A stretch of 64,000 bases of DNA, from the NCBI GenBank assembly GCA_026713865.1, contig JAPONQ010000096.1, forward strand, positions 1-64,000, written 5' to 3'. This document shows, piece after piece, positions 1 to 64,000 of this stretch. Source of the stretch: Chloroflexota bacterium. GTDB taxonomy: Bacteria; Chloroflexota; Dehalococcoidia; UBA2979. Below the pieces are notes generated by a model that was not told where the DNA came from, did no database searches, and saw only the letters and a list, made by a program, of their open reading frames with translations. The translations under genes were made by a program, and so were the position numbers. Position 1 is the stretch's first letter. Every line of letters begins with the position of its first letter.

Positions 1-1
1 C

Positions 2-262
2 AAGAACTACACCTCAGCCCGCGTCTTCCTGCAGACGGCCGAGGCGTCCCAGGTGCGGTTGCTGCGCACACGGCCCTACCGCCCGCAAACGAATGGGAAG
101 GCCGAGCGCTTCATCCGGATCCTGCAGGACGAGTGGGCGTACGCCCGTCCGTATCGCTCGAACGCCGAGCGGCTGCACGAGCTCCCGCGCTGGCTCCATC
201 GCTACAATGCGCGACGACCGCACGGCGGCATCGACGGCGCTGTCCCCGCGTCGCGGCTGTAA
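2..262 (+). CDS. IS481-family transposase, C-terminal fragment (cut by window edge)
   Basis: This is the C-terminal end of a DDE-type integrase-core transposase. The frame is open from base 2. It contains the family signature YRPQTNGKAERF followed by EEWAY/RPYRSN-like and RYNxxRPH stretches that precede the end of IS481-type transposases. The stop at 260-262 comes right after SRL. If two bases (260-261) are skipped, the sequence reads on as NNVRGK and a second stop at 280-282, which is the usual ending of these transposases. A 2-base insertion has therefore probably clipped the tail. The N-terminal helix-turn-helix and the first catalytic Asp residues lie outside the window, so activity cannot be judged. 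Confidence 0.85.
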   Translation, partial: KNYTSARVFLQTAEASQVRLLRTRPYRPQTNGKAERFIRILQDEWAYARPYRSNAERLHELPRWLHRYNARRPHGGIDGAVPASRL

Positions 263-338
263 ACAACGTTCGTGGGAAGTAAAGCTAGCGCGCGCCGCCG
301 GACCCCGCTAGAGAGACGCGGGCTCCGCCGGGCGGACG

Positions 339-344
339 TACACT
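339..344 (+). promoter_or_regulatory. Putative -10 box TACACT, leaderless start
   Basis: TACACT ends 6 bases before the GTG at 351 and no Shine-Dalgarno sequence lies between them. Transcription from this box would begin at or next to the start codon. No convincing -35 is visible. The same geometry recurs at five other genes in the window. Confidence 0.45.
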
Positions 345-350
345 CAGGCC

Positions 351-1175
351 GTGCCTGTCGACGAGATCCTGCGGGGGGAGCCCGAGGGGGCGCAGCCGCG
401 CGAGCGCGCGGCCGCCCTGCGGCTGCTCACGGGCGGTGCCGTCTCCCTGCTCACCTCCCGTTACCACGGCCGCGTCAACGTGATGCCGGTTGCCTGGCAG
501 GCGCCGCTCTCCTCGCAGCCGCCCCTCCTGGGCGTTGCGATCCACGAGTCGCGCTTCACGATGGAGCTGATCACACGCGCCGAGGAGTTCGCGCTCAGCT
601 TCCCCACGCGCGCCTTGCTGCACCACGTCCAGTATCTCGGCTCGCTCTCGGGGGAGCAGCTCGACAAGCTGGAGCTGGCCGGGCTCGAGAGCTTCGCCCC
701 GCGCTACGTGACATCACCCCTGCTCGAGGGATGCGCCGCCTGGGTGGAGTGCGAGGTCGTCCAGGTGCTCCCCGCCGGCGATCATCAACTCGTGCTCGGC
801 CACCCCCTCGCCGTTCTCGTCGACCCGGTCTCCTTCGATCAGCGCTGGCGCCCCGAGGCGCCGGAGGAGCGCCGTCCCCTCCACTACCTCGGCGACGCGC
901 ACTACGGCGTGCTGGGACGCCTGCTGCGGGCGCGGGTGCCCGAGTCCGGCGATTCCCCGGGGCACGCGCTGCGTCGGCAGATCGCCGAGGAGCTCGAGCT
1001 CGATCGCGAGGCGCGTGAGCGCCGCGAGGAGGAGCGCGAACGCCTGCGCGAGGAGGTGGCCGAGGGGAGGGCCGTCGATCTCGCCGCCTGGGAGGCGGAG
1101 GAGCTGCCCCCGCTCGATCTCAGCCTCGGCGTCGTCGTCGAGGGGCCGCCCGGGCCGGAGGCCCCCGACCGTTAG
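351..1175 (+). CDS. Flavin reductase-like FMN-binding split-barrel protein
   Basis: A 274-residue cytoplasmic protein of the flavin reductase-like family (FMN-binding split barrel). Typical family stretches are visible: TSRYHGRVNVMPVAW near residue 36, PLLGVAIHESRFT near 60 and the F(A)LSFPT strand near 80. Related proteins bind FMN and either reduce flavins or serve as flavin-dependent oxidoreductases; the substrate here is unknown. The last 70 residues are a charged Glu/Arg-rich helix that is not part of the core fold. GTG 351 was chosen because it is the first start in the open frame and sits behind a -10-like box. The gene is monocistronic and converges on the next gene. Confidence 0.75.
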   Translation: MPVDEILRGEPEGAQPRERAAALRLLTGGAVSLLTSRYHGRVNVMPVAWQAPLSSQPPLLGVAIHESRFTMELITRAEEFALSFPTRALLHHVQYLGSLSGEQLDKLELAGLESFAPRYVTSPLLEGCAAWVECEVVQVLPAGDHQLVLGHPLAVLVDPVSFDQRWRPEAPEERRPLHYLGDAHYGVLGRLLRARVPESGDSPGHALRRQIAEELELDREARERREEERERLREEVAEGRAVDLAAWEAEELPPLDLSLGVVVEGPPGPEAPDR

Positions 1176-1232
1176 GACCGCGGCGGTGCCGGGGCGCGGA
1201 TGTCGCCCGTGCGTCCGCGGCGGCGCCTGCTC

Positions 1233-2405
1233 TCACTCCCGCGAGCGGAGTATCCGCGCCCCGGCGAGCAGGCTCGCCGCCGGGAGCACGCCCGAGAGCA
1301 CCACGAGCAGCGCCCGACCCCCCGGACGCTGCCACCATGCGGCATCGGATCCCGGGTCCGGCGGCACCCCTGCCGCCGAGCCGGCTCGCTCGACCGTCGC
1401 CGGCGGGGGCGCCGCGGGAGCGGGAGCGGGCGTGGGAGCGGGAGCGGGCTTTGGCGGGGGTAGGGGCTCCGGTGCGGGTGTGCGGGTCGGCGCCGGAGTC
1501 GGCGCGGGCTCCCGCGTTGGCGTGGGCCCCGGGGTCGTTGTGCCGGTCGACAACGCCGTCGTCTCCGGAGAGGCGAACGCCTCGTAGACCAGAGCCGAGA
1601 GCTCCCGGATCGCGGCGTACGCCGCCGGGAAGTCTCCCCCGTGCCGGGTGAGGACCACGATCACGTAGTCGCCGCCCGGCGCCTCGACGATCCCCGCGTC
1701 GTGCTCCCACTGCGCCAGCGAGCCGGTCTTGTGCGCGATCGGGACTCCCTCGGGCAGGCCCTGCGGGAGCAGGCGGCGGATCCGCTGGTCGCGGAGGAGG
1801 GCGTACATCTCGGCGCTCGCCGCGGCCGAGACGACGGTGCCGTCGTAGAGGCGCTCGAAGAAGCGAGCGATGTCGCCCGGCGTCGTCACGTAGCGCGGAG
1901 CGAGGACGGTCTGTTCCATTCCGAGGCGTCGTGCGTGCTCCAGCACCGAGGCGTCCTCGAGGAGCTCGTGCAGGGCGACCGCGGTGGGGTTGTCCGACCA
2001 CCGGATCATCGCCCCGATCGCGTCCTCCACCGAGATGCGCACCGTCTCCTCGGGCTCGGTCTCGGGCACGTCGACGTAGTGCCGGGTGAGCAGCTCGAGG
2101 ATCTGGTCCCGGGCGAGCGCGCCGGCGGCGATCGCCTCGTAGGCCTCGGCCATCACCATCAGCTTGTAGAGCGACGCGCTCCGGAAGATCGTCTCGGCGT
2201 TGGTCGCGCAGCGTTCCCCGCCGTCGAGGTCGACGACGACGAGACCGACCTCGACGCTCGCGCTTCCGGCGTACGAGAGGATACGCTCGCAGTCCTCTTC
2301 GAGGGCGGCGCGCGCGGCGGGGGTGCCGACGACCGCTCCGCCCAGCAGGGTCGCCGCGAGGGCGGCGAGCGCGATCCAGCGGGGGGTCGTGGTTGGAACG
2401 GACAC
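1233..2405 (-). CDS. Secreted, membrane-anchored serine hydrolase of class A beta-lactamase fold
   Basis: A 390-residue exported protein. An N-terminal signal segment (residues 9-33) is followed by a penicillin-recognising domain with SLYK (Ser78, Lys81), SDN (137-139) and KTG (226-228). After this come a Pro/Thr/Ala-rich linker of about 60 residues and a C-terminal transmembrane helix. The ExxLN omega-loop Glu that deacylates beta-lactams in class A enzymes is not visible, so a cell-wall or penicillin-interacting role is as likely as resistance. The open frame reaches back to 2621, but GTG 2405 is preferred because it has GGGAG five bases upstream and the signal peptide follows directly. Confidence 0.75.
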   Translation of the reverse strand: MSVPTTTPRWIALAALAATLLGGAVVGTPAARAALEEDCERILSYAGSASVEVGLVVVDLDGGERCATNAETIFRSASLYKLMVMAEAYEAIAAGALARDQILELLTRHYVDVPETEPEETVRISVEDAIGAMIRWSDNPTAVALHELLEDASVLEHARRLGMEQTVLAPRYVTTPGDIARFFERLYDGTVVSAAASAEMYALLRDQRIRRLLPQGLPEGVPIAHKTGSLAQWEHDAGIVEAPGGDYVIVVLTRHGGDFPAAYAAIRELSALVYEAFASPETTALSTGTTTPGPTPTREPAPTPAPTRTPAPEPLPPPKPAPAPTPAPAPAAPPPATVERAGSAAGVPPDPGSDAAWWQRPGGRALLVVLSGVLPAASLLAGARILRSRE

Positions 2406-2595
2406 GGAGGCTCCCGCGTGATCGGCGGCGCCGGCCGTGGTCCGGGGCCGCCGGGCCTTCGGAACGCAGACGTCCCGCGCGATCGCGGGGCGCGGCAACT
2501 CTCGCACAGATCCGGGAGGGGGGCCCGGGCTCGGTCGCGCTCGGTGCTGCGGGCCTTCCCTGCGCCCCCGGCGGCGGGGATCGGCGTCCCGACGC

Positions 2596-2624
2596 TTGAC
2601 GCGCGGGGGAGCGGTGAGCATTAT
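2596..2624 (+). promoter_or_regulatory. Sigma-70-type promoter for the acyl-CoA dehydrogenase
   Basis: TTGACG (2596-2601), a 17-base spacer and CATTAT (2619-2624) lie in the 351-base divergent gap 2406-2756. Transcription would start near 2631 and give a leader of about 125 bases. That leader contains a GGCGGT/ACCGCC hairpin but no recognised riboswitch. Apart from the SD of the minus-strand hydrolase I see no other gene or RNA in this gap. Confidence 0.5.
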
Positions 2625-2756
2625 CCCGCGGGGGTCGGCGGTACCCCACCGCCCCGCAACACGCGCGCTGCGAGCGAGCGGCGTGGCGGCGAGACGTGGA
2701 TGTCACGGGTGGCGTGCGCCCGGTGATCGGGCGCAACGGCAGCGGGGGAGGTTCTC

Positions 2757-3866
2757 GTGGATCTGAGCCTGAGCGAGCAGCAAGAGCTGCTAAAGAACGC
2801 GGCGCGCGAGTTTCTGGAGAACGAGTGCCCGGAGACGCACGTCCGCGAGATGGAGGAGGACGACAAGGGGTACTCGCCCGAGCTCTGGGCGAAGATGGCG
2901 GAGCAGGGCTGGCAGGGCCTGCTCATCCCCGAGGAGTACGACGGCGCCGGCTTCGACTTCCTTGACCTCACCGTGCTGCTTGAGGAGTTCGGGCGGGCGC
3001 TCGTGCCCGGCCCGTTCATGTCGACGGTTCTCGGCGGGGCGGTCCCGCTCATGGTCGCCGGCTCCGACGCGCAGAAGCAGGAGTACCTGCCGCGGATCGC
3101 ATCCGGCGAGGCCATCTTCACGCTGGCGCTGACCGAGCCCAGCGCCCGCTTCGACGAGCAGGGGATCGAGACGGAGGCGAGCGTCTCCGGGAGCGAGGTG
3201 ACGCTCAACGGCACCAAGCTCTTCGTCTCGGACGCGAACGTCGCCGACTACATGGTGGTGGCGGCCAAGTCATCGAAGGGGACGACGCTCGCGGTCGTCC
3301 CGACCAACCAGCCCGGCGTGCAGGTCCGGCAGCTCCTCACCATCGCACGCGACAAGCAGTGCGAGGTGGTGCTCGAGAACGCCGCGGGCGAGTTGCTCGG
3401 AGACGAGGGCGCGGGCTGGGATCTGCTCCAGCCGGTGATCCAGCGCTACACAGTCGCCGAGGCAGCCTACCTCGTCGGGCTCTCCCAGATGGACTTCGAG
3501 ATTGCCGTCGACTACGCGAAGGAGCGGGTGCAGTTCGGCCGCCCGATCGGCTCCTTCCAGGCCATCCAGCACAAGTGCGCCGACATGGTCACCGACGTCG
3601 ACGGATCGCGCTTCATCATGTACAAGGCCGCTTGGTCGGTGAACACGGACCAGGAGGACAGCCAGATGGCGGTGAACATGGCGAAGGCCTGGACCTCCGA
3701 CGCCACGCGCCGGGTGGTGGCGCACGGCCAGCAGATCCACGGCGGCATCGGGTTCACGAAGGACTACAAGATCCAGCTCTACTACCGTCGCCAGAAGCGG
3801 GCCGAGCTCGCCTTCGGTGACACCGAGCACCACCGCGAGCTGGTCGCGCAGCAGCTCGGCATCTAG
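2757..3866 (+). CDS. Acyl-CoA dehydrogenase family protein, probably the non-catalytic type of subunit
   Basis: A 369-residue FAD-dependent acyl-CoA dehydrogenase homologue with N-terminal helical, middle beta (ALTEPSA, residue 120 region) and C-terminal helical domains. The C-terminus contains QIHGGIGFTKDY, the usual FAD-contact motif. The canonical catalytic Glu in the YEGT position is replaced (AFGDTEH). The alternative isovaleryl-type Glu is also absent (QRYTVAEAA). Such Glu-less, shorter homologues are known in heteromeric steroid-type acyl-CoA dehydrogenases, where a partner carries the base. The second dehydrogenase at 23694 has the alternative Glu but lies 20 kb away. GTG 2757 has GGGGGAGG 5 bases upstream. 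Confidence 0.85.
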   Translation: MDLSLSEQQELLKNAAREFLENECPETHVREMEEDDKGYSPELWAKMAEQGWQGLLIPEEYDGAGFDFLDLTVLLEEFGRALVPGPFMSTVLGGAVPLMVAGSDAQKQEYLPRIASGEAIFTLALTEPSARFDEQGIETEASVSGSEVTLNGTKLFVSDANVADYMVVAAKSSKGTTLAVVPTNQPGVQVRQLLTIARDKQCEVVLENAAGELLGDEGAGWDLLQPVIQRYTVAEAAYLVGLSQMDFEIAVDYAKERVQFGRPIGSFQAIQHKCADMVTDVDGSRFIMYKAAWSVNTDQEDSQMAVNMAKAWTSDATRRVVAHGQQIHGGIGFTKDYKIQLYYRRQKRAELAFGDTEHHRELVAQQLGI

Positions 3867-3924
3867 GGCTCGACGTCGAGGGCCGGGCCGTCGGGCAGCG
3901 CCCGGCGCCCCGCGGGCACGATGC

Positions 3925-3960
3925 GGGAGGGCCGTCCCAGCGGGCGGCCCTCCTCGTTCT
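3925..3960 (+). terminator. Hairpin terminator after the acyl-CoA dehydrogenase
   Basis: GGAGGGCCG (3926-3934) and CGGCCCTCC (3945-3953) form a perfect 9-bp stem with a 10-base loop, followed by a moderately T-rich TCGTTCT. It sits in the gap between two genes on the same strand. Confidence 0.5.
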
Positions 3961-4002
3961 CCGGCGGCCGTCTCCTCACACTCGCCGACCCGCTCGTCGC
4001 TT

Positions 4003-4011
4003 TGCGATAAT
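4003..4011 (+). promoter_or_regulatory. Putative extended -10 (TGCGATAAT) for htpX
   Basis: TGC followed by GATAAT lies about 50 bases before the htpX start, downstream of the terminator-like hairpin. No clear -35 is seen, as expected for an extended -10 promoter. Confidence 0.4.
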
Positions 4012-4059
4012 GGGCCAAGAGGCGGCGCCGCCTGTGGCGCGCCGCGGGAGCGGGGAGCG

Positions 4060-4869
4060 ATGAACAACTTCAAGACGGCGGTGCTGCTGTCCGCGATCAG
4101 CGGGCTCCTGATCGCCATCGGCTGGGGCCTCGGTGGCCCGTCGGGGGCCGTGCTCTTCCTGGGCATCGCCCTCGCGATGAACTTCGGGAGCTACTGGTTC
4201 TCGGCCGACATCGTACTGAGGAGCGCGCACGCGCGCGAGATCCAGCGCGAGGAGGATCGCGATCTCTTCGACATGGTGGCGCGGGTGGCCCGCGATGCCG
4301 ACCTCCCGATGCCGCGCGTCTACGTCATGGACTCGCCGCAGCCCAATGCCTTCGCGACCGGCCGGTCGCCGCGTCACGCCGCCGTCGCCGTCACCACCGG
4401 CATCCGGCAGCTGCTGACCGAGCGCGAGCTGCGGGGCGTGCTGGGCCACGAGATGGCGCACGTGAAGAACCGCGACATCCTCACCTCCTCGGTGGTGGCG
4501 ACGATCGCGAGCGCGATCTCGATGATCGGCTTCGTCGGCCTCTGGTTCGGCGGCCGCCGTGACGGAATGGCCGGCCTGGTGATGCTGCTCGTCGCCCCCA
4601 TCGCGGCGACGCTGATCCAGCTCGGCATCAGCCGCGCCCGCGAGTTCGAGGCCGACCGCGACGGGGCACGCATGGTCGGCGATCCCGAGGCGCTCGCCTC
4701 GGCGCTCGCCAAGCTGCATGCGGGGGCCGGGCGCCGCGTGATGCCGGTCCCGGAGTCGACGGCGCACCTCTTTATCGTGAACCCGCTGCGGGCGGGCTCG
4801 GTGGGGGGTCTCTTCTCGACGCACCCGCCGCTCGAGGAGCGCGTCGCGCGCCTGCGGCGTATGCAATAG
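4060..4869 (+). CDS. htpX: M48-family zinc metalloprotease HtpX
   Basis: A 269-residue membrane protease that degrades damaged membrane proteins in the bacterial stress response. It has two N-terminal transmembrane segments (about residues 6-45), the zinc-binding HEMAH motif with following KNRD, two further hydrophobic segments (about 145-190), and the third zinc ligand region SRAREFEADRDG. It ends in the family-typical FSTHPPLEERVARL. All catalytic residues are present. The ATG at 4060 is chosen because the first transmembrane segment begins directly after it and GGGGAG precedes it; the frame is open further upstream but without domain content. Confidence 0.95.
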   Translation: MNNFKTAVLLSAISGLLIAIGWGLGGPSGAVLFLGIALAMNFGSYWFSADIVLRSAHAREIQREEDRDLFDMVARVARDADLPMPRVYVMDSPQPNAFATGRSPRHAAVAVTTGIRQLLTERELRGVLGHEMAHVKNRDILTSSVVATIASAISMIGFVGLWFGGRRDGMAGLVMLLVAPIAATLIQLGISRAREFEADRDGARMVGDPEALASALAKLHAGAGRRVMPVPESTAHLFIVNPLRAGSVGGLFSTHPPLEERVARLRRMQ

Positions 4870-4930
4870 CGGCCGGGCGCGGTTGCGCCCGCCCGGCGCC
4901 GGCCGGCCGGGGACAGGGGAGGCTGCGCTG

Positions 4931-5581
4931 ATGTCCACGCCCGCAGCGGGCGCCTGTGAGCGGGTGCCGGCGGGACCGGGGGGTGACGCCGCGTGGCTTC
5001 GGGAGCGGATGCTGCCGGAGCTCCCGCAGGCGATGAGCGAGCACATCGACCGCGTGGTCGCTCTGGCGCGCGAGTTCGCGGCGCTGCACGCTCTCCCCGA
5101 GGCGCGCGTCTCCCTTGCCGGCCAGGGTCACGACCTGCTGCGGGCGGTGCCGCCTCAGGAACTGCTGCGCCGAGCCGAGCGGCGGGGCCTTCCTCTCCTC
5201 GACGTCGAGCGCGAGCGGCCCGTCGTGCTCCACGGCGTGCTGGGGGCGCTGGAGCTCAGCGAGCGCTTCGGCGTCTCCGATCGGGGCGTCCTCGACGCGG
5301 TCCGCTGGCACACAACGGGTCATCCAACCTATCCGGACTGGGCGTGGGCGATGTTCGTCGCCGACAAGGTGGAGCCGGCGAAGGCGGAGAAGTGGCCGGC
5401 CCTGCGCGAGGTGGAAGCCGAGGCGAGGCGTCCGCGGCCGGGGGCGCTGCGCGATGCGGCGGCCCGCTACCTGCGCCTCTCGCTGGCGCGGCAGCGGGAG
5501 CAGGGCGAGCCGGTGCATCCGGTCGCCGTGGAGACGCTCTCCGTCCTCGAGGGCGCCGTCGGGAGCGGACCGCCGCCATAG
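4931..5581 (+). CDS. YqeK-like HD-domain hydrolase
   Basis: A 216-residue HD-superfamily phosphohydrolase resembling YqeK, the symmetric diadenosine tetraphosphatase of Gram-positive bacteria. Metal-ligand motifs are in the expected order: SEHIDRV, GQGHDLLR (the HD pair), a His in VLHG, RWHTTGHP and VADKVEP. In most genomes yqeK lies between nadD and rsfS; neither neighbour is here, so function is assigned from motifs alone. ATG 4931 has AGGGGAGG 8 bases upstream and was preferred over an earlier start at 4883. It follows htpX by about 60 bases and may be cotranscribed with it. Confidence 0.7.
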   Translation: MSTPAAGACERVPAGPGGDAAWLRERMLPELPQAMSEHIDRVVALAREFAALHALPEARVSLAGQGHDLLRAVPPQELLRRAERRGLPLLDVERERPVVLHGVLGALELSERFGVSDRGVLDAVRWHTTGHPTYPDWAWAMFVADKVEPAKAEKWPALREVEAEARRPRPGALRDAAARYLRLSLARQREQGEPVHPVAVETLSVLEGAVGSGPPP

Positions 5582-5610
5582 GGGCCGTTTCGGCGGATGC
5601 GCCCGTATTC

Positions 5611-5639
5611 TTCCGTTCGCGTGAGGGTTACGCTAGACT
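5611..5639 (+). promoter_or_regulatory. Putative promoter for the ABC exporter operon
   Basis: TTCCGT (5611-5616), a 17-base spacer and TAGACT (5634-5639, inside CGCTAGACT) precede the exporter by about 65 bases. The leader contains a small hairpin, AGCCTC (5657-5662) with GAGGCT (5670-5675), and no recognised riboswitch. Confidence 0.45.
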
Positions 5640-5704
5640 GACCGACGTTCCCCCGTAGCCTCTGCGTGTGAGGCTTCCGAGGAGCCCGCACAGGGAAGCA
5701 GAGG

Positions 5705-7699
5705 ATGTCGGCCGCCGCACCCGCCCGCCCAGCAGTGCCACCGTCGCGCCGTCCCCGGGGTCGGCGCCGGGCGCCGACGCTCGTGCGTCTCGCCGGGCGC
5801 GCCTTCCGATATCGCGGTCTGATGCTGGCGGCGGCGCTCTCGCTCGCCGCCTCGGGCGTGCTCGTCCTGATAGGACCGCGCATCGTCGGCATCGCCATCG
5901 ACACCGGCCTGGCGATCGACGGCGAGCAGGGCGTGGCGCGCGGGACCGTGGCCTCCGTGGGCATCGCGTCGATCTTCCTGCTCGTCGCCGCCCTGGCGCG
6001 GGGCGGCTCGATGTTCGGCCAGGCCTATCTCGGCGAGCGCATCTCGCAGTCGGTGGCCTACGACCTGCGCAACGAGATCTACGACCGCCTGCAGCGGCTC
6101 TCCTTCGCCTACCACGACCAGGCCCAGATCGGCGATGTCATGTCGCGCGCGACGCAGGACGTCGAGGGCGTCCGCTTCTTCGTGTCGATGGGGCTCCTGC
6201 GCAGCGCCTACGTGCTCGTGCTGCTCGTCGTCGCGGCGACGCTGATGCTCACGACCCACGTGCAGCTCGCACTGGTGTCCCTCGCCTTCGTTCCGCTCGT
6301 CGCCGCGCAGTCGATCGTGGTGTCGATGCACCTGCGCCTGGTGTGGGCGCGCGTCCAGCAGCTGCAGGGCCATCTCGGCGTGGTGCTGCAGGAGAACCTC
6401 TCCGGGCAGCGCGTGGTGAAGGCGTTCGCCCGCGAACGACACGAGCAGCGCAAGTTCGACGCCGTGGCCCAGGAGCTCTACGATGAGTCATTCCGCACGA
6501 GCAGGATCCAGGCCTTCAACGAACCGGCGCTGCTCTCCCTCTGGCTCGTCTCGCTCGCGATCGTGTTCTGGGTCGGGGGCCGGGAGATCCTCGAGGGGAG
6601 GCTCACCGAGGGCCAGCTCATCGAGTTCCTGCTCTACCTGACGCTGCTGCAGGTTCCGGTGCGCTCCGTCGGCTTCATCGTGATGATGGCGTCGCGCGCG
6701 CGTTCGGCCGGCGAGCGCATCTTCGAGATCGTCGATGCGGCGTCACCGGTCACCGAGCGCGCCGGTGCGGGACCGCTGCGCGCCGAGCGCGGCGAGGTGC
6801 GCTTCGAGGGCGTCTCCTTCCGCTACGAGGGGCTGCCTCCCGGCGTCGCGCCGGTACTTCCCGCACGAGGCGGCGGGGCGCGCGCCGAGACCGCGAGGCG
6901 CGCGGCTGTGCTGAAAGATGTCGACATCGTCGCCCGGCCCGGCGAGGTGGTGGCGCTGCTCGGTCCCACCGGCTCCGGGAAGAGCTCGATCGTCAACCTG
7001 ATCCCGCGCTTCTACGACGTGACCGAGGGGCGCGTCACGATCGACGGTGAGGACGTGCGGGATGTGACGCTCGCCTCGTTGCGCGAGGCGATCGGCATCG
7101 TCCAGCAGGATCTCTTCCTCTTCGCCGCGACGATCCGCGAGAACATCGCCTACGGTCGGCCGGACGCCTCCGACGAGGAAGTACGCGCGGCGGCGCGCGC
7201 GGCGCACATCCACGACTTCATCGAGAGCCTCCCCGACGGCTACGACACCTGGGTCGGCGAGCGCGGAGCGACGCTCTCCGGGGGCCAGCGCCAGCGCGTG
7301 GCGATCGCCCGCACGCTCCTGCTCGACCCGCGCATCCTGGTGCTCGACGACTCGACGTCCTCGGTCGACATGCGAACCGAGTTCGAGATCCAGGAGGCGC
7401 TTCAGGAGCTGATGCGCGGCCGCACGACCTTCGTGATCGCGCAGCGCCTCCGCACCGTGCGGCAGGCCGACCAGATCCTGGTCCTCTATCAGGGCGAGAT
7501 CGTGCAGCGAGGCCGCCACGAGGAACTGCTGGCGGAGGGCGGCTTCTACCGCCAGATCTACGACCTGGAGCTCCGCGCGCAGGAGGAGGCGGCTGCGCCG
7601 GACGCCGCCTCCGGCAACGGCGCCGCCGGCAGCTCCGGAAACGGATCCGGCGGCCCCGGTGCGGGCGAAGGCCGGCCGGCGCTGCGGGAGAGCCGCTGA
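5705..7699 (+). CDS. Heterodimeric ABC exporter, subunit with degenerate ATPase residues
   Basis: A 664-residue ABCB-type half-transporter with six transmembrane helices (about 40-330) and one nucleotide-binding domain. Walker A is GPTGSGKSS (about residue 420) and the signature is a canonical LSGGQ. Two catalytic positions are altered: the residue after Walker B is Asp549 instead of Glu (LVLDDSTSS), and the H-loop His is Gln580 (IAQRL). Together with the next gene this gives one degenerate and one consensus ATP site, as in TM287/288-type and other heterodimeric exporters. The stop codon shares a base with the next ATG. Substrates (drugs, lipids or peptides) cannot be told from sequence. The C-terminus is a Gly/Ala-rich tail. 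Confidence 0.9.
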   Translation: MSAAAPARPAVPPSRRPRGRRRAPTLVRLAGRAFRYRGLMLAAALSLAASGVLVLIGPRIVGIAIDTGLAIDGEQGVARGTVASVGIASIFLLVAALARGGSMFGQAYLGERISQSVAYDLRNEIYDRLQRLSFAYHDQAQIGDVMSRATQDVEGVRFFVSMGLLRSAYVLVLLVVAATLMLTTHVQLALVSLAFVPLVAAQSIVVSMHLRLVWARVQQLQGHLGVVLQENLSGQRVVKAFARERHEQRKFDAVAQELYDESFRTSRIQAFNEPALLSLWLVSLAIVFWVGGREILEGRLTEGQLIEFLLYLTLLQVPVRSVGFIVMMASRARSAGERIFEIVDAASPVTERAGAGPLRAERGEVRFEGVSFRYEGLPPGVAPVLPARGGGARAETARRAAVLKDVDIVARPGEVVALLGPTGSGKSSIVNLIPRFYDVTEGRVTIDGEDVRDVTLASLREAIGIVQQDLFLFAATIRENIAYGRPDASDEEVRAAARAAHIHDFIESLPDGYDTWVGERGATLSGGQRQRVAIARTLLLDPRILVLDDSTSSVDMRTEFEIQEALQELMRGRTTFVIAQRLRTVRQADQILVLYQGEIVQRGRHEELLAEGGFYRQIYDLELRAQEEAAAPDAASGNGAAGSSGNGSGGPGAGEGRPALRESR

Positions 7700-9675
7700 T
7701 GGCGTACTGGGGCGGCGGGGGCGCCGCGGGGTGGTCCGGCGACTGGATGCGCGGCGGCCGCGCCGGGCGCACCGACGGCTGGGACTACGAGGAGCTGGGG
7801 AAGGTCTACGACCCCTCGATCCTGAAGCGGCTGTGGCCGTACATCACCTCCTTCCGCTGGCAGGCGCTGACCGCCCTCGCCGGGATGCTGGTCTACTCGG
7901 TCACCTCCTACGTGCAGCCCTTCATCATGGGCATCGCGGTGGAGCGGCTCCCCGACACGGCGCTCACCCTCACCGAGCGCCGCGAGGCGGTGACCGTCGC
8001 CGGGATCCTGCTCGTCGTGCTCGCCGCCATCTCCTGGGTGGCGCAGTGGTCGCAGCGGCTACTGACCGGCTACATCGGACAGCAGCTGCTCTTCCGCCTC
8101 CGGCGTGAGCTCTTCGAGCACCTCAACAAGCTCTCGCTCTCCTTCTACGACCGGCAGGAGGTGGGGCGGGTGATGTCCCGCGCCACCTCCGATGTCGTGG
8201 TCATGCAGGAGCTGATGACGTCGGGCTTCCTCAACGTGCTGGCCGATCTCTTCGGGCTCGCGCTGATCGTCTTCTTCCTCTTCTGGCTCGACCCGACGCT
8301 CGCGGTGGTCTCGCTCTCCGTGATCCCGGTGCTGATGGTGCTGATGGCGATCTGGCAGCGCTACGCGGCGCAAGCCTTCATCCGCGTGCGGCAGGCCATC
8401 GCCGTCGTCAACTCGAGCATCAACGAGAACGTCTCGGGCGTGCGCGTCGTGCAGTCGCTGGGGCGCGAGGAGCACAACCTCGCCGCCTTCGACCGGCTGA
8501 ACGAGCGCAACCGCGACCTCAACCTGAAGGCGGGGAAGCTCCAGGCGGCGGTGATGCCGCTCGTGGAGACGCTCTCGGCGGTGGCGACGGCGCTCGTCCT
8601 GATCGTGATCGCGATGCGCGTCTTCGGCGGCTCGCTGGAGCCCGCGCACGCGCTCGGGCACGCGACTGCCTTCACCCTCTACATCCAGCGCTTCTTCAAC
8701 CCGGTGCGCGACATCGTGCTGCAGTACACGCAACTGCAGCGCGCGATGGCCGGCGCCCACCGCGTCTTCGAGGTGCTCGACACGGAGCCCGAGATCGTCG
8801 ACGCGCCGGATGCCATCGACCTTCCCGACGTCGGGGGGCGCGTCGACTTCCGGGGCGTCGGCTTCGAGTACGTGCCGGGCGTGCCGGTGCTCGAGGACTT
8901 CGACCTGCACGTGGCGCCCGGCGAGACGATTGCCTTCGTGGGACATACCGGAGCCGGGAAGACGACCGTCACGGCGCTCGTCAGCCGCTCCTACGACGTC
9001 AGCAGCGGTTCGATCATCGTCGACGGCATCGACCTGCGCCGGATCCGTCGCGAATCGCTCCGCCGGCGCATGGCGGTTGTGCTGCAGGAGCCGTTCCTCT
9101 TCTCCGGGACGATCGCGGACAACATCCGCTACGGCCGCCTCGACGCCAGAGACGAGGAGGTGCGGCGCGCTGCGGAGGCGGTGGGCGCCGCTCCCTTCAT
9201 CGAGGCTCTCCCGCTCGGCTACGAGACGGAGCTGCACGAGCGCGGCCAGAACCTCTCCGTCGGGCAGCGCCAGCTCATCGCCTTCGCCCGCGCCGTGGTC
9301 GCGGAGCCGCGCATCCTGGTGCTGGACGAGGCGACGGCGAACGTCGATACCCAGACCGAGCGGACGATCCAGCAGGCGCTGAAGGTGCTGCTCGCCGGTC
9401 GCACCTCGTTCGTGATCGCGCACCGTCTCTCCACCATTCGCCACGCCGACCGCATCGTGGTGATGGAGGCGGGGGAGATCGCCGAGATCGGGAGCCACGA
9501 GGAGCTGCTCGATCGGGGCGGCCACTACGCCGATCTCTACCGCATGACCTATGAGCGGCACGCGGGCGACGTCGACGAGGACGGCCTCGACGACGAGGAG
9601 GGCGATCGCGCGCTCGCCGAGCGCTCGAGCGACTGGGGCCTCGGCGCCGCCGTGCTCGGGGGCGGCGGGAGCTGA
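7699..9675 (+). CDS. Heterodimeric ABC exporter, catalytic subunit
   Basis: A 658-residue ABCB-type half-transporter, translationally coupled to the preceding gene. It has an N-terminal Gly-rich segment, six transmembrane helices and a nucleotide-binding domain with Walker A GHTGAGKTT. Walker B has the catalytic Glu (LVLDEATANVD) and the H-loop His is present (IAHRLS). Its signature motif is altered to LSVGQ (Val521). This complements the first subunit: its Walker motifs pair with the intact LSGGQ of the partner to make the active site. The acidic C-terminal tail (VDEDGLDDEEGD) has no known function. Confidence 0.9.
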   Translation: MAYWGGGGAAGWSGDWMRGGRAGRTDGWDYEELGKVYDPSILKRLWPYITSFRWQALTALAGMLVYSVTSYVQPFIMGIAVERLPDTALTLTERREAVTVAGILLVVLAAISWVAQWSQRLLTGYIGQQLLFRLRRELFEHLNKLSLSFYDRQEVGRVMSRATSDVVVMQELMTSGFLNVLADLFGLALIVFFLFWLDPTLAVVSLSVIPVLMVLMAIWQRYAAQAFIRVRQAIAVVNSSINENVSGVRVVQSLGREEHNLAAFDRLNERNRDLNLKAGKLQAAVMPLVETLSAVATALVLIVIAMRVFGGSLEPAHALGHATAFTLYIQRFFNPVRDIVLQYTQLQRAMAGAHRVFEVLDTEPEIVDAPDAIDLPDVGGRVDFRGVGFEYVPGVPVLEDFDLHVAPGETIAFVGHTGAGKTTVTALVSRSYDVSSGSIIVDGIDLRRIRRESLRRRMAVVLQEPFLFSGTIADNIRYGRLDARDEEVRRAAEAVGAAPFIEALPLGYETELHERGQNLSVGQRQLIAFARAVVAEPRILVLDEATANVDTQTERTIQQALKVLLAGRTSFVIAHRLSTIRHADRIVVMEAGEIAEIGSHEELLDRGGHYADLYRMTYERHAGDVDEDGLDDEEGDRALAERSSDWGLGAAVLGGGGS

Positions 9676-9762
9676 CCGCGACCCGCTGGCGGCGGCGAAC
9701 CACGGGGGCGTACGATGACGGCGGGCGCCGGCGAGGGCCGGCCCGGCGGAGGCTGGACCGTC

Positions 9763-10263
9763 ATGGGCGCTCGGAGCATTAGCCGCGATCGGGAGAAGGG
9801 GATGCTCGGCGGCGTCTGCGCCGGCATCGGCTCGGCGTACGACGTCGACGCGACGCTCGTGCGCCTCGCGTTCGTCGTGCTGGCGCTGGTCGTCGGCGCC
9901 GGGATCGTCCTCTACGCCGCCCTCTGGCTGCTGCTGCCGGCCGCCGGACGCCCGGGCGAGGATCGCTCGGAGACGGCGCGCGAGGGCGCGGCGGAGATGG
10001 CCGAGGCGGCCCGCGTCGCGTCGGGCCACGCCGTGGAGGCCTCGCGCGTCGCGTCGGGCCACGCCGTGGCGGCCTCGCGCGTCGCGTCGGGTCACGCCGT
10101 GGGGGCCTCGCGCGCGGCCTCGGTCCTGATCCAGCGGACGGCGCGCTCGGCCGCCGCCGCCGTGAGGGAGCGCCGCTCGTCGATGTCGAGCGGGGGGAGT
10201 GCCTCCCCGCAGTCCGACCGCCCCGAGGGCGAGAAGAACAGCCCGTCGGGACCGATCCCGTGA
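9763..10263 (+). CDS. PspC-domain membrane protein with an 11-residue tandem repeat
   Basis: A short PspC-domain protein of about 166 residues. The N-terminal domain (SRDREKGMLGGVCAGIGSAY followed by one or two hydrophobic segments ending in LWLLLP) matches the PspC fold, linked to envelope stress and anti-sigma-like roles in other bacteria. The cytoplasmic part carries three copies of A(S/A)RVASGHAV plus one residue, and ends in a Ser/Pro-rich tail. ATG 9763 is chosen because GGAGG lies 10 bases upstream and the PspC domain begins at once; an ATG at 9715 would add 16 low-complexity residues. The stop overlaps the next GTG. Confidence 0.7.
   Translation: MGARSISRDREKGMLGGVCAGIGSAYDVDATLVRLAFVVLALVVGAGIVLYAALWLLLPAAGRPGEDRSETAREGAAEMAEAARVASGHAVEASRVASGHAVAASRVASGHAVGASRAASVLIQRTARSAAAAVRERRSSMSSGGSASPQSDRPEGEKNSPSGPIP
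10006..10104 (+). repeat. Three tandem 33-bp units inside the PspC gene
   Basis: Units at 10006-10038, 10039-10071 and 10072-10104 are nearly identical at DNA level (a few substitutions only), and a fourth degenerate copy begins at 10105. Each encodes 11 residues, so copy-number change would keep the frame. Confidence 0.85.
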
Positions 10264-10724
10264 CCGGCTCGACCCAACCCCCGCAGGACGCGGAGGCCGC
10301 CGAGCGCGAGCGCCTGCTCGGACTCGTGCGGGCGGCGTCGGTCCCCTTCTGGGACCACGTCGGCATCACGGCCGAGGAGGAGAGCGCCGAGGTCGGGCAC
10401 GTGCGGCTTAATATGCCGATGCGCCCGGAACTGGGGACGCGCTTCACCGACGTCATGCACGGCGGCGCGATCTCCACGCTCATCGACGCGGCCGCCGCTA
10501 CCTGCAGTTCGACGCTCCAGCGCGCGGGCGATGAGTGGAGCGGTCTCGTCACCACCGATCTGAACGTGAGCTACCTCAACGCGGCGCGGAGCGACGTCGT
10601 GGCCGAGGCCCGAGCGATCCGCAGCGGGCGCACGATCGCCTTCATCCAGGTCGACGTCCACGACGCGGCCGGAACGCACGTCGCCAGCGGCCGCGTGACC
10701 TACCTGATCCTGCGTCCCCGCTAG
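10260..10724 (+). CDS. PaaI-type hotdog-fold thioesterase
   Basis: A 154-residue single hotdog-domain protein. The motif DVMHGGAISTLIDAA (HGG plus the following helix) is the family signature; a conserved Thr/Asp region (TTDLNVSYLNAA) follows. Enzymes of this group hydrolyse small acyl-CoA thioesters such as phenylacetyl- or medium-chain acyl-CoA. It starts at GTG 10260, overlapping the PspC stop (GTGA), so the two are translationally coupled although no functional link is obvious. Confidence 0.85.
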   Translation: MTGSTQPPQDAEAAERERLLGLVRAASVPFWDHVGITAEEESAEVGHVRLNMPMRPELGTRFTDVMHGGAISTLIDAAAATCSSTLQRAGDEWSGLVTTDLNVSYLNAARSDVVAEARAIRSGRTIAFIQVDVHDAAGTHVASGRVTYLILRPR

Positions 10725-10751
10725 GGAGAGCCGGCGGTCGCCCGGCGCCGC

Positions 10752-11882
10752 CTACGCGGGGCGAGCGGGCCCGCGCTCGGGCGGCCCGTCGGGCTCGAGA
10801 TCACCGTCCTCACCGGCCGCGAAGAGCGAGGCCTGTGCCGCCATCGTCGCCGCCACCGAGCCGGACGCCGGCGGCTGCCACGGCAGGCCGAGGTGCTCGT
10901 AGGCGGCGCGCATCGCGACGCGGCCGCGCGGCGTGCGCGCGAGGAAGCCGAGCTTGAGCAGGTAGGGCTCGTAGACGTCCATGATCGTGTCGGGCTCCTC
11001 GGAGATCGCCGCGGCGATGGTCTCGAGGCCCACCGGCCCGCCCCCGAAGCGCAGGACGACCGCACGCAGCAGCTCGCGGTCCATCTGATCGAGCCCGAGC
11101 TCGTCGATCTGCATCTGGGCGAGCGCCTGGTGGGCGACGGGCGCCGTGATCACTCCGTCCGCCATCACCTCGGCGTAATCGCGCACGCGGTGGAGGAGCC
11201 GGTTGGCGACGCGGGCGGTGCCGCGGGCCCGCCGCGCGACCTCGGCGACGCCGCCCTCGTCGATGGCGCAGCCGATCACGCCCGCGGAGCGCCGCACGAT
11301 GCGGCTGAGCGCCTCCTCGTCGTAGAAGTCGAGACGGTACGCCGCCCCGAAGCGATCGCGCAGCGGCTGCGAGACCAGGGCAAAACGCGTGGTGGCGCCG
11401 ACGAGCGTGAAGCGGTTGAGGCGGAGCCGCACGTCCCGCGCCTTCGGCCCCTTGCCCAGGATGATGTCGACCGAGAAGTCCTCCATCGCCGGGTAGAGCA
11501 CCTCCTCGACCGCCAGCGGGAGCCGGTGGATCTCGTCGATGAAGAGGATGTCGCCCGCCTGCAGGCTGGTGAGCAGCGAGGCCAGGTCGCCCGCTCGCTC
11601 GATCGCGGGCCCGGAGGTGATCCGGATCGAGACGCCCATCTCGGCCGCGACGATCATGGCGAGCGTCGTCTTGCCGAGGCCCGGGGGGCCGTGGAAGAGC
11701 AGGTGGTCGAGCGGATCCTGGCGCCGCGTGGCGGCGGTGATCGCGATGCGGAGGCTCTCCTTGACCGTCTCCTGCCCGAAATACTCGGGGAGCTGTCGCG
11801 GTCGCAGGGTGCTCTCGGCGCCCGCGTCCTCAGCCGTCTGCGTCGGCGCGAGCGGGCCGGGACGTTCGTCGCGGTCGGCCAT
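10752..11882 (-). CDS. ruvB: Holliday junction branch migration helicase RuvB
   Basis: A 376-residue AAA+ motor that drives branch migration of Holliday junctions with RuvA. N-terminal [12 protein letters not shown], Walker [10 protein letters not shown], Walker [10 protein letters not shown], sensor GATTRF and the arginine-finger region SQPLRDRFG are all present, followed by the winged-helix domain ([14 protein letters not shown]). Length is slightly above the usual because of a 30-residue acidic tail. ruvA and ruvC are not adjacent. The start codon is 6 bases behind a -10 box that abuts a LexA site, so expression is expected to be SOS-induced and the mRNA leaderless. Confidence 0.97.
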
Positions 11883-11888
11883 GCCGGC

Positions 11889-11910
11889 ATGCTACAGAAC
11901 GCACGTTCTG
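11889..11910 (-). promoter_or_regulatory. LexA (SOS) box abutting a leaderless -10 element before ruvB
   Basis: CAGAACGCACGTTCTG (11895-11910) is a perfect dyad with core GAAC-N4-GTTC, the Gram-positive LexA operator. On the minus strand TAGCAT (11889-11894) follows directly and ends 6 bases before the ruvB ATG. LexA bound here would sit in the spacer of the promoter and block it. Confidence 0.85.
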
Positions 11911-11951
11911 AGCGCTAGAGGGTCGCGCGCACCGCCCGGGGCCGGGGCTCT

Positions 11952-12287
11952 CTAGTCCTCGGCGTCTTCCGCGGGGTCGTGCAGGTAGGCGAGATAGCGG
12001 CCGAAACGCTCCACGAGCAGGACGAGCAGTCCCTCCTCGTCGCGCTCGGCGAGGAAGCGGGGAAGCTCGGCGCCGCGACCCTGCACCAGGAAGGTCTCGC
12101 CGCCGTAGTGGAAGCGCTCGCCCGCGGCGGTGAGGTAGTAGGGCGGCGGGCCGGCGCGCTCGTTGAGCGGGAGGACGAAGACCTCCACGCCCTCGTCGGT
12201 GAGGAGATCCAGATCGTCGAAGCCGACCTCGACGCGTTCGTCGAAGTCGCGCTCCGCCTCGGTTCCCGGCGGTGCCTCCGCCGCCAT
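11952..12287 (-). CDS. Small acidic hypothetical protein
   Basis: A 111-residue protein that I do not recognise. It is rich in Asp and Glu, without signal peptide, Cys pairs or transmembrane segment. It reads as alternating short strands (VEVFVLPL, PYYLTAAGERFHYGG, ETFLVQ), reminiscent of small beta-rich proteins such as DUF1292 members, but the match is not firm. ATG 12287 has GGGAG 9 bases upstream. It lies directly upstream of ruvB on the same strand, yet ruvB has its own SOS promoter. Confidence 0.6.
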   Translation of the reverse strand: MAAEAPPGTEAERDFDERVEVGFDDLDLLTDEGVEVFVLPLNERAGPPPYYLTAAGERFHYGGETFLVQGRGAELPRFLAERDEEGLLVLLVERFGRYLAYLHDPAEDAED

Positions 12288-12377
12288 AGCCCCGCTCCCT
12301 CTCGTCCCGAACGCCGGTGCCGCGCGATCATACGGCGGGAGGGCCTCCGCCGCATCCGGCCGCCCGCCCCCGGCGCG

Positions 12378-13193
12378 TCACGGGGCGCCGGCGTCCCCGC
12401 GGGGGGCGAACGCGTCGAGCATGAGTGCCAGGCACTTCACGCTGCCGCCCGCCTTGATGAACTCGTCGGTGGCGCTCTCCACCGGCTCGTAGCCGCGCTC
12501 CCGCAGGGCGCCCGCGGTGGCCGGACAGCCCGCATTCATCACGACGTGGCGGTCGACGACCAGCGCGTTGCACGCGAAGCGCAGCGCCTCTTCCGGCTCG
12601 ACGGCGATCAGATCGTCGAAGTGCGCGGCGAGCCGCGCGCGGCCCTCGGACGTGAAGGCCGCGGGCGCGTAGAGCGCGCGCCCTCCGCCCAGCGGGGCGA
12701 AGCAGGTGTCGAGGTGGTAGAATCGCTCGCTGGCCAGCTCGAGCCTCACCAGTTCGCCGCCCAGCGCCTCCTCCAGGTGGTCGAGCGCGCGGAACTCGGT
12801 GCGGTAGCGATGGCCGGCGAAGACGCGCTCCCCCGCGGGGAGGACGTCGCCCTCGCCCTCCCAATAGTGGGGGAGGTGGATCGTCTCGATGCGGTACCCG
12901 CGCCGGCGGAACCAGCGAATGAAGTGATCCTCCTCCGGACGTCGCTCGGGAAAGCGGAAGTTCGAGGGGATGAAGCGCCCGCCCAGCACGACGCCCGCGT
13001 TCGCCGTGAACGTCATGTCCGGCGCCCCGGGCGCCTGGCGGATCAACTCGACCGCGACGCCGAGCTCCTCGATGCGCACCCGCAGCCGCCGCCACTGATC
13101 GAGCGCGCGCGTTCCGTGCACGCGGTTCGATCGTCGCATCCAGGGGTTGATCTCGTAGTCGATCCGGTAGTGCACCGGCTCGCACATCAGCAC
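12378..13193 (-). CDS. Dimethylargininase / arginine deiminase-family amidinohydrolase
   Basis: A 271-residue member of the pentein (guanidine-group-modifying) superfamily, closest in motif layout to dimethylarginine dimethylaminohydrolase. Visible active-site elements are APDMTFTANAGVV, WEGEGD, the His in YHLDTCF, FACNALVV and the nucleophilic Cys in GGSVKCLAL near the C-terminus. It would hydrolyse arginine or methylarginine to citrulline plus an amine or ammonia, in the cytoplasm. The start codon is GTG 13193, with an in-frame ATG two codons later (13187). No arginine pathway genes flank it. Confidence 0.8.
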   Translation of the reverse strand: MLMCEPVHYRIDYEINPWMRRSNRVHGTRALDQWRRLRVRIEELGVAVELIRQAPGAPDMTFTANAGVVLGGRFIPSNFRFPERRPEEDHFIRWFRRRGYRIETIHLPHYWEGEGDVLPAGERVFAGHRYRTEFRALDHLEEALGGELVRLELASERFYHLDTCFAPLGGGRALYAPAAFTSEGRARLAAHFDDLIAVEPEEALRFACNALVVDRHVVMNAGCPATAGALRERGYEPVESATDEFIKAGGSVKCLALMLDAFAPRGDAGAP

Positions 13194-13236
13194 CCGCTGC
13201 GTCCCCGCGCCGCCGCCGCTCCCGGGCGCCCGGCGT

Positions 13237-13695
13237 TCAGGCCGGCGCGCGCCGGACGCCCGCGAGGTCGGCCGCCGCGAGCAGGGCGATCGCCGTGACC
13301 ACGAGAGCCGAGGCCACGCACCAGATGCAAATCGCCTCGATCACGAAGAGCTCGAGGTAGGTCAGGTAGGCCGAGAAGGCGGTCCCGGCGAGCGCGAGGG
13401 CGAAGCACCACACGCCGAGCACCGCCGGCTCGCCGGCCGCGTCGGCGCGCCACGGGCCGAGGCGGCGCAGCGCGCAGAGCGCGGCCAGCGCGCCGTACAT
13501 CGCCAGGCCGAGCACGGCAACCGGGATGCCGGCCACGTCCGCGTACTCGGAGCCCTGGACGGCCTGGCAGTCCCCGACGCCCGAGCACGCCGCCTCGGCG
13601 GCGGGGTCGAGCGCGACCCAGCTCAGGTAGGCGGCGATGGCCACGCCGGCCAGGGAGAGCGCCAGCAATGCGTCCAGGCGGGGCCGCGGCGCCAC
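13237..13695 (-). CDS. VKOR-family disulfide-regenerating membrane protein
   Basis: A 152-residue vitamin K epoxide reductase homologue with four transmembrane helices. It contains the loop Cys pair (ACSGVGDC) and the redox CxxC in the last helices (ICIWC). Bacterial VKOR reoxidises DsbA-type proteins using quinone. It starts at GTG 13695, sharing one base with the stop of the DsbA-like gene upstream, so the two form an oxidative folding unit. A longer open frame upstream is an antisense-type shadow of dsbA and was ignored. Confidence 0.88.
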   Translation of the reverse strand: MAPRPRLDALLALSLAGVAIAAYLSWVALDPAAEAACSGVGDCQAVQGSEYADVAGIPVAVLGLAMYGALAALCALRRLGPWRADAAGEPAVLGVWCFALALAGTAFSAYLTYLELFVIEAICIWCVASALVVTAIALLAAADLAGVRRAPA

Positions 13696-14486
13696 TACTG
13701 GTCGGCCGCCCGGCGGATCGCCTCGCGGTAGCTGTCGATGGGGTTGAGACCCCGGATCACCTGCGCGCCGATGATGACCGACGGCGTCGACGTGATGCCG
13801 GCCGACTGCGCCTGCCGGCTGAGGGCCGAGAGCTCGGCGCGCTTCTCTCCCGAGTCGAGGCAGGCGTCGAAGCGGGCGAGGTCCAGTCCGCCGACGGCCG
13901 CCTCGACCTCGCGCGCGTACTCCTTCAGGCGATCGCGGGAGAAGGTGCCGTCGTTGCGGGTCGGGCTCTGGCGCAGGAAGAGGATGTCGTGCATCTCCCA
14001 GAAGCGGCCCTGGTCGGCGGCGCAGAGCGCGGCCTCGTTCGCCCGCTCGGAGTCGGGGCCGAGCACCTCCACCGGCCAGTACTCGATGGCCGCCTCCCCC
14101 GTCTCCACGAACTCGGCGCGCAGCAGCGGCGCCACCTGCTCGTGGAAGTTGCGGCAGAACGGGCACTGGAAGTCGGAGAACTCGAAGATGCGCACCGGCG
14201 CGCCCGGATCGCCCTCGACGCGCCCGAAGACGGCCCCGCGCACAAGCGGCTCGTAGGCCTCGCTCGAGCCGCCGCCTCCGCCGCCTCTCTGGCTCACGAC
14301 GACGAGCGCCACCACGACGATGAGCGCGCCCGCGAGCGAGCCGATCGTCAGGAAGCCGCCGAAGGAGTCGACGGTCGCCCGCCAGCCCTGCGGCGGCGTC
14401 CCGCTGCTCGGCGGGGTGCCGCCCCCCGTGTTCTGCCGGCGCGCGCGGCGGCGCCGCCGCCGCCGTCCGGGGCCCTCCTGTGCCAT
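13695..14486 (-). CDS. Membrane-anchored DsbA-like thiol oxidoreductase
   Basis: A 263-residue protein with a basic Arg-rich N-terminus, one transmembrane anchor (about residues 47-66) and an extracytoplasmic thioredoxin fold. The active site is CPFC within FSDFQCPFCRNF, and the cis-proline loop is TSTPSVII. An extra Cys pair (ALCAAD, DACLDS) is present in the helical insert. It introduces disulfide bonds into exported proteins and is coupled to the VKOR partner downstream. ATG 14486 has GGGAG 5 bases upstream; the preceding GTG codon is less well placed. Confidence 0.9.
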   Translation of the reverse strand: MAQEGPGRRRRRRRARRQNTGGGTPPSSGTPPQGWRATVDSFGGFLTIGSLAGALIVVVALVVVSQRGGGGGGSSEAYEPLVRGAVFGRVEGDPGAPVRIFEFSDFQCPFCRNFHEQVAPLLRAEFVETGEAAIEYWPVEVLGPDSERANEAALCAADQGRFWEMHDILFLRQSPTRNDGTFSRDRLKEYAREVEAAVGGLDLARFDACLDSGEKRAELSALSRQAQSAGITSTPSVIIGAQVIRGLNPIDSYREAIRRAADQ

Positions 14487-14585
14487 CACTCTCCCCTTCT
14501 CGCACCCGCCGGCCGGGCGAGCTCATCACGGTCGGGCGCCCCCGCGCGCCGGGCCCGCCGGCCGCCGCGGCCGGCCCGCAACCTC

Positions 14586-14591
14586 AGGATA
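14586..14591 (-). promoter_or_regulatory. Putative -10 box (TATCCT) for dsbA-vkor
   Basis: On the minus strand, CATTATCCT precedes dsbA by about 100 bases; the same CATTATCC string forms the -10 of the promoter at 2619. No good -35 is seen. The rest of the gap 14487-14655 holds only G+C-rich sequence after clpC. Confidence 0.35.
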
Positions 14592-14655
14592 ATGTCGGCG
14601 GGGGGCACGCGCCGCCCCCGCCCCGCGAGGGTCCCCGGCGTACCCGGAGGCGCGG

Positions 14656-17151
14656 CTAGACGGCCACGCTCTCCCCGACGCCGTCGGGGTCCCCGCCGGC
14701 GGGACGATCCGACGTCCCGTCTTCGGGAGCACGCTCCTCCCTGTGGAAGCGGAAGTCTCCGCTCTCGTCCAGGTCGATCACGGCCCGGTCGCCGGCCTCG
14801 AACTCGCCCGCGAGCACGCGCCTCGCCAGCGGATTCTCGAGCAGGCGCTCGATCGTGCGCCGCAGCGGCCGGGCGCCGAACTCCGGGTCGTAGCCGTCGG
14901 CGACCAGCCGCTCGCGTGCGGCCTCGCTCACCGCGAAGCCGACCTGCCGCTCCGCGAGGCGCTCGCGCACCTCATCGAGCATGAGGTCGGCGATGCGCGC
15001 GATCTCGGACTCGGTGAGCGGTTCGAAGACGATCACGTCGTCGAGCCGGTTCAGAAACTCGGGCCGGAAGGTGCGCTTGAGCGCGCCCTCCACCGACCGC
15101 ACGAGGCCGGAGCGCTCCGACTCGCTGCGCGTGCGGACCAGGCCCATCTCCTGCTGCCTCGATCCGCCGCCGAGGTTGGACGTGAGTATCACCACGGTGT
15201 TGCGGAAGCTCACGACGCGTCCCTGCGCGTCGGTGAGGCGCCCGTCGTCCATGATCTGCAGCAGCGCGTTGAAGACGTCCGGATGGGCCTTCTCAATCTC
15301 GTCGAGGAGGATGACGCGGTAGGGCCGTCGCCGTACGGCCTCGGTGAGCTGTCCGGCCTGCTCGAAGCCGACGTAGCCCGGCGGCGCTCCGAAGAGGCGC
15401 GAGACGGTGTGTCTCTCCTGGAACTCCGACATGTCGAGGCGCAGGAGCGCATCCTCGTCGTCGAAGAGGTAGCCGGCGAGCGCCTTGGCGAGGTGCGTCT
15501 TCCCGACGCCGGTGGGGCCCACGAAGATGAACGATCCGATGGGGCGCCGCGGATCCTTGAGGCCGGAGCGGGCGCGGCGGATGGCATCGGAGAGGACCGC
15601 GATCGCGGCGTCCTGGCCCACCACGCGCTCGTGGAGCGCGGCCTCCATGTGGAGCAGCCGCTCCGCCTCGTCCGTGAGCAGCTGCTCGACGGGGATTCCG
15701 GTCACCTGCGCGAGGATCGAGGCGATGTCCTCCTCGTCCACCTCCTCGCGCGGGCCGGCGCCGTCGCCGAGGTCGGCCGAGAGCCGCTCGTAGCGCTCCT
15801 GCACGGCGATCACCTGCTGCTTGATGCGGGCGGCGGCCTCGTAGTCCTCGCGCGCAGCGGCGGCATCGAGGCGCGAGGCGGCGTCGTCGAGCTCGGTGCG
15901 CAGCTCTCGCATCTCGGGGGTGAGCGACTCCGCCCGGATCACGTGTCGCGACGCCGCCTCGTCGACGAGATCGATCGCCTTGTCGGGAAGCTGGCGCCCG
16001 GTGATGTAGCGGTCGGAGAGCCGCGCCGCCTCGGCGAGAGCGCGGTCGGTGATGCGCAGGCCGTGGTGCTCCTCGTAGCGGGCGCGGAGGCCGCCGAGGA
16101 TGTCGATCGTCTCCTCCACCGAGGGGGCGTCGACGTAGACGGGGGAGAAGCGGCGCTCGAGAGCGGGGTCTTTCTCCACGCCGGTGCGGTACTCGTCCAG
16201 GGTCGTCGCGCCGATGACGCGCAGCTCCCCTCGTGCCAGCGCCGGCTTTAGCATGTTGCCGGCGTCGATCGCCCCCTCCGCGCCCCCGGCACCGACCAGC
16301 GTGTGCAGCTCGTCCAGGAAGAGCAGCACCTCGCCGGCCGACTCGCGGACCTCGCGGATGACGGATTGCAGCCGCTCCTCGAACTCCCCGCGGAACTTCG
16401 AGCCGGCGAGCATGCCGGGCAGATCGAGGGCGAGCACGCGCTTCCCCCGCAACCGCTCGGGGACATCGTCGGAGACGACGCGCTGCGCGAGCCCCTCCAC
16501 GACGGCGGTCTTCCCGACCCCGGCCTCGCCGATCAGGACGGGGTTGTTCTTGGTGCGACGGTTGAGGATCTGCATGACGCGCGCGATCTCGTCCTCGCGG
16601 CCGACCACCGGGTCGAGCTCGCCCTGACGGGCGAACTCGGTGAGGTCGCGGCTGTAGCGCGTCAGCGCCTGGTAGCGCGACTCGGCCGTCGGCGAGTCGA
16701 CGCGCGCCGTTCCGCGGGTCTCGCGCAGGGCGCGGTAGACGGCTTCCTTGGTGATGCGCTCCTCCTGGAAGAGTCGCGCCGCCTCGCCCTCCCGCTCGTC
16801 GGCGATCGCGATCAGGAGGTGCTCCACGCCGACGTAGTCGTCCTGCAGCCGGTCGGCCTCGGCGTTGGCGGCCTCGAGCATCCGCACGATGCGGGGGGTC
16901 GTGTAGATCTGCACGACGTCGTAGGCGAGCCTGGGGGCCTTCGCCAGCTCCGCCTCGAGACGCCCCGTCGCGCGCTCGGGATCGACGCCGAGGCGAGCGA
17001 GCAGATCCGGCACGAGTCCCTCGCGCTGCCGCAGCAGCGCGAGCAGCACGTGCTCGACGTCCCACTGCGAGTGGCGCTGCTCGCGCACCATCTGCTGGGA
17101 CGCCTGGATCACCTGCTGCGCCTGCTCGGTGAAGCGATCCTGCCTCATCAT
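14656..17151 (-). CDS. clpC: ClpC-type AAA+ unfoldase
   Basis: An 831-residue double-AAA+ Hsp100 protein. It has the Clp N-domain (1-145), Walker A1 GEAGVGKT (208-215), a short middle region with a UVR-like motif ([14 protein letters not shown]), and Walker A2 GPTGVGKTH (about 545). The C-terminal D2-small domain and an acidic tail follow. The long coiled-coil middle domain of ClpB is missing, and an MGL tripeptide sits where ClpP-binding loops occur, so a ClpC-like partner of ClpP is favoured over a ClpB disaggregase. It is the last gene of a dnaJ-hspR-clpC unit, so HspR control is expected. SD AAGGGA lies 9 bases before the ATG. Confidence 0.88.
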
Positions 17152-17221
17152 CGGCGTCCATCCCTTCCCTGCTCTGCCCGGACCGCGACGGCGCCCGCAC
17201 CCGTCTGCGCCCGGCGCGCGG

Positions 17222-17572
17222 TCACCGCGCCTGCGCCCGGCGCAGGCGCTCGATCTCGCCTCGCGCCCGCTCGAGTTCGCGGGCCTGGTGCTCGAGCGCT
17301 CTCCGCATCTCCTCTATTTGCGATCGCATGCGCAACACCACCTCGGCCCCGGCGAGGTTCACGCCGAGGTCGTCGACCAGGCGCAGCACCTGCCGCAACC
17401 TCTCCACGTCGGCGACGGAGTAGAGCCGGGTGTTCCCGGGCGAGCGCGCCGGGGTCACAAGACCGAGACGCTCGTAGGTGCGCAGGGTCTGCTGATGCAC
17501 TCCCACCATCTCCGCGACGACGGAGATCTGGAACACCGGCTGCTGCGGGTGGAGCTCTCCCGCGGGCGTCAC
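17222..17572 (-). CDS. hspR: HspR, MerR-family heat-shock repressor
   Basis: A 116-residue MerR-type DNA-binding protein. The helix-turn-helix FQISVVAEMVGVHQQTLRTYERLGLV is typical of HspR, which uses DnaK as corepressor in actinobacteria. The winged region NTRLYSVADVERLRQV and a C-terminal coiled coil (MRSQIEEMRRALEHQARELERA) follow. It starts at GTG 17572, overlapping the dnaJ stop (GTGA). Position between dnaJ and clpC supports autoregulation of the chaperone operon. The Cys-free C-terminus excludes the metal- or redox-sensing MerR classes. Confidence 0.9.
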   Translation of the reverse strand: MTPAGELHPQQPVFQISVVAEMVGVHQQTLRTYERLGLVTPARSPGNTRLYSVADVERLRQVLRLVDDLGVNLAGAEVVLRMRSQIEEMRRALEHQARELERARGEIERLRRAQAR

Positions 17573-18630
17573 GGTGCCGCTCCGGCCTCGCGCGCCTGCG
17601 TCTCGCCGGCCGGCTGCTGGTCGTCGCGGAGCTGCGCGAGGAGCTCGCGCTGGCGCTCGCTCAGCGGAGCCGGCAGCGTGAGGCGCACGCGTGCGCGCAG
17701 GTCGCCGTAGCCCCCGTCCGCCCGCGGCATCCCCTGCCCCGCGAGGCGGAAGACGCGCCCGCCCTCGGTCCCGGCCGGGATCGAGAGGGCCAGTGTCTTG
17801 CCCTTGAGCGTCGGGACGCGCGCCTCGCCGCCCAGCGCCGCGTCCCAGACGGGGACGTCGATGTCGGTCTCGAGATCGTCGCCGCGGCGAGCGAAGGTGG
17901 GGTGCGCGGCTATGGAGACGCGCAGGTAGAGGTCGCCGGGCGTCCCGCCGGCCGCTCCCGGTCCGCCCTTGCCGGCGAGCCGTACGCGCCCGCCGTCGGC
18001 GATCCCCGGCGGGATCCTGACCTCGAGCTGGCGCGTCGTGCGAGCGGTGCCGGCGCCGCGGCAGGCGTGGCAGGTGGCGCTCGCTACCTGTCCCGTCCCG
18101 CCGCAGACGGCGCAGCGCCCGCTCTCGTCGGACACCTCGACGCGTCGCGTCGCTCCGCCGTACGCCTCCTCGAGCGAGATGCGGACCGGGTGCTCGATGT
18201 CCCGCCCGCGCCGGCGCCGGCGGCCGCGCCCGCCCCCCCGCTGGAACATCCGCCCGAAGAGTCCACCGCCGCCCGATTCGCCGCCGCGCAGGATCTCGCC
18301 GAGATCGACCTCCGCCCCGCCGCGCCCGCCGAGGAGATCGTCGACGGTGAAGGAGAAGCCCGCCCCGCCTGCGGCTCGCTGCTGCCGGCGCATCTCCTCG
18401 ATCTGATCGGCGTGCTGCCACTGGTCGCCGTGGCGGTCGTACTTCGCCCGCGACTCCGGGTCGGAGAGAACCTGGTGGGCTGCGTTGATCTCCTTGAAGC
18501 GCTCCTCCGCCTCCCCGTCACCGGGGTTGACGTCGGGGTGGTACTGGCGGGCGAGGCGCCGGTACGCGTCGCGGATCTCCTTCTCGGAGGCGTCGCGCCT
18601 GATCCCGAGCGTGCGGTAGAGATCGGCCAT
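17569..18630 (-). CDS. dnaJ: DnaJ-type cochaperone with a half zinc finger
   Basis: A 353-residue Hsp40. It has a J domain with HPD at 31-33, then a Gly/Phe-rich and Arg-rich linker (80-145), then a C-terminal substrate-binding region. Only two CxxCxGxG-type motifs are present (Cys173/176 and Cys187/190), giving one zinc centre instead of the usual two. The J protein activates DnaK ATPase and delivers substrates; dnaK and grpE are not in the window. The ATG has no SD and lies 6 bases behind TAGAAT, so a leaderless mRNA is predicted. Confidence 0.88.
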   Translation of the reverse strand: MADLYRTLGIRRDASEKEIRDAYRRLARQYHPDVNPGDGEAEERFKEINAAHQVLSDPESRAKYDRHGDQWQHADQIEEMRRQQRAAGGAGFSFTVDDLLGGRGGAEVDLGEILRGGESGGGGLFGRMFQRGGGRGRRRRRGRDIEHPVRISLEEAYGGATRRVEVSDESGRCAVCGGTGQVASATCHACRGAGTARTTRQLEVRIPPGIADGGRVRLAGKGGPGAAGGTPGDLYLRVSIAAHPTFARRGDDLETDIDVPVWDAALGGEARVPTLKGKTLALSIPAGTEGGRVFRLAGQGMPRADGGYGDLRARVRLTLPAPLSERQRELLAQLRDDQQPAGETQAREAGAAP

Positions 18631-18636
18631 GTGCCG

Positions 18637-18687
18637 ATTCTAACAGATCTGAGCGAGTGCCTATCAGATAGACTCTGCGTATAGGCA
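18637..18687 (-). promoter_or_regulatory. dnaJ-hspR-clpC promoter with nested dyad (candidate HspR operator)
   Basis: TAGAAT (18637-18642, minus strand) ends 6 bases before the dnaJ ATG. Upstream, centred near 18666, lie CTATC-A-GATAG (18661-18671), flanked by GAGT (18655-18658) and ACTC (18672-18675). An outer pair, TGCCTAT (18658-18664) and ATAGGCA (18681-18687), is also present. HAIR operators are TTGAGT-N7-ACTCAA; here the same GAGT/ACTC arms are 13 bases apart, so this is a related but not canonical site. The region 18631-18761 contains no gene. Confidence 0.5.
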
Positions 18688-18761
18688 ACATATCATATGC
18701 CGGTAACCGCAACGACGCATACCCGGGCATCGCGCCGGGGCGGGACCGGCCGGGTCGTCGG

Positions 18762-19721
18762 CTAGCGGGCGCGGGGGCCGGAAGGGGCCGCGCCGCGCCG
18801 GCGGTCGGGGCGCGGCGCGCGCCGGCCGTTGCCGCCCGGGCGGCGCGGCTCGGCGCTCCCGGGTGTCTCGCCCGCGTCGTCGATGAGCGGGGCGCCCGGG
18901 CGCGCCTCGGGATCGCGGGCGGCGGTCCGCCCGCGTCGGCTCTCCATCTCCGAGAGCAGCCGGAGCGCCTTGCGGGTGTCGGAGGCCACGCGCTCCGGTT
19001 CGCCGCTCTGCACCCGGTACTTCGAGCACCAGTAGGTGAACTCGCGGAGGTCGCCGAGGCTCACGCGGCTTCCCAGCTCGAGGCCGGAGTCGTGCCGGAA
19101 GAGGGTTCGGAGCTCCTCGAGCGGGCGGCCGTACACCCAGCGGTAGGCGTCGAGATCGGCGTCGTTCGAGAGCCGCCCCGCCTTGCGCAGCTCCTGCTCG
19201 GTGGCGAGCAGGAGCGCCTCCTCCACCACGACGCCGTACTGGAAGTTAAGGTGCGCGCGGTGCTTGGCTGGTCCGATGCCCCGCGCGAAGGCCTCCTCGT
19301 CCTCGCCCTCCGGCGTGACCCCGAAGCGAAGCAGCGCCTCCCGCTCGGCCTCGGGGATGCGATCCCCCGTCGCGTCGAGGAGCCTCTGGGCGAGCAGCAG
19401 CCAGTCGAAGGCCTCGCCGCCGATCAAGTACGCGTAGCGCTGTCCGCCGATCGTCTCCGACGGCGCGACCCAGCGCGCGATCACCCGCAGCAGGGCCGCG
19501 TACCAGGGCTCGCCTGCGTCGAGGCGGGCGAGCAGCCAGCGCAGCGCCTGCTCCGGCGACAGCGGTCCCTCATCCGGGACCGCGGCATCGAGCGCGCCGG
19601 GCCACGGGTCGCCGTCGGGCGCCGTGGCGAAGTGCCCGTCGAACGCGCCGCTCCCGGCTGTCCCGCCGGGGGCGGGGTCGGCGCGCTGCGGTCCGGGCGG
19701 GCGGGCGCTGCTCGGGCTCAT
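18762..19721 (-). CDS. Conserved-looking hypothetical protein downstream of secA
   Basis: A 319-residue protein that I do not recognise. Residues 1-50 and 260-319 are Pro/Gly/Arg-rich and probably disordered. The core (50-255) is mainly helical with Trp-rich motifs such as PWYAALLRVIARW and GGEAFDWLLLAQRLL. It also has a conserved-looking HLNFQYGVVVEEALLL and TYWCSKYRV near 230. No transmembrane segment, signal or known catalytic motif is visible. It has its own promoter: TAGGAT lies 6 bases before the ATG. Confidence 0.65.
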   Translation of the reverse strand: MSPSSARPPGPQRADPAPGGTAGSGAFDGHFATAPDGDPWPGALDAAVPDEGPLSPEQALRWLLARLDAGEPWYAALLRVIARWVAPSETIGGQRYAYLIGGEAFDWLLLAQRLLDATGDRIPEAEREALLRFGVTPEGEDEEAFARGIGPAKHRAHLNFQYGVVVEEALLLATEQELRKAGRLSNDADLDAYRWVYGRPLEELRTLFRHDSGLELGSRVSLGDLREFTYWCSKYRVQSGEPERVASDTRKALRLLSEMESRRGRTAARDPEARPGAPLIDDAGETPGSAEPRRPGGNGRRAPRPDRRRGAAPSGPRAR

Positions 19722-19727
19722 GCACTG

Positions 19728-19733
19728 ATCCTA
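19728..19733 (-). promoter_or_regulatory. Leaderless -10 box TAGGAT
   Basis: On the minus strand TATAGGAT is followed by CAGTGC and then the ATG of the hypothetical gene. No SD lies in between. The rest of 19722-19821 is plain intergenic sequence after secA. Confidence 0.5.
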
Positions 19734-19821
19734 TAGCGACCGCGCCCCACGCGGGCGGACGCAGGCGGCGCCGGGCCCGCCGGCGCCGGGATACCCGCGC
19801 GCCGCCGGCCGGCCCTCGCCC

Positions 19822-22440
<2,619 letters not shown>

Positions 22441-22538
22441 CCGTGCCCGTTCTCCGCGTCGAGGTCGCCGCCCGGGGCGCTCACCCTATGGTGCGGCATC
22501 GCCCCCCATTTTTCGAGTTCGGCGGCGGGCCCGCGGCG

Positions 22539-23483
22539 CTAGCTAAAAAGCGCTCCCACCGACTCGCCGGTGTGGATGCGGTGGATCGCGTCGCCGATCA
22601 CGGGGGCGATCGAGATCACGTGCGTCCGAGCGCGGGTGAAGGTCCCCTCCGGTACCGGCACGCTGTCGGTGAAGACCAGCTGCTCCAGGTCCGCCGCGTC
22701 GAGCAGCTCGACGGCACCCGGGGTGAACAGCCCGTGGACGGAGGCGACGTGGACCGAGCGCGCACCGCGCTCGCGGAGCAGCCTCGCGGCGACCGCGACG
22801 GTGCCGCCCGTGAGGATCTCGTCATCGACCACGACGCAGTCGCGACCGTTGACGTCGCCGATCAGGGTCGACCCGGTCGGCGACTCCGAGTTGTCGGCGC
22901 GTCGCTTGTCGACGATCGCCAGGTCGCTCCCGAGCCGGTTGGCCATCTTCGCCGCACTCTTGGCGCCGCCGACGTCGGTCGCCACCACGACCGGGTGCGC
23001 GAGGCCCGCCGTGCGGAAGTACTCGGCGAGCAGCGGGTAGGCGGTGAGCTCGTCGAGGGGGATGTTGAAGAAGCCCTGGATCTGCCCGGCGTGGAGGTCG
23101 ACGGTGAGGACGCGGTCGGCCCCTGCCACCTCCAGGAAGTTCGCGATCAGGCGAGCGGTGATCGGCACGCGTGGCTGGTCCTTCTTGTCGGAGCGGCCGT
23201 AGGCGTAGTAGGGGATGACGGCGGTGATGCGCCCCGCGGAGGCGCGCTTCGCCGCGTCGATCATGATGAGCAGCTCCATCAGCCGCGTGTTCACGGGAGA
23301 GACGATCGGCTGCACCAGGAAGACGTCGCGCTCGCGGATGTTCTCCTGGAAGCTGACGAAGATGTTCTCGTTCGAGAACTCGAAGACGTCGCAGCCGCCG
23401 AGGGGCATTTCAAGGTGCCGGCAGACCGCCTCCGCGAAGCCGCGGTGGGCGTTGCCTGAGAACACGGCGATCCCGCGATTCAC
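22539..23483 (-). CDS. prs: Ribose-phosphate pyrophosphokinase
   Basis: A 314-residue class I PRPP synthase making phosphoribosyl pyrophosphate from ribose 5-phosphate and ATP, for nucleotide, His and Trp synthesis. The flexible ATP loop and catalytic region are present: YYAYGRSDKKDQPRVPITARL, DLHAGQIQGFF, and the ribose-phosphate loop VVVDDEILTGGTV. The last deviates slightly from the usual DDxIDTxGT (Glu and Leu at two places). The start is GTG 23483 with GGGGAG 7 bases upstream. Confidence 0.96.
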   Translation of the reverse strand: MNRGIAVFSGNAHRGFAEAVCRHLEMPLGGCDVFEFSNENIFVSFQENIRERDVFLVQPIVSPVNTRLMELLIMIDAAKRASAGRITAVIPYYAYGRSDKKDQPRVPITARLIANFLEVAGADRVLTVDLHAGQIQGFFNIPLDELTAYPLLAEYFRTAGLAHPVVVATDVGGAKSAAKMANRLGSDLAIVDKRRADNSESPTGSTLIGDVNGRDCVVVDDEILTGGTVAVAARLLRERGARSVHVASVHGLFTPGAVELLDAADLEQLVFTDSVPVPEGTFTRARTHVISIAPVIGDAIHRIHTGESVGALFS

Positions 23484-23539
23484 CGTCCGCTCCCCACTGC
23501 GCCGTGAGCGTCACGTTGGCCCCCGCAGCCGGGCTGGCC

Positions 23540-23601
23540 ATGGTAGCACTGCGCCGAGTTGCGCCCCGCCGGCCGTCGGGGTCGCGGCGACGGGCTACAC
23601 T
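23540..23601. promoter_or_regulatory. Divergent promoters between prs and acyl-CoA dehydrogenase
   Basis: Within the 210-base divergent gap, TGCTACCAT lies on the minus strand (23540-23548) facing prs. GGCTACACT lies on the plus strand (TACACT 23596-23601) facing the dehydrogenase, about 90 bases before its ATG. Neither has a clear -35. I see no gene in 23484-23693. Confidence 0.4.
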
Positions 23602-23693
23602 GGGCGGGCGCCCGTCTCGCCACTCCCGCGGTGCGCGGGTCACGCGCCGTGCCGGAAGCGGCGGCGGCGGGCCGCAACGCTGGCGGGGGGACG

Positions 23694-24875
23694 ATGGACT
23701 TCCACTTCTCCGAGGAGGAGGAGCGCTTCCGCAGGGAGCTCCGCGACTTCCTCGCGGGACGGCTCCCGGCCGACTGGCGCGATCGCAGCTTCCTGCTCGC
23801 CCAGGATGCGCCCGAGCGCGACGAGCTCGGCGGCGCGCTGGCGCGGGAGCTCGGCGAGAGGCGCTGGCTCGCGCTCGCCTGGCCGGAGCGCTACGGCGGT
23901 TCGGGCGCCTCCTACCTGCAGCAGGCGGTCTACAGCGAGGAGCTCGCCTATCAGGCCGCCCCCACGAACAGCGCGGCCGGGGTGCAGTGGGTTGGTCCCG
24001 CGATCATGCGCTTCGGGGACGAGGCGCAGCGCGAGCGCTACCTCCCGTCCATAGCGCGCGGCGAGGAGAGCTGGTGCACGCTCTACTCGGAGCCCGGCGC
24101 CGGCTCCGACCTCGCGGCGATCCAGACGCGCGCCGTCAGGGACGGCGACGAGTGGGTGATCAACGGGCAGAAGCTGTGGGCGGCCGGGGCGGGCCGCGCC
24201 ACGCTCGGCTGGCTCGCGGCGCGCACCGACCCCGCCGCGCCCAAGCACCGCGGCATCTCCACCTTCGTTGTGCCGATGGACACGCCCGGTATCACGATGC
24301 GGCCGATCGAGGACATCACCGGAGCGCGGACCCTCAACGAGGTCTACCTGGAGAATGTGCGCATCCCCGCCGACCACCTGGTCGGCGAGGAGAACCGCGG
24401 CTGGTATCAGGTCGCGCAGACCCTCGACATGGAGCGCTCCGGCGTCGGCACCTTCGCGTCGGGGCGGCGCAACGTGGAGAAGCTGGTCGAGATCGCGAAG
24501 GCGCGCCACGATCTGATGGCGCAGCGCCCCTCCTCCCGCTACGAGCTCGCCGACCGCTGGATCGAGCTCGAGGTGGGCTATCAGGTCGCCTACCGCATCC
24601 CCTATCTGCAGCAGCAGGGAGCGACCCCGAACTACGAGGCCTCGGTCTCGAAGCTCTTCGGCGCGGAGCTGACGCAGCGCATCGCCCAGACCGGCGTGCA
24701 GCTGCTCGGCACGGCCGGCCAGATTGCGCCCGGCCCCGCCTCGGGAGCCGAGGCGCCGCTACAGGGGGCACTCTCCCGCAACTATCTCGCCGCCGTCGCC
24801 TCGACCATCGCCTCCGGCACGAGCGAGGTGCAGCGGGGCGTGATCGCCCGCCGCGGGCTCGGCCTCCCGCGCTGA
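23694..24875 (+). CDS. Acyl-CoA dehydrogenase, catalytic long-subunit type
   Basis: A 393-residue FAD enzyme introducing an alpha-beta double bond in acyl-CoA. Middle domain YSEPGAGSDLAAIQTRA and NGQKLWAAGA are typical. The C-terminus has LLGTAGQI and ASGTSEVQRGVIA. The YEGT-position Glu is Ser here, but TLDMERSGV supplies a Glu at the isovaleryl-CoA dehydrogenase position, as in steroid-type enzymes such as FadE29. It may therefore be the catalytic partner of a Glu-less subunit. ATG 23694 is taken because the family N-terminus MDFHFSEEEERFR begins there and GGGGGG precedes it. Confidence 0.9.
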   Translation: MDFHFSEEEERFRRELRDFLAGRLPADWRDRSFLLAQDAPERDELGGALARELGERRWLALAWPERYGGSGASYLQQAVYSEELAYQAAPTNSAAGVQWVGPAIMRFGDEAQRERYLPSIARGEESWCTLYSEPGAGSDLAAIQTRAVRDGDEWVINGQKLWAAGAGRATLGWLAARTDPAAPKHRGISTFVVPMDTPGITMRPIEDITGARTLNEVYLENVRIPADHLVGEENRGWYQVAQTLDMERSGVGTFASGRRNVEKLVEIAKARHDLMAQRPSSRYELADRWIELEVGYQVAYRIPYLQQQGATPNYEASVSKLFGAELTQRIAQTGVQLLGTAGQIAPGPASGAEAPLQGALSRNYLAAVASTIASGTSEVQRGVIARRGLGLPR

Positions 24876-24897
24876 GCCGGCCGCCCGCGGGCGGCTC
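24876..24897. terminator. G+C-rich hairpin between convergent genes
   Basis: GCCGCCC (24880-24886) and GGGCGGC (24889-24895) form a perfect stem in the 24-base gap between two convergent genes. There is no T-tract, so termination is inferred from position only. Confidence 0.35.
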
Positions 24898-24899
24898 GC

Positions 24900-25424
24900 C
24901 TACGCCTGCGACTCCGCGATCGCCTGCCGGAGGTGTTCGTCCTCGACGTAGGGCGTGCCGGCGGCCTCACGCAGGGCGGCCGCGCGCCGGAGGATCTCGG
25001 CCTCGTCGCTCCCCTCCGGGGGCTCCCGTGTCCAGGCCGTGAGCGTGATCAGGACGCCGCTCGGATCCTCCAGGAAGACCAGGCGCTCGTAGCCGCGGCG
25101 GATCTCCTCCGAGGCCTGCACGCCCGCCCGGGCGAGTTCGTGGTAGGCGGCGTCGAGCTCGGAGCCGGAGACGCGAAGGCTCAGGTACTGCAGGGAGCCG
25201 ACGCCGAGCTGCGACTCGGCGAGCTTCATCTTCGGGTCGACCGGCCCCACCAGCAGCAGCCGGGTCCCCGATCCCGCGTCGAGCAGCGCCTGCACCGACT
25301 CCGCGTCGTCGCGGTTCGGCTCTATGAAGAGCACACGCATGCCGAGCGCCCGCTCGTAGAAGGAGATCGTCTCTTCCATGTTGCGGCAGATGATCGCGGG
25401 ATAGCCGATACCCAGAACGCGCAC
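24900..25424 (-). CDS. VOC-superfamily (glyoxalase/dioxygenase-like) protein
   Basis: A protein of about 174 residues with one vicinal-oxygen-chelate domain: GIGYPAIICRNMEETISFYERALGM at the start, then VGSLQYLSLRVSGSELDAAYHEL, then ERLVFLEDPSGVLITLTAW. Members are metal-dependent lyases, dioxygenases or binding proteins; the expected metal ligands are only partly conserved and the substrate is unknown. GTG 25424 is preferred because GGGGAGG lies 9 bases before it; the GTG two codons earlier (25430) is only 3 bases away. The C-terminal 40 residues are a helical tail. Confidence 0.75.
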   Translation of the reverse strand: MRVLGIGYPAIICRNMEETISFYERALGMRVLFIEPNRDDAESVQALLDAGSGTRLLLVGPVDPKMKLAESQLGVGSLQYLSLRVSGSELDAAYHELARAGVQASEEIRRGYERLVFLEDPSGVLITLTAWTREPPEGSDEAEILRRAAALREAAGTPYVEDEHLRQAIAESQA

Positions 25425-25570
25425 GAGCACCGCCCTCCCCCGCCGCCGGCTTCCGGCAGCATACGGCAGCGCCGGATGCCGGCGGCGTCGCCTGAACTGC
25501 GAGGGCCGCTCGGAAGCCTCCCCGCTCGACGGCCCGCATCGGGGCCGGAGGTCTCGCCGGCGAAGGCTCG

Positions 25571-25579
25571 TGCTAGGCT
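25571..25579 (+). promoter_or_regulatory. Extended -10 TGCTAGGCT before bioY
   Basis: TGC plus TAGGCT lies about 45 bases before the bioY start. No BirA operator or riboswitch is recognisable in the leader. The rest of 25425-25624 holds no gene. Confidence 0.45.
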
Positions 25580-25624
25580 GTGCCGCCGCCCGGAGCGGCC
25601 GGGCCCAGCACCTCGGAGCGTTTC

Positions 25625-26266
25625 GTGCACAGACTCTACGCTGTCCCGGCCGGATTCCCGGCGCCCCCCCTGCTCTACGGCGCGCGCGCGCTTATGCCGA
25701 GCACGCGCGGCTGGCTGCTCGCCGTGGTGGCCGTGCTCGCGGGCACGGCACTGCTTTCGGTCTCGGCGCGTCTTCGCATCGAGCTCGGCTTCTCGCCGGT
25801 CCCGATCACCGGACAGACCTTCGCGGTGCTGCTGATCGGCGCCGTCTACGGGAGCAGGCTCGGGGCGGCGACGATCCTCGCCTACCTGGCCGAGGGGATC
25901 GCGGGACTCCCGGTCTTCGCCGGGGGCGCGAGCGGGTGGGCCTACTTCACGGCGACATCGGGCGGGTACTTCGTCGGCTTCGCCGTCGCCGCCTACGCGG
26001 TCGGCTGGCTCGCCGAGCGCGGCTGGGATCGCAGCGCGGCGACGATGGCGGCCGCGATGGTGATCGGCAACGTGCTGATCTACGTGCCGGGCTGGGCGTG
26101 GCTGATGGCCGAGCTCAACGTCTCGGCCGGGCGCGCGTGGGACCTCGGCGTGCAGCCGTTCCTGTGGGGCGATCTGCTCAAGCTCGGCCTCGCCTCCGGC
26201 GTGCTCCCCGCCGCCTGGGCGCTCAGGGAGCGCCTGGAGCGGAGCGCTGGCCAGGGCGACCGCTAG
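25625..26266 (+). CDS. bioY: BioY, biotin uptake S component
   Basis: A 213-residue membrane protein of the BioY family, the substrate-capturing unit of biotin transport. Six hydrophobic segments are visible, with the family hallmarks PVPITGQTFAVLLIGAVYGSR, LAYLAEGIAGLPVFAGG and TSGGYFVGF. The C-terminal LWGDLLKLGLAS is also typical. ECF energising subunits (EcfA, EcfT) are absent nearby, so it works alone or with a shared module. GTG 25625 is chosen because CGGAG lies 7 bases upstream and downstream of the -10 box; ATG 25694 is a possible later start. Confidence 0.92.
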   Translation: MHRLYAVPAGFPAPPLLYGARALMPSTRGWLLAVVAVLAGTALLSVSARLRIELGFSPVPITGQTFAVLLIGAVYGSRLGAATILAYLAEGIAGLPVFAGGASGWAYFTATSGGYFVGFAVAAYAVGWLAERGWDRSAATMAAAMVIGNVLIYVPGWAWLMAELNVSAGRAWDLGVQPFLWGDLLKLGLASGVLPAAWALRERLERSAGQGDR

Positions 26267-26302
26267 CCGGTCCCGGCTCGACCCTTCGTGTGACCGGCGG
26301 TA

Positions 26303-26430
26303 GCCTCGCTGGCCGGGATGGTGGAGGAGAACCCCGTGGCGGAGCAGCGCGCGTGCGCGGTATCGGTGGGCGGCTAGCGAGGCCGGGATCGGCCTCGCCG
26401 ACGCCGCGCGCGCCCCGCCACCGGCGGGGC
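26303..26430 (+). promoter_or_regulatory. Structured valS leader with mutually exclusive helices (candidate attenuator)
   Basis: Segment A (26303-26314) can pair with segment B (26372-26383) over 12 bp with one G-U. Segment B also forms part of a perfect 8-bp hairpin: CGAGGCCG (26378-26385), loop GGAT, CGGCCTCG (26390-26397). The two pairings exclude each other. A third hairpin follows at 26412-26430 and ends about 50 bases before valS. A valine-rich mini-ORF lies between A and B and its stop codon is inside B. The T-box core sequence was not found. A TAGCCT box at 26301 could place the transcription start inside A, in which case A would count only in read-through from bioY. Confidence 0.45.
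26318..26377 (+). CDS. Putative valine-rich leader peptide upstream of valS
   Basis: ATG 26318 opens a 19-codon frame, MVEENPVAEQRACAVSVGG, ending in TAG. Four of 19 residues are Val, with two of them (GTA TCG GTG) just before the end. Its stop lies in the leader segment that switches between two helices, the layout expected for ribosome-controlled attenuation of a valyl-tRNA synthetase. It has no good SD (GGCCGGG only) and GTG codons are common in this genome, so chance remains possible. Confidence 0.35.
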   Translation: MVEENPVAEQRACAVSVGG

Positions 26431-26437
26431 GTTCTCG
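26412..26437 (+). terminator. Leader terminator-like hairpin before valS
   Basis: GCCCCGCC (26412-26419), loop ACC and GGCGGGGC (26423-26430) form a perfect 8-bp stem followed by GTTCTCGT, a weak T-tract. It precedes the valS SD, so termination here would reduce valS expression. Confidence 0.5.
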
Positions 26438-26480
26438 TATACGGACCGGGCCGCGGCGGGGAGGAACGAGTGACCGAGCG

Positions 26481-29183
26481 ATGACGGCGACCCCCGGGAA
26501 CGGCGGCGAGGGCGCGGCGCGGGAGATGGCAGCTGCATACGATCCGTCCGAGGTCGAGGAGCGCATCTACGAGCAGTGGGAGCGCGGCGGCCACTTCCGC
26601 CCCGGCGGCGGGGAGCGGCCGTTCACCGTCGTCATGCCGCCCCCCAACCTCACCGGCGAGCTGCACATGGGGCACGCGCTCACCGTCGCCCTGGAGGACA
26701 TCCTCGTCCGCTGGCACCGGATGCGGGGCGACGACACGCTCTGGCTCCCGGGCGTCGATCACGCGGCGATCGCCGTCAACACGCTCGTCGAGCGCGAGCT
26801 CGCCTCGCGGGGCATCTCGCGCCACGACATCGGGCGCGAGCGCTTCCTGGAGCATGTCTGGGAGTTCGTGAACCGCTCCCGGTCGCGCATCTCCGTGCAG
26901 CACCGACGGCTCGGCGCCTCCGCGGACTGGGAGCGCGAGCGCTTCACGATGGATGCGGGGCCGCGCCGCGCCGTGCGCCAGACCTTCGCCAACCTCTACC
27001 GCGACGGGCTCATCTACCGCGGCGAACGCATCATCAACTGGTGCCCGGACTGCGCCACGGCGCTCTCAGACCTCGAGGTCGAGCACGCCGAGGAGCCGGG
27101 AGCCTTCTGGCACATCCGCTACGAGATCGCCGACGAGCGGGGCGAGCCCTCGGGCGAGCACCTGGTGATCGCGACCACCCGGCCCGAGACGATTCCCGCC
27201 GACACCGGCGTCGCTGTTCACCCGCAGGATGAGCGCTACGCCCACCTGGTCGGGAGGCGGGCGATCGTGCCCGCGGGCGGCCGCCTGGTGCCGATCGTCG
27301 CTGATGCCGCGGTCTCGCCCGAGGCCGGGTCGGGGGTACTCAAGGTCACGCCGGGCCATGATCCCGTCGACTTCGAGATCGGGGAGCGGCACCGTCTCCC
27401 CGTGCTCTCGATCCTGACGCCCGACGGCCACCTCAACGAGGAGGCCGGCGCGTACGCCGGCCTCGAGCGTTTCGAGGCGCGCGATCGCGTCGTCTCCGAC
27501 CTGGAGGCACGCGGCCTGGTCGAGCGCATCGAGCCGTACGCGCACGCCGTCGGCCACTGCCAGCGCTCCGGCACCATCGTCGAGCCCATCGTCTCCGAAC
27601 AGTGGTTCGTGCGCGTGGAGCCGCTCGCGCGCCCGGCGCTCGACGCGGTCAGGGAGGGGCGCATCCGCTTCGTCCCCGCCCGCTTCGCGCGCACCTACGA
27701 GCACTGGATGGAGAACATCCGCGACTGGACGATCAGCCGGCAGATCTGGTGGGGCCACCGCGTGCCGGTGTGGTACTGCGACGACTGCGACCACCTCACC
27801 GTCTCCGTCGAAGATCCCGACCGCTGCGGGGGCTGCCGGGGCGGCGCGATCCGGCAAGACGAGGACACGCTCGACACCTGGTTCTCGTCGGGGCTCTGGC
27901 CCCACTCGACGCTCGGCTGGCCGGACGAGCGGGACCCCGATCTCGCCCGCTTCTATCCGACGCAGGTCATGGAGACCGGCTACGACATCATCTTCTTCTG
28001 GGTGGCCCGCATGGTGATGCTCTCGCTCTACAACATGCGCGGCGAGATCCCCTTCGAGACGGTCTACCTGCACGGGCTGGTGCGCGCCGGGGACGGGACC
28101 AAGATGTCGAAGTCGCGCGGCAACGTCGTCGACCCGCTCGCCGTGATCGAGCGCTTCGGGACCGACGCGCTGCGGTACACGGTCGTCGCCGGCTCCTCGC
28201 CCGGCAACGATCAGCGCCTCTCCGACCAGCGGCTGGAGGCGGCCCGCAACCTCGCGAACAAGCTCTGGAACGCCTCCCGCTTCGTGCTCTCTCTGGTCGA
28301 GGAGGCCGACGATCTGACGCCGCCCGCGCCGCATGCGGCGCTCGCGCTCGAGGACAGGTGGATGCTCTCGCGCCGAGCCCGCCTGGTCGCGACGGTCGAG
28401 GAGTTGCTGGAGAAGTTCGAGCTCGCCGAGGCGCTGCGGCGCCTGCGGGACTTCTTCTGGGAAGAGTTCGCCGACTGGTACATCGAGTGCGCGAAGGTGC
28501 GCGTGCGCGCGGGCGACCGCACGCCGCTCCCGGTGCTCGTCGACGTGCTCGACTCCCTGCTGCGCCTCTTCCACCCCTTCATGCCGTTCGTCACCGAGGA
28601 GATCTGGGGACGGCTGGCGCGCCTGCGACCGGACACCCGCGGCGCGCCGATGCTGATCGTCGCGCACTATCCGCAGCCGTCCCCGCTGGCGGGGGCGCTC
28701 GACGGCGAGGCCGAGCGCGAGTTCGCGGCGGTGCAGGACTTCGTTCGCGCGATCCGCAACATCCGATCCGAGAAGCGGGTGGAGGCGGGCCGCTGGGTCG
28801 AGGCCTACGTCGTGGGCCAGGAGGCGGGGGCCGCGGCCGAGCGGCTCGCCCCGGCGATCGAGCAGCTGGCGCGGGCGCGTCCCCTGCACGTCGTGGAGGC
28901 GGCCGAGGACGCCCCGTCGGAGAGCGTCGTCGCCACCGTCCTGCCGGTCGGGCGCGTCGTGCTGCCGCTCGGCGGCCTCGTCGACGTCGATGCCGAGCGC
29001 GGCCGGCTCGGCGCCCAGATCGAGCGGCTTTCGGCCGAGATCGACCGCCTCGAGGCGAAGCTCGGAAACGAGCAATTCCGTACCCGGGCGCCCGCCCAGG
29101 TGGTCTCCAAGGAGGAGGAGCGGCTCGCGAGCGCTCGCCGCCAGCGGGCGGGCTTCGAGGGATCGCTGGCGGAGCTCCCCTGA
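26481..29183 (+). CDS. valS: Valyl-tRNA synthetase
   Basis: A 900-residue class Ia synthetase charging tRNA-Val. It has the HIGH-type motif (PPNLTGELHMGHAL, residue 54 region), the editing domain (ATTRPETIPADTGVAVHP) and a zinc-ribbon-like insert (WYCDDCDHL, CGGCRGG). It also has the KMSKS loop (KMSKSRGNVVDP), anticodon-binding helices and the ValRS-specific C-terminal coiled coil (RLGAQIERLSAEIDRLEAKL). Length is normal. The GGGGAGGAA lies about 15 bases before ATG 26481; a second ATG at 26526 also fits the family N-terminus. The structured leader suggests regulation by charged tRNA level. Confidence 0.96.
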   Translation: MTATPGNGGEGAAREMAAAYDPSEVEERIYEQWERGGHFRPGGGERPFTVVMPPPNLTGELHMGHALTVALEDILVRWHRMRGDDTLWLPGVDHAAIAVNTLVERELASRGISRHDIGRERFLEHVWEFVNRSRSRISVQHRRLGASADWERERFTMDAGPRRAVRQTFANLYRDGLIYRGERIINWCPDCATALSDLEVEHAEEPGAFWHIRYEIADERGEPSGEHLVIATTRPETIPADTGVAVHPQDERYAHLVGRRAIVPAGGRLVPIVADAAVSPEAGSGVLKVTPGHDPVDFEIGERHRLPVLSILTPDGHLNEEAGAYAGLERFEARDRVVSDLEARGLVERIEPYAHAVGHCQRSGTIVEPIVSEQWFVRVEPLARPALDAVREGRIRFVPARFARTYEHWMENIRDWTISRQIWWGHRVPVWYCDDCDHLTVSVEDPDRCGGCRGGAIRQDEDTLDTWFSSGLWPHSTLGWPDERDPDLARFYPTQVMETGYDIIFFWVARMVMLSLYNMRGEIPFETVYLHGLVRAGDGTKMSKSRGNVVDPLAVIERFGTDALRYTVVAGSSPGNDQRLSDQRLEAARNLANKLWNASRFVLSLVEEADDLTPPAPHAALALEDRWMLSRRARLVATVEELLEKFELAEALRRLRDFFWEEFADWYIECAKVRVRAGDRTPLPVLVDVLDSLLRLFHPFMPFVTEEIWGRLARLRPDTRGAPMLIVAHYPQPSPLAGALDGEAEREFAAVQDFVRAIRNIRSEKRVEAGRWVEAYVVGQEAGAAAERLAPAIEQLARARPLHVVEAAEDAPSESVVATVLPVGRVVLPLGGLVDVDAERGRLGAQIERLSAEIDRLEAKLGNEQFRTRAPAQVVSKEEERLASARRQRAGFEGSLAELP

Positions 29184-29220
29184 CCCCGTCCGCCGGGCCC
29201 GCGCCGGGGTCCGCGGAGGC

Positions 29221-29249
29221 TTGAGTCCAACGCCCCCCGCTGCTAGGGT
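29221..29249 (+). promoter_or_regulatory. Promoter of the nuo operon
   Basis: TTGAGT (29221-29226), a 17-base spacer and TAGGGT (29244-29249) with the extended TGC in front make this the best sigma-70-type promoter in the window. It begins 38 bases after the valS stop and about 100 bases before nuoA. Confidence 0.65.
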
Positions 29250-29349
29250 GCGACGCGCGCCGGGTCCGATACGCCCCCGCACGGCGGGCCTTGGCCCGCG
29301 CGTTGCGGTGGCGCTGCGTGTGGGCTCCCGGCGCGGTGGGAGCGCGCGC

Positions 29350-29727
29350 GTGGGACAGTCCCTCGATTCCCTCTTCAGCGGCTATCTCCCGGTCCTGCTC
29401 GGGGCCGTGGTCGGCTTCTTTCTCGTCTTCTCGGCGCTCGTCGCGACCCGGCTGCTCGCGCCCTTCTCAGCGGAGCGCGAGAAGGGGACGACCTACGAGT
29501 GCGGCATGCTGCCGCTGAGGCGTGCGAGCACCAACATCGGCGTCCGCTTCTACCTCTACGCGATCCTCTTCGTGCTTTTCGACGTCGAGGCGGTCTTCCT
29601 CTTCCCGTGGATGCTCTCCTTCGTGGAGCTGGGAGCCGCGGCGTACTACCAGATGCTGCTCTTCATCCTGGTGCTCGGAGCAGGCCTGGCCTACGCGTGG
29701 AAGAAGGGAGCGCTCCAGTGGCGATGA
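29350..29727 (+). CDS. nuoA: NADH-quinone oxidoreductase subunit A
   Basis: A 125-residue membrane subunit of respiratory complex I with three transmembrane helices. The family signature YECGMLPL and [22 protein letters not shown] are clear; the Cys in the loop after helix 1 lies near the quinone site. GTG 29350 is chosen from an open frame that extends back into valS, because the first helix begins about ten residues later and GGGAG lies 8 bases upstream. First gene of an 11-gene operon. Confidence 0.95.
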
Positions 29728-30350
29728 CCCCCTCCGGCCCGCCGGCCGAGGCCCCCGGCACCCTCGTCTCGACGCCGGCCATCCCGGCCGAGCCCGAGAT
29801 CGCCCCGCTGCTCCCGCGGGAGCACCCCGCGGAGGAGGTGGCGCTCACGCCGGTGGAGCGCCGGCCCGGGCAGGCTCTCTACAAGACGCTGCTGCCGGGC
29901 GTGCTGCAGGTGCCGGCGGATCTCGTCCTGGCGATGGGGCGCAAGTCCTCCCTGTGGCCGATGACCTTCGGCCTCGCCTGCTGCGCCATCGAGATGATCG
30001 CGACCTACATGGCCCACTATGACCTCGACCGCTTCGGCATCGTTCCCTGGCCCTCGCCCCGGCAGTCGGACGTGATGATCGTGGCCGGCACGGTGACGAA
30101 GAAGATGGCGCCCGCGGTGAAGCTCCTCTACGAGCAGATGCCGAACCCGAAGTGGGTGATCTCGATGGGTGCCTGCGCGACCAACGGCGGCCCGTACACG
30201 CGGTACGACCGCGTGCTCCAGGGCGTGGACAAGATCGTCCCGGTCGACGTCTACGTGCCCGGCTGCCCGCCGCGGCCGGAGGCGCTCATGGATGCGCTGG
30301 TCTCGCTCCAGGAGAAGATCATGGAGGAGCGGAAGGCCCTCGGCGCGTGA
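29718..30350 (+). CDS. nuoB: NADH-quinone oxidoreductase subunit B
   Basis: A 210-residue peripheral subunit carrying cluster N2, the last iron-sulfur centre before quinone. Ligand motifs [17 protein letters not shown] and VPGCPPRPE are all present. An extra N-terminal extension of about 45 residues is Pro/Glu-rich. The GTG at 29718 sits 7 bases behind GGGAG and is slightly favoured; ATG 29724, which overlaps the nuoA stop, is the alternative. Coupled to nuoA and nuoC by overlap. Confidence 0.96.
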
Positions 30351-30925
30351 CGACGGAGGACGGCGCCGCGGCTCCCGACGGCGCCTCCGTGGCGGACGCC
30401 GCGCGCGACTACCTGGCCGGGACCATCTGGGCGCAGGTCGACGAGGCGCTGTCCGGCATCACGGCGACGCCGGTCACCGACGAGGCGGAGCGAAGCGTGA
30501 TCGACCTGATCGTGCGCGTTCCGCCGCGCGAGGTTGTCGCGGCGCTGAGGGCGCTGCGGAACCCGGAGGGCATGAACTTCGACTACCTGCGCTCGCTCAC
30601 GGCCGTCGACCTCGAGGAGGAGGGGGTCGACGTCGTCTACCATCTCTACTCGGTCGAGACGAAGCACAACGTGACCATCAAGAGCCGGCTCCCGGTCGAT
30701 CGCCTCGTCGTCGACAGCGCCACCGCCGTGTGGCGAGCCGCGAACTGGTATGAGCGCGAGGTGGGCGAGATGTTCGGCGTGCGGTTCGACGGACACCCCG
30801 ACCCCCGCAACCTGCTGCTGCCCGAGGAGATGACCGACTTCTTCCCGCTCCGCAAGTCCCACCCGCTGGCGGAGATCGAGGTGCTGCAGGGCGAGGGGAT
30901 CGCCTACGAAGAGGGAGAGCTCTAG
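30347..30925 (+). CDS. nuoC: NADH-quinone oxidoreductase subunit C
   Basis: A 192-residue peripheral-arm subunit (30-kDa homologue). Characteristic stretches are [34 protein letters not shown] and the signature [22 protein letters not shown]-type segment, ending in [15 protein letters not shown]. It is separate from nuoD rather than fused. The GTG start overlaps the nuoB stop (GTGA). Confidence 0.95.
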
Positions 30926-32053
30926 GTGGTCGCGAACACCCACGAGCAGGAGTTCGAGACCCAGGAACTCCTGATCAACATGGGGCCGCAGCACCCCTCG
31001 ACCCACGGCGTGTTCCGCATGGTGCTCGGGGTCGACGGCGAGGTCGTGACCGACGTCGTTCCCCACATCGGCTACATGCACCGCGGCGCCGAGAAGCTCT
31101 GCGAGACGATGGACTTCCGGCAGGGCGTCGGCTACATGGATCGCACCGAGTACCTGGCGAACTTCAACGCCGAGCTCTCCTACGTGCTCGCGGTGGAGAA
31201 GCTCGCCGGGATCGAGGTGCCGGAGCGGGCGCAGTGGGTTCGCATGATCCTGTGCGAGCTGAACAGGCTCTCGAGCCACTTCATGTTCACGGGGGCCTTC
31301 GGGACCGACGTCGGCGTCTTCGGTACCGCCTTCGTCTACTCCTTCCGCGAGCGCGAGGTGCTCCTGGATCTCTTCGAGGAGATCACGGGCGACCGTCTGA
31401 TGTACGCGTATTTCCGCCCCGGCGGCCTCGCCTGGGAGGTGCCGGACAACTTCGAGAGCCGCGTCCACGAGGTGCTGCTCTCCGCCGAGCGCGGGATCCG
31501 GGACATGGACGGCCTGCTCACGCAGAACGAGATCTTCCTCGCCCGCACCAAGGGGGTGGGGGCGATCTCCGCCGCCGACGCCATCGACTGGGGGATGAGC
31601 GGCCCCTCGCTGCGCGCCTCGGGCGTGCCGCTGGACCTCCGCCGCGACGACCCCTATCTCTACTACCCGCAGGTGAAGTTCGACGTCATCACCGGCGAGG
31701 CCGGCGACGTCTTCGACCGCTACCACGTCCGGCTCAAGGAGATGCGCGAGTCCGTGCGCATCATCGAGCAGTGCATGGAGAGGCTCGCCGACGGGCCGAT
31801 CCTGCCCGAGCGGCTGCCGCGCATGCTGCGCACGCCGCCCGGCGAGATCTACGAGCGCACCGAGGCGCCGCGCGGCGAGTACGGGATCTACCTTGTCTCG
31901 CAGGGAGGCAACCGGCCCTACCGGCTCAAGATCCGCAGCGCCTGCCTCTCCAACCTGCAGGCGCTGCGCGACATGACGATCGGCCACTACGTGGCCGACG
32001 CCGTGGTGATCCTGGGGTCGATCGATATCGTGCTCTGCGAGGTTGACCGGTGA
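30926..32053 (+). CDS. nuoD: NADH-quinone oxidoreductase subunit D
   Basis: A 375-residue 49-kDa-type subunit forming the quinone-binding cavity with NuoB. It has MGPQHPSTHGVFRMVL at the N-terminus, HIGYMHRGAEKL, YMDRTEYLANF and the C-terminal IVLCEVDR that is a remnant of the hydrogenase-like fold. GTG 30926 begins directly after the nuoC stop, with GGGAG 8 bases upstream. Length is that of the non-fused form. Confidence 0.97.
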   Translation: MVANTHEQEFETQELLINMGPQHPSTHGVFRMVLGVDGEVVTDVVPHIGYMHRGAEKLCETMDFRQGVGYMDRTEYLANFNAELSYVLAVEKLAGIEVPERAQWVRMILCELNRLSSHFMFTGAFGTDVGVFGTAFVYSFREREVLLDLFEEITGDRLMYAYFRPGGLAWEVPDNFESRVHEVLLSAERGIRDMDGLLTQNEIFLARTKGVGAISAADAIDWGMSGPSLRASGVPLDLRRDDPYLYYPQVKFDVITGEAGDVFDRYHVRLKEMRESVRIIEQCMERLADGPILPERLPRMLRTPPGEIYERTEAPRGEYGIYLVSQGGNRPYRLKIRSACLSNLQALRDMTIGHYVADAVVILGSIDIVLCEVDR

Positions 32054-33222
32054 ACGGCGAGATCTTCGGCTTCGAGATCAACATCTGGCTCGACGCCCTG
32101 GCGCGGCTCGGCCTCGCGGTCGGGCTGATGACCGTCGCCGCGATGGCGCTCATCTACCTGGAGCGCAAGGTCATCGCGCGCTTCCAGCAGCGCCTGGGGC
32201 CGACGCGCACCGGACCGGCCGGGATCCTGCAGTCGCCCGCCGACGCGCTCAAGCTCCTCGGCAAGGAGGACCTGCGTCCGAAGAACGCCGACCCGTGGGT
32301 CTTCGAGCTCGCTCCCTACTTCGTCTTCGTGCCGATCTTCCTGGTCTTCGTGGCGATCCCCTTCGCCTTCGGCTGGCAGATCCGCATCCTCGAGCTGGGC
32401 CTCCTCTACGTGCTCGCCGTCTCGTCGATCAACATCGTCGGCTGGGTGATGGCCGGCTGGGGTTCCGACAACCGCTACGCCATGCTGGGCGCGCTGCGCG
32501 CGGCGGCGCAGGGCATCTCGTACGAGCTGCCGCTCGTGATCGCCCTGGTCGCGGTCGCGATGGTGGTGAGCCTTCCGGGGGATGTCCGCGGCTCGCTGAA
32601 TCTCGGCGAGATCGTCACCGAGCAGGGGCACATCCCCTACATCGTGTGGCAGCCCCTGGCCTTCGTCATCTTCTACGTGGCGATGCTGGCCGAGCTGAAC
32701 CGCACCCCCTTCGACATCCCGGTCGGCGAGTCCGAGGTCGTGGGCGGGCCCTTCGTCGAGTACTCGGGGATCCGCTGGTCGATGTTCTTCCTCGGGGAGT
32801 ACACGGCGCTGCTTCTGCTGTCGCTGCTCGGCGCCGCCGTCTTCCTCGGCGGCTGGGCCTGGCCGCTGGGCGAGACGGTCGCCGAGCAGAACGAGATTCT
32901 GGGCGTCCTCTACCAGTTCGGACTGACGGCGGCGAAGACCGGCTTCCTGATCTTCACCGTGTTCTGGGTGCGGGCCACGATGCCGCGCATGCGCGTCGAC
33001 CAGCTGATGGCCTTCTCGTGGAAGGTGCTGCTGCCGCTCTCCTTCGCGCAGATCCTCGCCAACGGCCTGGTGCTCGTCTACGGCTGGCCGGATGTGCTGC
33101 TGCTGCTCGCGAGCGGCGCAGGTCTCGTCCTGCTGGCCGTGATCATCGACCGCGCGGTCAAGCGGCCGGCGGAGCGCCCGGGGCGCCCGTCCGGCGCGCT
33201 GGAAGGCGAGGCGGCGACATGA
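32050..33222 (+). CDS. nuoH: NADH-quinone oxidoreductase subunit H
   Basis: A 390-residue membrane subunit joining the quinone cavity to the proton-pumping arm, with eight hydrophobic helices. Family motifs: ERKVIARFQQRLGPTRTGPAG, LQSPADALKLLGKED, AELNRTPFDIPVGESEVVGG and FWVRATMPRMRVDQL. The GTG overlaps the nuoD stop. The C-terminus is slightly longer and basic. Confidence 0.97.
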   Translation: MNGEIFGFEINIWLDALARLGLAVGLMTVAAMALIYLERKVIARFQQRLGPTRTGPAGILQSPADALKLLGKEDLRPKNADPWVFELAPYFVFVPIFLVFVAIPFAFGWQIRILELGLLYVLAVSSINIVGWVMAGWGSDNRYAMLGALRAAAQGISYELPLVIALVAVAMVVSLPGDVRGSLNLGEIVTEQGHIPYIVWQPLAFVIFYVAMLAELNRTPFDIPVGESEVVGGPFVEYSGIRWSMFFLGEYTALLLLSLLGAAVFLGGWAWPLGETVAEQNEILGVLYQFGLTAAKTGFLIFTVFWVRATMPRMRVDQLMAFSWKVLLPLSFAQILANGLVLVYGWPDVLLLLASGAGLVLLAVIIDRAVKRPAERPGRPSGALEGEAAT

Positions 33223-33689
33223 GGGGCATCGTGAGGGCGATGGCGACGACTCTCGGGACGTTCGTGCGCGGCCCGGTCACGCGCGAGTACCCGGAGCGGC
33301 ACCGGCCGATCCCGCAACGCGATCGGGCCTTTCCGCTCCTGCTGTGGGACTTCGACACGGACGAGCCGTTCTGCACCGGCTGCCACGCCTGCGAGCGCGC
33401 GTGCCCGGTCGAGTGCATGACGGTCCTGATGAAGGACAACCCCGCCCACACCTCCCTCGGAGGCACCTCGAAGCGCCGCAAGATCATCGACAAGTTCTGG
33501 ATCGACTACGCCCGCTGCATGCGCTGCAACATCTGCGTGGAGGTCTGCAACTTCGACGCGATCGCGATGAACAACACCTGGTCCGGGCACGAGATCTCGG
33601 TCTACGACCGCGCAGATCTGGTGATGGACCTCCCGCAGCTGCTCGCGCAGCACAAGGCCGGCGCGATCGACGAGTGGGTCGCTCCGTGA
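33219..33689 (+). CDS. nuoI: NADH-quinone oxidoreductase subunit I
   Basis: A 156-residue ferredoxin-like subunit with two 4Fe-4S motifs (CTGCHACERACPVEC and CMRCNICVEVC) corresponding to clusters N6a and N6b. These pass electrons to N2. The ATG at 33219 overlaps the nuoH stop (ATGA). The spacing between the two cluster motifs is longer than in E. coli NuoI, with a basic SKRRKIIDKF insert. Confidence 0.95.
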   Translation: MRGIVRAMATTLGTFVRGPVTREYPERHRPIPQRDRAFPLLLWDFDTDEPFCTGCHACERACPVECMTVLMKDNPAHTSLGGTSKRRKIIDKFWIDYARCMRCNICVEVCNFDAIAMNNTWSGHEISVYDRADLVMDLPQLLAQHKAGAIDEWVAP

Positions 33690-33735
33690 GCGACGCGCCG
33701 GGCACTCTCGCGCGGCGGCAGCCGGGAGCCGCACC

Positions 33736-34374
33736 GTGATGCGGCGGCTCCCCCTCCCGTCGCAGTTCGATCGCATCATCATCACCGGAGGGGTGGTGGC
33801 AGGCCTCGCCCTGGCGCCGCTCCTGCTGGTGCTCCTGGTGCTGCTCGCCGTCGACGAGATCACCGCGCCGGAGTTCATCTTCTGGCTGGTCGCCGCGGTG
33901 GTGGTGGGCGGAGCGCTCGGGACGGTGCTGTTGCCCAATATCGTCTACGCAGCGCTCTCGCTGGTCGCGACGCTGCTCGGCGTCGCCGGCGTCTACCTCC
34001 TGCTCGGCTCGGAGTTCCTGGCGCTGGCGCAGGTGCTCATCTACGGCGGCGGCGTCGTCATCTTGCTGCTCTTCGGCCTCATGCTGACGAACGCGACCGA
34101 CGACCCCGTCGTCAGTGACGGCTCGCAGAAGCCGTTCGCGGCGATGGTGGGGCTGCTCCTCGCCGGGGTCATCGTCGCCGCCGCCTACGACGCGACGTGG
34201 GGAGTGAACGAGGTCGCGGCGTCGAGCCTGCGCGCCTTCGGCGAGCAGCTCTTCGGCGACTACATGGTGCCGTTCATCATCATCGCCGTGCTGCTGGATA
34301 TCGCGCTCACCGGCGCCTACGTCAACGCGCGCCGCGAGCGTGCCACCGCCGGTGACGAGGAGACCTCCCCGTGA
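33736..34374 (+). CDS. nuoJ: NADH-quinone oxidoreductase subunit J
   Basis: A 212-residue membrane subunit with five transmembrane helices; the conserved third helix region (LLGSEFLALAQVLIYGGGVVILLLF) is clear. GTG 33736 has GGGAG 7 bases upstream; an ATG follows one codon later. The gap to nuoI is 46 bases, the first non-overlapping junction in the operon, and the C-terminus has a short charged tail. Confidence 0.94.
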   Translation: MMRRLPLPSQFDRIIITGGVVAGLALAPLLLVLLVLLAVDEITAPEFIFWLVAAVVVGGALGTVLLPNIVYAALSLVATLLGVAGVYLLLGSEFLALAQVLIYGGGVVILLLFGLMLTNATDDPVVSDGSQKPFAAMVGLLLAGVIVAAAYDATWGVNEVAASSLRAFGEQLFGDYMVPFIIIAVLLDIALTGAYVNARRERATAGDEETSP

Positions 34375-34679
34375 TCCCCCTGGAGAATTTCCTCCTGCTC
34401 TCGGCGGCGCTCTTCGCCATCGGCTTCTACGGGGTGCTGGCGCGCCGCAGCGCGATCCTGATCCTGATGTCGGTCGAGCTGATGCTGGCGGCCGTCTCCA
34501 TCAACCTCGTCGCCTTCGCGGCGTACCTGGACGCCGACGGACTCACCGGGATGATCTTCGCGATCTTCGTGATCACCGTCGCCGCCGCGGAGGTCGGCCT
34601 CGCGCTCGGCATCGTGCTCCGCCTCTACCGGGAGCGGCGCACGGCGAACGTGGACGCGGCCGACGAGTTGAAGTGGTAG
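34371..34679 (+). CDS. nuoK: NADH-quinone oxidoreductase subunit K
   Basis: A 102-residue MrpC-like subunit with three transmembrane helices. The proton-channel Glu residues lie in LILMSVELMLAAVSINLVAF and in AAAEVGLALGIVLRLYR, as in the family. The GTG start overlaps the nuoJ stop. An 80-base gap follows before nuoL with no separate promoter visible. Confidence 0.96.
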   Translation: MIPLENFLLLSAALFAIGFYGVLARRSAILILMSVELMLAAVSINLVAFAAYLDADGLTGMIFAIFVITVAAAEVGLALGIVLRLYRERRTANVDAADELKW

Positions 34680-34759
34680 TGCGCGGGCGCTAGCGAGGGG
34701 CGCCGGCGGGTCGCCCGGGGAGAACCCGGAGCGGGCGGCCGGGCGAGAAGGGATCAGCC

Positions 34760-36664
<1,905 letters not shown>

Positions 36665-36716
36665 CGCGCCGCCCGGGGCGCGCGAGACGGAACGGGATCG
36701 CGGGACGTGAGGTGCG

Positions 36717-38207
36717 ATGACTGAGAACGACGGCCTGCTGCTGCTGGCGCTGCTGCTGCTGCCGCTCGGGACCGCGCTCCTGCTGATGGTGGTGCCGTCG
36801 CGCGAGCGCTCCGCGATCATCGCCCTCACCGCGGCCTCGAGCCTGGCGATGTTCCTCGTCTCGGTCTACGTCTTCCTCTCCTACGACTACGGCGACCCGG
36901 CGCAGTTCCAGGGCGTCCGCGCATGGACCTGGATGGAGAACGTCGGGATCCTCGGCGAGAAGGGGATCCAGCTCAAGGTCGGCGTCGACGGCATCGCGGC
37001 GGCGATGGTCCTGCTGACCGGCATCATCACCATGGCCGGCACCTGGGTCTCGTGGAAGATCGAGCACCGCACCAAGGACTTCTTCATCCTCCTCTACGTG
37101 CTGGCGGCGGGGGTCTTCGGCACCTTCGTCATGCTCGACCTCTTCTTCTGGTTCCTGCTCTACGAGACGGCCGTGCTGCCGATGTACCTGCTCATCGCCG
37201 TGTGGGGCTCGACCCGCAAGGAGTACGGCGCGATGAAGCTGATGATGATGCTCGTCGGGGCATCCATCCTGATCTTCGCCGGCATCTTTGCGATCTACAC
37301 CGAGGCCGGGCTCGGCACCTTCGATCTCGAGGCGCTCTTCGGGGCCGACTACCCGGTCTCCTTCCAGAAGATCTTCTTCCCGATCATCGCGGTCGGCTGC
37401 GGCACGCTGGGCGGCCTCTTCCCGTTCCACTCGTGGTCCCCCGACGGGCACGCGGCCGCCCCCACGGCCGTCTCGATGCTCCACGCCGGCGTGCTGATGA
37501 AGCTCGGGGCCTTCGGCATCATCCGGCTCGGCTTCCAGGTCCTCCCCGAGGGCGCCGAGTTCTGGGCGCCGGGCCTCCTCACGCTCGGGATCGTGGCGGC
37601 GCTCTACGGCGCCGTGTCGGCGCTGCGCCAGACCGATCTCAAGCTCATGACCGGCTTCTCGTCCGTGTCGCACATGGGCTACGTCTTCGTCGGGCTCGGG
37701 ACCTTCAACGCGATCGGCATCACAGGGTCGGTGCTGCAGATGTTCGCGCACGGTGTGATGACGGCGCTCTTCTTCCTCCTGATCGGCGCGATGTACGACC
37801 AGTCCCACGACCGCGAGATCCCGCACTTCTCGGGGATGGCGAAGCAGATGCCGATCTGGGCGGCCTTCTTCGTGATCGCCGGCCTCGCCTCGCTCGGACT
37901 CCCCGGCCTCTCGGGCTTCGTCGCGGAGCTCCACATCTTCATCGGGGCCTTCCGCGCCTACCCCATAGTCGGTGGACTCGCCGTGCTCACGGCCGCCATC
38001 ACCGCGACCTACCTGCTGCGGATGTTCGCTCAGTCGTTCTTCGGTGAGATGAACCCGGCGTGGAGCGGCATGCGTGAGATGGCCTGGCCCGAGCGGGCCG
38101 GGGCGGCGGTGCTCGCCGCCTCGATCCTCTGGCTCGGACTCTGGCCCTCCCCCTGGATCGATCGCATAGCGGCGACCGTCGAGGGTCTGCAGGGAGTCGC
38201 GCTGTGA
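36717..38207 (+). CDS. nuoM: NADH-quinone oxidoreductase subunit M
   Basis: A 496-residue antiporter-like subunit. It has FFWFLLYETAVLPMYLLIAVWG with the conserved Glu, FPFHSWSPDGHAAAPTAVSMLHAGVLMKLGAFG-type sequence with the pump Lys, and DLKLMTGFSSVSHMGYV. The ATG at 36717 follows a 51-base gap and a short GAGG. Its stop overlaps the nuoN start. Confidence 0.97.
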   Translation: MTENDGLLLLALLLLPLGTALLLMVVPSRERSAIIALTAASSLAMFLVSVYVFLSYDYGDPAQFQGVRAWTWMENVGILGEKGIQLKVGVDGIAAAMVLLTGIITMAGTWVSWKIEHRTKDFFILLYVLAAGVFGTFVMLDLFFWFLLYETAVLPMYLLIAVWGSTRKEYGAMKLMMMLVGASILIFAGIFAIYTEAGLGTFDLEALFGADYPVSFQKIFFPIIAVGCGTLGGLFPFHSWSPDGHAAAPTAVSMLHAGVLMKLGAFGIIRLGFQVLPEGAEFWAPGLLTLGIVAALYGAVSALRQTDLKLMTGFSSVSHMGYVFVGLGTFNAIGITGSVLQMFAHGVMTALFFLLIGAMYDQSHDREIPHFSGMAKQMPIWAAFFVIAGLASLGLPGLSGFVAELHIFIGAFRAYPIVGGLAVLTAAITATYLLRMFAQSFFGEMNPAWSGMREMAWPERAGAAVLAASILWLGLWPSPWIDRIAATVEGLQGVAL

Positions 38208-39658
38208 ACCCCGATCTCAACTACGAGTACGCGCTGCTGCTCCCGGAGTTCATCCTCGCCGCGACGGCCGCGCTCGTGCTTTTCGCCGACGCCTTCCGCC
38301 AGGAGCTGCGCGTGAGCCGGCGCCTGCTGCCCTGGCTCGCGGTGCTGGGGGCGCTCGTCGCCGGCGTCGTCTCGCTCGCCTACCTCGACCGCTCCGACGA
38401 CTTCGCCGAGCTTCTGACGATCGACGACTTCACAACCTTCTTCCGCGTCCTCTTTGCGGCGATCGTCGTGGTGCTGATTCTCGGATCGCACGAGTTCGTC
38501 GAGCGGCACGTTCGCCACGTCGGCGAGTTCTACGCGCTGCTGCTGCTTGCGACCGTCGGCGCCATCTTCATGTCGGCGGCCCGCGAGCTGATCACGGCCT
38601 ACATCGCGATCGAGCTCCTCTCCTTCTCGCTCTACGTCGCCGTCTCGCTCACGCTCGGCGATCGGCGCTCCGGCGAGGCCAGCCTGAAGTACGTGCTGCT
38701 CGGCGGCGTCGCCTCGGCGATGCTGCTCTACGGCCTCTCCCTGCTCTACGGCATCGCCGGCTCGACGCAATACGCCGAGATCGGTGCGGCCTTCGCGGCC
38801 GGCACCGCCGACTTCGAGTGGGCCCTGGTGCTCAGCCTGGCGCTGCTCATCGGCGGCCTCGGCTTCAAGGCCTCGGCGGTCCCGTTCCACATGTGGACGC
38901 CCGACGCCTACGAGGGCGCCCCGCTGCCCATTACCGCCTTCCTCTCCGCGACGTCGAAGGCGGCGATTGTGGCGTTGCTGCTCCGGGTCTTCGGCGGCCC
39001 GCTGCTGCCGGCCATCGACGAATGGCAGTGGATGATGGCGACGCTCGCCGTCCTGACGATGGCGTTCGGCAACCTGATCGCGCTGCAGCAGAGCAACATC
39101 AAGCGACTGCTCGCCTACTCGTCGATAGGTCAGGTCGGCTACATGCTGATGGCGGTGACGGCCATCTCGTTCGAGACGTCGAGCGCGCTCTTGCTCCACG
39201 TCGCGGGCTACCTCGTGACGAACCTCGCGGTCTTCGCCGCCGTCATCGCCGTGCACAACCGGACGGGAGACGAGCGCATCGCAGGTTTCCGGGGCCTGGC
39301 CGAGACCCAGCCCTACCTCGCCCTGGTGCTGACAGCGGGGTTGTTCTCGCTCGCCGGGATGCCGTTGTTCGCGGGCTTTGCCACCAAGTTCATCCTCTTC
39401 CAGGCCGTGGCCAGCGAGGGCTTCCTCTGGCTGTCCGTGGTTGCCGTCATCGCCAGCACCGTCTCGCTCTACTACTACCTGCAGGTCATCCGGCAGATGT
39501 ACCTCTACCCGCCGGACGGCGACGCGGCGCGCTGGCGGCCGTCGTTCACCGCTCTCGCCACCACCGGGGGCCTGCTTCTCGGCGTGGTGTTCATCGGGCT
39601 CTACGCCGGTCCGCTCTTCCGGCTCGCCGATGGGGCTGCGACGGCCCTCTTCGTCTAA
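38204..39658 (+). CDS. nuoN: NADH-quinone oxidoreductase subunit N
   Basis: A 484-residue antiporter-like subunit, the last gene of the operon. Key stretches: TAYIAIELLSFSLYVAVSL, SGEASLKYVLLGGVASAMLLYG, FKASAVPFHMWTPDAYEGAP and NIKRLLAYSSIGQVGYM. Start GTG 38204 overlaps the nuoM stop. After the stop, CCCGGCGC (39659-39666) and GCGCCGGG (39680-39687) could form an operon-ending hairpin, without a T-tract. Confidence 0.97.
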   Translation: MNPDLNYEYALLLPEFILAATAALVLFADAFRQELRVSRRLLPWLAVLGALVAGVVSLAYLDRSDDFAELLTIDDFTTFFRVLFAAIVVVLILGSHEFVERHVRHVGEFYALLLLATVGAIFMSAARELITAYIAIELLSFSLYVAVSLTLGDRRSGEASLKYVLLGGVASAMLLYGLSLLYGIAGSTQYAEIGAAFAAGTADFEWALVLSLALLIGGLGFKASAVPFHMWTPDAYEGAPLPITAFLSATSKAAIVALLLRVFGGPLLPAIDEWQWMMATLAVLTMAFGNLIALQQSNIKRLLAYSSIGQVGYMLMAVTAISFETSSALLLHVAGYLVTNLAVFAAVIAVHNRTGDERIAGFRGLAETQPYLALVLTAGLFSLAGMPLFAGFATKFILFQAVASEGFLWLSVVAVIASTVSLYYYLQVIRQMYLYPPDGDAARWRPSFTALATTGGLLLGVVFIGLYAGPLFRLADGAATALFV

Positions 39659-39752
39659 CCCGGCGCGGGGACAGGGAGGGCGCCGGGAGGCCGGACCGAC
39701 GAGGCACACGCGGCGCGCCGGGCGAAGCGTGCCGCGGCGGGAGCGGCTGGGG

Positions 39753-39758
39753 TACACT
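39753..39758 (+). promoter_or_regulatory. Putative -10 box TACACT before the small membrane protein
   Basis: TACACT lies 22 bases before the ATG at 39781, with AGGGAGG between them, so this transcript would carry a normal SD leader. No -35 is clear. Confidence 0.4.
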
Positions 39759-39780
39759 GCCGCCGCAGGGAGGCGCTGGG

Positions 39781-40044
39781 ATGAGTCGACGACGCCTCGC
39801 CGCTGTCTGTGCCGGCGCCGCGGCGGCGCTCGTCCCGGCGATCGCCGCCGCGCAGGAGGGCCGGGCACTCGGCGCGCCCGAGCAGGCAGCGGGTGCCGTG
39901 GTCATGACCATCGCCGGCGTTCTCGTTCTCTTCGCGGCGGCGGGCGTCGGGTACCTCTACCTCCGCCTGAACGGCTTCGAATGGGACTTCCAGAAGAAGG
40001 AGCTGCCTCCGGAGCCGGGCTCCGGTGGACACCACGAGTCCTGA
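39781..40044 (+). CDS. Small exported single-span membrane protein
   Basis: An 87-residue protein that I do not recognise. A signal peptide (residues 4-23, ending VPAIAAAQ) is followed by a transmembrane helix (about 38-60, AGAVVMTIAGVLVLFAAAGVGYLYL) and a short tail with acidic, Pro and His residues (EWDFQKKELPPEP, GGHHES). AGGGAGG lies about 8 bases before the ATG. It lies between nuoN and the peroxiredoxin and could belong to either context; a role in respiration or redox defence is only a guess. Confidence 0.65.
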   Translation: MSRRRLAAVCAGAAAALVPAIAAAQEGRALGAPEQAAGAVVMTIAGVLVLFAAAGVGYLYLRLNGFEWDFQKKELPPEPGSGGHHES

Positions 40045-40088
40045 GCCGCCCCGCGAGGCGGCCTGAGGCGACGGGGAAGGAGCAGCAC

Positions 40089-40547
40089 GTGTTGCAGGTC
40101 GGCGAGAGGATGCCCGAGTTCAAGCTGCGCCATCGCGACGGCGACGTGACGAACGAGGACTTCGCGGGAAGTCCCGCCGTCATGGCGTTCTACGCGGTCG
40201 CCTTCACCGGAGGCTGAGAGCGTGAGATGAAGGCCTTCCAGGAGCTCCTCGGGGAGTTCCAGGAGGCCGGCGCCCGCGTCGTGGGTGTCAGCTCGGATCA
40301 CGCACCGGCCAACGGGGTCTTCCAGGATCAATGCGGCACGGAGTTTCCGCTGCTCGCCGACTGGCCGCGCTACCGCACGCTGGACGCCTTCGGCGTCCGC
40401 GACGAGAGGCTGCCCATTGCGCAGCGGGTGACCTTCATCTTTGACGGCGAGGGCGTCTGCCGCTACGTGCTGAAGGACCTCGACGAGGTCGAGTACCACG
40501 CCTCGGAGGCGCTGAGCGCGGTGAAGGGGATGGCGGCGGGCGGCTAG
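40089..40547 (+). CDS. AhpE-like peroxiredoxin with in-frame UGA (probable selenocysteine)
   Basis: A 152-codon peroxiredoxin. Read through the TGA at 40215-40217, the frame is continuous: VGERMPEFKLRHRDGDVTN, then FYAVAFTGG-U-EREMKAFQELL, then VVGVSSDHAP and FPLLADWPRYRTLDAFGV. The TGA falls at residue 43, exactly where peroxiredoxins have their peroxidatic Cys (TxxC), and TGGU is the known motif of Sec-containing peroxiredoxins. AAGGAG lies 6 bases before GTG 40089. A strong hairpin starts 14 bases after the TGA. A Cys at QCG could act as resolving residue. The enzyme would reduce hydroperoxides with thiols. Conventional callers split or truncate it; the piece from ATG 40227 lacks the catalytic part. 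sel genes are not in the window. Confidence 0.88.
40232..40268 (+). promoter_or_regulatory. Candidate bacterial SECIS stem-loop
   Basis: GGCCTTC (40232-40238) pairs with GGAGGCC (40262-40268). Inside this, GGAGCTCC (40241-40248) pairs with GGAGTTCC (40253-40260) around a TCGG tetraloop. That is 15 bp with two G-U pairs and one small internal loop. The loop lies 31 bases after the UGA, within the range used by SelB. Published consensus prefers a G among the first two loop bases; here G is third, so the fit is good but not perfect. Confidence 0.65.
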
Positions 40548-40575
40548 GGAGCCGCGGCGGCGCTGAGCGCCGGGC

Positions 40576-41043
40576 CTACTCGGCCTGCACCGGGTAGGCC
40601 CGCATCGCCTCCTCGATCTCGCCGGCGCGCTTCTCGAGCGCGCCGAGCCTCTCGTGCAGCTCCCCGCGCATCTCGGTGAGCTGCTGGCTCTTGTGTTCCA
40701 CGATCTCGAGCTGGCGCCTGGTGGCGTCGATCACGAGCTGGACGCGCTCGCGGCGGGCCGGGAGCTCGCGGTCCAACCGGAACGTCGCGCGGATCTGGGC
40801 GCGCAGCTGCTCGGCATCCACCATCTCCTTGATCTCGGCGAGGCTCAGGCCGAGCAGCTCCTGGAGCTTCTTGATCAGGGAGACTCGCTCGATGTCGTTG
40901 TGGGTGTAGAGGCGGAAGCCGCCCTCCAGGCGGTCGGTGGGGCTTATGAGCCCTCGTTCCTCGTAGAAGCGGAGCGTTCGCTGCGTGACGCCCGTGCGCT
41001 CGGCAACCTCGCCTATCTGGTAGCGGCGGTCCCCGTCGTCCAC
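40576..41043 (-). CDS. MerR-family transcriptional regulator
   Basis: A 155-residue MerR regulator. N-terminal YQIGEVAERTGVTQRTLRFYEERGLISP is the helix-turn-helix, followed by the wing GGFRLYTHNDIERV. A long C-terminal coiled coil (RRQLEIVEHKSQQLTEMRGELHERL) mediates dimerisation. There are no Cys residues, so it does not sense metals or redox through thiols. The start is GTG 41043. It converges on the peroxiredoxin gene and its target is unknown. Confidence 0.85.
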   Translation of the reverse strand: MDDGDRRYQIGEVAERTGVTQRTLRFYEERGLISPTDRLEGGFRLYTHNDIERVSLIKKLQELLGLSLAEIKEMVDAEQLRAQIRATFRLDRELPARRERVQLVIDATRRQLEIVEHKSQQLTEMRGELHERLGALEKRAGEIEEAMRAYPVQAE

Positions 41044-41086
41044 TTCGTCCCCCTGACCGGCATCGCTCGTCGGGGTGAGCGAGGGG

Positions 41087-41116
41087 ATCGTAGGGAGAGG
41101 CGATCCGGCCCGTCAA
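41087..41116 (-). promoter_or_regulatory. Promoter of the MerR-family gene
   Basis: On the minus strand TTGACG (41111-41116), an 18-base spacer and TACGAT (41087-41092) lie about 45 bases before the GTG start. Confidence 0.55.
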
Positions 41117-41152
41117 GGAACCGCATGCGGAGGACGCGTCCGGAGCCCCGGC

Positions 41153-41902
41153 TCACTCGTCCTCGTCGTCCGCGTCGGGGGGCCACCCGGCGGGCGCCGG
41201 CAGCGCCGCAGACGGGCGCTCGCGCGGCCGCTGCGCAGGCGGCGGCACCGACGCGACGGCCGAGACGGCCGCCGCGACCCGCGCCGACGAAACGACCAGG
41301 ATCGGAGCCCCGGCGTCGCGGAAGACCGCGACCGTGACCGGATCGAGCTTCCCCTTGTGCGTGCGCGCATCGATGGCGAGCGGGGCGCGCAGCAGATCCG
41401 AGCAACGGCGCATCGTCGCGAGCGAGCGGACGGTGAGACGGTCGTTCTCGGTCGCGCCCGCGGGCGGCGTCACCAGCGCGGCATCGGGCTCGAGCGTGGC
41501 CAGCGCCCGGAGCGCCGCCTCGTCGATGTCCGGGCCGAGCAGGGGGACCCGGCCGAGCTCCGGCCGTGCGAGGGCGGCCGCCTCTGCGAGCAGCTCGTCG
41601 AAGACGAGAAAGTCGACTCCCTGCTCGATCAGGGACTGCGAGTCGGAGTCGGTCGCGCCCGCGAGGAGGCATCCGACGGGCCTGGAGCCGGCGGCGGAGA
41701 CGATGGGAGCCGCGCCAGCCGGCGGTCCCGTGTAAAGCAGCGCCTGGGCCTCCGCCTCGACGGCGGCCGAGGCCTCAGCGGCGCTCTCGACGAAGGCCAC
41801 GACCACGACGAAGGGACTCGACGGCTCGGAGCGGCGCCCGAAGCCGATGGCCTGCGGTCGCTGCCGGGCCGTCCGGCGGGCGAGCTCGCGCAGCTTGCTC
41901 AT
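41153..41902 (-). CDS. Hypothetical protein, alternating alpha/beta
   Basis: A 249-residue protein that I do not recognise. It shows regular strand-helix alternation (FVVVVAFVESAAEA, FLVFDELLAEAAAL, DAALVTPPAGAT, PLAIDARTHKGKLD, APILVVSSARVAAAV), suggesting a TIM-barrel or Rossmann-like fold. It has no clear active-site motif and a Pro-rich, acidic tail. Start ATG 41902 is preferred over an upstream GTG-type start at 41941 because MSKLRELARR looks like a natural N-terminus and GGGGGTGG precedes it. Confidence 0.6.
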   Translation of the reverse strand: MSKLRELARRTARQRPQAIGFGRRSEPSSPFVVVVAFVESAAEASAAVEAEAQALLYTGPPAGAAPIVSAAGSRPVGCLLAGATDSDSQSLIEQGVDFLVFDELLAEAAALARPELGRVPLLGPDIDEAALRALATLEPDAALVTPPAGATENDRLTVRSLATMRRCSDLLRAPLAIDARTHKGKLDPVTVAVFRDAGAPILVVSSARVAAAVSAVASVPPPAQRPRERPSAALPAPAGWPPDADDEDE

Positions 41903-41947
41903 GACCACCCCCGGGTCTCCGTCGTTCCCGTCGGCGGGCACGGGCGG

Positions 41948-42022
41948 TGGAGCCGGCGGGGGGACTCGAACCCTCGGCCTGCTGTTTACGAAACAGCTGC
42001 TCTGCCACTGAGCTACGCCGGC
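41948..42022 (-). tRNA. tRNA-Thr (anticodon CGU), CCA encoded
   Basis: A full cloverleaf reads on the minus strand. Acceptor GCCGGCG (5' end 42022) pairs with CGCCGGC (41952-41958), and the D-arm is GCTC...GAGC. The anticodon stem GCTGT/ACAGC encloses the loop TTCGTAA with anticodon CGT, and the T-loop is TTCGAGT. Discriminator T and an encoded CCA (41948-41950) follow. The T-stem has one A-C mismatch. A TAGCAT box (42032-42037) lies 9 bases upstream. Confidence 0.95.
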
Positions 42023-42105
42023 GCGGTCCCCATGCTATCACCTGGCGGTCGCGACTTTGAGGGCCCGAGAACCCTGCCCGGAGGGCGCCGGGCGCTCCCC
42101 CGGTG

Positions 42106-42825
42106 CTAGAGATCGCGCCGCCGGAAGACCGCGAAGGCCGCCCCAACGCCGAACACGCAGATGAGGCCGTAGGCGACGATCACCGCGATCTCGCGCCACA
42201 GGGCCGTCTCCCCGCGGAACGTCGCGGCGAGCTCGGAGAAGACGCCCCAGCTGCTCAACCAGGAGAGGCCGATGAAGTAGAAGGTGCCGGCCAGGAAGGC
42301 GGATGCGGCGAGAGCGATCAGGGCGGCGAAGAACGAGCTGCGAAGAAACGTCGAGAGGGCGATCGCCGGCGCCAGGACTGCGAGCAGCACCGCGGTCACC
42401 ATGAGCGAGCCGGCGATCACTCCGGCCGTCGACGCGTCGGACTCGGAGGAGTAGCGGAGGATGAGGTGGGAGACGGGAGCCATCACCGCCACCAGCACGG
42501 CGACCGCGATCAACAGTCGCGAGGTTACCTTGGCGGCAACGTACTCGGTGCGCGTGACCGAGCGTGCCAGGATCGAGTCGGAGGCGATCGCGGCCTCGCC
42601 GGATACGGAGGTTCCGCCGATGATCGCGACGGCGAGCGCCGAGACGGGCGCCACGATGGCGAGCACGTAGACGGCGAGCGTCTCCGACGCCTTCTCCTCC
42701 TGGCTCGCGGCGACGGCGACGAAGAACGCCGCCGCGAGCACCAGCAGGGCGATCCAGGTTCGGAGCAGCCACGAGTGCGCGAGCTGGATGACGTCGTAGC
42801 GAAGGATGGCGAGGTAGGCCTGCAT
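42106..42825 (-). CDS. ABC-2 type transporter permease
   Basis: A 239-residue membrane protein with six hydrophobic segments (about 20-40, 52-74, 108-128, 137-165, 170-195, 210-232) and a short ArgArgArg C-terminus. The layout is that of NatB/CcmB-like ABC-2 permeases. It follows the ATPase gene after 148 bases on the same strand, so the two probably form one exporter. The gap 42826-42973 shows no RNA gene or strong promoter. Confidence 0.82.
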   Translation of the reverse strand: MQAYLAILRYDVIQLAHSWLLRTWIALLVLAAAFFVAVAASQEEKASETLAVYVLAIVAPVSALAVAIIGGTSVSGEAAIASDSILARSVTRTEYVAAKVTSRLLIAVAVLVAVMAPVSHLILRYSSESDASTAGVIAGSLMVTAVLLAVLAPAIALSTFLRSSFFAALIALAASAFLAGTFYFIGLSWLSSWGVFSELAATFRGETALWREIAVIVAYGLICVFGVGAAFAVFRRRDL

Positions 42826-42973
42826 GGCTGGTTCCCTCTCGTCGCCTCAGCGCGCTCCGGTCCCCGGGCTCGTCCGGGGGCTCGATCGTCTCACCGCGGT
42901 GAGATGGGGGTCATCGGAAGGCCGGACGTCCGTCCCGGTGGCCCGGCGACGAGCGCCGGATCGCGGCCCCGAC

Positions 42974-44047
42974 TCATCGGGGCTCGACCGGCAGGCGCTG
43001 CCCCGCCTCAGGCAGGCCGCGGTCGGAGCTCGCGAGCCCATCCGCATCGGGGCCGGAGGTCTCGTGCGTCGCCGACCAGGCGGCGAGCCGCTCGATACCA
43101 CGTGAGCGGTCCTCCTCCAGGCGATGGAGGAAGGAGTCCTCGATCTCGTTCGCGCCGGTGTCGAGATGCAGGAGTTCGGCGCCCGTGCTGCTGATCAGGG
43201 CCAGGACGCGCTGGACGTACTCCTCCAAGGGATGCGCCCCGAGGAAGGTGATCCGGAACTCGTTCCCCGAACGCTGCCAGTTCACGGAGGAGAACTCATC
43301 GAGCGTGGAGATCCGCTCCTCGAAGGCCGCGACGTTGCCGTCGAGCTCCAAGGAGACCGTCCCCTGCCTGGCGAGGCGCCGCATCTCGGACATCGGCCCG
43401 GCATAGATGAGACGGCCCTCCGCAATGATGCCGATGTCGGTGCAGACGCGCTCCACGTCGCCGAGGATGTGGGTCGCGATGATGATCGTGCGGTCGCGGC
43501 CGGCGATCTGGCGGATCGACTCGATGATCTGCTTGCGTCCGGAGGGATCGAGCCCCGAGGTCGGCTCATCGAGGATGAGCAACTCGGGGTCGTTCATGAG
43601 CGCGGCGGCGATCCCGACGCGTGTGAGCATCCCCGTGGAGAAGCCCTCGAGCCGCTGCGAGGCGGCGCTCGTGAGGTCGACGGCCTGCAGCAGCCGCGCG
43701 AGCTGGACCTGCGCGAGGTCGTGCGGCATCCCCAGGATGCTGCCGACGAACTCGAGGTAGCCGATGGGCGTCAGGTGGCGCGGGAAGGTCGGGTTGGTCG
43801 GAAGGAATCCGATGCGGCGGCGCAGGTCGGCGCGCTCCGGCGTCATCGTCTCCCCCAGCACCGTGAGGCGTCCGGCGGTCGGTCGCTGCAGCCCCAGCAG
43901 GAGCCGGAAGGTGGTCGACTTGCCGGCGCCGTTGGGCCCGACCAGGCCGTAGACCATCCCCTTCTCGACGCGCATGCTGAGCGCGTTCAGCGCGATATAG
44001 CGCTTCTGGTAGATCTTGGTGAGGTCCGTCGTCTCCACGACCGCCAC
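42974..44047 (-). CDS. ABC transporter ATP-binding protein
   Basis: A 357-residue ATPase of the DRA/NatA type. Walker A GPNGAGKSTT, a signature with deviation (FSTGMLTRVGIA, STGM in place of SGGQ), Walker B LLILDEPTSGLD and H-loop ATHIL are visible. A C-terminal regulatory domain of about 130 residues ends in a Ser/Asp-rich tail. It pairs with the downstream permease. GTG 44047 is chosen because GGGAGG lies 6 bases upstream; the open frame runs back to 44134. Confidence 0.88.
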   Translation of the reverse strand: MAVVETTDLTKIYQKRYIALNALSMRVEKGMVYGLVGPNGAGKSTTFRLLLGLQRPTAGRLTVLGETMTPERADLRRRIGFLPTNPTFPRHLTPIGYLEFVGSILGMPHDLAQVQLARLLQAVDLTSAASQRLEGFSTGMLTRVGIAAALMNDPELLILDEPTSGLDPSGRKQIIESIRQIAGRDRTIIIATHILGDVERVCTDIGIIAEGRLIYAGPMSEMRRLARQGTVSLELDGNVAAFEERISTLDEFSSVNWQRSGNEFRITFLGAHPLEEYVQRVLALISSTGAELLHLDTGANEIEDSFLHRLEEDRSRGIERLAAWSATHETSGPDADGLASSDRGLPEAGQRLPVEPR

Positions 44048-44082
44048 GGGCCGCCTCCCGGTTCGCGCCTGAGGTCGCGTGG

Positions 44083-44144
44083 ATCTTAGCAGCGTCCGGC
44101 CCGGACCCGATCGGGCGCCCGCAGCCGTGGACACTCGCTACACT
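44083..44144. promoter_or_regulatory. Divergent promoters: ABC operon (minus) and glnR-like gene (plus)
   Basis: TGCTAAGAT (44083-44091, minus) faces the ABC genes with a leader of about 30 bases. CGCTACACT (TACACT 44139-44144, plus) lies 7 bases before the regulator ATG without SD, predicting a leaderless transcript. Confidence 0.5.
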
Positions 44145-44151
44145 TCGGACC

Positions 44152-44892
44152 ATGCAGCGTGTGCTCCTCGTCTCCGACAGCGCCGTTCACGCCGCCGTGG
44201 CGGAGGCCGTGCTGCGCGACGAGGGCCTCTTGTTTCGTCACGAGAGCTCGCTTCCGGCCGGGTTGTCGCTCGCGCGGGAGTGGCGCCCGCTGGTGCTGAT
44301 CCTCGATCTCGCCGTCCCGCTGGAGCGTGATGGCGTGCACGCGGCGCCGGTTGCGGCCGGCCGGAGCGCCGCGCGCGGCGCGCTGCGGACGAGGCTGACG
44401 GCGGGAGGCCTGGAGGCGGTGCTGCGCGACCCGGCGATCGGTGGCGCCACCGGGGTGCTCGCCATCGCCGAGCCGGAGCAGCTTGGCGTGCTTCGTCCCG
44501 AGACGGAGATCGACGACTTTCTCCTCTCGCCGCTCGACGAAGAGGAGCTGAGGTTGCGCGTGCGGCGGGCCCTGGCGCGTGCCGGGGGGAACGGGGGGAG
44601 CGTGCTGCGCCGGGGAGGCGTGGTGCTGGACCTCGAGCGCTACACGGTCACAGTCGACGGCGCGGTCGTCGACCTCACCTACAAGGAGTACGAACTCCTG
44701 GCGTTCCTCGCCGGGAGCCCCGGGCGGGCCTTCACGCGCGAGGCGCTGCTCGACCGCGTCTGGGGCTACGACTACTACGGCGGCGCGCGGACCGTCGATG
44801 TGCACGTGCGCCGCATTCGCTCGAAGATCGAGGGACGCCGCCAGTACATCGAGACCGTCAGGAACGTCGGCTACCGCTTCGTCGAGCTCTGA
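44152..44892 (+). CDS. glnR: GlnR-like orphan OmpR-family regulator
   Basis: A 246-residue response-regulator-type protein. The C-terminal winged helix (VVDLTYKEYELLAFLAGSPG, TREALLDRVWGYDYYGG, RTVDVHVRRIRSKIE, TVRNVGYRF) closely resembles actinobacterial GlnR. The receiver domain is atypical: the acidic pair is reduced (VSDS) and the conserved Lys is Ser (LLSPLDEEEL), as in GlnR, which is not controlled by a classical histidine kinase. Its position directly before glnA, with phased GlnR half-sites between them, supports nitrogen control. ATG is leaderless. Confidence 0.82.
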   Translation: MQRVLLVSDSAVHAAVAEAVLRDEGLLFRHESSLPAGLSLAREWRPLVLILDLAVPLERDGVHAAPVAAGRSAARGALRTRLTAGGLEAVLRDPAIGGATGVLAIAEPEQLGVLRPETEIDDFLLSPLDEEELRLRVRRALARAGGNGGSVLRRGGVVLDLERYTVTVDGAVVDLTYKEYELLAFLAGSPGRAFTREALLDRVWGYDYYGGARTVDVHVRRIRSKIEGRRQYIETVRNVGYRFVEL

Positions 44893-44917
44893 TCGGCAGC
44901 GGGGATTCCGGCGGCCG

Positions 44918-44955
44918 GAAACATCTCCGAAACAACGGGGTAACGCCCGGGAAAC
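44918..44955 (+). promoter_or_regulatory. GlnR box array upstream of glnA
   Basis: Four 5-base half-sites lie at exact 11-bp steps: GAAAC (44918), GAAAC (44929), GTAAC (44940) and GAAAC (44951), each separated by 6 bases. This matches the actinobacterial gTnAC-n6-GaAAC GlnR operator repeated twice, all on the same helix face. Confidence 0.85.
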
Positions 44956-44965
44956 GGCCGTTTCC

Positions 44966-44971
44966 TATCCT
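44966..44971 (+). promoter_or_regulatory. glnA -10 box (TATCCT)
   Basis: TATCCT begins 11 bases after the last GlnR half-site, so the array covers the place of the -35 element. The leader to the glnA start is about 95 bases and shows no recognised riboswitch. Confidence 0.45.
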
Positions 44972-45069
44972 AGAGGGGCCGCGTCCGGGCGGGGTGTGCC
45001 TGCCTGCGCCGGCGTGAGGCGATCGCCGGCGACGTGCGCCGGGTCCGAGGGGCAGAAGGAGGAGCGCAG

Positions 45070-46488
45070 GTGGGCTACGACGAGGTGAAGCAGGTGATGG
45101 AGTCGCACGGCGTACGCCGCGTGGAGCTGCGGGTCACGGACCTGTTCGGCCGCTGGCAGCAATTCGCCATCCCGGCGGCGAACTTCACGCCCGAGCTGCT
45201 CGCGAACGGCCAGGGCTTCGATGGATCCTCGCTGCGCGGCTTCCAGGAGATTCAGGACTCGGACATGCTGCTCATGCCGGACATCGAGACCGCGGTCTTC
45301 GATCCGATGTCCTCCGCCGAGTTCCCGACGCTCGCCGTGATCTGCGACGTGGCCGACCCCATCACCCGGTCGACGTACTCGCGGGACCCGCGGCACATCG
45401 CCCAGAAGGCCGAGGAGTACCTGCGCTCGACGGGCATCGCCGACACCGCGTACTTCGGCCCCGAGAGCGAGTTCTTCATCTTCGACGACGTCCGCTACGA
45501 GCAGTCGCAGGGCACGGCCTTCTACCACCTGGATTCGGTGGAGGCGCACTGGAACAGCGGTCGCGACGAGGAGCCGAACCTCGGCTACAAGATCCCCGGC
45601 AAGGAGGGCTACTCGCCGGTCGCGCCCTTCGACACGCTCGCCGACATCCGCTGGGAGATGCACGAGGCGATGCACGCGGTGGGAATGGAGACCGAGGTCG
45701 GCCACCACGAGGTGTCGACGGCCGGCCAGGGAGAGATCGCGACGCGCTACGCGACCCTGACGCGCCGCGGCGACTACAACCAGTGGTACAAGCACATCGT
45801 GCGCAACGTGGCGCGCAGCCACGGCAAGGTCGCCACGTTCATGCCGAAGCCGATCTTCGGCGACAACGGCACCGGCATGCACACCCACATGTCGCTGCGC
45901 AAGGACGGCGAGCCGATCTTCTACGATGCGAACGGCTACGCCGGGCTCTCCACGCTCGCGCGCCACTACGTGGGCGGACTGCTCCGGCACGCGCCGGCGA
46001 TACTCGCCTTCGCCGCACCGACGACGAACTCCTACAAGCGCCTGGTGCCCGGGTTCGAGGCGCCGGTGAACCTCGTCTACTCGATGCGCAACCGCTCCGC
46101 CGCGGTCCGGATTCCGACCTACGACCTCTCCCCGGGGGCGAAGCGGGTCGAGTTCCGCCCGCCCGACCCCTCGTGCAACGCCTACCTCGCCTTCGCGGCG
46201 ATGCTGATGGCCGGCCTCGACGGGATCCAGAACCAGATCGAGCCGGGCGACCCCATCGACCGCAACATCTACGAGCTCTCGGGCGAGGAGGCGACCGCCA
46301 TCCCGAAGGTGCCGGGCTCGCTCCCGGAGGCGATCGCCGCGCTTGAGGCCGATCATGAGTTCCTGCTCGCGGGCGGCGTCTTCACCGCCGACGCCCTCGA
46401 TCTCTACCTCGACTGGAAGCGGGAGGAGATCGGCGAGCACGGACAGCGGCCGACGCCGTTCGAGTACGAGATGTACTTCCACGTGTAG
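45070..46488 (+). CDS. glnA: Glutamine synthetase type I
   Basis: A 472-residue dodecameric GSI that makes glutamine from glutamate, ammonia and ATP. Key motifs: GFDGSSLRGF, GPESEFFIFDDV (metal Glu), EVGHHEVSTAGQGEI, KPIFGDNGTGMHTHMSL, NSYKRLVPGFEAP and RIPTY plus RVEFRPPDPSCNAY. The region DRNIYELSGEEA carries a Tyr where beta-type enzymes are adenylylated. A perfect AAGGAGG sits 7 bases before GTG 45070, which decides the start. Confidence 0.96.
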   Translation: MGYDEVKQVMESHGVRRVELRVTDLFGRWQQFAIPAANFTPELLANGQGFDGSSLRGFQEIQDSDMLLMPDIETAVFDPMSSAEFPTLAVICDVADPITRSTYSRDPRHIAQKAEEYLRSTGIADTAYFGPESEFFIFDDVRYEQSQGTAFYHLDSVEAHWNSGRDEEPNLGYKIPGKEGYSPVAPFDTLADIRWEMHEAMHAVGMETEVGHHEVSTAGQGEIATRYATLTRRGDYNQWYKHIVRNVARSHGKVATFMPKPIFGDNGTGMHTHMSLRKDGEPIFYDANGYAGLSTLARHYVGGLLRHAPAILAFAAPTTNSYKRLVPGFEAPVNLVYSMRNRSAAVRIPTYDLSPGAKRVEFRPPDPSCNAYLAFAAMLMAGLDGIQNQIEPGDPIDRNIYELSGEEATAIPKVPGSLPEAIAALEADHEFLLAGGVFTADALDLYLDWKREEIGEHGQRPTPFEYEMYFHV

Positions 46489-46532
46489 GCGATTCGCCGC
46501 GGAGCGGCGCCGCCGGGCGGCGGGGCGAACCG

Positions 46533-47840
46533 ATGGATGAGTCGAGCTCGCGCCAGCACGTCCTGCAGGCGTGCCGCGACCATGATGTGAAGTTCATCCG
46601 CCTGTGGTTCACCGACATCCTCGGGGTGTTGAAATCGGTGGCGATCACGGTGGAGGAGCTCGAGCACGCGCTCGCCGACGGCATCGCCTTCGACGGGTCG
46701 TCGATCCGCGGGTTCGCGCGGGCGCGCGAGACGGACATGCTCGCGGTGCCCGATCCGGCGACCTTCCAGCTCCTGCCGTGGCGGCCGCGCGAGCAGGCAG
46801 TAGCACGTATGTTCTGTGACATACGTGAGCCCGGCGGGGAGACGTTCCCGGGCGACCCGCGAGCCGTGCTCAAGCGCATACTGGCGCGCGCGGCCTCAGG
46901 CGGGCTCACCTTCTACGTCTCGCCGGAGATCGAGTTCTTCTACTTTCGCGACGCGCACGGGACGGAACCCCTCGACCAGGGTGGCTACTTCGACCTCACC
47001 GCCTTCGACGCGGCCTCCGACCTCCGGCGTGAGACCGTGCTGATGCTCGAGGAGCTCGGCATCGGCGTGGCCCTCTCGCACCACGAGGTGGCGCCGAGCC
47101 AGCACGAGATGGACTTGCGCTACACCGATGCGCTCACGATGGCCGACGCGATCATGACCTACCGGGTGGTGGTGAAGGAGGTGGCGCTACGGCACGGGGT
47201 GCACGCGACGTTCATGCCCAAGCCCCTCACCGAGCACAACGGGTCGGGGATGCATCTGCAGCTCTCGCTCTTTCGCGGCGAGCGCAACGCCTTCTACGAT
47301 CCCGACGACGAGCTGCGCCTCTCGCCGCTCGCCAGACAGTTCGCGGCCGGTCTCCTGACCCACGCGCCGGAGACGCTGCTGGTGACGAACCAGTGGGTCA
47401 ACTCCTACAAGCGCCTGATGCCGGGCTTCGAGGCTCCGACTCACCAGAGCTGGTCGCCGCATAGCCAGGCGGAGCTGGTGCGCGTGCCGGAGCACCGCCC
47501 GGGGCAGGAGCTCTCAACGCGGATCGAGTACCGCGCGCCCGATGCGGCCTGCAATCCCTACCTGGCGCTGGCCGCGGTGCTCGCGGCGGGGCTCGCCGGC
47601 ATGGACGGATCCTACGAGCTACCGCCTGCGACCGGTGGGGCGGAGGAGTCAGCCGATGCGGCGGCCCTCCCCTCCTCGCTCGGCGAGGCGATCGGCGCGT
47701 TTCGGGGCTCGGGTCTGATGCGGGAGACGCTCGGCAACCACGTCTTCGAGACGCTGATCGCGAACAAGCGCGAGGAGTGGGCGCGCTACCGGGTGCAGGT
47801 CTCGGAGTACGAACGGGCGCAGTACCTCACGCTGCTGTGA
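46533..47840 (+). CDS. Glutamine synthetase-family protein, second copy
   Basis: A 435-residue GS homologue 44 bases after glnA, probably cotranscribed. It keeps FTDILGVLKSV, AFDGSSIRGFARARETDM, SPEIEFFYF, LSHHEVAPSQHEMDLRY, KPLTEHNGSGMHLQLSL and NSYKRLMPGFEAP. It is shorter, like alpha-type GSI, and has no Tyr at the adenylylation region (ELPPATGG). It may be a true second glutamine synthetase or a gamma-glutamyl ligase for another amine. The ATG has only a weak GGGGCG upstream. Confidence 0.9.
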   Translation: MDESSSRQHVLQACRDHDVKFIRLWFTDILGVLKSVAITVEELEHALADGIAFDGSSIRGFARARETDMLAVPDPATFQLLPWRPREQAVARMFCDIREPGGETFPGDPRAVLKRILARAASGGLTFYVSPEIEFFYFRDAHGTEPLDQGGYFDLTAFDAASDLRRETVLMLEELGIGVALSHHEVAPSQHEMDLRYTDALTMADAIMTYRVVVKEVALRHGVHATFMPKPLTEHNGSGMHLQLSLFRGERNAFYDPDDELRLSPLARQFAAGLLTHAPETLLVTNQWVNSYKRLMPGFEAPTHQSWSPHSQAELVRVPEHRPGQELSTRIEYRAPDAACNPYLALAAVLAAGLAGMDGSYELPPATGGAEESADAAALPSSLGEAIGAFRGSGLMRETLGNHVFETLIANKREEWARYRVQVSEYERAQYLTLL

Positions 47841-47847
47841 GCGGGAC

Positions 47848-47872
47848 CGCCCGGCGGAGGTCGCGCCGGGCG
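47848..47872. terminator. Hairpin between convergent genes
   Basis: CGCCCGGCG (47848-47856) and CGCCGGGCG (47864-47872) form a perfect 9-bp stem with a 7-base loop right after the second GS gene, between convergent genes. No T-tract follows. Confidence 0.4.
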
Positions 47873-47888
47873 GCCGCCGCGTCGCCCG

Positions 47889-48725
47889 CTAGACCCCGGG
47901 GTCTAGCAGGAAGGTGCGGACCTCGGTCGTCCAGAGGTCAGGCGCCTGTCCGGCGTTGAAGTTCCCCTGGCTCGGAAGCCGGACCCCGCGCGAGCGCGGG
48001 ATCGTGGCGAGGAACTTCTCGTGCGAACGCCCGAGCTCGCTGGTCGTCCCGTGGATGACGAGCGTCGGCGCCTGGATGCGAGGCGTGGTCTCCCACATGT
48101 CGTGATGGCACATCGCGTAGGGACCGGCCCCCTCCCAGCCCATGTCGCCGTAGGCCGTCTGACCCTCGTTCACGATCAGGTTATTGATGAAGCGCTCGGT
48201 GGCGCGCCGCATATCCATCTCCGGCCGGGTTCCGCCGACCTTGTTCCACAGGTCGACGAGGTGGCTCCCGTCGCTCCGGGGCTCGAAGTAGCGGTGAATG
48301 CGTTCGTGGACGGCGCGGCGCGAGGGCGTTCCCCAGTTGAAGACCTCCTCCAGCACGAGCTTGTCGACGCGCTCCGGGAACTCGGCGGCCGTGACCGCCG
48401 CGATCTCGGAGCCGGTGTGCGTCCCGTAGAGGCTGGTGCGCTCGATGCCGAGCCCGTCGAGCAGCCAGGTGACGGCGCGTCCGAACTCGCGCAGCGTCGT
48501 GTAGGGGGGATCCGGCCGGTCGGACTGGCCGTAGCCCATCGTCGACATCGCGATCACCCGGAACTCGTCCGCGAGCAGCGGCGCGATGTCCCGATACGCC
48601 ATGCACGAGGCGGGCGTGGCGTGGAGCATCACCAGGGGCTCGCCCGTCCCCATCTCGAAGTACTCGATGTTGCCGTCCGGGCACTGCACGAAGCCGCGCC
48701 GGAGGACCGCCGTTGCCTGCGTCAC
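47889..48725 (-). CDS. Alpha/beta-hydrolase-fold protein with altered nucleophile elbow
   Basis: A 278-residue alpha/beta-hydrolase-fold protein. The oxyanion region [16 protein letters not shown] and the acid strand [12 protein letters not shown] are in place. The nucleophile elbow is GTHTG with His103 instead of Ser, Asp or Cys, and the usual late catalytic His (GHF-like) is Asn in QGNFNAG. Ordinary serine hydrolysis is therefore unlikely; relatives with GxHTG exist but their chemistry is not established to my knowledge. The GTG at 48725 has GGAGG 9 bases upstream. A TACTAT box (48845-48850, minus strand) may be its -10. Confidence 0.8.
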
Positions 48726-48904
48726 CTACCATCCTCCTCTCCCTGCCGGGTGCCGGTGACCGGCCGCCCGCCGTTCCCGCGCGCCCGATGGCGCGCGCGA
48801 CACGGCGACACGGCGGAGGCCCCGAGACCCCGATCGCCCGGGAGATAGTAGATCACCAACCGCGCGGCAGGGGAGCCCCCGGCACCTGCGCGGCCCGCCG
48901 TTCG

Positions 48905-48934
48905 TTGGCGCTCCCCAGAGGGCGGACCTATACT
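48905..48934 (+). promoter_or_regulatory. rpmH promoter
   Basis: TTGGCG (48905-48910), an 18-base spacer and TATACT (48929-48934) lie about 80 bases before rpmH. The gap 48726-49012 was scanned for DnaA boxes (TTATCCACA-like); none was seen. Confidence 0.6.
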
Positions 48935-49012
48935 CGATGCTGCCGAGCGCGGCCGGGCCGCTGGCGGCGGCGCGTCAGTCGGACGCGAGACGGTCTTGAG
49001 TGGAGCACGGCT

Positions 49013-49150
49013 GTGCCGAAGCGGACCTGGCAGCCGAAGCGTATCCCGCGCAAGCGGAAGCACGGCTTCCGCGCGCGGATGGCGACGCGTGGTGGACGCG
49101 CCGTGATCCGACGCCGTCGCGCGCGCGGGCGCTCACGACTCGCGGTCTAG
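49013..49150 (+). CDS. rpmH: 50S ribosomal protein L34
   Basis: A 45-residue basic ribosomal protein: [19 protein letters not shown], then [21 protein letters not shown]. This matches L34 over its whole length. The GTG start has GGAG 7 bases upstream. It opens the conserved rpmH-rnpA-yidD-yidC-jag block. The rnpA reading frame is open through the entire rpmH gene in another phase. Confidence 0.97.
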
Positions 49151-49173
49151 CGGTCCCCAGGGCGCAGAGCGGC

Positions 49174-49518
49174 GTGGCTGTCGCGGCAGATCGACTGCGC
49201 CGAAGCACCGAGATCACTCGGGCACTGCGACGGGGGAAGAGGGCGCGCCGCCGGCTGGTGCAGATCGCGGCCCATCCCAACGGACTCCCGCGCAGCCGCT
49301 ACGCGCTCTCCGTGAGTCGACGTGTGGGGTCGGCGGTGGCCCGAAACCGCGTGAAGCGGCGCCTGCGGGCGATGTTGCGCACGGGCGCACCGGGCGGCGG
49401 GTACGACCTCGTCGTGACCGCCCGCCCGGGATCGGCCTCGGCCGAGTACCGGGAGCTCCGGGATGACGTGGCTCGCTGCTTCAGCGGGATCGGTCTCCGG
49501 CTGTCGGAGGATCCATGA
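49174..49518 (+). CDS. rnpA: Ribonuclease P protein component
   Basis: A 114-residue basic protein that helps RNase P RNA cut tRNA precursors. It has ADRLRRSTEITRALRRGKRARRRLV and the hallmark RNR box (SRRVGSAVARNRVKRRLR). GTG 49174 gives the normal family length but has a poor SD. The same frame is open back to GTG 49000, enclosing all of rpmH. An extended form translated from there, as reported for Thermus, cannot be excluded. The stop overlaps yidD. Confidence 0.9.
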   Translation: MAVAADRLRRSTEITRALRRGKRARRRLVQIAAHPNGLPRSRYALSVSRRVGSAVARNRVKRRLRAMLRTGAPGGGYDLVVTARPGSASAEYRELRDDVARCFSGIGLRLSEDP

Positions 49519-49802
49519 GTTTCCTGCTCAGGGCTGTCATCCGCATCTACCAGATGAGCATCTCGCCCGTGCTCGGGCCGAGTTGTCGCTACCAGCCGAC
49601 CTGCTCGCGCTACGCGCTCGTGGCCATCGAGCGGCACGGCTCTCTGCGGGGGGCGTGTCTCGTTGCGCGGCGGCTCATCAGGTGTCGCCCGGGCTCTGCC
49701 GGTGGCTACGATCCGGTCCCCGGTCGCGGCGTCGGCGCCCGCGCGAAGCGCCCGGCGGCGCCGACGGGCGCCCGGGGCCCGGGATCCGCGGCCGGGCGGT
49801 GA
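49515..49802 (+). CDS. yidD: Membrane protein insertion efficiency factor YidD
   Basis: A 95-residue YidD. The core IYQMSISPVLGPSCRYQPTCSRYA and AIERHG, then GSAGGYDPVP, are diagnostic. It assists YidC in inserting membrane proteins. The last 25 residues are a basic, Pro-rich extension. ATG 49515 overlaps the rnpA stop, and its own stop overlaps the next ATG. Confidence 0.96.
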   Translation: MSFLLRAVIRIYQMSISPVLGPSCRYQPTCSRYALVAIERHGSLRGACLVARRLIRCRPGSAGGYDPVPGRGVGARAKRPAAPTGARGPGSAAGR

Positions 49803-50932
49803 TGTTCCACGTGAAACACCCGCGGCTTCCGCTCGTCGCCGCCTCCCTCGCCGCGCTCGTCGTCGCGACCGGCTGCATCGGCGACACGTTCTCCCAGCCC
49901 ACGGGCTGGGCCTCCCCGGTCGAGACCGGCGAGGGCCTGCTCGTGCAGAGCGAGCGCGGACGACTGGACGCGCTCGAGTTCACGGCGAGCGGCGGGCTGG
50001 TGGAGCGCTGGCACTACCCGGTCTCCGACGATGAGGTCGAGCTCGTCGCCATCTACGCGACGCCGGTCGTCGAGGACGGCGTGATCTACCTCGCAGGCTA
50101 CTCGGGCGACGTGGTGGCGCTCAGCGTCGCGACCGGTCGCCCGCTGCCCGACTGGGGCCCGCCCGTGCGGCTCGACGGCCACATCGTCGCGACGCCCGCC
50201 TTCGACGGGACGCGACTCTACGTCGCCACCGACCGCGGGCGCGTCACGGTGCTCGAGGCGGCGACCGGCCGGGTCGCGGGCCCGGTGCTCGATGTCGCCG
50301 GCGACCACCCGATCTGGGGCGACCCGGTACTCCAGGGCGGGACCCTCTACATCGCCGACATCAACCGCACCGTGCACGCCATCGGGGTCGATTCCGGGGA
50401 GGCGCGCTGGACGCAGGCCCTCGACGGCGGCCTGGCGGCGCCGCTCGCCCTCGATCGCCAGGTCTTGCTGGCGGGTGCTCTCGATTCCCGCCTCTACGCG
50501 CTCGACGCGGAGGCCGGCGGATCACCGCTGTGGAGCTTCGAGGGCGACGGCTGGTTCTGGTCGCGCCCGCTCGTCGCCGGCGACTCGATCTACGCCCCGA
50601 CCTCCCGCGGCACCGTCTACGCCATCGATCGCTTCTCGGGCGCCCAGCGCTGGAGCTTCGCCAGCGAGGGATCGCAGATACGCACGGCTCTCGTGCTCGT
50701 CGACGGCGTGCTCGTCGCCCTCGACAAAGACGGCGGGATCGTCGGGCTGGCGCCGTCGAGCGGCGCGGTGCTCTGGCGGGGCACGATCGACGGCGATGTT
50801 CTCGCCGATCCCCTCGTGCGCGGGTCGGAGATCCTCTACCTGACGACGGACGGTGACGTCGTTCGCGTCCATCCGCAGGATGGACGCATCGAGGAGCTCT
50901 CCCGTCTCTCCCTCGGGTCCCGGGACGGGTAG
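49802..50932 (+). CDS. Lipoprotein with PQQ-like beta-propeller
   Basis: A 376-residue exported protein. The N-terminus MFHVKHPRLPL, a hydrophobic stretch and ATGC at the end form a lipoprotein signal with Cys at about residue 24. The rest consists of repeated strands such as GRLDALEFTASGGLVERWHYPV, GDVVALSVATGRPL and GTVYAIDRFSGAQRWSF. This is typical of PQQ-like or BamB-like propellers. Its place between yidD and yidC is unusual; a role in membrane protein or envelope assembly is a guess. The first codons contain a parS site, which fixes the sequence MFHVKH. Confidence 0.8.
   Translation: MFHVKHPRLPLVAASLAALVVATGCIGDTFSQPTGWASPVETGEGLLVQSERGRLDALEFTASGGLVERWHYPVSDDEVELVAIYATPVVEDGVIYLAGYSGDVVALSVATGRPLPDWGPPVRLDGHIVATPAFDGTRLYVATDRGRVTVLEAATGRVAGPVLDVAGDHPIWGDPVLQGGTLYIADINRTVHAIGVDSGEARWTQALDGGLAAPLALDRQVLLAGALDSRLYALDAEAGGSPLWSFEGDGWFWSRPLVAGDSIYAPTSRGTVYAIDRFSGAQRWSFASEGSQIRTALVLVDGVLVALDKDGGIVGLAPSSGAVLWRGTIDGDVLADPLVRGSEILYLTTDGDVVRVHPQDGRIEELSRLSLGSRDG
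49803..49818 (+). other. parS centromere site
   Basis: TGTTCCACGTGAAACA matches the ParB-binding parS consensus TGTTNCACGTGAAACA at every defined position. It lies inside the first codons of the lipoprotein gene, 3.1 kb before parA, as expected for an origin-proximal site. Confidence 0.93.
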
Positions 50933-50938
50933 GCGGCC

Positions 50939-51922
50939 GTGCCGATCGGGTTCATCTGGCAGACCTTCCTCGAGACGCCGCTCATCAACCTGATGGTGGC
51001 GCTCTCGGCGCTCACCTTCGGCTCCTACGGCCTGGCGATCCTGCTCTTCACCGTCATCTCGCGCGCAGTCACCTTCCCGCTGACCCTGCGGACGCTGCAC
51101 TCGATGCGCTCGCTGCAGGATGCCCAGCCGCGCATCCAGGAGATCCAGAAGAAGTACTCCGATCCGAAGCGCCGCTCGGAAGAGACGATGAAGCTCTATC
51201 GGGAACTCGGCGTGAACCCGCTGGGCTGCCTGGGCCCGCAGCTCATCCAGTTGCCGGTCTTCATCGCGCTCTACCAGGTCATCCGCATCACGCTGGGCAC
51301 CACGCCCGAGAGCGTGCTCTCGCTCTCGGGGCGCCTCTACGACTGGGACATCGTGCAGGGGGCGATCCCGCTCTCGACCAGTTTCCTGGTGCTCGACCTG
51401 CGCGAGAACGGTCCGATCTGGCTCGTCGCCATGGTCTTCGTGGCGATGTGGCTTCAGCAGCGCATCTCCAGCGGCCGTACGCGCGCGACGGCGGCGCCGA
51501 ACCCGCAGCAGGCTCAGATGAACCAGATGATGCAGTGGATGATGCCGGCCATCTTCTCCTGGTTCGTCTTCATCGTGCCGGCGGGACTGGGGCTCTACTG
51601 GGCCGCGAGCACCATTATCGGTATTGTCTTGCAGTGGATTTTCGTGGGTCCCGGGGACTTCACGTGGGGCTCCCTTGTTCCGGCAGCAGCCCGTCAGTCG
51701 CTGGGGCTGAAGCCCGCCGCGCCGGCGCACGCGGGCCGGCCCCGCGAGTCCGTCGACGGCACGCGGACCGGAACCGAGGAAGACCGATCGGACGCAGGGG
51801 GCGAGGCGAGGACAGATGATGGACACAGTGGAGGTCAGCGGAAGGACGGTCGACGAGGCCGTCGATCGAGCGCTCGATCAGCTCGGTCTCAGTCGCGATC
51901 AGGTCGACGTCGACGTCGTTAG
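50939..51922 (+). CDS. yidC: Membrane protein insertase YidC
   Basis: A 327-residue YidC/Oxa1-type insertase of the Gram-positive kind (no large periplasmic domain). It has TVISRAVTFPLTLRTLHSMRSLQDAQPRIQEIQKKYS, LGVNPLGCLGPQLIQLPVF and the last helices MMPAIFSWFVFIVPAGLGLYW. The hydrophilic groove Arg lies in the first helix. A long basic tail of about 85 residues ends in RSGRRRRR, suited to ribosome binding. The tail-coding part overlaps jag by 107 bases. GTG 50939 follows the lipoprotein stop closely. Confidence 0.95.
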   Translation: MPIGFIWQTFLETPLINLMVALSALTFGSYGLAILLFTVISRAVTFPLTLRTLHSMRSLQDAQPRIQEIQKKYSDPKRRSEETMKLYRELGVNPLGCLGPQLIQLPVFIALYQVIRITLGTTPESVLSLSGRLYDWDIVQGAIPLSTSFLVLDLRENGPIWLVAMVFVAMWLQQRISSGRTRATAAPNPQQAQMNQMMQWMMPAIFSWFVFIVPAGLGLYWAASTIIGIVLQWIFVGPGDFTWGSLVPAAARQSLGLKPAAPAHAGRPRESVDGTRTGTEEDRSDAGGEARTDDGHSGGQRKDGRRGRRSSARSARSQSRSGRRRRR

Positions 51923-52841
51923 CGAGGGTCGCGCGGGCTTCCTCGGCATCGGCGCGGAGGAGGCCGTCGTACGGGTCACGTCGCGCAGCTCTCCCGATCC
52001 GGACGGCTCCGGCGAGACGACGGGCAGGCCGTCCAGGCGGCGCGGCCGGCGGGGCGGCCGGGGCCGCCGCCGCGAGGGTCGTTCCGGCGCCGGACCGGAG
52101 GGGGAGGAGCCACCGGTGCGCGAGGATGCCCCCGCGGCCGTCGCCGACCTCGAGGACGACGAGCCGCCGCGGCGAGCGGACGTGGAGCGCCGGGATGGCG
52201 GTCGGCGCCGCGACGATCGCAGCGGCGCCGGCGGTCGGGGCCGCCCGGACCGCTCGCGCGGACCGCGCCGGCCTCGCCGGGCGCCGCTCGATCGCGTCCC
52301 GGAAATCCCCGGGCAGACTCCGGAGCTGCCGGATCCGGTGACGGAATGGGACGACGCGATCGATCTCGCGGGGCGGACGCTTCGCGACCTGCTCAACCTG
52401 GTCGGACTCACGGAGACGGAGATCCGCGCGCGCGATCCGGAGACGGACGGCGACGGGATCGGCCGAACAGAACAAGTGTTCGATATTGTTGCTCTCGACG
52501 ATGAGACGGCGGACGAGCTCGGGGGGCTGATCGGCCGTCGAGGGCAGACGCTCGTGTCGCTGCAGTACCTGCTGAACGTCATCGTCGCCCGGCGTCTCGG
52601 GGGCGATCACGTCTTCGCCGTGGACGCCGCCGGCTACCGCCGCCGGCGCGAGCGCTCGCTCGTGGAGATGGCTCAGGAAATCGCCGAGGAGGTACGCGAG
52701 ACCGGCGATGTCATCACGCTCGAGCCGCTTTCGGCCGCGGAGCGGCGCATCATCCACCTCGCCATCGAGAAGGAAGCGGGCGTCCGATCGGAGAGCGTCG
52801 GCGAGGGTGACGAGCGCCAGGTCGAGGTAATGCCGGAGTAG
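51816..52841 (+). CDS. jag: RNA-binding protein Jag (KhpB/EloR)
   Basis: A 341-residue cytoplasmic RNA-binding protein. It has an N-terminal Jag domain (MMDTVEVSGRTVDEAVDRAL through FLGIG), a long Arg/Gly/Asp-rich linker (about 65-160), a KH domain with GGLIGRRGQTL, and a C-terminal R3H domain with ERRIIH. In pneumococcus it partners KhpA to control cell elongation. The start lies 107 bases inside yidC; the Jag domain requires this start, so the overlap is real. Confidence 0.94.
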   Translation: MMDTVEVSGRTVDEAVDRALDQLGLSRDQVDVDVVSEGRAGFLGIGAEEAVVRVTSRSSPDPDGSGETTGRPSRRRGRRGGRGRRREGRSGAGPEGEEPPVREDAPAAVADLEDDEPPRRADVERRDGGRRRDDRSGAGGRGRPDRSRGPRRPRRAPLDRVPEIPGQTPELPDPVTEWDDAIDLAGRTLRDLLNLVGLTETEIRARDPETDGDGIGRTEQVFDIVALDDETADELGGLIGRRGQTLVSLQYLLNVIVARRLGGDHVFAVDAAGYRRRRERSLVEMAQEIAEEVRETGDVITLEPLSAAERRIIHLAIEKEAGVRSESVGEGDERQVEVMPE

Positions 52842-52880
52842 GCGGGCCGGTCGAGCCGCTCCCCGGAGGGATCGGTCGAT

Positions 52881-53657
52881 GTGAGCGTCGTGATCGCGTT
52901 CGCCAACCAGAAGGGCGGCGTCGGGAAGACGACGACCACGGTGTCGGTTGCGGCCGGCGCGGCCGAACGCGGCGTTCGTGTGCTCCTGGTCGACGCCGAT
53001 CCGCAGGCGAACTCGACGTCGGCCCTGGGCTGTCGACCGGACGGCGGCAGCCTCTACGAGGTGCTGGCCGGCCGCCGGAGGGGCGCGGACGCCGTCGTCG
53101 CGACCGCGTCGCCGCTGCTCTCGCTGCTGCCGGCGAGCGGCGACCTCGCCGGCGCCGCCGTGGAGCTCGTCGCCCAGACCTCGCGCGAGCACCGGCTTCG
53201 CCTCGCCCTGGAGGGCGTGCGGGCCGACTACGACCTCATCCTCATCGACTGCCCGCCGTCGCTCGGTCTTCTCACCGTGAACGCGCTGGTGGCGGCGGAT
53301 CAGGTCATCGTGCCGGTACAGTGCGAGTACCTCGCACTCGAGGGTCTCGGGCAGCTCGCGCGGACGATCGAGCTCGTCCGCGCGAACCTGAACCCGGGGC
53401 TGGAGCTTCTGGGAGTCGTTCTCACCATGTTCGATGCCAGGACGAAGCTCGGCCGGCAGGTGCAGCAGGAGGTTCGTCGGCACTTCGATTCCACGTTCGA
53501 GACGGCGATACCGCGCTCGGTGAGACTCGCGGAGGCGCCGAGCCACGGGCAGCCGATCCAGATCTACGATCGCCGCTCCCCGGGTGCCCTCGCGTATGAG
53601 AGTCTGGTGGACGAGCTGCTCGGACGATTGCGCCTGCCGCGGGGAGGCGGCCGCTGA
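52881..53657 (+). CDS. parA: Chromosome partitioning ATPase ParA
   Basis: A 258-residue Walker-type ATPase that moves ParB-parS complexes. Deviant Walker A KGGVGKTTT, LLVDADPQANST and LIDCPPSLGLLTVNAL are clear. It starts at GTG 52881, with GGAGG 11 bases upstream. In many genomes rsmG lies between jag and parA; here only 39 bases separate them. Confidence 0.96.
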   Translation: MSVVIAFANQKGGVGKTTTTVSVAAGAAERGVRVLLVDADPQANSTSALGCRPDGGSLYEVLAGRRRGADAVVATASPLLSLLPASGDLAGAAVELVAQTSREHRLRLALEGVRADYDLILIDCPPSLGLLTVNALVAADQVIVPVQCEYLALEGLGQLARTIELVRANLNPGLELLGVVLTMFDARTKLGRQVQQEVRRHFDSTFETAIPRSVRLAEAPSHGQPIQIYDRRSPGALAYESLVDELLGRLRLPRGGGR

Positions 53658-53672
53658 GCGGGAGGATGCATC

Positions 53673-54590
53673 GTGCCGCGTAGGAGCGGGCTCGGACGGG
53701 GGCTCGAGGCGCTGATCCCGGTGGCGCCGGGACAGGCGGATCCCCGACTCCCCGTGCGCGAGGTCACGCTGGACCTGATCGCGCCGAATCCGGAGCAGCC
53801 CCGCACGGCGATGGACCCGGGCGCGCTTGCCGAGCTCGTCGACTCGGTGCGCGAGCACGGAGTGATCCAGCCGTTGCTGGTCTCCGAGCTCGGTCGCTCC
53901 GAGTTCGACGACGAGGCCGTCGCGGAGGGGCCGCGCTACCAGCTGATCGCCGGCGAGCGGAGGCTGCGGGCGGCGCGGGCGGCCGGACTCGAGCGGGTGC
54001 CGGTCGTGGTGCGGCAGAGCACGCCCCAGCAATTGCTCGAGCTCGCGATCGTCGAGAACGTGCAGCGCGCCGATCTCAGCCCGCTCGAGGAGGCCGTTGC
54101 CTACCAGCGCCTGGTCGAGGACTTCGGGCTGACGCAGCAGGAGGTCGCCGGCCGGGTCGGCCGCTCCCGCGCGGCGGTGGCGAACACCATTCGCCTGATC
54201 GAGCTGCCGGACGCCGTGCGGCGGTCCCTGGCGCGGGGGGAGATCACGGCCGGACACGCGCGAGCCATCCTCGGGCTCACCGGCGCGGAGGCGCGCATCG
54301 CGGCGTGGCGGCGCGTCGTCGCCGAGGGGATGAACGTACGCCAGGCGGAAGGCATGGTACGGGCGGCAGTGGCGCCGCCGCCTCGGGAGACCTCCCGCGT
54401 GCCCGCCACGGCCGACGCCGCCGACGACCAGTCGCGGGCGGTGGTGGAGGCGCTGGAGAGAGCGCTGGGCACGCGCGTCCGGCTCCGCCGCAGCCGGCGG
54501 GGGCGCGGCTCGCTGACGATCCACTTCTACAGCGACGAGGAGCTCGGCGGCGTGCTGGAGCGGCTGCTGGAGGGGGAGGAGATCCGATGA
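53673..54590 (+). CDS. parB: Chromosome partitioning protein ParB
   Basis: A 305-residue CTP-dependent DNA clamp that loads at parS. It has LGRGLEALIP at the start, the CTPase motifs IAPNPEQPRTAMD and AGERRLRAARAAG, the helix-turn-helix LTQQEVAGRVGRSRAAVANTIRLIELP, and a C-terminal dimerisation domain. GGGAGG lies 8 bases before GTG 53673. Its target parS is at 49803. Confidence 0.96.
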   Translation: MPRRSGLGRGLEALIPVAPGQADPRLPVREVTLDLIAPNPEQPRTAMDPGALAELVDSVREHGVIQPLLVSELGRSEFDDEAVAEGPRYQLIAGERRLRAARAAGLERVPVVVRQSTPQQLLELAIVENVQRADLSPLEEAVAYQRLVEDFGLTQQEVAGRVGRSRAAVANTIRLIELPDAVRRSLARGEITAGHARAILGLTGAEARIAAWRRVVAEGMNVRQAEGMVRAAVAPPPRETSRVPATADAADDQSRAVVEALERALGTRVRLRRSRRGRGSLTIHFYSDEELGGVLERLLEGEEIR

Positions 54591-55060
54591 GCGTGGCTGA
54601 ACGCCTGCGCGAGCTCGGCGTGCCGCTCGGCTCGCCGGCCCGCCCGCTGGCCCTCTACCGCCCCGCTCTCCTCCGGGGTGAGCTGGTGCTGGTCTCTGGG
54701 CAGCTGCCGATGCGCGACGGTGCCTTGCTCCACCCCGGGCGGGTGGGCGACGGCGTGGGCCTCGACGAGGCGCGCGCGGCGGCGAGGCAGTGCGCGCTGA
54801 ACGGCCTGGCCGCCGCCGCGGCGGCTCTCGGCTCGGAGGCGGCGCTGGAGGGGATGCGGGTGCTCCGCACCGCGGGCTACGTCGCCGCCACGCCCGGCTT
54901 CGACCAGCAGCCCGAGGTGATAGACGGCGCGAGCGAGCTACTCAGGGAGGCGCTGGGCGACGAGAACGGCGTGGGCGCCCGCGCCGCGATCGGCGTCGCC
55001 TCGCTGCCGCGCGGTGCCTGCGTCGAGGTCGAGTTCCTCTTCGCAACCGAGGCGCGGTAG
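54587..55060 (+). CDS. RidA/YjgF-family protein
   Basis: A 157-residue RidA-superfamily protein: LVLVSGQLPMRDG, GRVGDGVGLDEARAAARQCALN, and RAAIGVASLPRGACVEVEFLF at the end. It belongs to the longer RidA-like subgroup; imine deaminase activity is known for archetypal RidA, but not assured here. The ATG overlaps the parB stop. Confidence 0.85.
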   Translation: MSVAERLRELGVPLGSPARPLALYRPALLRGELVLVSGQLPMRDGALLHPGRVGDGVGLDEARAAARQCALNGLAAAAAALGSEAALEGMRVLRTAGYVAATPGFDQQPEVIDGASELLREALGDENGVGARAAIGVASLPRGACVEVEFLFATEAR

Positions 55061-55124
55061 GCTCGCTGCGCTCGCTGAAGGAGGGCGGACCGCTCGCCGT
55101 CGCGGTCGCCCCGGGGAGAGTGGC

Positions 55125-55649
55125 ATGTCGCGCATCGACTTTGTGACGGGCGCGCCGGAGCGCTACATCGGCGAGGTGCGCGCGCTCGCCGCCGTCCCCG
55201 ATCGCCTGCGCCTGGCGCTCGCGGGCCAGACCGACGAGGCCCTCCGCCGTTCCCCGCCGGGAGCGGAGTGGTCCCCTGTCCGGGTGCTGGCCCATCTCCT
55301 GAGCTACGCGCGCCACAGCCGCGAGTTCATCTACCGCATCGCCTGGATGGAGGAGCCGGAGTCGGTGATCTGGGACGAGGCGGACGAGGTCGAGCGCGAG
55401 GGGTGGGAGCGCCTCGGCGGCGCCGAGTTGCTCGCTTTGATCCGCTCCGAGATCGAGAGCACTGTCGCCCTGCTCTCGGGGACGCCGGATGCGTCGTGGG
55501 GACGGCCGGGTCTCCACCCGATCAGGGGGCGCCGCTCGCTGCGCCAGCAGGTGCGAGGGCACATCGACCACCTCGAGGAGCACATCGGCCAGATCGAGGC
55601 GGCCCTCACCGCCAGCGGCGCAGCGTCGGGCGCCGGCTCGAACGGCTAG
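55125..55649 (+). CDS. DinB-superfamily metal-binding protein
   Basis: A 174-residue four-helix DinB-like protein. The putative metal-binding His residues lie in VLAHLLSYARHSREF and RGHIDHLEEHIGQI. Related proteins are thiol transferases or damage-induced proteins of unknown role. ATG 55125 was chosen because GGGGAGAG lies 5 bases before it; the upstream open frame is low-complexity. Confidence 0.8.
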   Translation: MSRIDFVTGAPERYIGEVRALAAVPDRLRLALAGQTDEALRRSPPGAEWSPVRVLAHLLSYARHSREFIYRIAWMEEPESVIWDEADEVEREGWERLGGAELLALIRSEIESTVALLSGTPDASWGRPGLHPIRGRRSLRQQVRGHIDHLEEHIGQIEAALTASGAASGAGSNG

Positions 55650-55706
55650 CCGACACATCCCCGACCGGTCGGTCTCCGGGTCCCGGCCGTGCCGCCCGCT
55701 CCCCGG

Positions 55707-56567
55707 CTAGCCGCGCTCGATCGGGAGGTCGGCGCGCCTCGACCACTCGGCCCACGAGCCGTCGTAGTTGCGCGCGCCCTCGAACCCCAGGAGCTCGTGC
55801 ATCACGAACCAGCTCGCGGCGGAGCGGACGCCGCCGCCGCAGTAGGGGAAGACCTCGAGTGATCCGTCGACGCCGGCGGCGGCGTAGAGCGAGCGCAGGT
55901 GCTCGCGCGGGAGGAACCGTCCGTCGCCGTCGACGAGCATCTCCCAGTTCATGTGGATGGAGCCGGGAACACGGCCGGAGCGGGGAGCGGTGTGTGCACC
56001 CGCCTCCTCTCCCCGGTACTCCCCCGTCGTGCGGCAGTCGAGCACCTGTGCCGGCCGGTCGCCCGCCCGGCCCTCGACGACGTTGAGCACCTGCTCGTAG
56101 CTCGCGAGCAGGGAGGCGTCGGGCTCGGGGAGGTCGACTGTGGTCGGCTGCGGGAGAACGGGCTCGGTGGTCGCGGGAAGCCCAGCCCGCCGGAGCGCCG
56201 GCAGGGCGGCTTCGGCGATGTGGACGCGCGGCCAGCGGAAGTAGCGCAGCACCCAGTAGGCGCGAGACGGCCAGGCGGAGGGCTCCCCGGCGTAGAGCAC
56301 GATGCGCGCATCGCCGTCGACGCCGAGCCGGCCGAGCGTCGCGGCCATCTCGGCGCGCCCGGGCACGAGCGCCCGGATACCGTCCCGCTCCGCGCTGAAA
56401 TCGCCGTACCCGTGCGCGTACACGGCTCGCGGCAGGTGGCCGGCATCGTACTCCGCGCGGCTGTTGGTGACGTGCATGAGGGCGAGCCCGGGGTCGTCGA
56501 TGTGGGCGGCGAGCCACTCGCCGCCCACGACCGGTCCCGGCTCGGCGGTGCCTTCTCGCTCGCTCAT
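55707..56567 (-). CDS. Thiosulfate sulfurtransferase (two rhodanese domains)
   Basis: A 286-residue tandem rhodanese. The N-terminal domain is inactive-looking (ARIVLYAGEPSAWPSRAYW, no Cys). The C-terminal domain has QVLDCRTTGEYRG and the active loop YCGGGVRSA with the persulfide Cys. It moves sulfur from thiosulfate or mercaptopyruvate to an acceptor. The ATG overlaps the ricT stop, so it is the last gene of the lysA-holB-ricT unit. Confidence 0.9.
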   Translation of the reverse strand: MSEREGTAEPGPVVGGEWLAAHIDDPGLALMHVTNSRAEYDAGHLPRAVYAHGYGDFSAERDGIRALVPGRAEMAATLGRLGVDGDARIVLYAGEPSAWPSRAYWVLRYFRWPRVHIAEAALPALRRAGLPATTEPVLPQPTTVDLPEPDASLLASYEQVLNVVEGRAGDRPAQVLDCRTTGEYRGEEAGAHTAPRSGRVPGSIHMNWEMLVDGDGRFLPREHLRSLYAAAGVDGSLEVFPYCGGGVRSAASWFVMHELLGFEGARNYDGSWAEWSRRADLPIERG

Positions 56568-57841
56568 CTCTCTCCTCCTGACCGGTTCTCGCCGCCGTCC
56601 TCCGGACGGGACCGCCGGCCGCGCCCGCCCCGCCGGCCGCGCCGGCGCCGCTTCCGTTCGCCGCCCCCCTCCCCCTCGGCGGGAGACGGCCCCGTGTCCG
56701 GCGCCCCGTGCCCCGCGGGATCGGGGGCGGGAGGGGTGTCGTCGCGCTCCGCGCGCGGCGCGGAGGGCCGGGGGTCGCCCGGGCGGCGCCGGGAGGTGCG
56801 GGCCGGGCGCGACGAACCGCGGCTCCGGCCCTCCCCCGGGCGTCCCGGGTCGCGGCGGCGCTGCTCACTCGCGTCGCGGGCGGCGCCGTCGGACGGGCGT
56901 GCCCGGGGCGAGGGGCCGGGGCCGGGGGCGGGGGCGTTCACCGGCGTGAGCCGGGCCAGCAGCGCGTCGCGCAGCGCCTCGTCGCGGCTCCGGATCGGAG
57001 CCTCCACGTCGTCCTCGAGGTCGGCGGGCCGCACGGCGGTGCCGTACTGCGCGCGCAGCTCGTCGGCGGGAATGTCGATGACCTGGCCGCTCTCCATGCG
57101 GAGGCGGACCAGCTGCGTCAGTGCGTTGACGGAGGTCACGCGCGCGTTGCCGACCGGCGTGCTGACCCGCCGGCCGACCCGGGGCAGGTCGCCGCGCAGC
57201 TCGCGATAGGACTCGACCTCGTAGGAGAGGCAGCAGAGCAGACGGCCGCAGACGCCGGAGATCTTCGAGGGGTTGGGCGGGAGGTCCTGCTCCTTCGCCA
57301 TCTTGATCGAGATCGACGGGAACTCCGTCTGCCAGGTGGCGCAGCAGAGGGCGAGCCCGCAGACGCCGAGCCCGCCCGCGGCCTTCGCGCGGTCGCGGTC
57401 GCCGACCTGTTCCACGCGCACGTCGCAGCCGAGGAGCTCGCGGGCCTGGCGCGCCAGCCAGGCGTGCTCGATGCGCTCCTTCGCGGCGAAGGTGAGCTCG
57501 CAGAACTCTCCCGCCAGGTCGTACTCCAGGCTCGCGACGCGCAGGCGGGAGTCGGAGCGCGCCGCGAGATCCTGCGCGCGGCGTTGGTCTTCCGCCGCGC
57601 GCTCGCGCCCGGCGCGCCAGGCCGCCACGTCCTGCTCGGAGGCGAGCCGCGAGATCACCCGCAGCGGGCCGCGCGCGCTGCCGGAGAGCACCTGGTCGGG
57701 GGCGATCACCACCCAGCCGAGCCGCTCGCCGCGATCGGTCGAGACGACGACGTAGTCGCCGACGCCGAGCGCGATATCGCCGGCGCTGCAGTAGGAGACG
57801 GGTCCGGCCTCGGTGAAGCGGACCCCGGCAAGATCGGTCAT
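56564..57841 (-). CDS. ricT: PSP1-domain protein RicT (YaaT)
   Basis: A 425-residue protein with the PSP1 domain in its first 270 residues. It contains the Cys pairs GVCGLALCC and GVCGRLLCC that bind Fe-S in the B. subtilis RicA-RicF-RicT complex, which controls RNase Y and development. The C-terminal 150 residues are a Pro/Arg/Gly-rich disordered region ending in an Arg-rich block. It follows holB with an overlap, the same order as holB-yaaT in Bacillus. The family N-terminus (MTDLAGVRFTEAGPVSYCS) sets the start at 57841. Confidence 0.9.
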   Translation of the reverse strand: MTDLAGVRFTEAGPVSYCSAGDIALGVGDYVVVSTDRGERLGWVVIAPDQVLSGSARGPLRVISRLASEQDVAAWRAGRERAAEDQRRAQDLAARSDSRLRVASLEYDLAGEFCELTFAAKERIEHAWLARQARELLGCDVRVEQVGDRDRAKAAGGLGVCGLALCCATWQTEFPSISIKMAKEQDLPPNPSKISGVCGRLLCCLSYEVESYRELRGDLPRVGRRVSTPVGNARVTSVNALTQLVRLRMESGQVIDIPADELRAQYGTAVRPADLEDDVEAPIRSRDEALRDALLARLTPVNAPAPGPGPSPRARPSDGAARDASEQRRRDPGRPGEGRSRGSSRPARTSRRRPGDPRPSAPRAERDDTPPAPDPAGHGAPDTGPSPAEGEGGGERKRRRRGRRGGRGRRSRPEDGGENRSGGER

Positions 57842-59031
57842 GGTCGATTCGGCTGCTCGCCCGCCTGGGTCGTGGCGGGCCGGGCGCCGTCCTCCTCTCT
57901 GGTGGGCGCGCTTCGCCGGGGGAGATCGAGCATGAGGACCTCCAGGGCGAACTGCGCAACGACGTTGGCGAGCAGGTGCGCGCGGGCGCGCTCCAGGGCG
58001 GCGAGCGCGGAGGCTGACTCGGAGGCCGCATCCGGATCGGTGTCGGCGCCGGACGGCTGCCCGCCTGCGAGCCCGGCGGCGGCGAGGAGCTGATCGCGCC
58101 ACCAGCCTCGCCAGTGGTCCAGCAGCTCGAGCACGCTCGCGCGCTCGCGGGGCCACCGGCGGGCGAGCATGTCGGCGTAGTCGAGCCGCTCGGCGCGGTC
58201 GGCAGCGGTGAGGCGCACGATGTCGGCGAGAGCGCTCTCGCGCAGGACGGCGTGGGAGGGGTCGGCGTGAAGCCGGAGCGCGGTGCCGTAGCGCCCGCCG
58301 GACTCGCGGGCGAGCCGCGCCGCCTCGACCTCGTCGACGTCGGCGTGCTCGGCGAGCGAGCGCGCCAGCGCCCGCGGCGCCAGGGGCGTGAGCCGGAGCA
58401 GCTGGCAGCGCGATCGGACGGTGGCCGGAAGCGCCTCGGGGTCGCTCGCGAGCAACAGCAGCAGCGTCCGCCCCGGCGGCTCCTCCAGCGTCTTCAGCAG
58501 CGCCTGCGCGGCCTCGTGCTGGAGATCATCGGCGCTGTCGATGAGGAAGATGCGGCGCGCGGCCTGGAACGGGGCGAGGGAGGCGAGCCGCTCGAGGCGC
58601 CGTACCTGGCAGACGCGGATGCGCGTGGAACCGTCCGCGGCGTGGTCGCGGTGGGGTGCACCCGCCTCGTCGCAGAGGCCGCCGATGGAGACCGTCTCGA
58701 CGTCGGGGGCCGCACCGCTTTCGATCAGTCGGCAGCTCGGGCAGAGCAGGCAGGGCGCGACATCCTCCGCAGCGCCCGTGTCCCGCTGCTCGCAGCAGAG
58801 CGCCTGTGCGAGCCGTCGGCCGAGCGTCGCTCGGCCGACGCCCGCGGGCCCGGCGAGCAGATAGGCGTGCGCGAGGCGGCCGGCGCGCAGCGCGCGCCGG
58901 AGCGAGGCGACGGCCAGCTCCTGGCCGTAAACGCCCCATCCGCCTCCGTCCGGCACGGCGTCCGGCGCGGGCGGCGCAATCTCGGCCGCGGTTCCGCGGC
59001 TCGCGGCGGCGGAGTGGACCAGCTCACTCAT
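57838..59031 (-). CDS. holB: DNA polymerase III delta-prime subunit
   Basis: A 397-residue clamp-loader subunit: YGQELAVASLRRALRAGRLAHAYLLAGPAGVGRATLG, a zinc-like Cys cluster (CLLCPSC with CC upstream), EAAQALLKTLEEPP and the SRC motif ATVRSRCQLLRL. The P-loop Lys is Arg (GVGRAT), so it does not bind ATP in the usual way, as in delta-prime of E. coli. ATG 59031 lies 8 bases inside the end of lysA. Confidence 0.93.
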   Translation of the reverse strand: MSELVHSAAASRGTAAEIAPPAPDAVPDGGGWGVYGQELAVASLRRALRAGRLAHAYLLAGPAGVGRATLGRRLAQALCCEQRDTGAAEDVAPCLLCPSCRLIESGAAPDVETVSIGGLCDEAGAPHRDHAADGSTRIRVCQVRRLERLASLAPFQAARRIFLIDSADDLQHEAAQALLKTLEEPPGRTLLLLLASDPEALPATVRSRCQLLRLTPLAPRALARSLAEHADVDEVEAARLARESGGRYGTALRLHADPSHAVLRESALADIVRLTAADRAERLDYADMLARRWPRERASVLELLDHWRGWWRDQLLAAAGLAGGQPSGADTDPDAASESASALAALERARAHLLANVVAQFALEVLMLDLPRRSAPTREEDGARPATTQAGEQPNRP

Positions 59032-60403
59032 CGCGGCTGCTCCCGGCGGCCTCCGCGGCGTCCCCGGGGCCGGGTTCGACGTCGAGTGCCATCAGGTCGG
59101 AGGCGCGCTCGCGGCGCCGCAGAAGCCGCGCCTGCCCCTCCTCGACGAGCACGACGGCGGGACGGTAGGAGAGGTTGTAGTTCGAGGACATGGAGAGCTG
59201 ATAGGCGCCTGCGGCGGGCACCGCGAGGAGCTCGCCGCGCCGCAGCCGCGGCAGCCGCGCGTCGCGCAGCAGCACGTCCCCCGACTCGCAGTACTTGCCG
59301 GCGATCGTGACCGTCTCCTCGGGCGCGGCCGTCGGTCGCTCGGCCGAGAGGGCCTCGTAGCGCGAGCCGTACATCGCGGGGCGGACGTTGTCGGCCATCC
59401 CGCCGTTGACCGAGACGTAGGTGCGGATCCCGGGCACCTCCTTGCGGGCGCCGACCTGGTAGAGGGCGACGCCGGCGCGGGCGACGATCGAGCGCCCGGG
59501 CTCGACCGAGATGTGAGGCAGCGGGAGGCCCCGCTCGCCCCATTCGCGGCGCACGGCCGAGGCGATGGCGCGCGCATAGGCGGCGGGCGGCGGGACGGGA
59601 TCGCCGGCGGCGTAGCCGACCGCGAAGCCTCCTCCCGGCGAGAACTCGCGCACCTCCACGCCGAAGCGGTCGCGGCAGACGCCCGCCGCGAAGTCGGCCA
59701 TCACGGCGATACCGAGCTCGAAGGGCTCGAGCTCCACGATGGGGCTGCCCAGATGCATGTGGAGGCCGCGCAGATCGAGAGAGGGCTGCTCGAGCACGGC
59801 GGCGAGCGCGCGCTCCGCCGCGCCGGTCGCGACCGGCACGCCGAACTTGGAGTCGAGTATCCCCGTCGTGGTCTTCTCGTGCGTGTGGGCGTCGACGCCC
59901 GGCGAGAGGCGCAGCAGCACGCCCTGCCTGCGTCCGCCTGCGGAGGCGGCCTCGCCGAGCAGGGGGATCTCCTCCTCGTTGTCGATGACGATGCGCCCGA
60001 CGCCGGCCTCGACGGCGAGATCGAGCTCCCATCGCTCCTTGGAGTTCCCGTGCAGGTAGACGGTCTCCATGGCGACGCCCGAGGCGCGCAGCACCTCGAT
60101 CTCGCCTCCGGAGACGGCGTCGAAGCCGAGCCCCTCGGCGGCGATCCGTCGGGCGAGGGGGCGGCTGAGATAGGCCTTGCTGGCGTAGAGGACGGTGCTC
60201 TGCGGGTACTCGGAGCGGAAGGCCTCGACGTAGTCGCGGCACTGCACCCTCAGCGTGCGGGCGTCGTAGACGTAGAGCGGGGTCCCGAAGCGCTCGGCGA
60301 GCTCGACCGCGTCGCAGCCGCCGAGCGCGAGGTGTCCGCCGGGAGCGAGTCCGGCGGTCAGGGGAAGCAGATCGGCGAGCGGCAGCCTCGCTGTCGCGTC
60401 CAT
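59024..60403 (-). CDS. lysA: Diaminopimelate decarboxylase
   Basis: A 459-residue PLP enzyme making lysine from meso-diaminopimelate. PLP-binding Lys is in VLYASKAYLS; LHMHLGSPIVE, FSPGGGFAVGY, SVEPGRSIVARAG and the active Cys in KYCESGDVL are all present. First gene of a minus-strand unit with holB, ricT and rhodanese. ATG 60403 is used; a GTG two codons upstream is possible. Confidence 0.95.
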   Translation of the reverse strand: MDATARLPLADLLPLTAGLAPGGHLALGGCDAVELAERFGTPLYVYDARTLRVQCRDYVEAFRSEYPQSTVLYASKAYLSRPLARRIAAEGLGFDAVSGGEIEVLRASGVAMETVYLHGNSKERWELDLAVEAGVGRIVIDNEEEIPLLGEAASAGGRRQGVLLRLSPGVDAHTHEKTTTGILDSKFGVPVATGAAERALAAVLEQPSLDLRGLHMHLGSPIVELEPFELGIAVMADFAAGVCRDRFGVEVREFSPGGGFAVGYAAGDPVPPPAAYARAIASAVRREWGERGLPLPHISVEPGRSIVARAGVALYQVGARKEVPGIRTYVSVNGGMADNVRPAMYGSRYEALSAERPTAAPEETVTIAGKYCESGDVLLRDARLPRLRRGELLAVPAAGAYQLSMSSNYNLSYRPAVVLVEEGQARLLRRRERASDLMALDVEPGPGDAAEAAGSSRDE

Positions 60404-60554
60404 CGTCACAGGGCCACCCCGCGTGGTGCGGTGGGATGCTGTTTCGGTCCCCGGGGCCCCTCCCCCGCGCGCGTGCGCGGAGGCGGCTCCGGGTCCGCCT
60501 CCGCCGATTATGGACCCTGCGGGACGTTCCCGCACGCTGCCGGGGCGGACGAGG

Positions 60555-61667
60555 CTACGAGCGGAGGCGCTCGACCGTCCACCCGCGCTCGCCGGCCTCG
60601 ACGCGGAGCGTCCCCACGTCGGCGAGCCGCGCGAGGTGCGCGCGGACCTGGTTGCGGGCGGCCCGCCTGAGGCCGCGCTGGATCTCGGGATAGAGGGCGC
60701 GCCGGATCTGCCGGTCACTCCGGTAGCCGCGGTCGACGAGCTCCAGGATCTGCCGGTCGCGACGGAGGCGGTGGTCGATCAGCTCGCGCACCTTCGCCGA
60801 GACGTCCCGGACCACCGGGCCGTGACCGGGCGCGAGCAGCGAGGCGCCGAGCTGCCCGATGCGCTCGAGGCTCTCCAGGTACTGCCCCATGTCTCCGGCG
60901 GGCGGCGGCGAGACGGCGCTCGTTCCCACTCCGAGGATGGTGTCGCCGGTGAAGAGAACCCCCGTCTCCTCGACGAGGTAGCAGGTGTGCCCGGCGGTAT
61001 GGCCGGGCGTGTGCACGGCGCGGACGGTCAACCCGCCGACCGAGAAGCTCTCGCCGTCGGCGAGCGGGCGGTGGACCTCGGTGGCCAGCGCCTCCGCCCG
61101 CCACAGCTGCGCCCGCTCGCTGAGCTCGCGGTCGTCGGGGAGGTCCTCGTTGCTCTCGTGCGGCGTGTGGAGCAGCACCTCGTCGAGCGGGTTCATCGCG
61201 ATCTCGGCGCCCAGCTGCTCGGAGAGGCGGCGCCCGCCCGAGGCGTGGTCGCTGTGATGGTGCGTGATGGCGATCGTGTGGACGCGGAGCGCCCCCATCT
61301 CGCGCCCGAGGTAGGCGAGCCGCTCGCCGACGGAGGCGTCGTCGCCGAACCCCGCGTCGATCAGCGCCGCCTCGTCGCCGTCGTGCAGGATCCAGACGTT
61401 CGATGTCGGGAAGGTGCGCGTGAAGAGCCGCACGCGGACGACGTGCTGCACCAGGTGCTCGTCGATGCGCCGGGCGGAGGACTCGACGTGCTCCTTGCCC
61501 GAGCGCTCGCCGGCGCCCGCCCTCGGGCGCCGGCGGACGCCGGGGAGGCCGCGGACGAGGGGCACGCGCCGCAGCGCGCGGCGCGTGCGTCTCGCAGCAG
61601 CGCTGCGCCAGTACGGCCGCGCGCTCCGCTCGACCGCCTCGCGCCAGAGCGTGGCCCGCTGGCCCAT
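60555..61667 (-). CDS. Metallo-beta-lactamase-fold hydrolase (LACTB2/glyoxalase II-like)
   Basis: A 370-residue MBL-fold protein. The zinc motif is ITHHHSDHASG, with later ligands in HTPGHTAGHTCYL, FTGDTILG and LAPGHGPVV. A C-terminal winged-helix-like domain (RDRQILELVDRGYRSDRQIRRALYP) is typical of LACTB2-like RNases and related hydrolases. The N-terminal 65 residues are Arg-rich. ATG 61667 has GGGGA 6 bases upstream. The gap 60404-60554 to lysA shows no gene. Confidence 0.85.
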   Translation of the reverse strand: MGQRATLWREAVERSARPYWRSAAARRTRRALRRVPLVRGLPGVRRRPRAGAGERSGKEHVESSARRIDEHLVQHVVRVRLFTRTFPTSNVWILHDGDEAALIDAGFGDDASVGERLAYLGREMGALRVHTIAITHHHSDHASGGRRLSEQLGAEIAMNPLDEVLLHTPHESNEDLPDDRELSERAQLWRAEALATEVHRPLADGESFSVGGLTVRAVHTPGHTAGHTCYLVEETGVLFTGDTILGVGTSAVSPPPAGDMGQYLESLERIGQLGASLLAPGHGPVVRDVSAKVRELIDHRLRRDRQILELVDRGYRSDRQIRRALYPEIQRGLRRAARNQVRAHLARLADVGTLRVEAGERGWTVERLRS

Positions 61668-61724
61668 CTCGGCTCCCCGCGCATTCGGATCCGGCGCCCG
61701 ATCGCGCCGGTCGGGAGCGCACGA

Positions 61725-61730
61725 TACGCT
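61725..61730 (+). promoter_or_regulatory. Putative leaderless -10 box TACGCT
   Basis: TACGCT ends 7 bases before GTG 61738 with no SD in between, facing away from the MBL-fold gene. Confidence 0.4.
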
Positions 61731-61737
61731 CGCGGTC

Positions 61738-62754
61738 GTGCCCGCGCCATCGTCCGCCGGTCCGCCCCCGGATCCCCTCCCGAACGAGCGGAGGCGGGCG
61801 GGGGGTGTGGTCGACGCCGCACGGGTGCGCCGCATCCGCCGCGCCGTCCTCGACTGGTACGAGCGCCACGGGACCGACGTCCCGTGGCGCCCGCAGCCGG
61901 GGCGGCCGGGCGACCCGTACGCCGCGCTCGTCGCGGCGGTGTGCGCGCAGCAGACGCCGATGGCACGTGTGCTCCCGCTCTACCGGCGCTGGATGGAGGC
62001 GCTGCCGACCCTCGCCGACGCGGCGTCCGCCTCGCGCGCCGAGGTGCTCGCGCTGTGGGGCGACGCCGGCTACCCCCGGCGGGCGCTGGCGATCCGCGAG
62101 GCGGCGCGAGCCGCGCGCGCACGCGGGGGCGAGCTGCCGCGGGAGGAGGCGGCGCTGAGGGCGCTGCCCGGCGTTGGCCCGTTCACGGCCGCCGTCGTTC
62201 GCTGCTTCGGCCACGGCGAGGAGGTGGCGGCCGTCGACGTCAACGTCGCTCGCGTCCTGGGCCGGGCGGTGCTCGGCGAGCTCGATCCGACGCCGGCGGG
62301 CCGCCGCGCCGCGATAGAGGACGTGGCCCGGCGCATGCTGCCCCCGGGCGACGCCCGGCGGTGGAACCCGGCGCTGATGGATCTCGGCGCGTTCGCCTGC
62401 AGGTCCCGGCCGCGCTGCGATCGCTGTCCCCTGGAGCGGCTCTGCGCCGCCCGCCCGCGCTTCGCCCGCGGCGAGAAGGCGCCCCGGCCCCGGCGCCAGC
62501 CGGCCTACGAGGGGTCGGATCGCCAGTGGCGGGGTCGCATCCTGCGGATCCTGCGCGAGGAGGCGGCCGAGGGGGGATCGGTCGGCGTCGAGGAGCTGCT
62601 GGCGCGGGTCGCGGAGGGCCGCGGAGGGCAGGAGCGAGCCCGCCGGCTGCTGGGGGCGCTCGAGCGGGAGGGGCTGGCGTGGCGGGCCGGCAACCGCTGC
62701 GGGCTGGGAGAGCCGCCGGGAGCGGCGACGGGCGGTCCGGCGGCTGAGCGCTAG
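61738..62754 (+). CDS. MutY-like HhH-GPD glycosylase lacking the catalytic Glu
   Basis: A DNA glycosylase-fold protein of about 338 residues. HhH motif LPGVGPFTAAVV and the following Asp (AVDVNVARV, Asp167) are intact. A Fe-S motif CRSRPRCDRCPLERLC is present with one residue less in the first gap than in MutY. Aligning PYAALVAAVCAQQT with E. coli MutY PYKVWLSEVMLQQT puts Ala67 at the place of catalytic Glu37. The C-terminal NUDIX-like domain is missing; instead there is a winged-helix-like segment (GRILRILREEAAEGGSVGVEELL). It may be a mismatch glycosylase with altered chemistry or a binding protein. GTG 61807 is an alternative start. Confidence 0.78.
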   Translation: MPAPSSAGPPPDPLPNERRRAGGVVDAARVRRIRRAVLDWYERHGTDVPWRPQPGRPGDPYAALVAAVCAQQTPMARVLPLYRRWMEALPTLADAASASRAEVLALWGDAGYPRRALAIREAARAARARGGELPREEAALRALPGVGPFTAAVVRCFGHGEEVAAVDVNVARVLGRAVLGELDPTPAGRRAAIEDVARRMLPPGDARRWNPALMDLGAFACRSRPRCDRCPLERLCAARPRFARGEKAPRPRRQPAYEGSDRQWRGRILRILREEAAEGGSVGVEELLARVAEGRGGQERARRLLGALEREGLAWRAGNRCGLGEPPGAATGGPAAER

Positions 62755-62765
62755 GCGGCCGCCGG

Positions 62766-62774
62766 TGCTACGCT
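62766..62774 (+). promoter_or_regulatory. Extended -10 TGCTACGCT
   Basis: TGC plus TACGCT lies 31 bases before the ATG of the MBL-fold gene at 62806; GAGGAGAG in between is the SD. Confidence 0.45.
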
Positions 62775-62805
62775 CGGACGCCGCGCCGGAGCCGAGGAGA
62801 GTGCC

Positions 62806-63450
62806 ATGCCCGAGGTCTACGCCGACGATCGCTTCACCGTCGAGGCGCTGCCGGATCTGGGTCGCTTCGCGAACGTCTCGTACATCGTCCGCCCCGCGGA
62901 CGGCGGGCCGGCGACCGTGATCGATGTGCCGGAGGGCTTCGAGGCCGTCCTCGAGGCGCTCGCCGGCCGCGAGATCGGCGCCGTGATCGTGACCCACTAC
63001 CACCGCGATCACTGGGACGGCTTCGACGTCTTCCGCGGTGCGAGCGGCGCGCCGGCCTATGCGGGCGCGGAGGAGATCGAGATCGCCGAGTCGCGGCAGG
63101 TGCGGCGCCTGGCGGACGGGGAGCGGGTGGAGATCGGCGGCGTGGGGATCGAGGTGATCCACACGCCCGGCCACACCCCCGGATCGATCTGCCTGCGGGC
63201 CGGTGGCGTCGTCTTCACCGGCGACACGCTCTTCCCGGGGGGGCCCGGCGCCTCTCGCTCCGGGGAGGCCCTCCAGCAGGAGATCCAGTCGATCACGGAG
63301 CGGCTCTATGCGCTCCCCGACGAGACGCTCGTGCTCCCGGGCCACGGCGGCGGGACGACGGTCGCCGACTCGCGGGCGGAGTACGCCGCGTTCGCGGCCC
63401 GCGAGCATGCGGAGGACCTGCACGGCGACGTGCTGTGGGCGAGCTCGTGA
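62806..63450 (+). CDS. Metallo-beta-lactamase-fold hydrolase (glyoxalase II-like)
   Basis: A 214-residue single-domain MBL-fold protein. VIVTHYHRDHWDG is the zinc motif, followed by VIHTPGHTPGSICL, VFTGDTLFPGG and VLPGHGGGT. All metal ligands are in place. It fits the small glyoxalase II-like hydrolase group; the substrate is unknown. GAGGAGAG precedes the ATG by 5 bases. Confidence 0.85.
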   Translation: MPEVYADDRFTVEALPDLGRFANVSYIVRPADGGPATVIDVPEGFEAVLEALAGREIGAVIVTHYHRDHWDGFDVFRGASGAPAYAGAEEIEIAESRQVRRLADGERVEIGGVGIEVIHTPGHTPGSICLRAGGVVFTGDTLFPGGPGASRSGEALQQEIQSITERLYALPDETLVLPGHGGGTTVADSRAEYAAFAAREHAEDLHGDVLWASS

Positions 63451-63472
63451 GCGCCGCCCCGCGTGACGCGGC

Positions 63473-64000
63473 GTGACGGCGGTCGCCACCGGCGACGCCT
63501 CCGTCGTCACGACCCTCGACAACGGCCTGACGCTCGTCGTCACGCCGCTCCCGTTCGCGCGCTCCGTCTCCGCGAGCTTCTACCTGCGGGCGGGCTCTCG
63601 CTACGAGTCGGAGGAGAGCGCCGGGCTCTCGCACTTCTGCGAGCACCTCTGCTTCAAGGGAACGGCCCGCCGGCCGAGGCCGGTCGATCTCTCGTCGGAG
63701 ATCGACGCGGTCGGGGGATCGATCAACGCCTCGACCGATCGCGAGCTGACGAGCTACTACGCCAAGGTGACGCCGGAGTACCTCGAGCGGGCGCTCGACG
63801 TGCTCGCCGACATGCTGCGCTGCTCCCTCTACGAGGAGGCGGAGATCGAGCGCGAGCGCGGCGTGATTCTGGAGGAGCTCGGCGCCGTCGAGGACGCCCC
63901 CGACGAGCTGGCGGGCGTGCTGCTCGACGGACTGCTGTGGCCCGGGCAGCCGCTGGGACGCGACATCGCCGGGACCCCGGCCTCGGTCGGGACGATCACG
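63473..64000 (+). CDS. M16-family zinc protease, N-terminal part (cut by window end)
   Basis: The first 176 residues of a processing-peptidase-like M16 protease. The inverted zinc motif HFCEH is in SAGLSHFCEHLCFKGT, and the downstream Glu (VILEELGAVEDAPDEL) is the third ligand. GTG 63473 is the first start in frame, 22 bases after the MBL-fold stop. The rest of the gene lies beyond the window. Confidence 0.9.
   Translation, partial: MTAVATGDASVVTTLDNGLTLVVTPLPFARSVSASFYLRAGSRYESEESAGLSHFCEHLCFKGTARRPRPVDLSSEIDAVGGSINASTDRELTSYYAKVTPEYLERALDVLADMLRCSLYEEAEIERERGVILEELGAVEDAPDELAGVLLDGLLWPGQPLGRDIAGTPASVGTIT

Follow-up and report, generated by a model that had tools for sequence, protein, structure and literature searches.

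The 64,000-nucleotide stretch of DNA analysed here (the window; taken from contig 96 of a draft Chloroflexota genome, 2.52 Mb in size and 92.7% complete) encodes a peroxiredoxin (Prx) that, judged from its sequence, is very probably a selenoprotein. The gene is ordinary as a protein family and unusual in its RNA: two adjacent hairpins, H1 and H2, follow the UGA codon for selenocysteine (Sec), and both are selected in the Sec-encoding members of the family only. Taken as a whole, the data are best explained by a functional AhpE/Bcp-type 1-Sec peroxiredoxin with two-hairpin recoding, a reading that we regard as likely. The relevant features are collected in Table 1.

Table 1. Features of the Sec-peroxiredoxin gene, with positions in the window and distances counted from the UGA codon
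Feature	Position	Strand	Basis and remarks
Shine-Dalgarno-like AAGGAG	40077..40082	+	Read directly; 6 nt upstream of the GTG start
Sec-peroxiredoxin coding sequence	40089..40547	+	Pfam AhpC-TSA, AhpE match, AF2, Foldseek
Sec43 codon (UGA), aligned with the peroxidatic Cys	40215..40217	+	Alignment with FTGIC of Mtb AhpE; TGA in 79/84 relatives
Hairpin H1, loop UCGG (40249-40252)	40232..40268	+	+14..+50; codon shuffles, covariation; proposed folded spacer/recoding hairpin
Hairpin H2, 9 bp, loop GUC (40278-40280, the Val64 codon)	40269..40289	+	+51..+71; codon shuffles, covariation; proposed SelB-binding SECIS apex

The coding sequence begins with GTG at 40089, specifies 152 aa with Sec (U) at codon 43, is intact on either side of the TGA and closes with a TAG stop (40545-40547). 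With the TGA read as U, the product contains ...AFTGGU43EREMKAF.... A standard ORF caller stops at 40217, and an ATG at 40227, 9 nt after the TGA, heads a 106-aa ORF. The preliminary description of this DNA had reported a gene missed by ordinary ORF calling, an AAGGAG Shine-Dalgarno sequence before the upstream GTG, and an in-frame TGA where an otherwise intact AhpE-like peroxiredoxin has its peroxidatic Cys. All of these observations were borne out, the last by the alignment of U43 opposite the peroxidatic Cys in the FTGIC motif of Mtb AhpE.

The Prx product scored 94.8 bits against Pfam AhpC-TSA, and its best sequence match among PDB structures was Mtb AhpE (1xxu and others; E value 7e-18). 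The two proteins are alike in length (152 aa in the window and 153 aa in AhpE), in an FTGxC/U active site and in fold (TM ~0.86), but AhpE uses Cys and is ~32% identical to the window protein. An AF2 model built from the family alignment (pLDDT 97, pTM 0.92) matched Bcp and AhpE structures in Foldseek, with Bcp4 as the top fold match and AhpE close behind. With regard to placement in the AhpE subfamily, AhpE ranks first by sequence and Bcp4 by fold, and AhpE occupies a deep, open branch of the tree. The (T/S)xxU portion of the peroxiredoxin active-site pattern P-xxx-(T/S)-xx-C/U is present in the window protein; the Pro is Ala in the window (AVAFTGGU) and Pro in many relatives (PMAFTGGU). By family chemistry, Sec43 would be the attacking residue in peroxide reduction. 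A Cys at position 82, at a helix end, is common to some relatives (e.g. loci L045, L053 and L102) and might be the resolving Cys for Sec43. The gene is flanked on one side by nuoLMN and an 87-aa unnamed ORF, and on the other by a convergent gene for a MerR-family regulator. The gene order around it (40576-41043, - strand, and 39781-40044, + strand) is mostly kept at locus L120.

Bacterial selenoproteins of the 'Peroxiredoxin (Prx)' family (PF00578, TxxU) are established in the available portions of PMC1088965, PMC2398784 and PMC13188914, and TxxU Sec peroxiredoxins are abundant in marine metagenomes. The window protein shares with that family the AhpC/TSA fold, the peroxidatic Sec in TxxU (TGGU here) and the many Cys homologues. 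Because such enzymes are already established, it represents a new branch rather than a new family. It is set apart from the published descriptions, so far as those portions extend, by its Chloroflexota lineage and by having AhpE and Bcp as its nearest solved structures. It also differs from the PrxU equivalog (NCBIfam NF040737), scoring 31.1 bits, far below the cut-off of 270.

A Sec-insertion system elsewhere in the genome had been anticipated in the preliminary description, and searches located all of its parts in this one genome: selA (535 bits), selB (293-310 bits; 614 aa, with the RNA-binding winged-helix domains SelB-wing_2 and SelB-wing_3), selD (328 bits) and selC, the tRNA-Sec gene (71.8 bits, anticodon UCA). 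The selD match is split across contigs C67 and C14 (L030, G000:C67:2-811, and L033, G000:C14:101424-101576) and contains its own in-frame TGA, in CAGUAGK. Compared with the Rfam model, the acceptor stem of the tRNA-Sec (L009, 1501-1593) has an unpaired G on the 3' strand, with a deletion opposite. Besides the Prx gene, three genes of the genome carry TGA at a redox Cys, namely selD and two thioredoxin-fold genes. By motif, an AhpC/TSA protein with RWUPFC (L004, G000:C2:2631-3026, - strand; canonical GUG loop at +21) is a second selenoprotein of the genome and corresponds to the known 'Prx-like UxxC' family; a thioredoxin-fold protein with SWUGCR (L008, G000:C87:63404-63748, - strand; CGUGU loop at +20) is a third and corresponds to the known 'Prx-like UGC' family.

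Orthologues were surveyed in 393 genomes of the class Dehalococcoidia (Chloroflexota), and 79 of these contained one whose codon 43 is TGA, the most divergent being ~35% identical. The alignment at residue 43 that had been suggested beforehand shows this codon, which aligns with the redox-active Cys of homologues, to be TGA in 79 of 84 relatives, with the reading frame intact throughout. The nearest named relative is SB0675_bin_30 (92%), and the named relatives, from which the class name is taken, are Chloroflexota and Dehalococcoidia MAGs. A selA gene was found in 73 of the 79 Sec-Prx genomes versus 198 of the 314 other genomes of the class (Fisher p 6e-8), and the six Sec-Prx genomes without a listed selA are all drafts, 69-90% complete. 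Sec use is widespread in the class, with selA in 271 of the 393 genomes. A congeneric genome (L036/L120) also has TGA at the Sec codon, and dN/dS between it and the window gene was 0.26 before the TGA and 0.10 after it, indicative of purifying selection downstream. A tree computed after the Sec/Cys column had been removed showed the Cys members L037, L046, L051 and L070 nested among Sec members; two of these four Cys versions, L037 and L046, belong to genomes listed without selA (G043 and G339). The distribution of selA, the dN/dS values and the nested Cys members together argue for a Sec codon that has been maintained and that has given way to Cys here and there, where the machinery has disappeared. 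One Cys member, L070 (G110:C38), is sister to a Sec one, retains an H2-like hairpin and comes from a genome that keeps selA; it is possibly a recent Sec-to-Cys change.

These data also bear on other explanations of the TGA. The ending of the called frame at 40217 is what would be seen if the gene were a decayed one, with a common Cys peroxiredoxin interrupted by a nonsense mutation. Given 79 genomes with TGA at the same codon and an intact frame, the low downstream dN/dS against the congener and the three further genes with TGA at a redox Cys, decay is extremely improbable, and the earlier proposal of a true selenoprotein rather than a pseudogene is well supported. The occurrence of in-frame TGA in several genes might otherwise suggest that this organism reads UGA as sense throughout. 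Such a reassigned code is scarcely credible, however, as TGA ends nuoM, selB, and the genes for an ABC ATPase and a response regulator, as well as a small upstream ORF; in-frame TGA in the Prx family is limited to the redox position, and tRNA-Sec (UCA) and the sel genes are present. TGA within non-redox genes, at sites where the homologues have no Cys, was not seen. The ATG at 40227 and the ORF that it heads would permit termination at the UGA followed by re-initiation, yielding two polypeptides, with the hairpins as regulators of the process. That split would remove the catalytic residue, and re-initiation could not be general because the relatives L045, L053 and L056 have Leu in place of this Met; its likelihood is negligible.

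The hairpin H1 had been noted beforehand as a 15-bp two-part stem-loop with a UCGG loop, 14 bases after the TGA, and it was found as described, separated from the TGA by a spacer at 40218-40231. Its folding energy was unremarkable against dinucleotide shuffles (z -0.76) but stood out against synonymous-codon shuffles of its own gene (z -2.85). When a 42-nt frame was slid over 33 non-redundant Sec genes and compared with synonymous shuffles, an excess of folding was observed at +6 to +54 after the UGA, with its peak at H1 (mean z down to -1.89, t -8.8), and values were near zero at most other gene positions. A second, weaker excess, at +36 to +84, corresponds to H2, whose G-U-N loop lies at +60. 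This second dip is not an artefact of the 3' arm of H1, as it was unchanged when the H1 codons were held fixed. Neither excess was present in five Cys genes. The codon-shuffle z for H1 was -1.81 in 37 Sec genes versus 0.06 in 30 Cys genes (p 1e-7), and that for H2 was -1.38 versus 0.01 (p 2e-5). Both signals remained significant when the set was thinned to <50% identity (t -5.0 for H1 and -3.6 for H2). An exception that speaks against this pattern is the Cys gene L070, with its H2-like hairpin. An Rfam search at the hairpins gave no match.

Covariation was observed for both hairpins. In one register group of H1, 82% of cells were paired and 10 of 16 pairs had changed on both sides, with a covariation score of 0.281 compared with 0.145 for shuffled and at most 0.124 for slid alignments; agreement was weaker in a second register group. 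The H1 registers differ between subclades (62, 63, 64 or 65, and others), and the loops have no common sequence. H2 is aligned in a single register, with 87% of cells paired, 6 of 9 pairs changed on both sides, and a score of 0.379 versus 0.231 shuffled and at most 0.126 slid. The G and U of its loop are invariant in 29 of 29 sequences; this invariance may be protein-driven, since the G-U belongs to the codon of a conserved Val. The inner H2 pairs alter residues 63 and 65 beside Val64 (QVL, RVV, RVA, HVV, KVV), so that these residues apparently covary to keep the RNA paired, and RNA structure apparently shapes the protein sequence.

The bacterial SECIS (bSECIS) model of bSECISearch, as given in the available part of PMC13188914, has a G in the first two loop positions, an upper stem of 4-16 bp and a distance of 16-37 nt from the UGA; a subset of putative bSECIS elements is stated there to fail it. 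In linear sequence, neither hairpin of the Prx gene conforms to the model in every respect. H1 has the distance (its loop starts mostly at +25 to +31 after the UGA) and the stem and lacks the loop G, and in 58 of the 79 genes the hairpin at the model distance has no G at either of the first two loop positions, even when suboptimal folds up to 3 kcal are allowed. H2 has the G and the stem, and its linear distance of 60 nt falls outside the range. With H1 folded out, the path from the UGA to the H2 loop has a median of 23 nt (10-90%: 18-30), inside 16-37, although this argument was formed after the data had been seen. By a wider loop criterion, which accepts an early G-G or G-U and was used for both hairpins alike, H2 is present in 71 of the 79 Sec-Prx genes of the class. 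Three genes have a near loop, GUU at +17, and no H2; the near canonical loop and H2 largely exclude each other (non-redundant Fisher p 0.003). A set of 38 further, more divergent Sec-Prx genes comprised 11 with H2 only, 12 with the near loop only, 1 with both and 14 with neither (p 0.03); these 14, by the criteria used, count against the two-hairpin reading.

The Chloroflexota Sec-Prx loci L102, L109, L117, L133, L138, L212 and L229 encode a homologous enzyme with Sec at the same codon, but, unlike the window gene, they have a single near hairpin (loop GUU at +17 or CGUGA at +27) and no H2. As in the E. coli fdhF-type SECIS, there is a stem-loop in the coding region after the UGA, and the loop of H2 is 3 nt long, begins with G-U and tops a stem of 6-9 bp; in the window gene, however, 60 nt separate the UGA from the G-U loop, and H1, likewise under selection, lies between the two.

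A true selenoprotein could also be made with H1 as the sole SECIS, provided that its SelB accepts loops lacking the customary guanosine, in which case H2 would be an independent feature (mRNA stability or pausing) or a by-product of the AQVLG motif. H1 is the closer hairpin, its loop starts within 16-37 nt, its codon-shuffle signal is the stronger of the two, and some putative bSECIS elements do fail the model in the available part of PMC13188914. On the other hand, H1 loops share no sequence and their registers vary by subclade, whereas H2 has one register and a G-U loop. Codon-level selection on H2 is confined to Sec genes and persists with the H1 codons fixed, and few genes that have a canonical near loop also have H2. 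In this genome, selD and the two thioredoxin-fold TGA genes fit the bSECIS model, with canonical G loops at +16 to +21, so its SelB probably prefers such loops. On balance, H1 acting alone is possible but rather doubtful.

H1 and H2 are, in our judgement, likely both to be part of the recoding signal. The stem-loop proposed beforehand as the SelB signal is real and is selected in Sec genes; its loop lacks the G of the SECIS model, and, as a canonical G-U loop is found on H2 immediately 3', it probably makes up just one half of the signal; the second hairpin is absent from the preliminary description. H1 would fold at the ribosomal mRNA entrance, with its first pair 14 nt after the UGA, and would take ~37 nt out of the path. 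The H2 loop would then lie ~23 nt from the UGA, within the canonical interval if H1 is folded as a spacer. SelB with Sec-tRNA would recognize the G-U loop of this distal hairpin and deliver Sec to the A site. This assignment of the H2 loop as a putative SelB contact, with H1 as spacer, is plausible, the considerations for and against it being about evenly balanced. With similar reserve, the two hairpins may constitute a new kind of bacterial SECIS, a folded spacer followed by a G-U loop 60 nt away as the SelB site; it would then serve Chloroflexota peroxiredoxins generally in place of one near hairpin and would force residues 63 and 65 to covary. A two-hairpin signal is not described in the available portions of PMC1088965, PMC2398784 and PMC13188914, and no report of a two-hairpin bacterial SECIS was found in the literature searched, which did not include subscription journals, so that the absence is weak evidence.

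The family provides a natural experiment, in that both hairpins have mostly decayed in the Cys versions, two of the four of which are in genomes without selA. This Sec-Prx family would be overlooked or mis-scored by search programs built around a guanosine loop at 16-37 nt from the UGA. Should SelB bind at H2, the spacing rule for inserting Sec in bacteria concerns the folded path length rather than the linear sequence; such a rule, if true, would be useful in designing Sec insertion sites.
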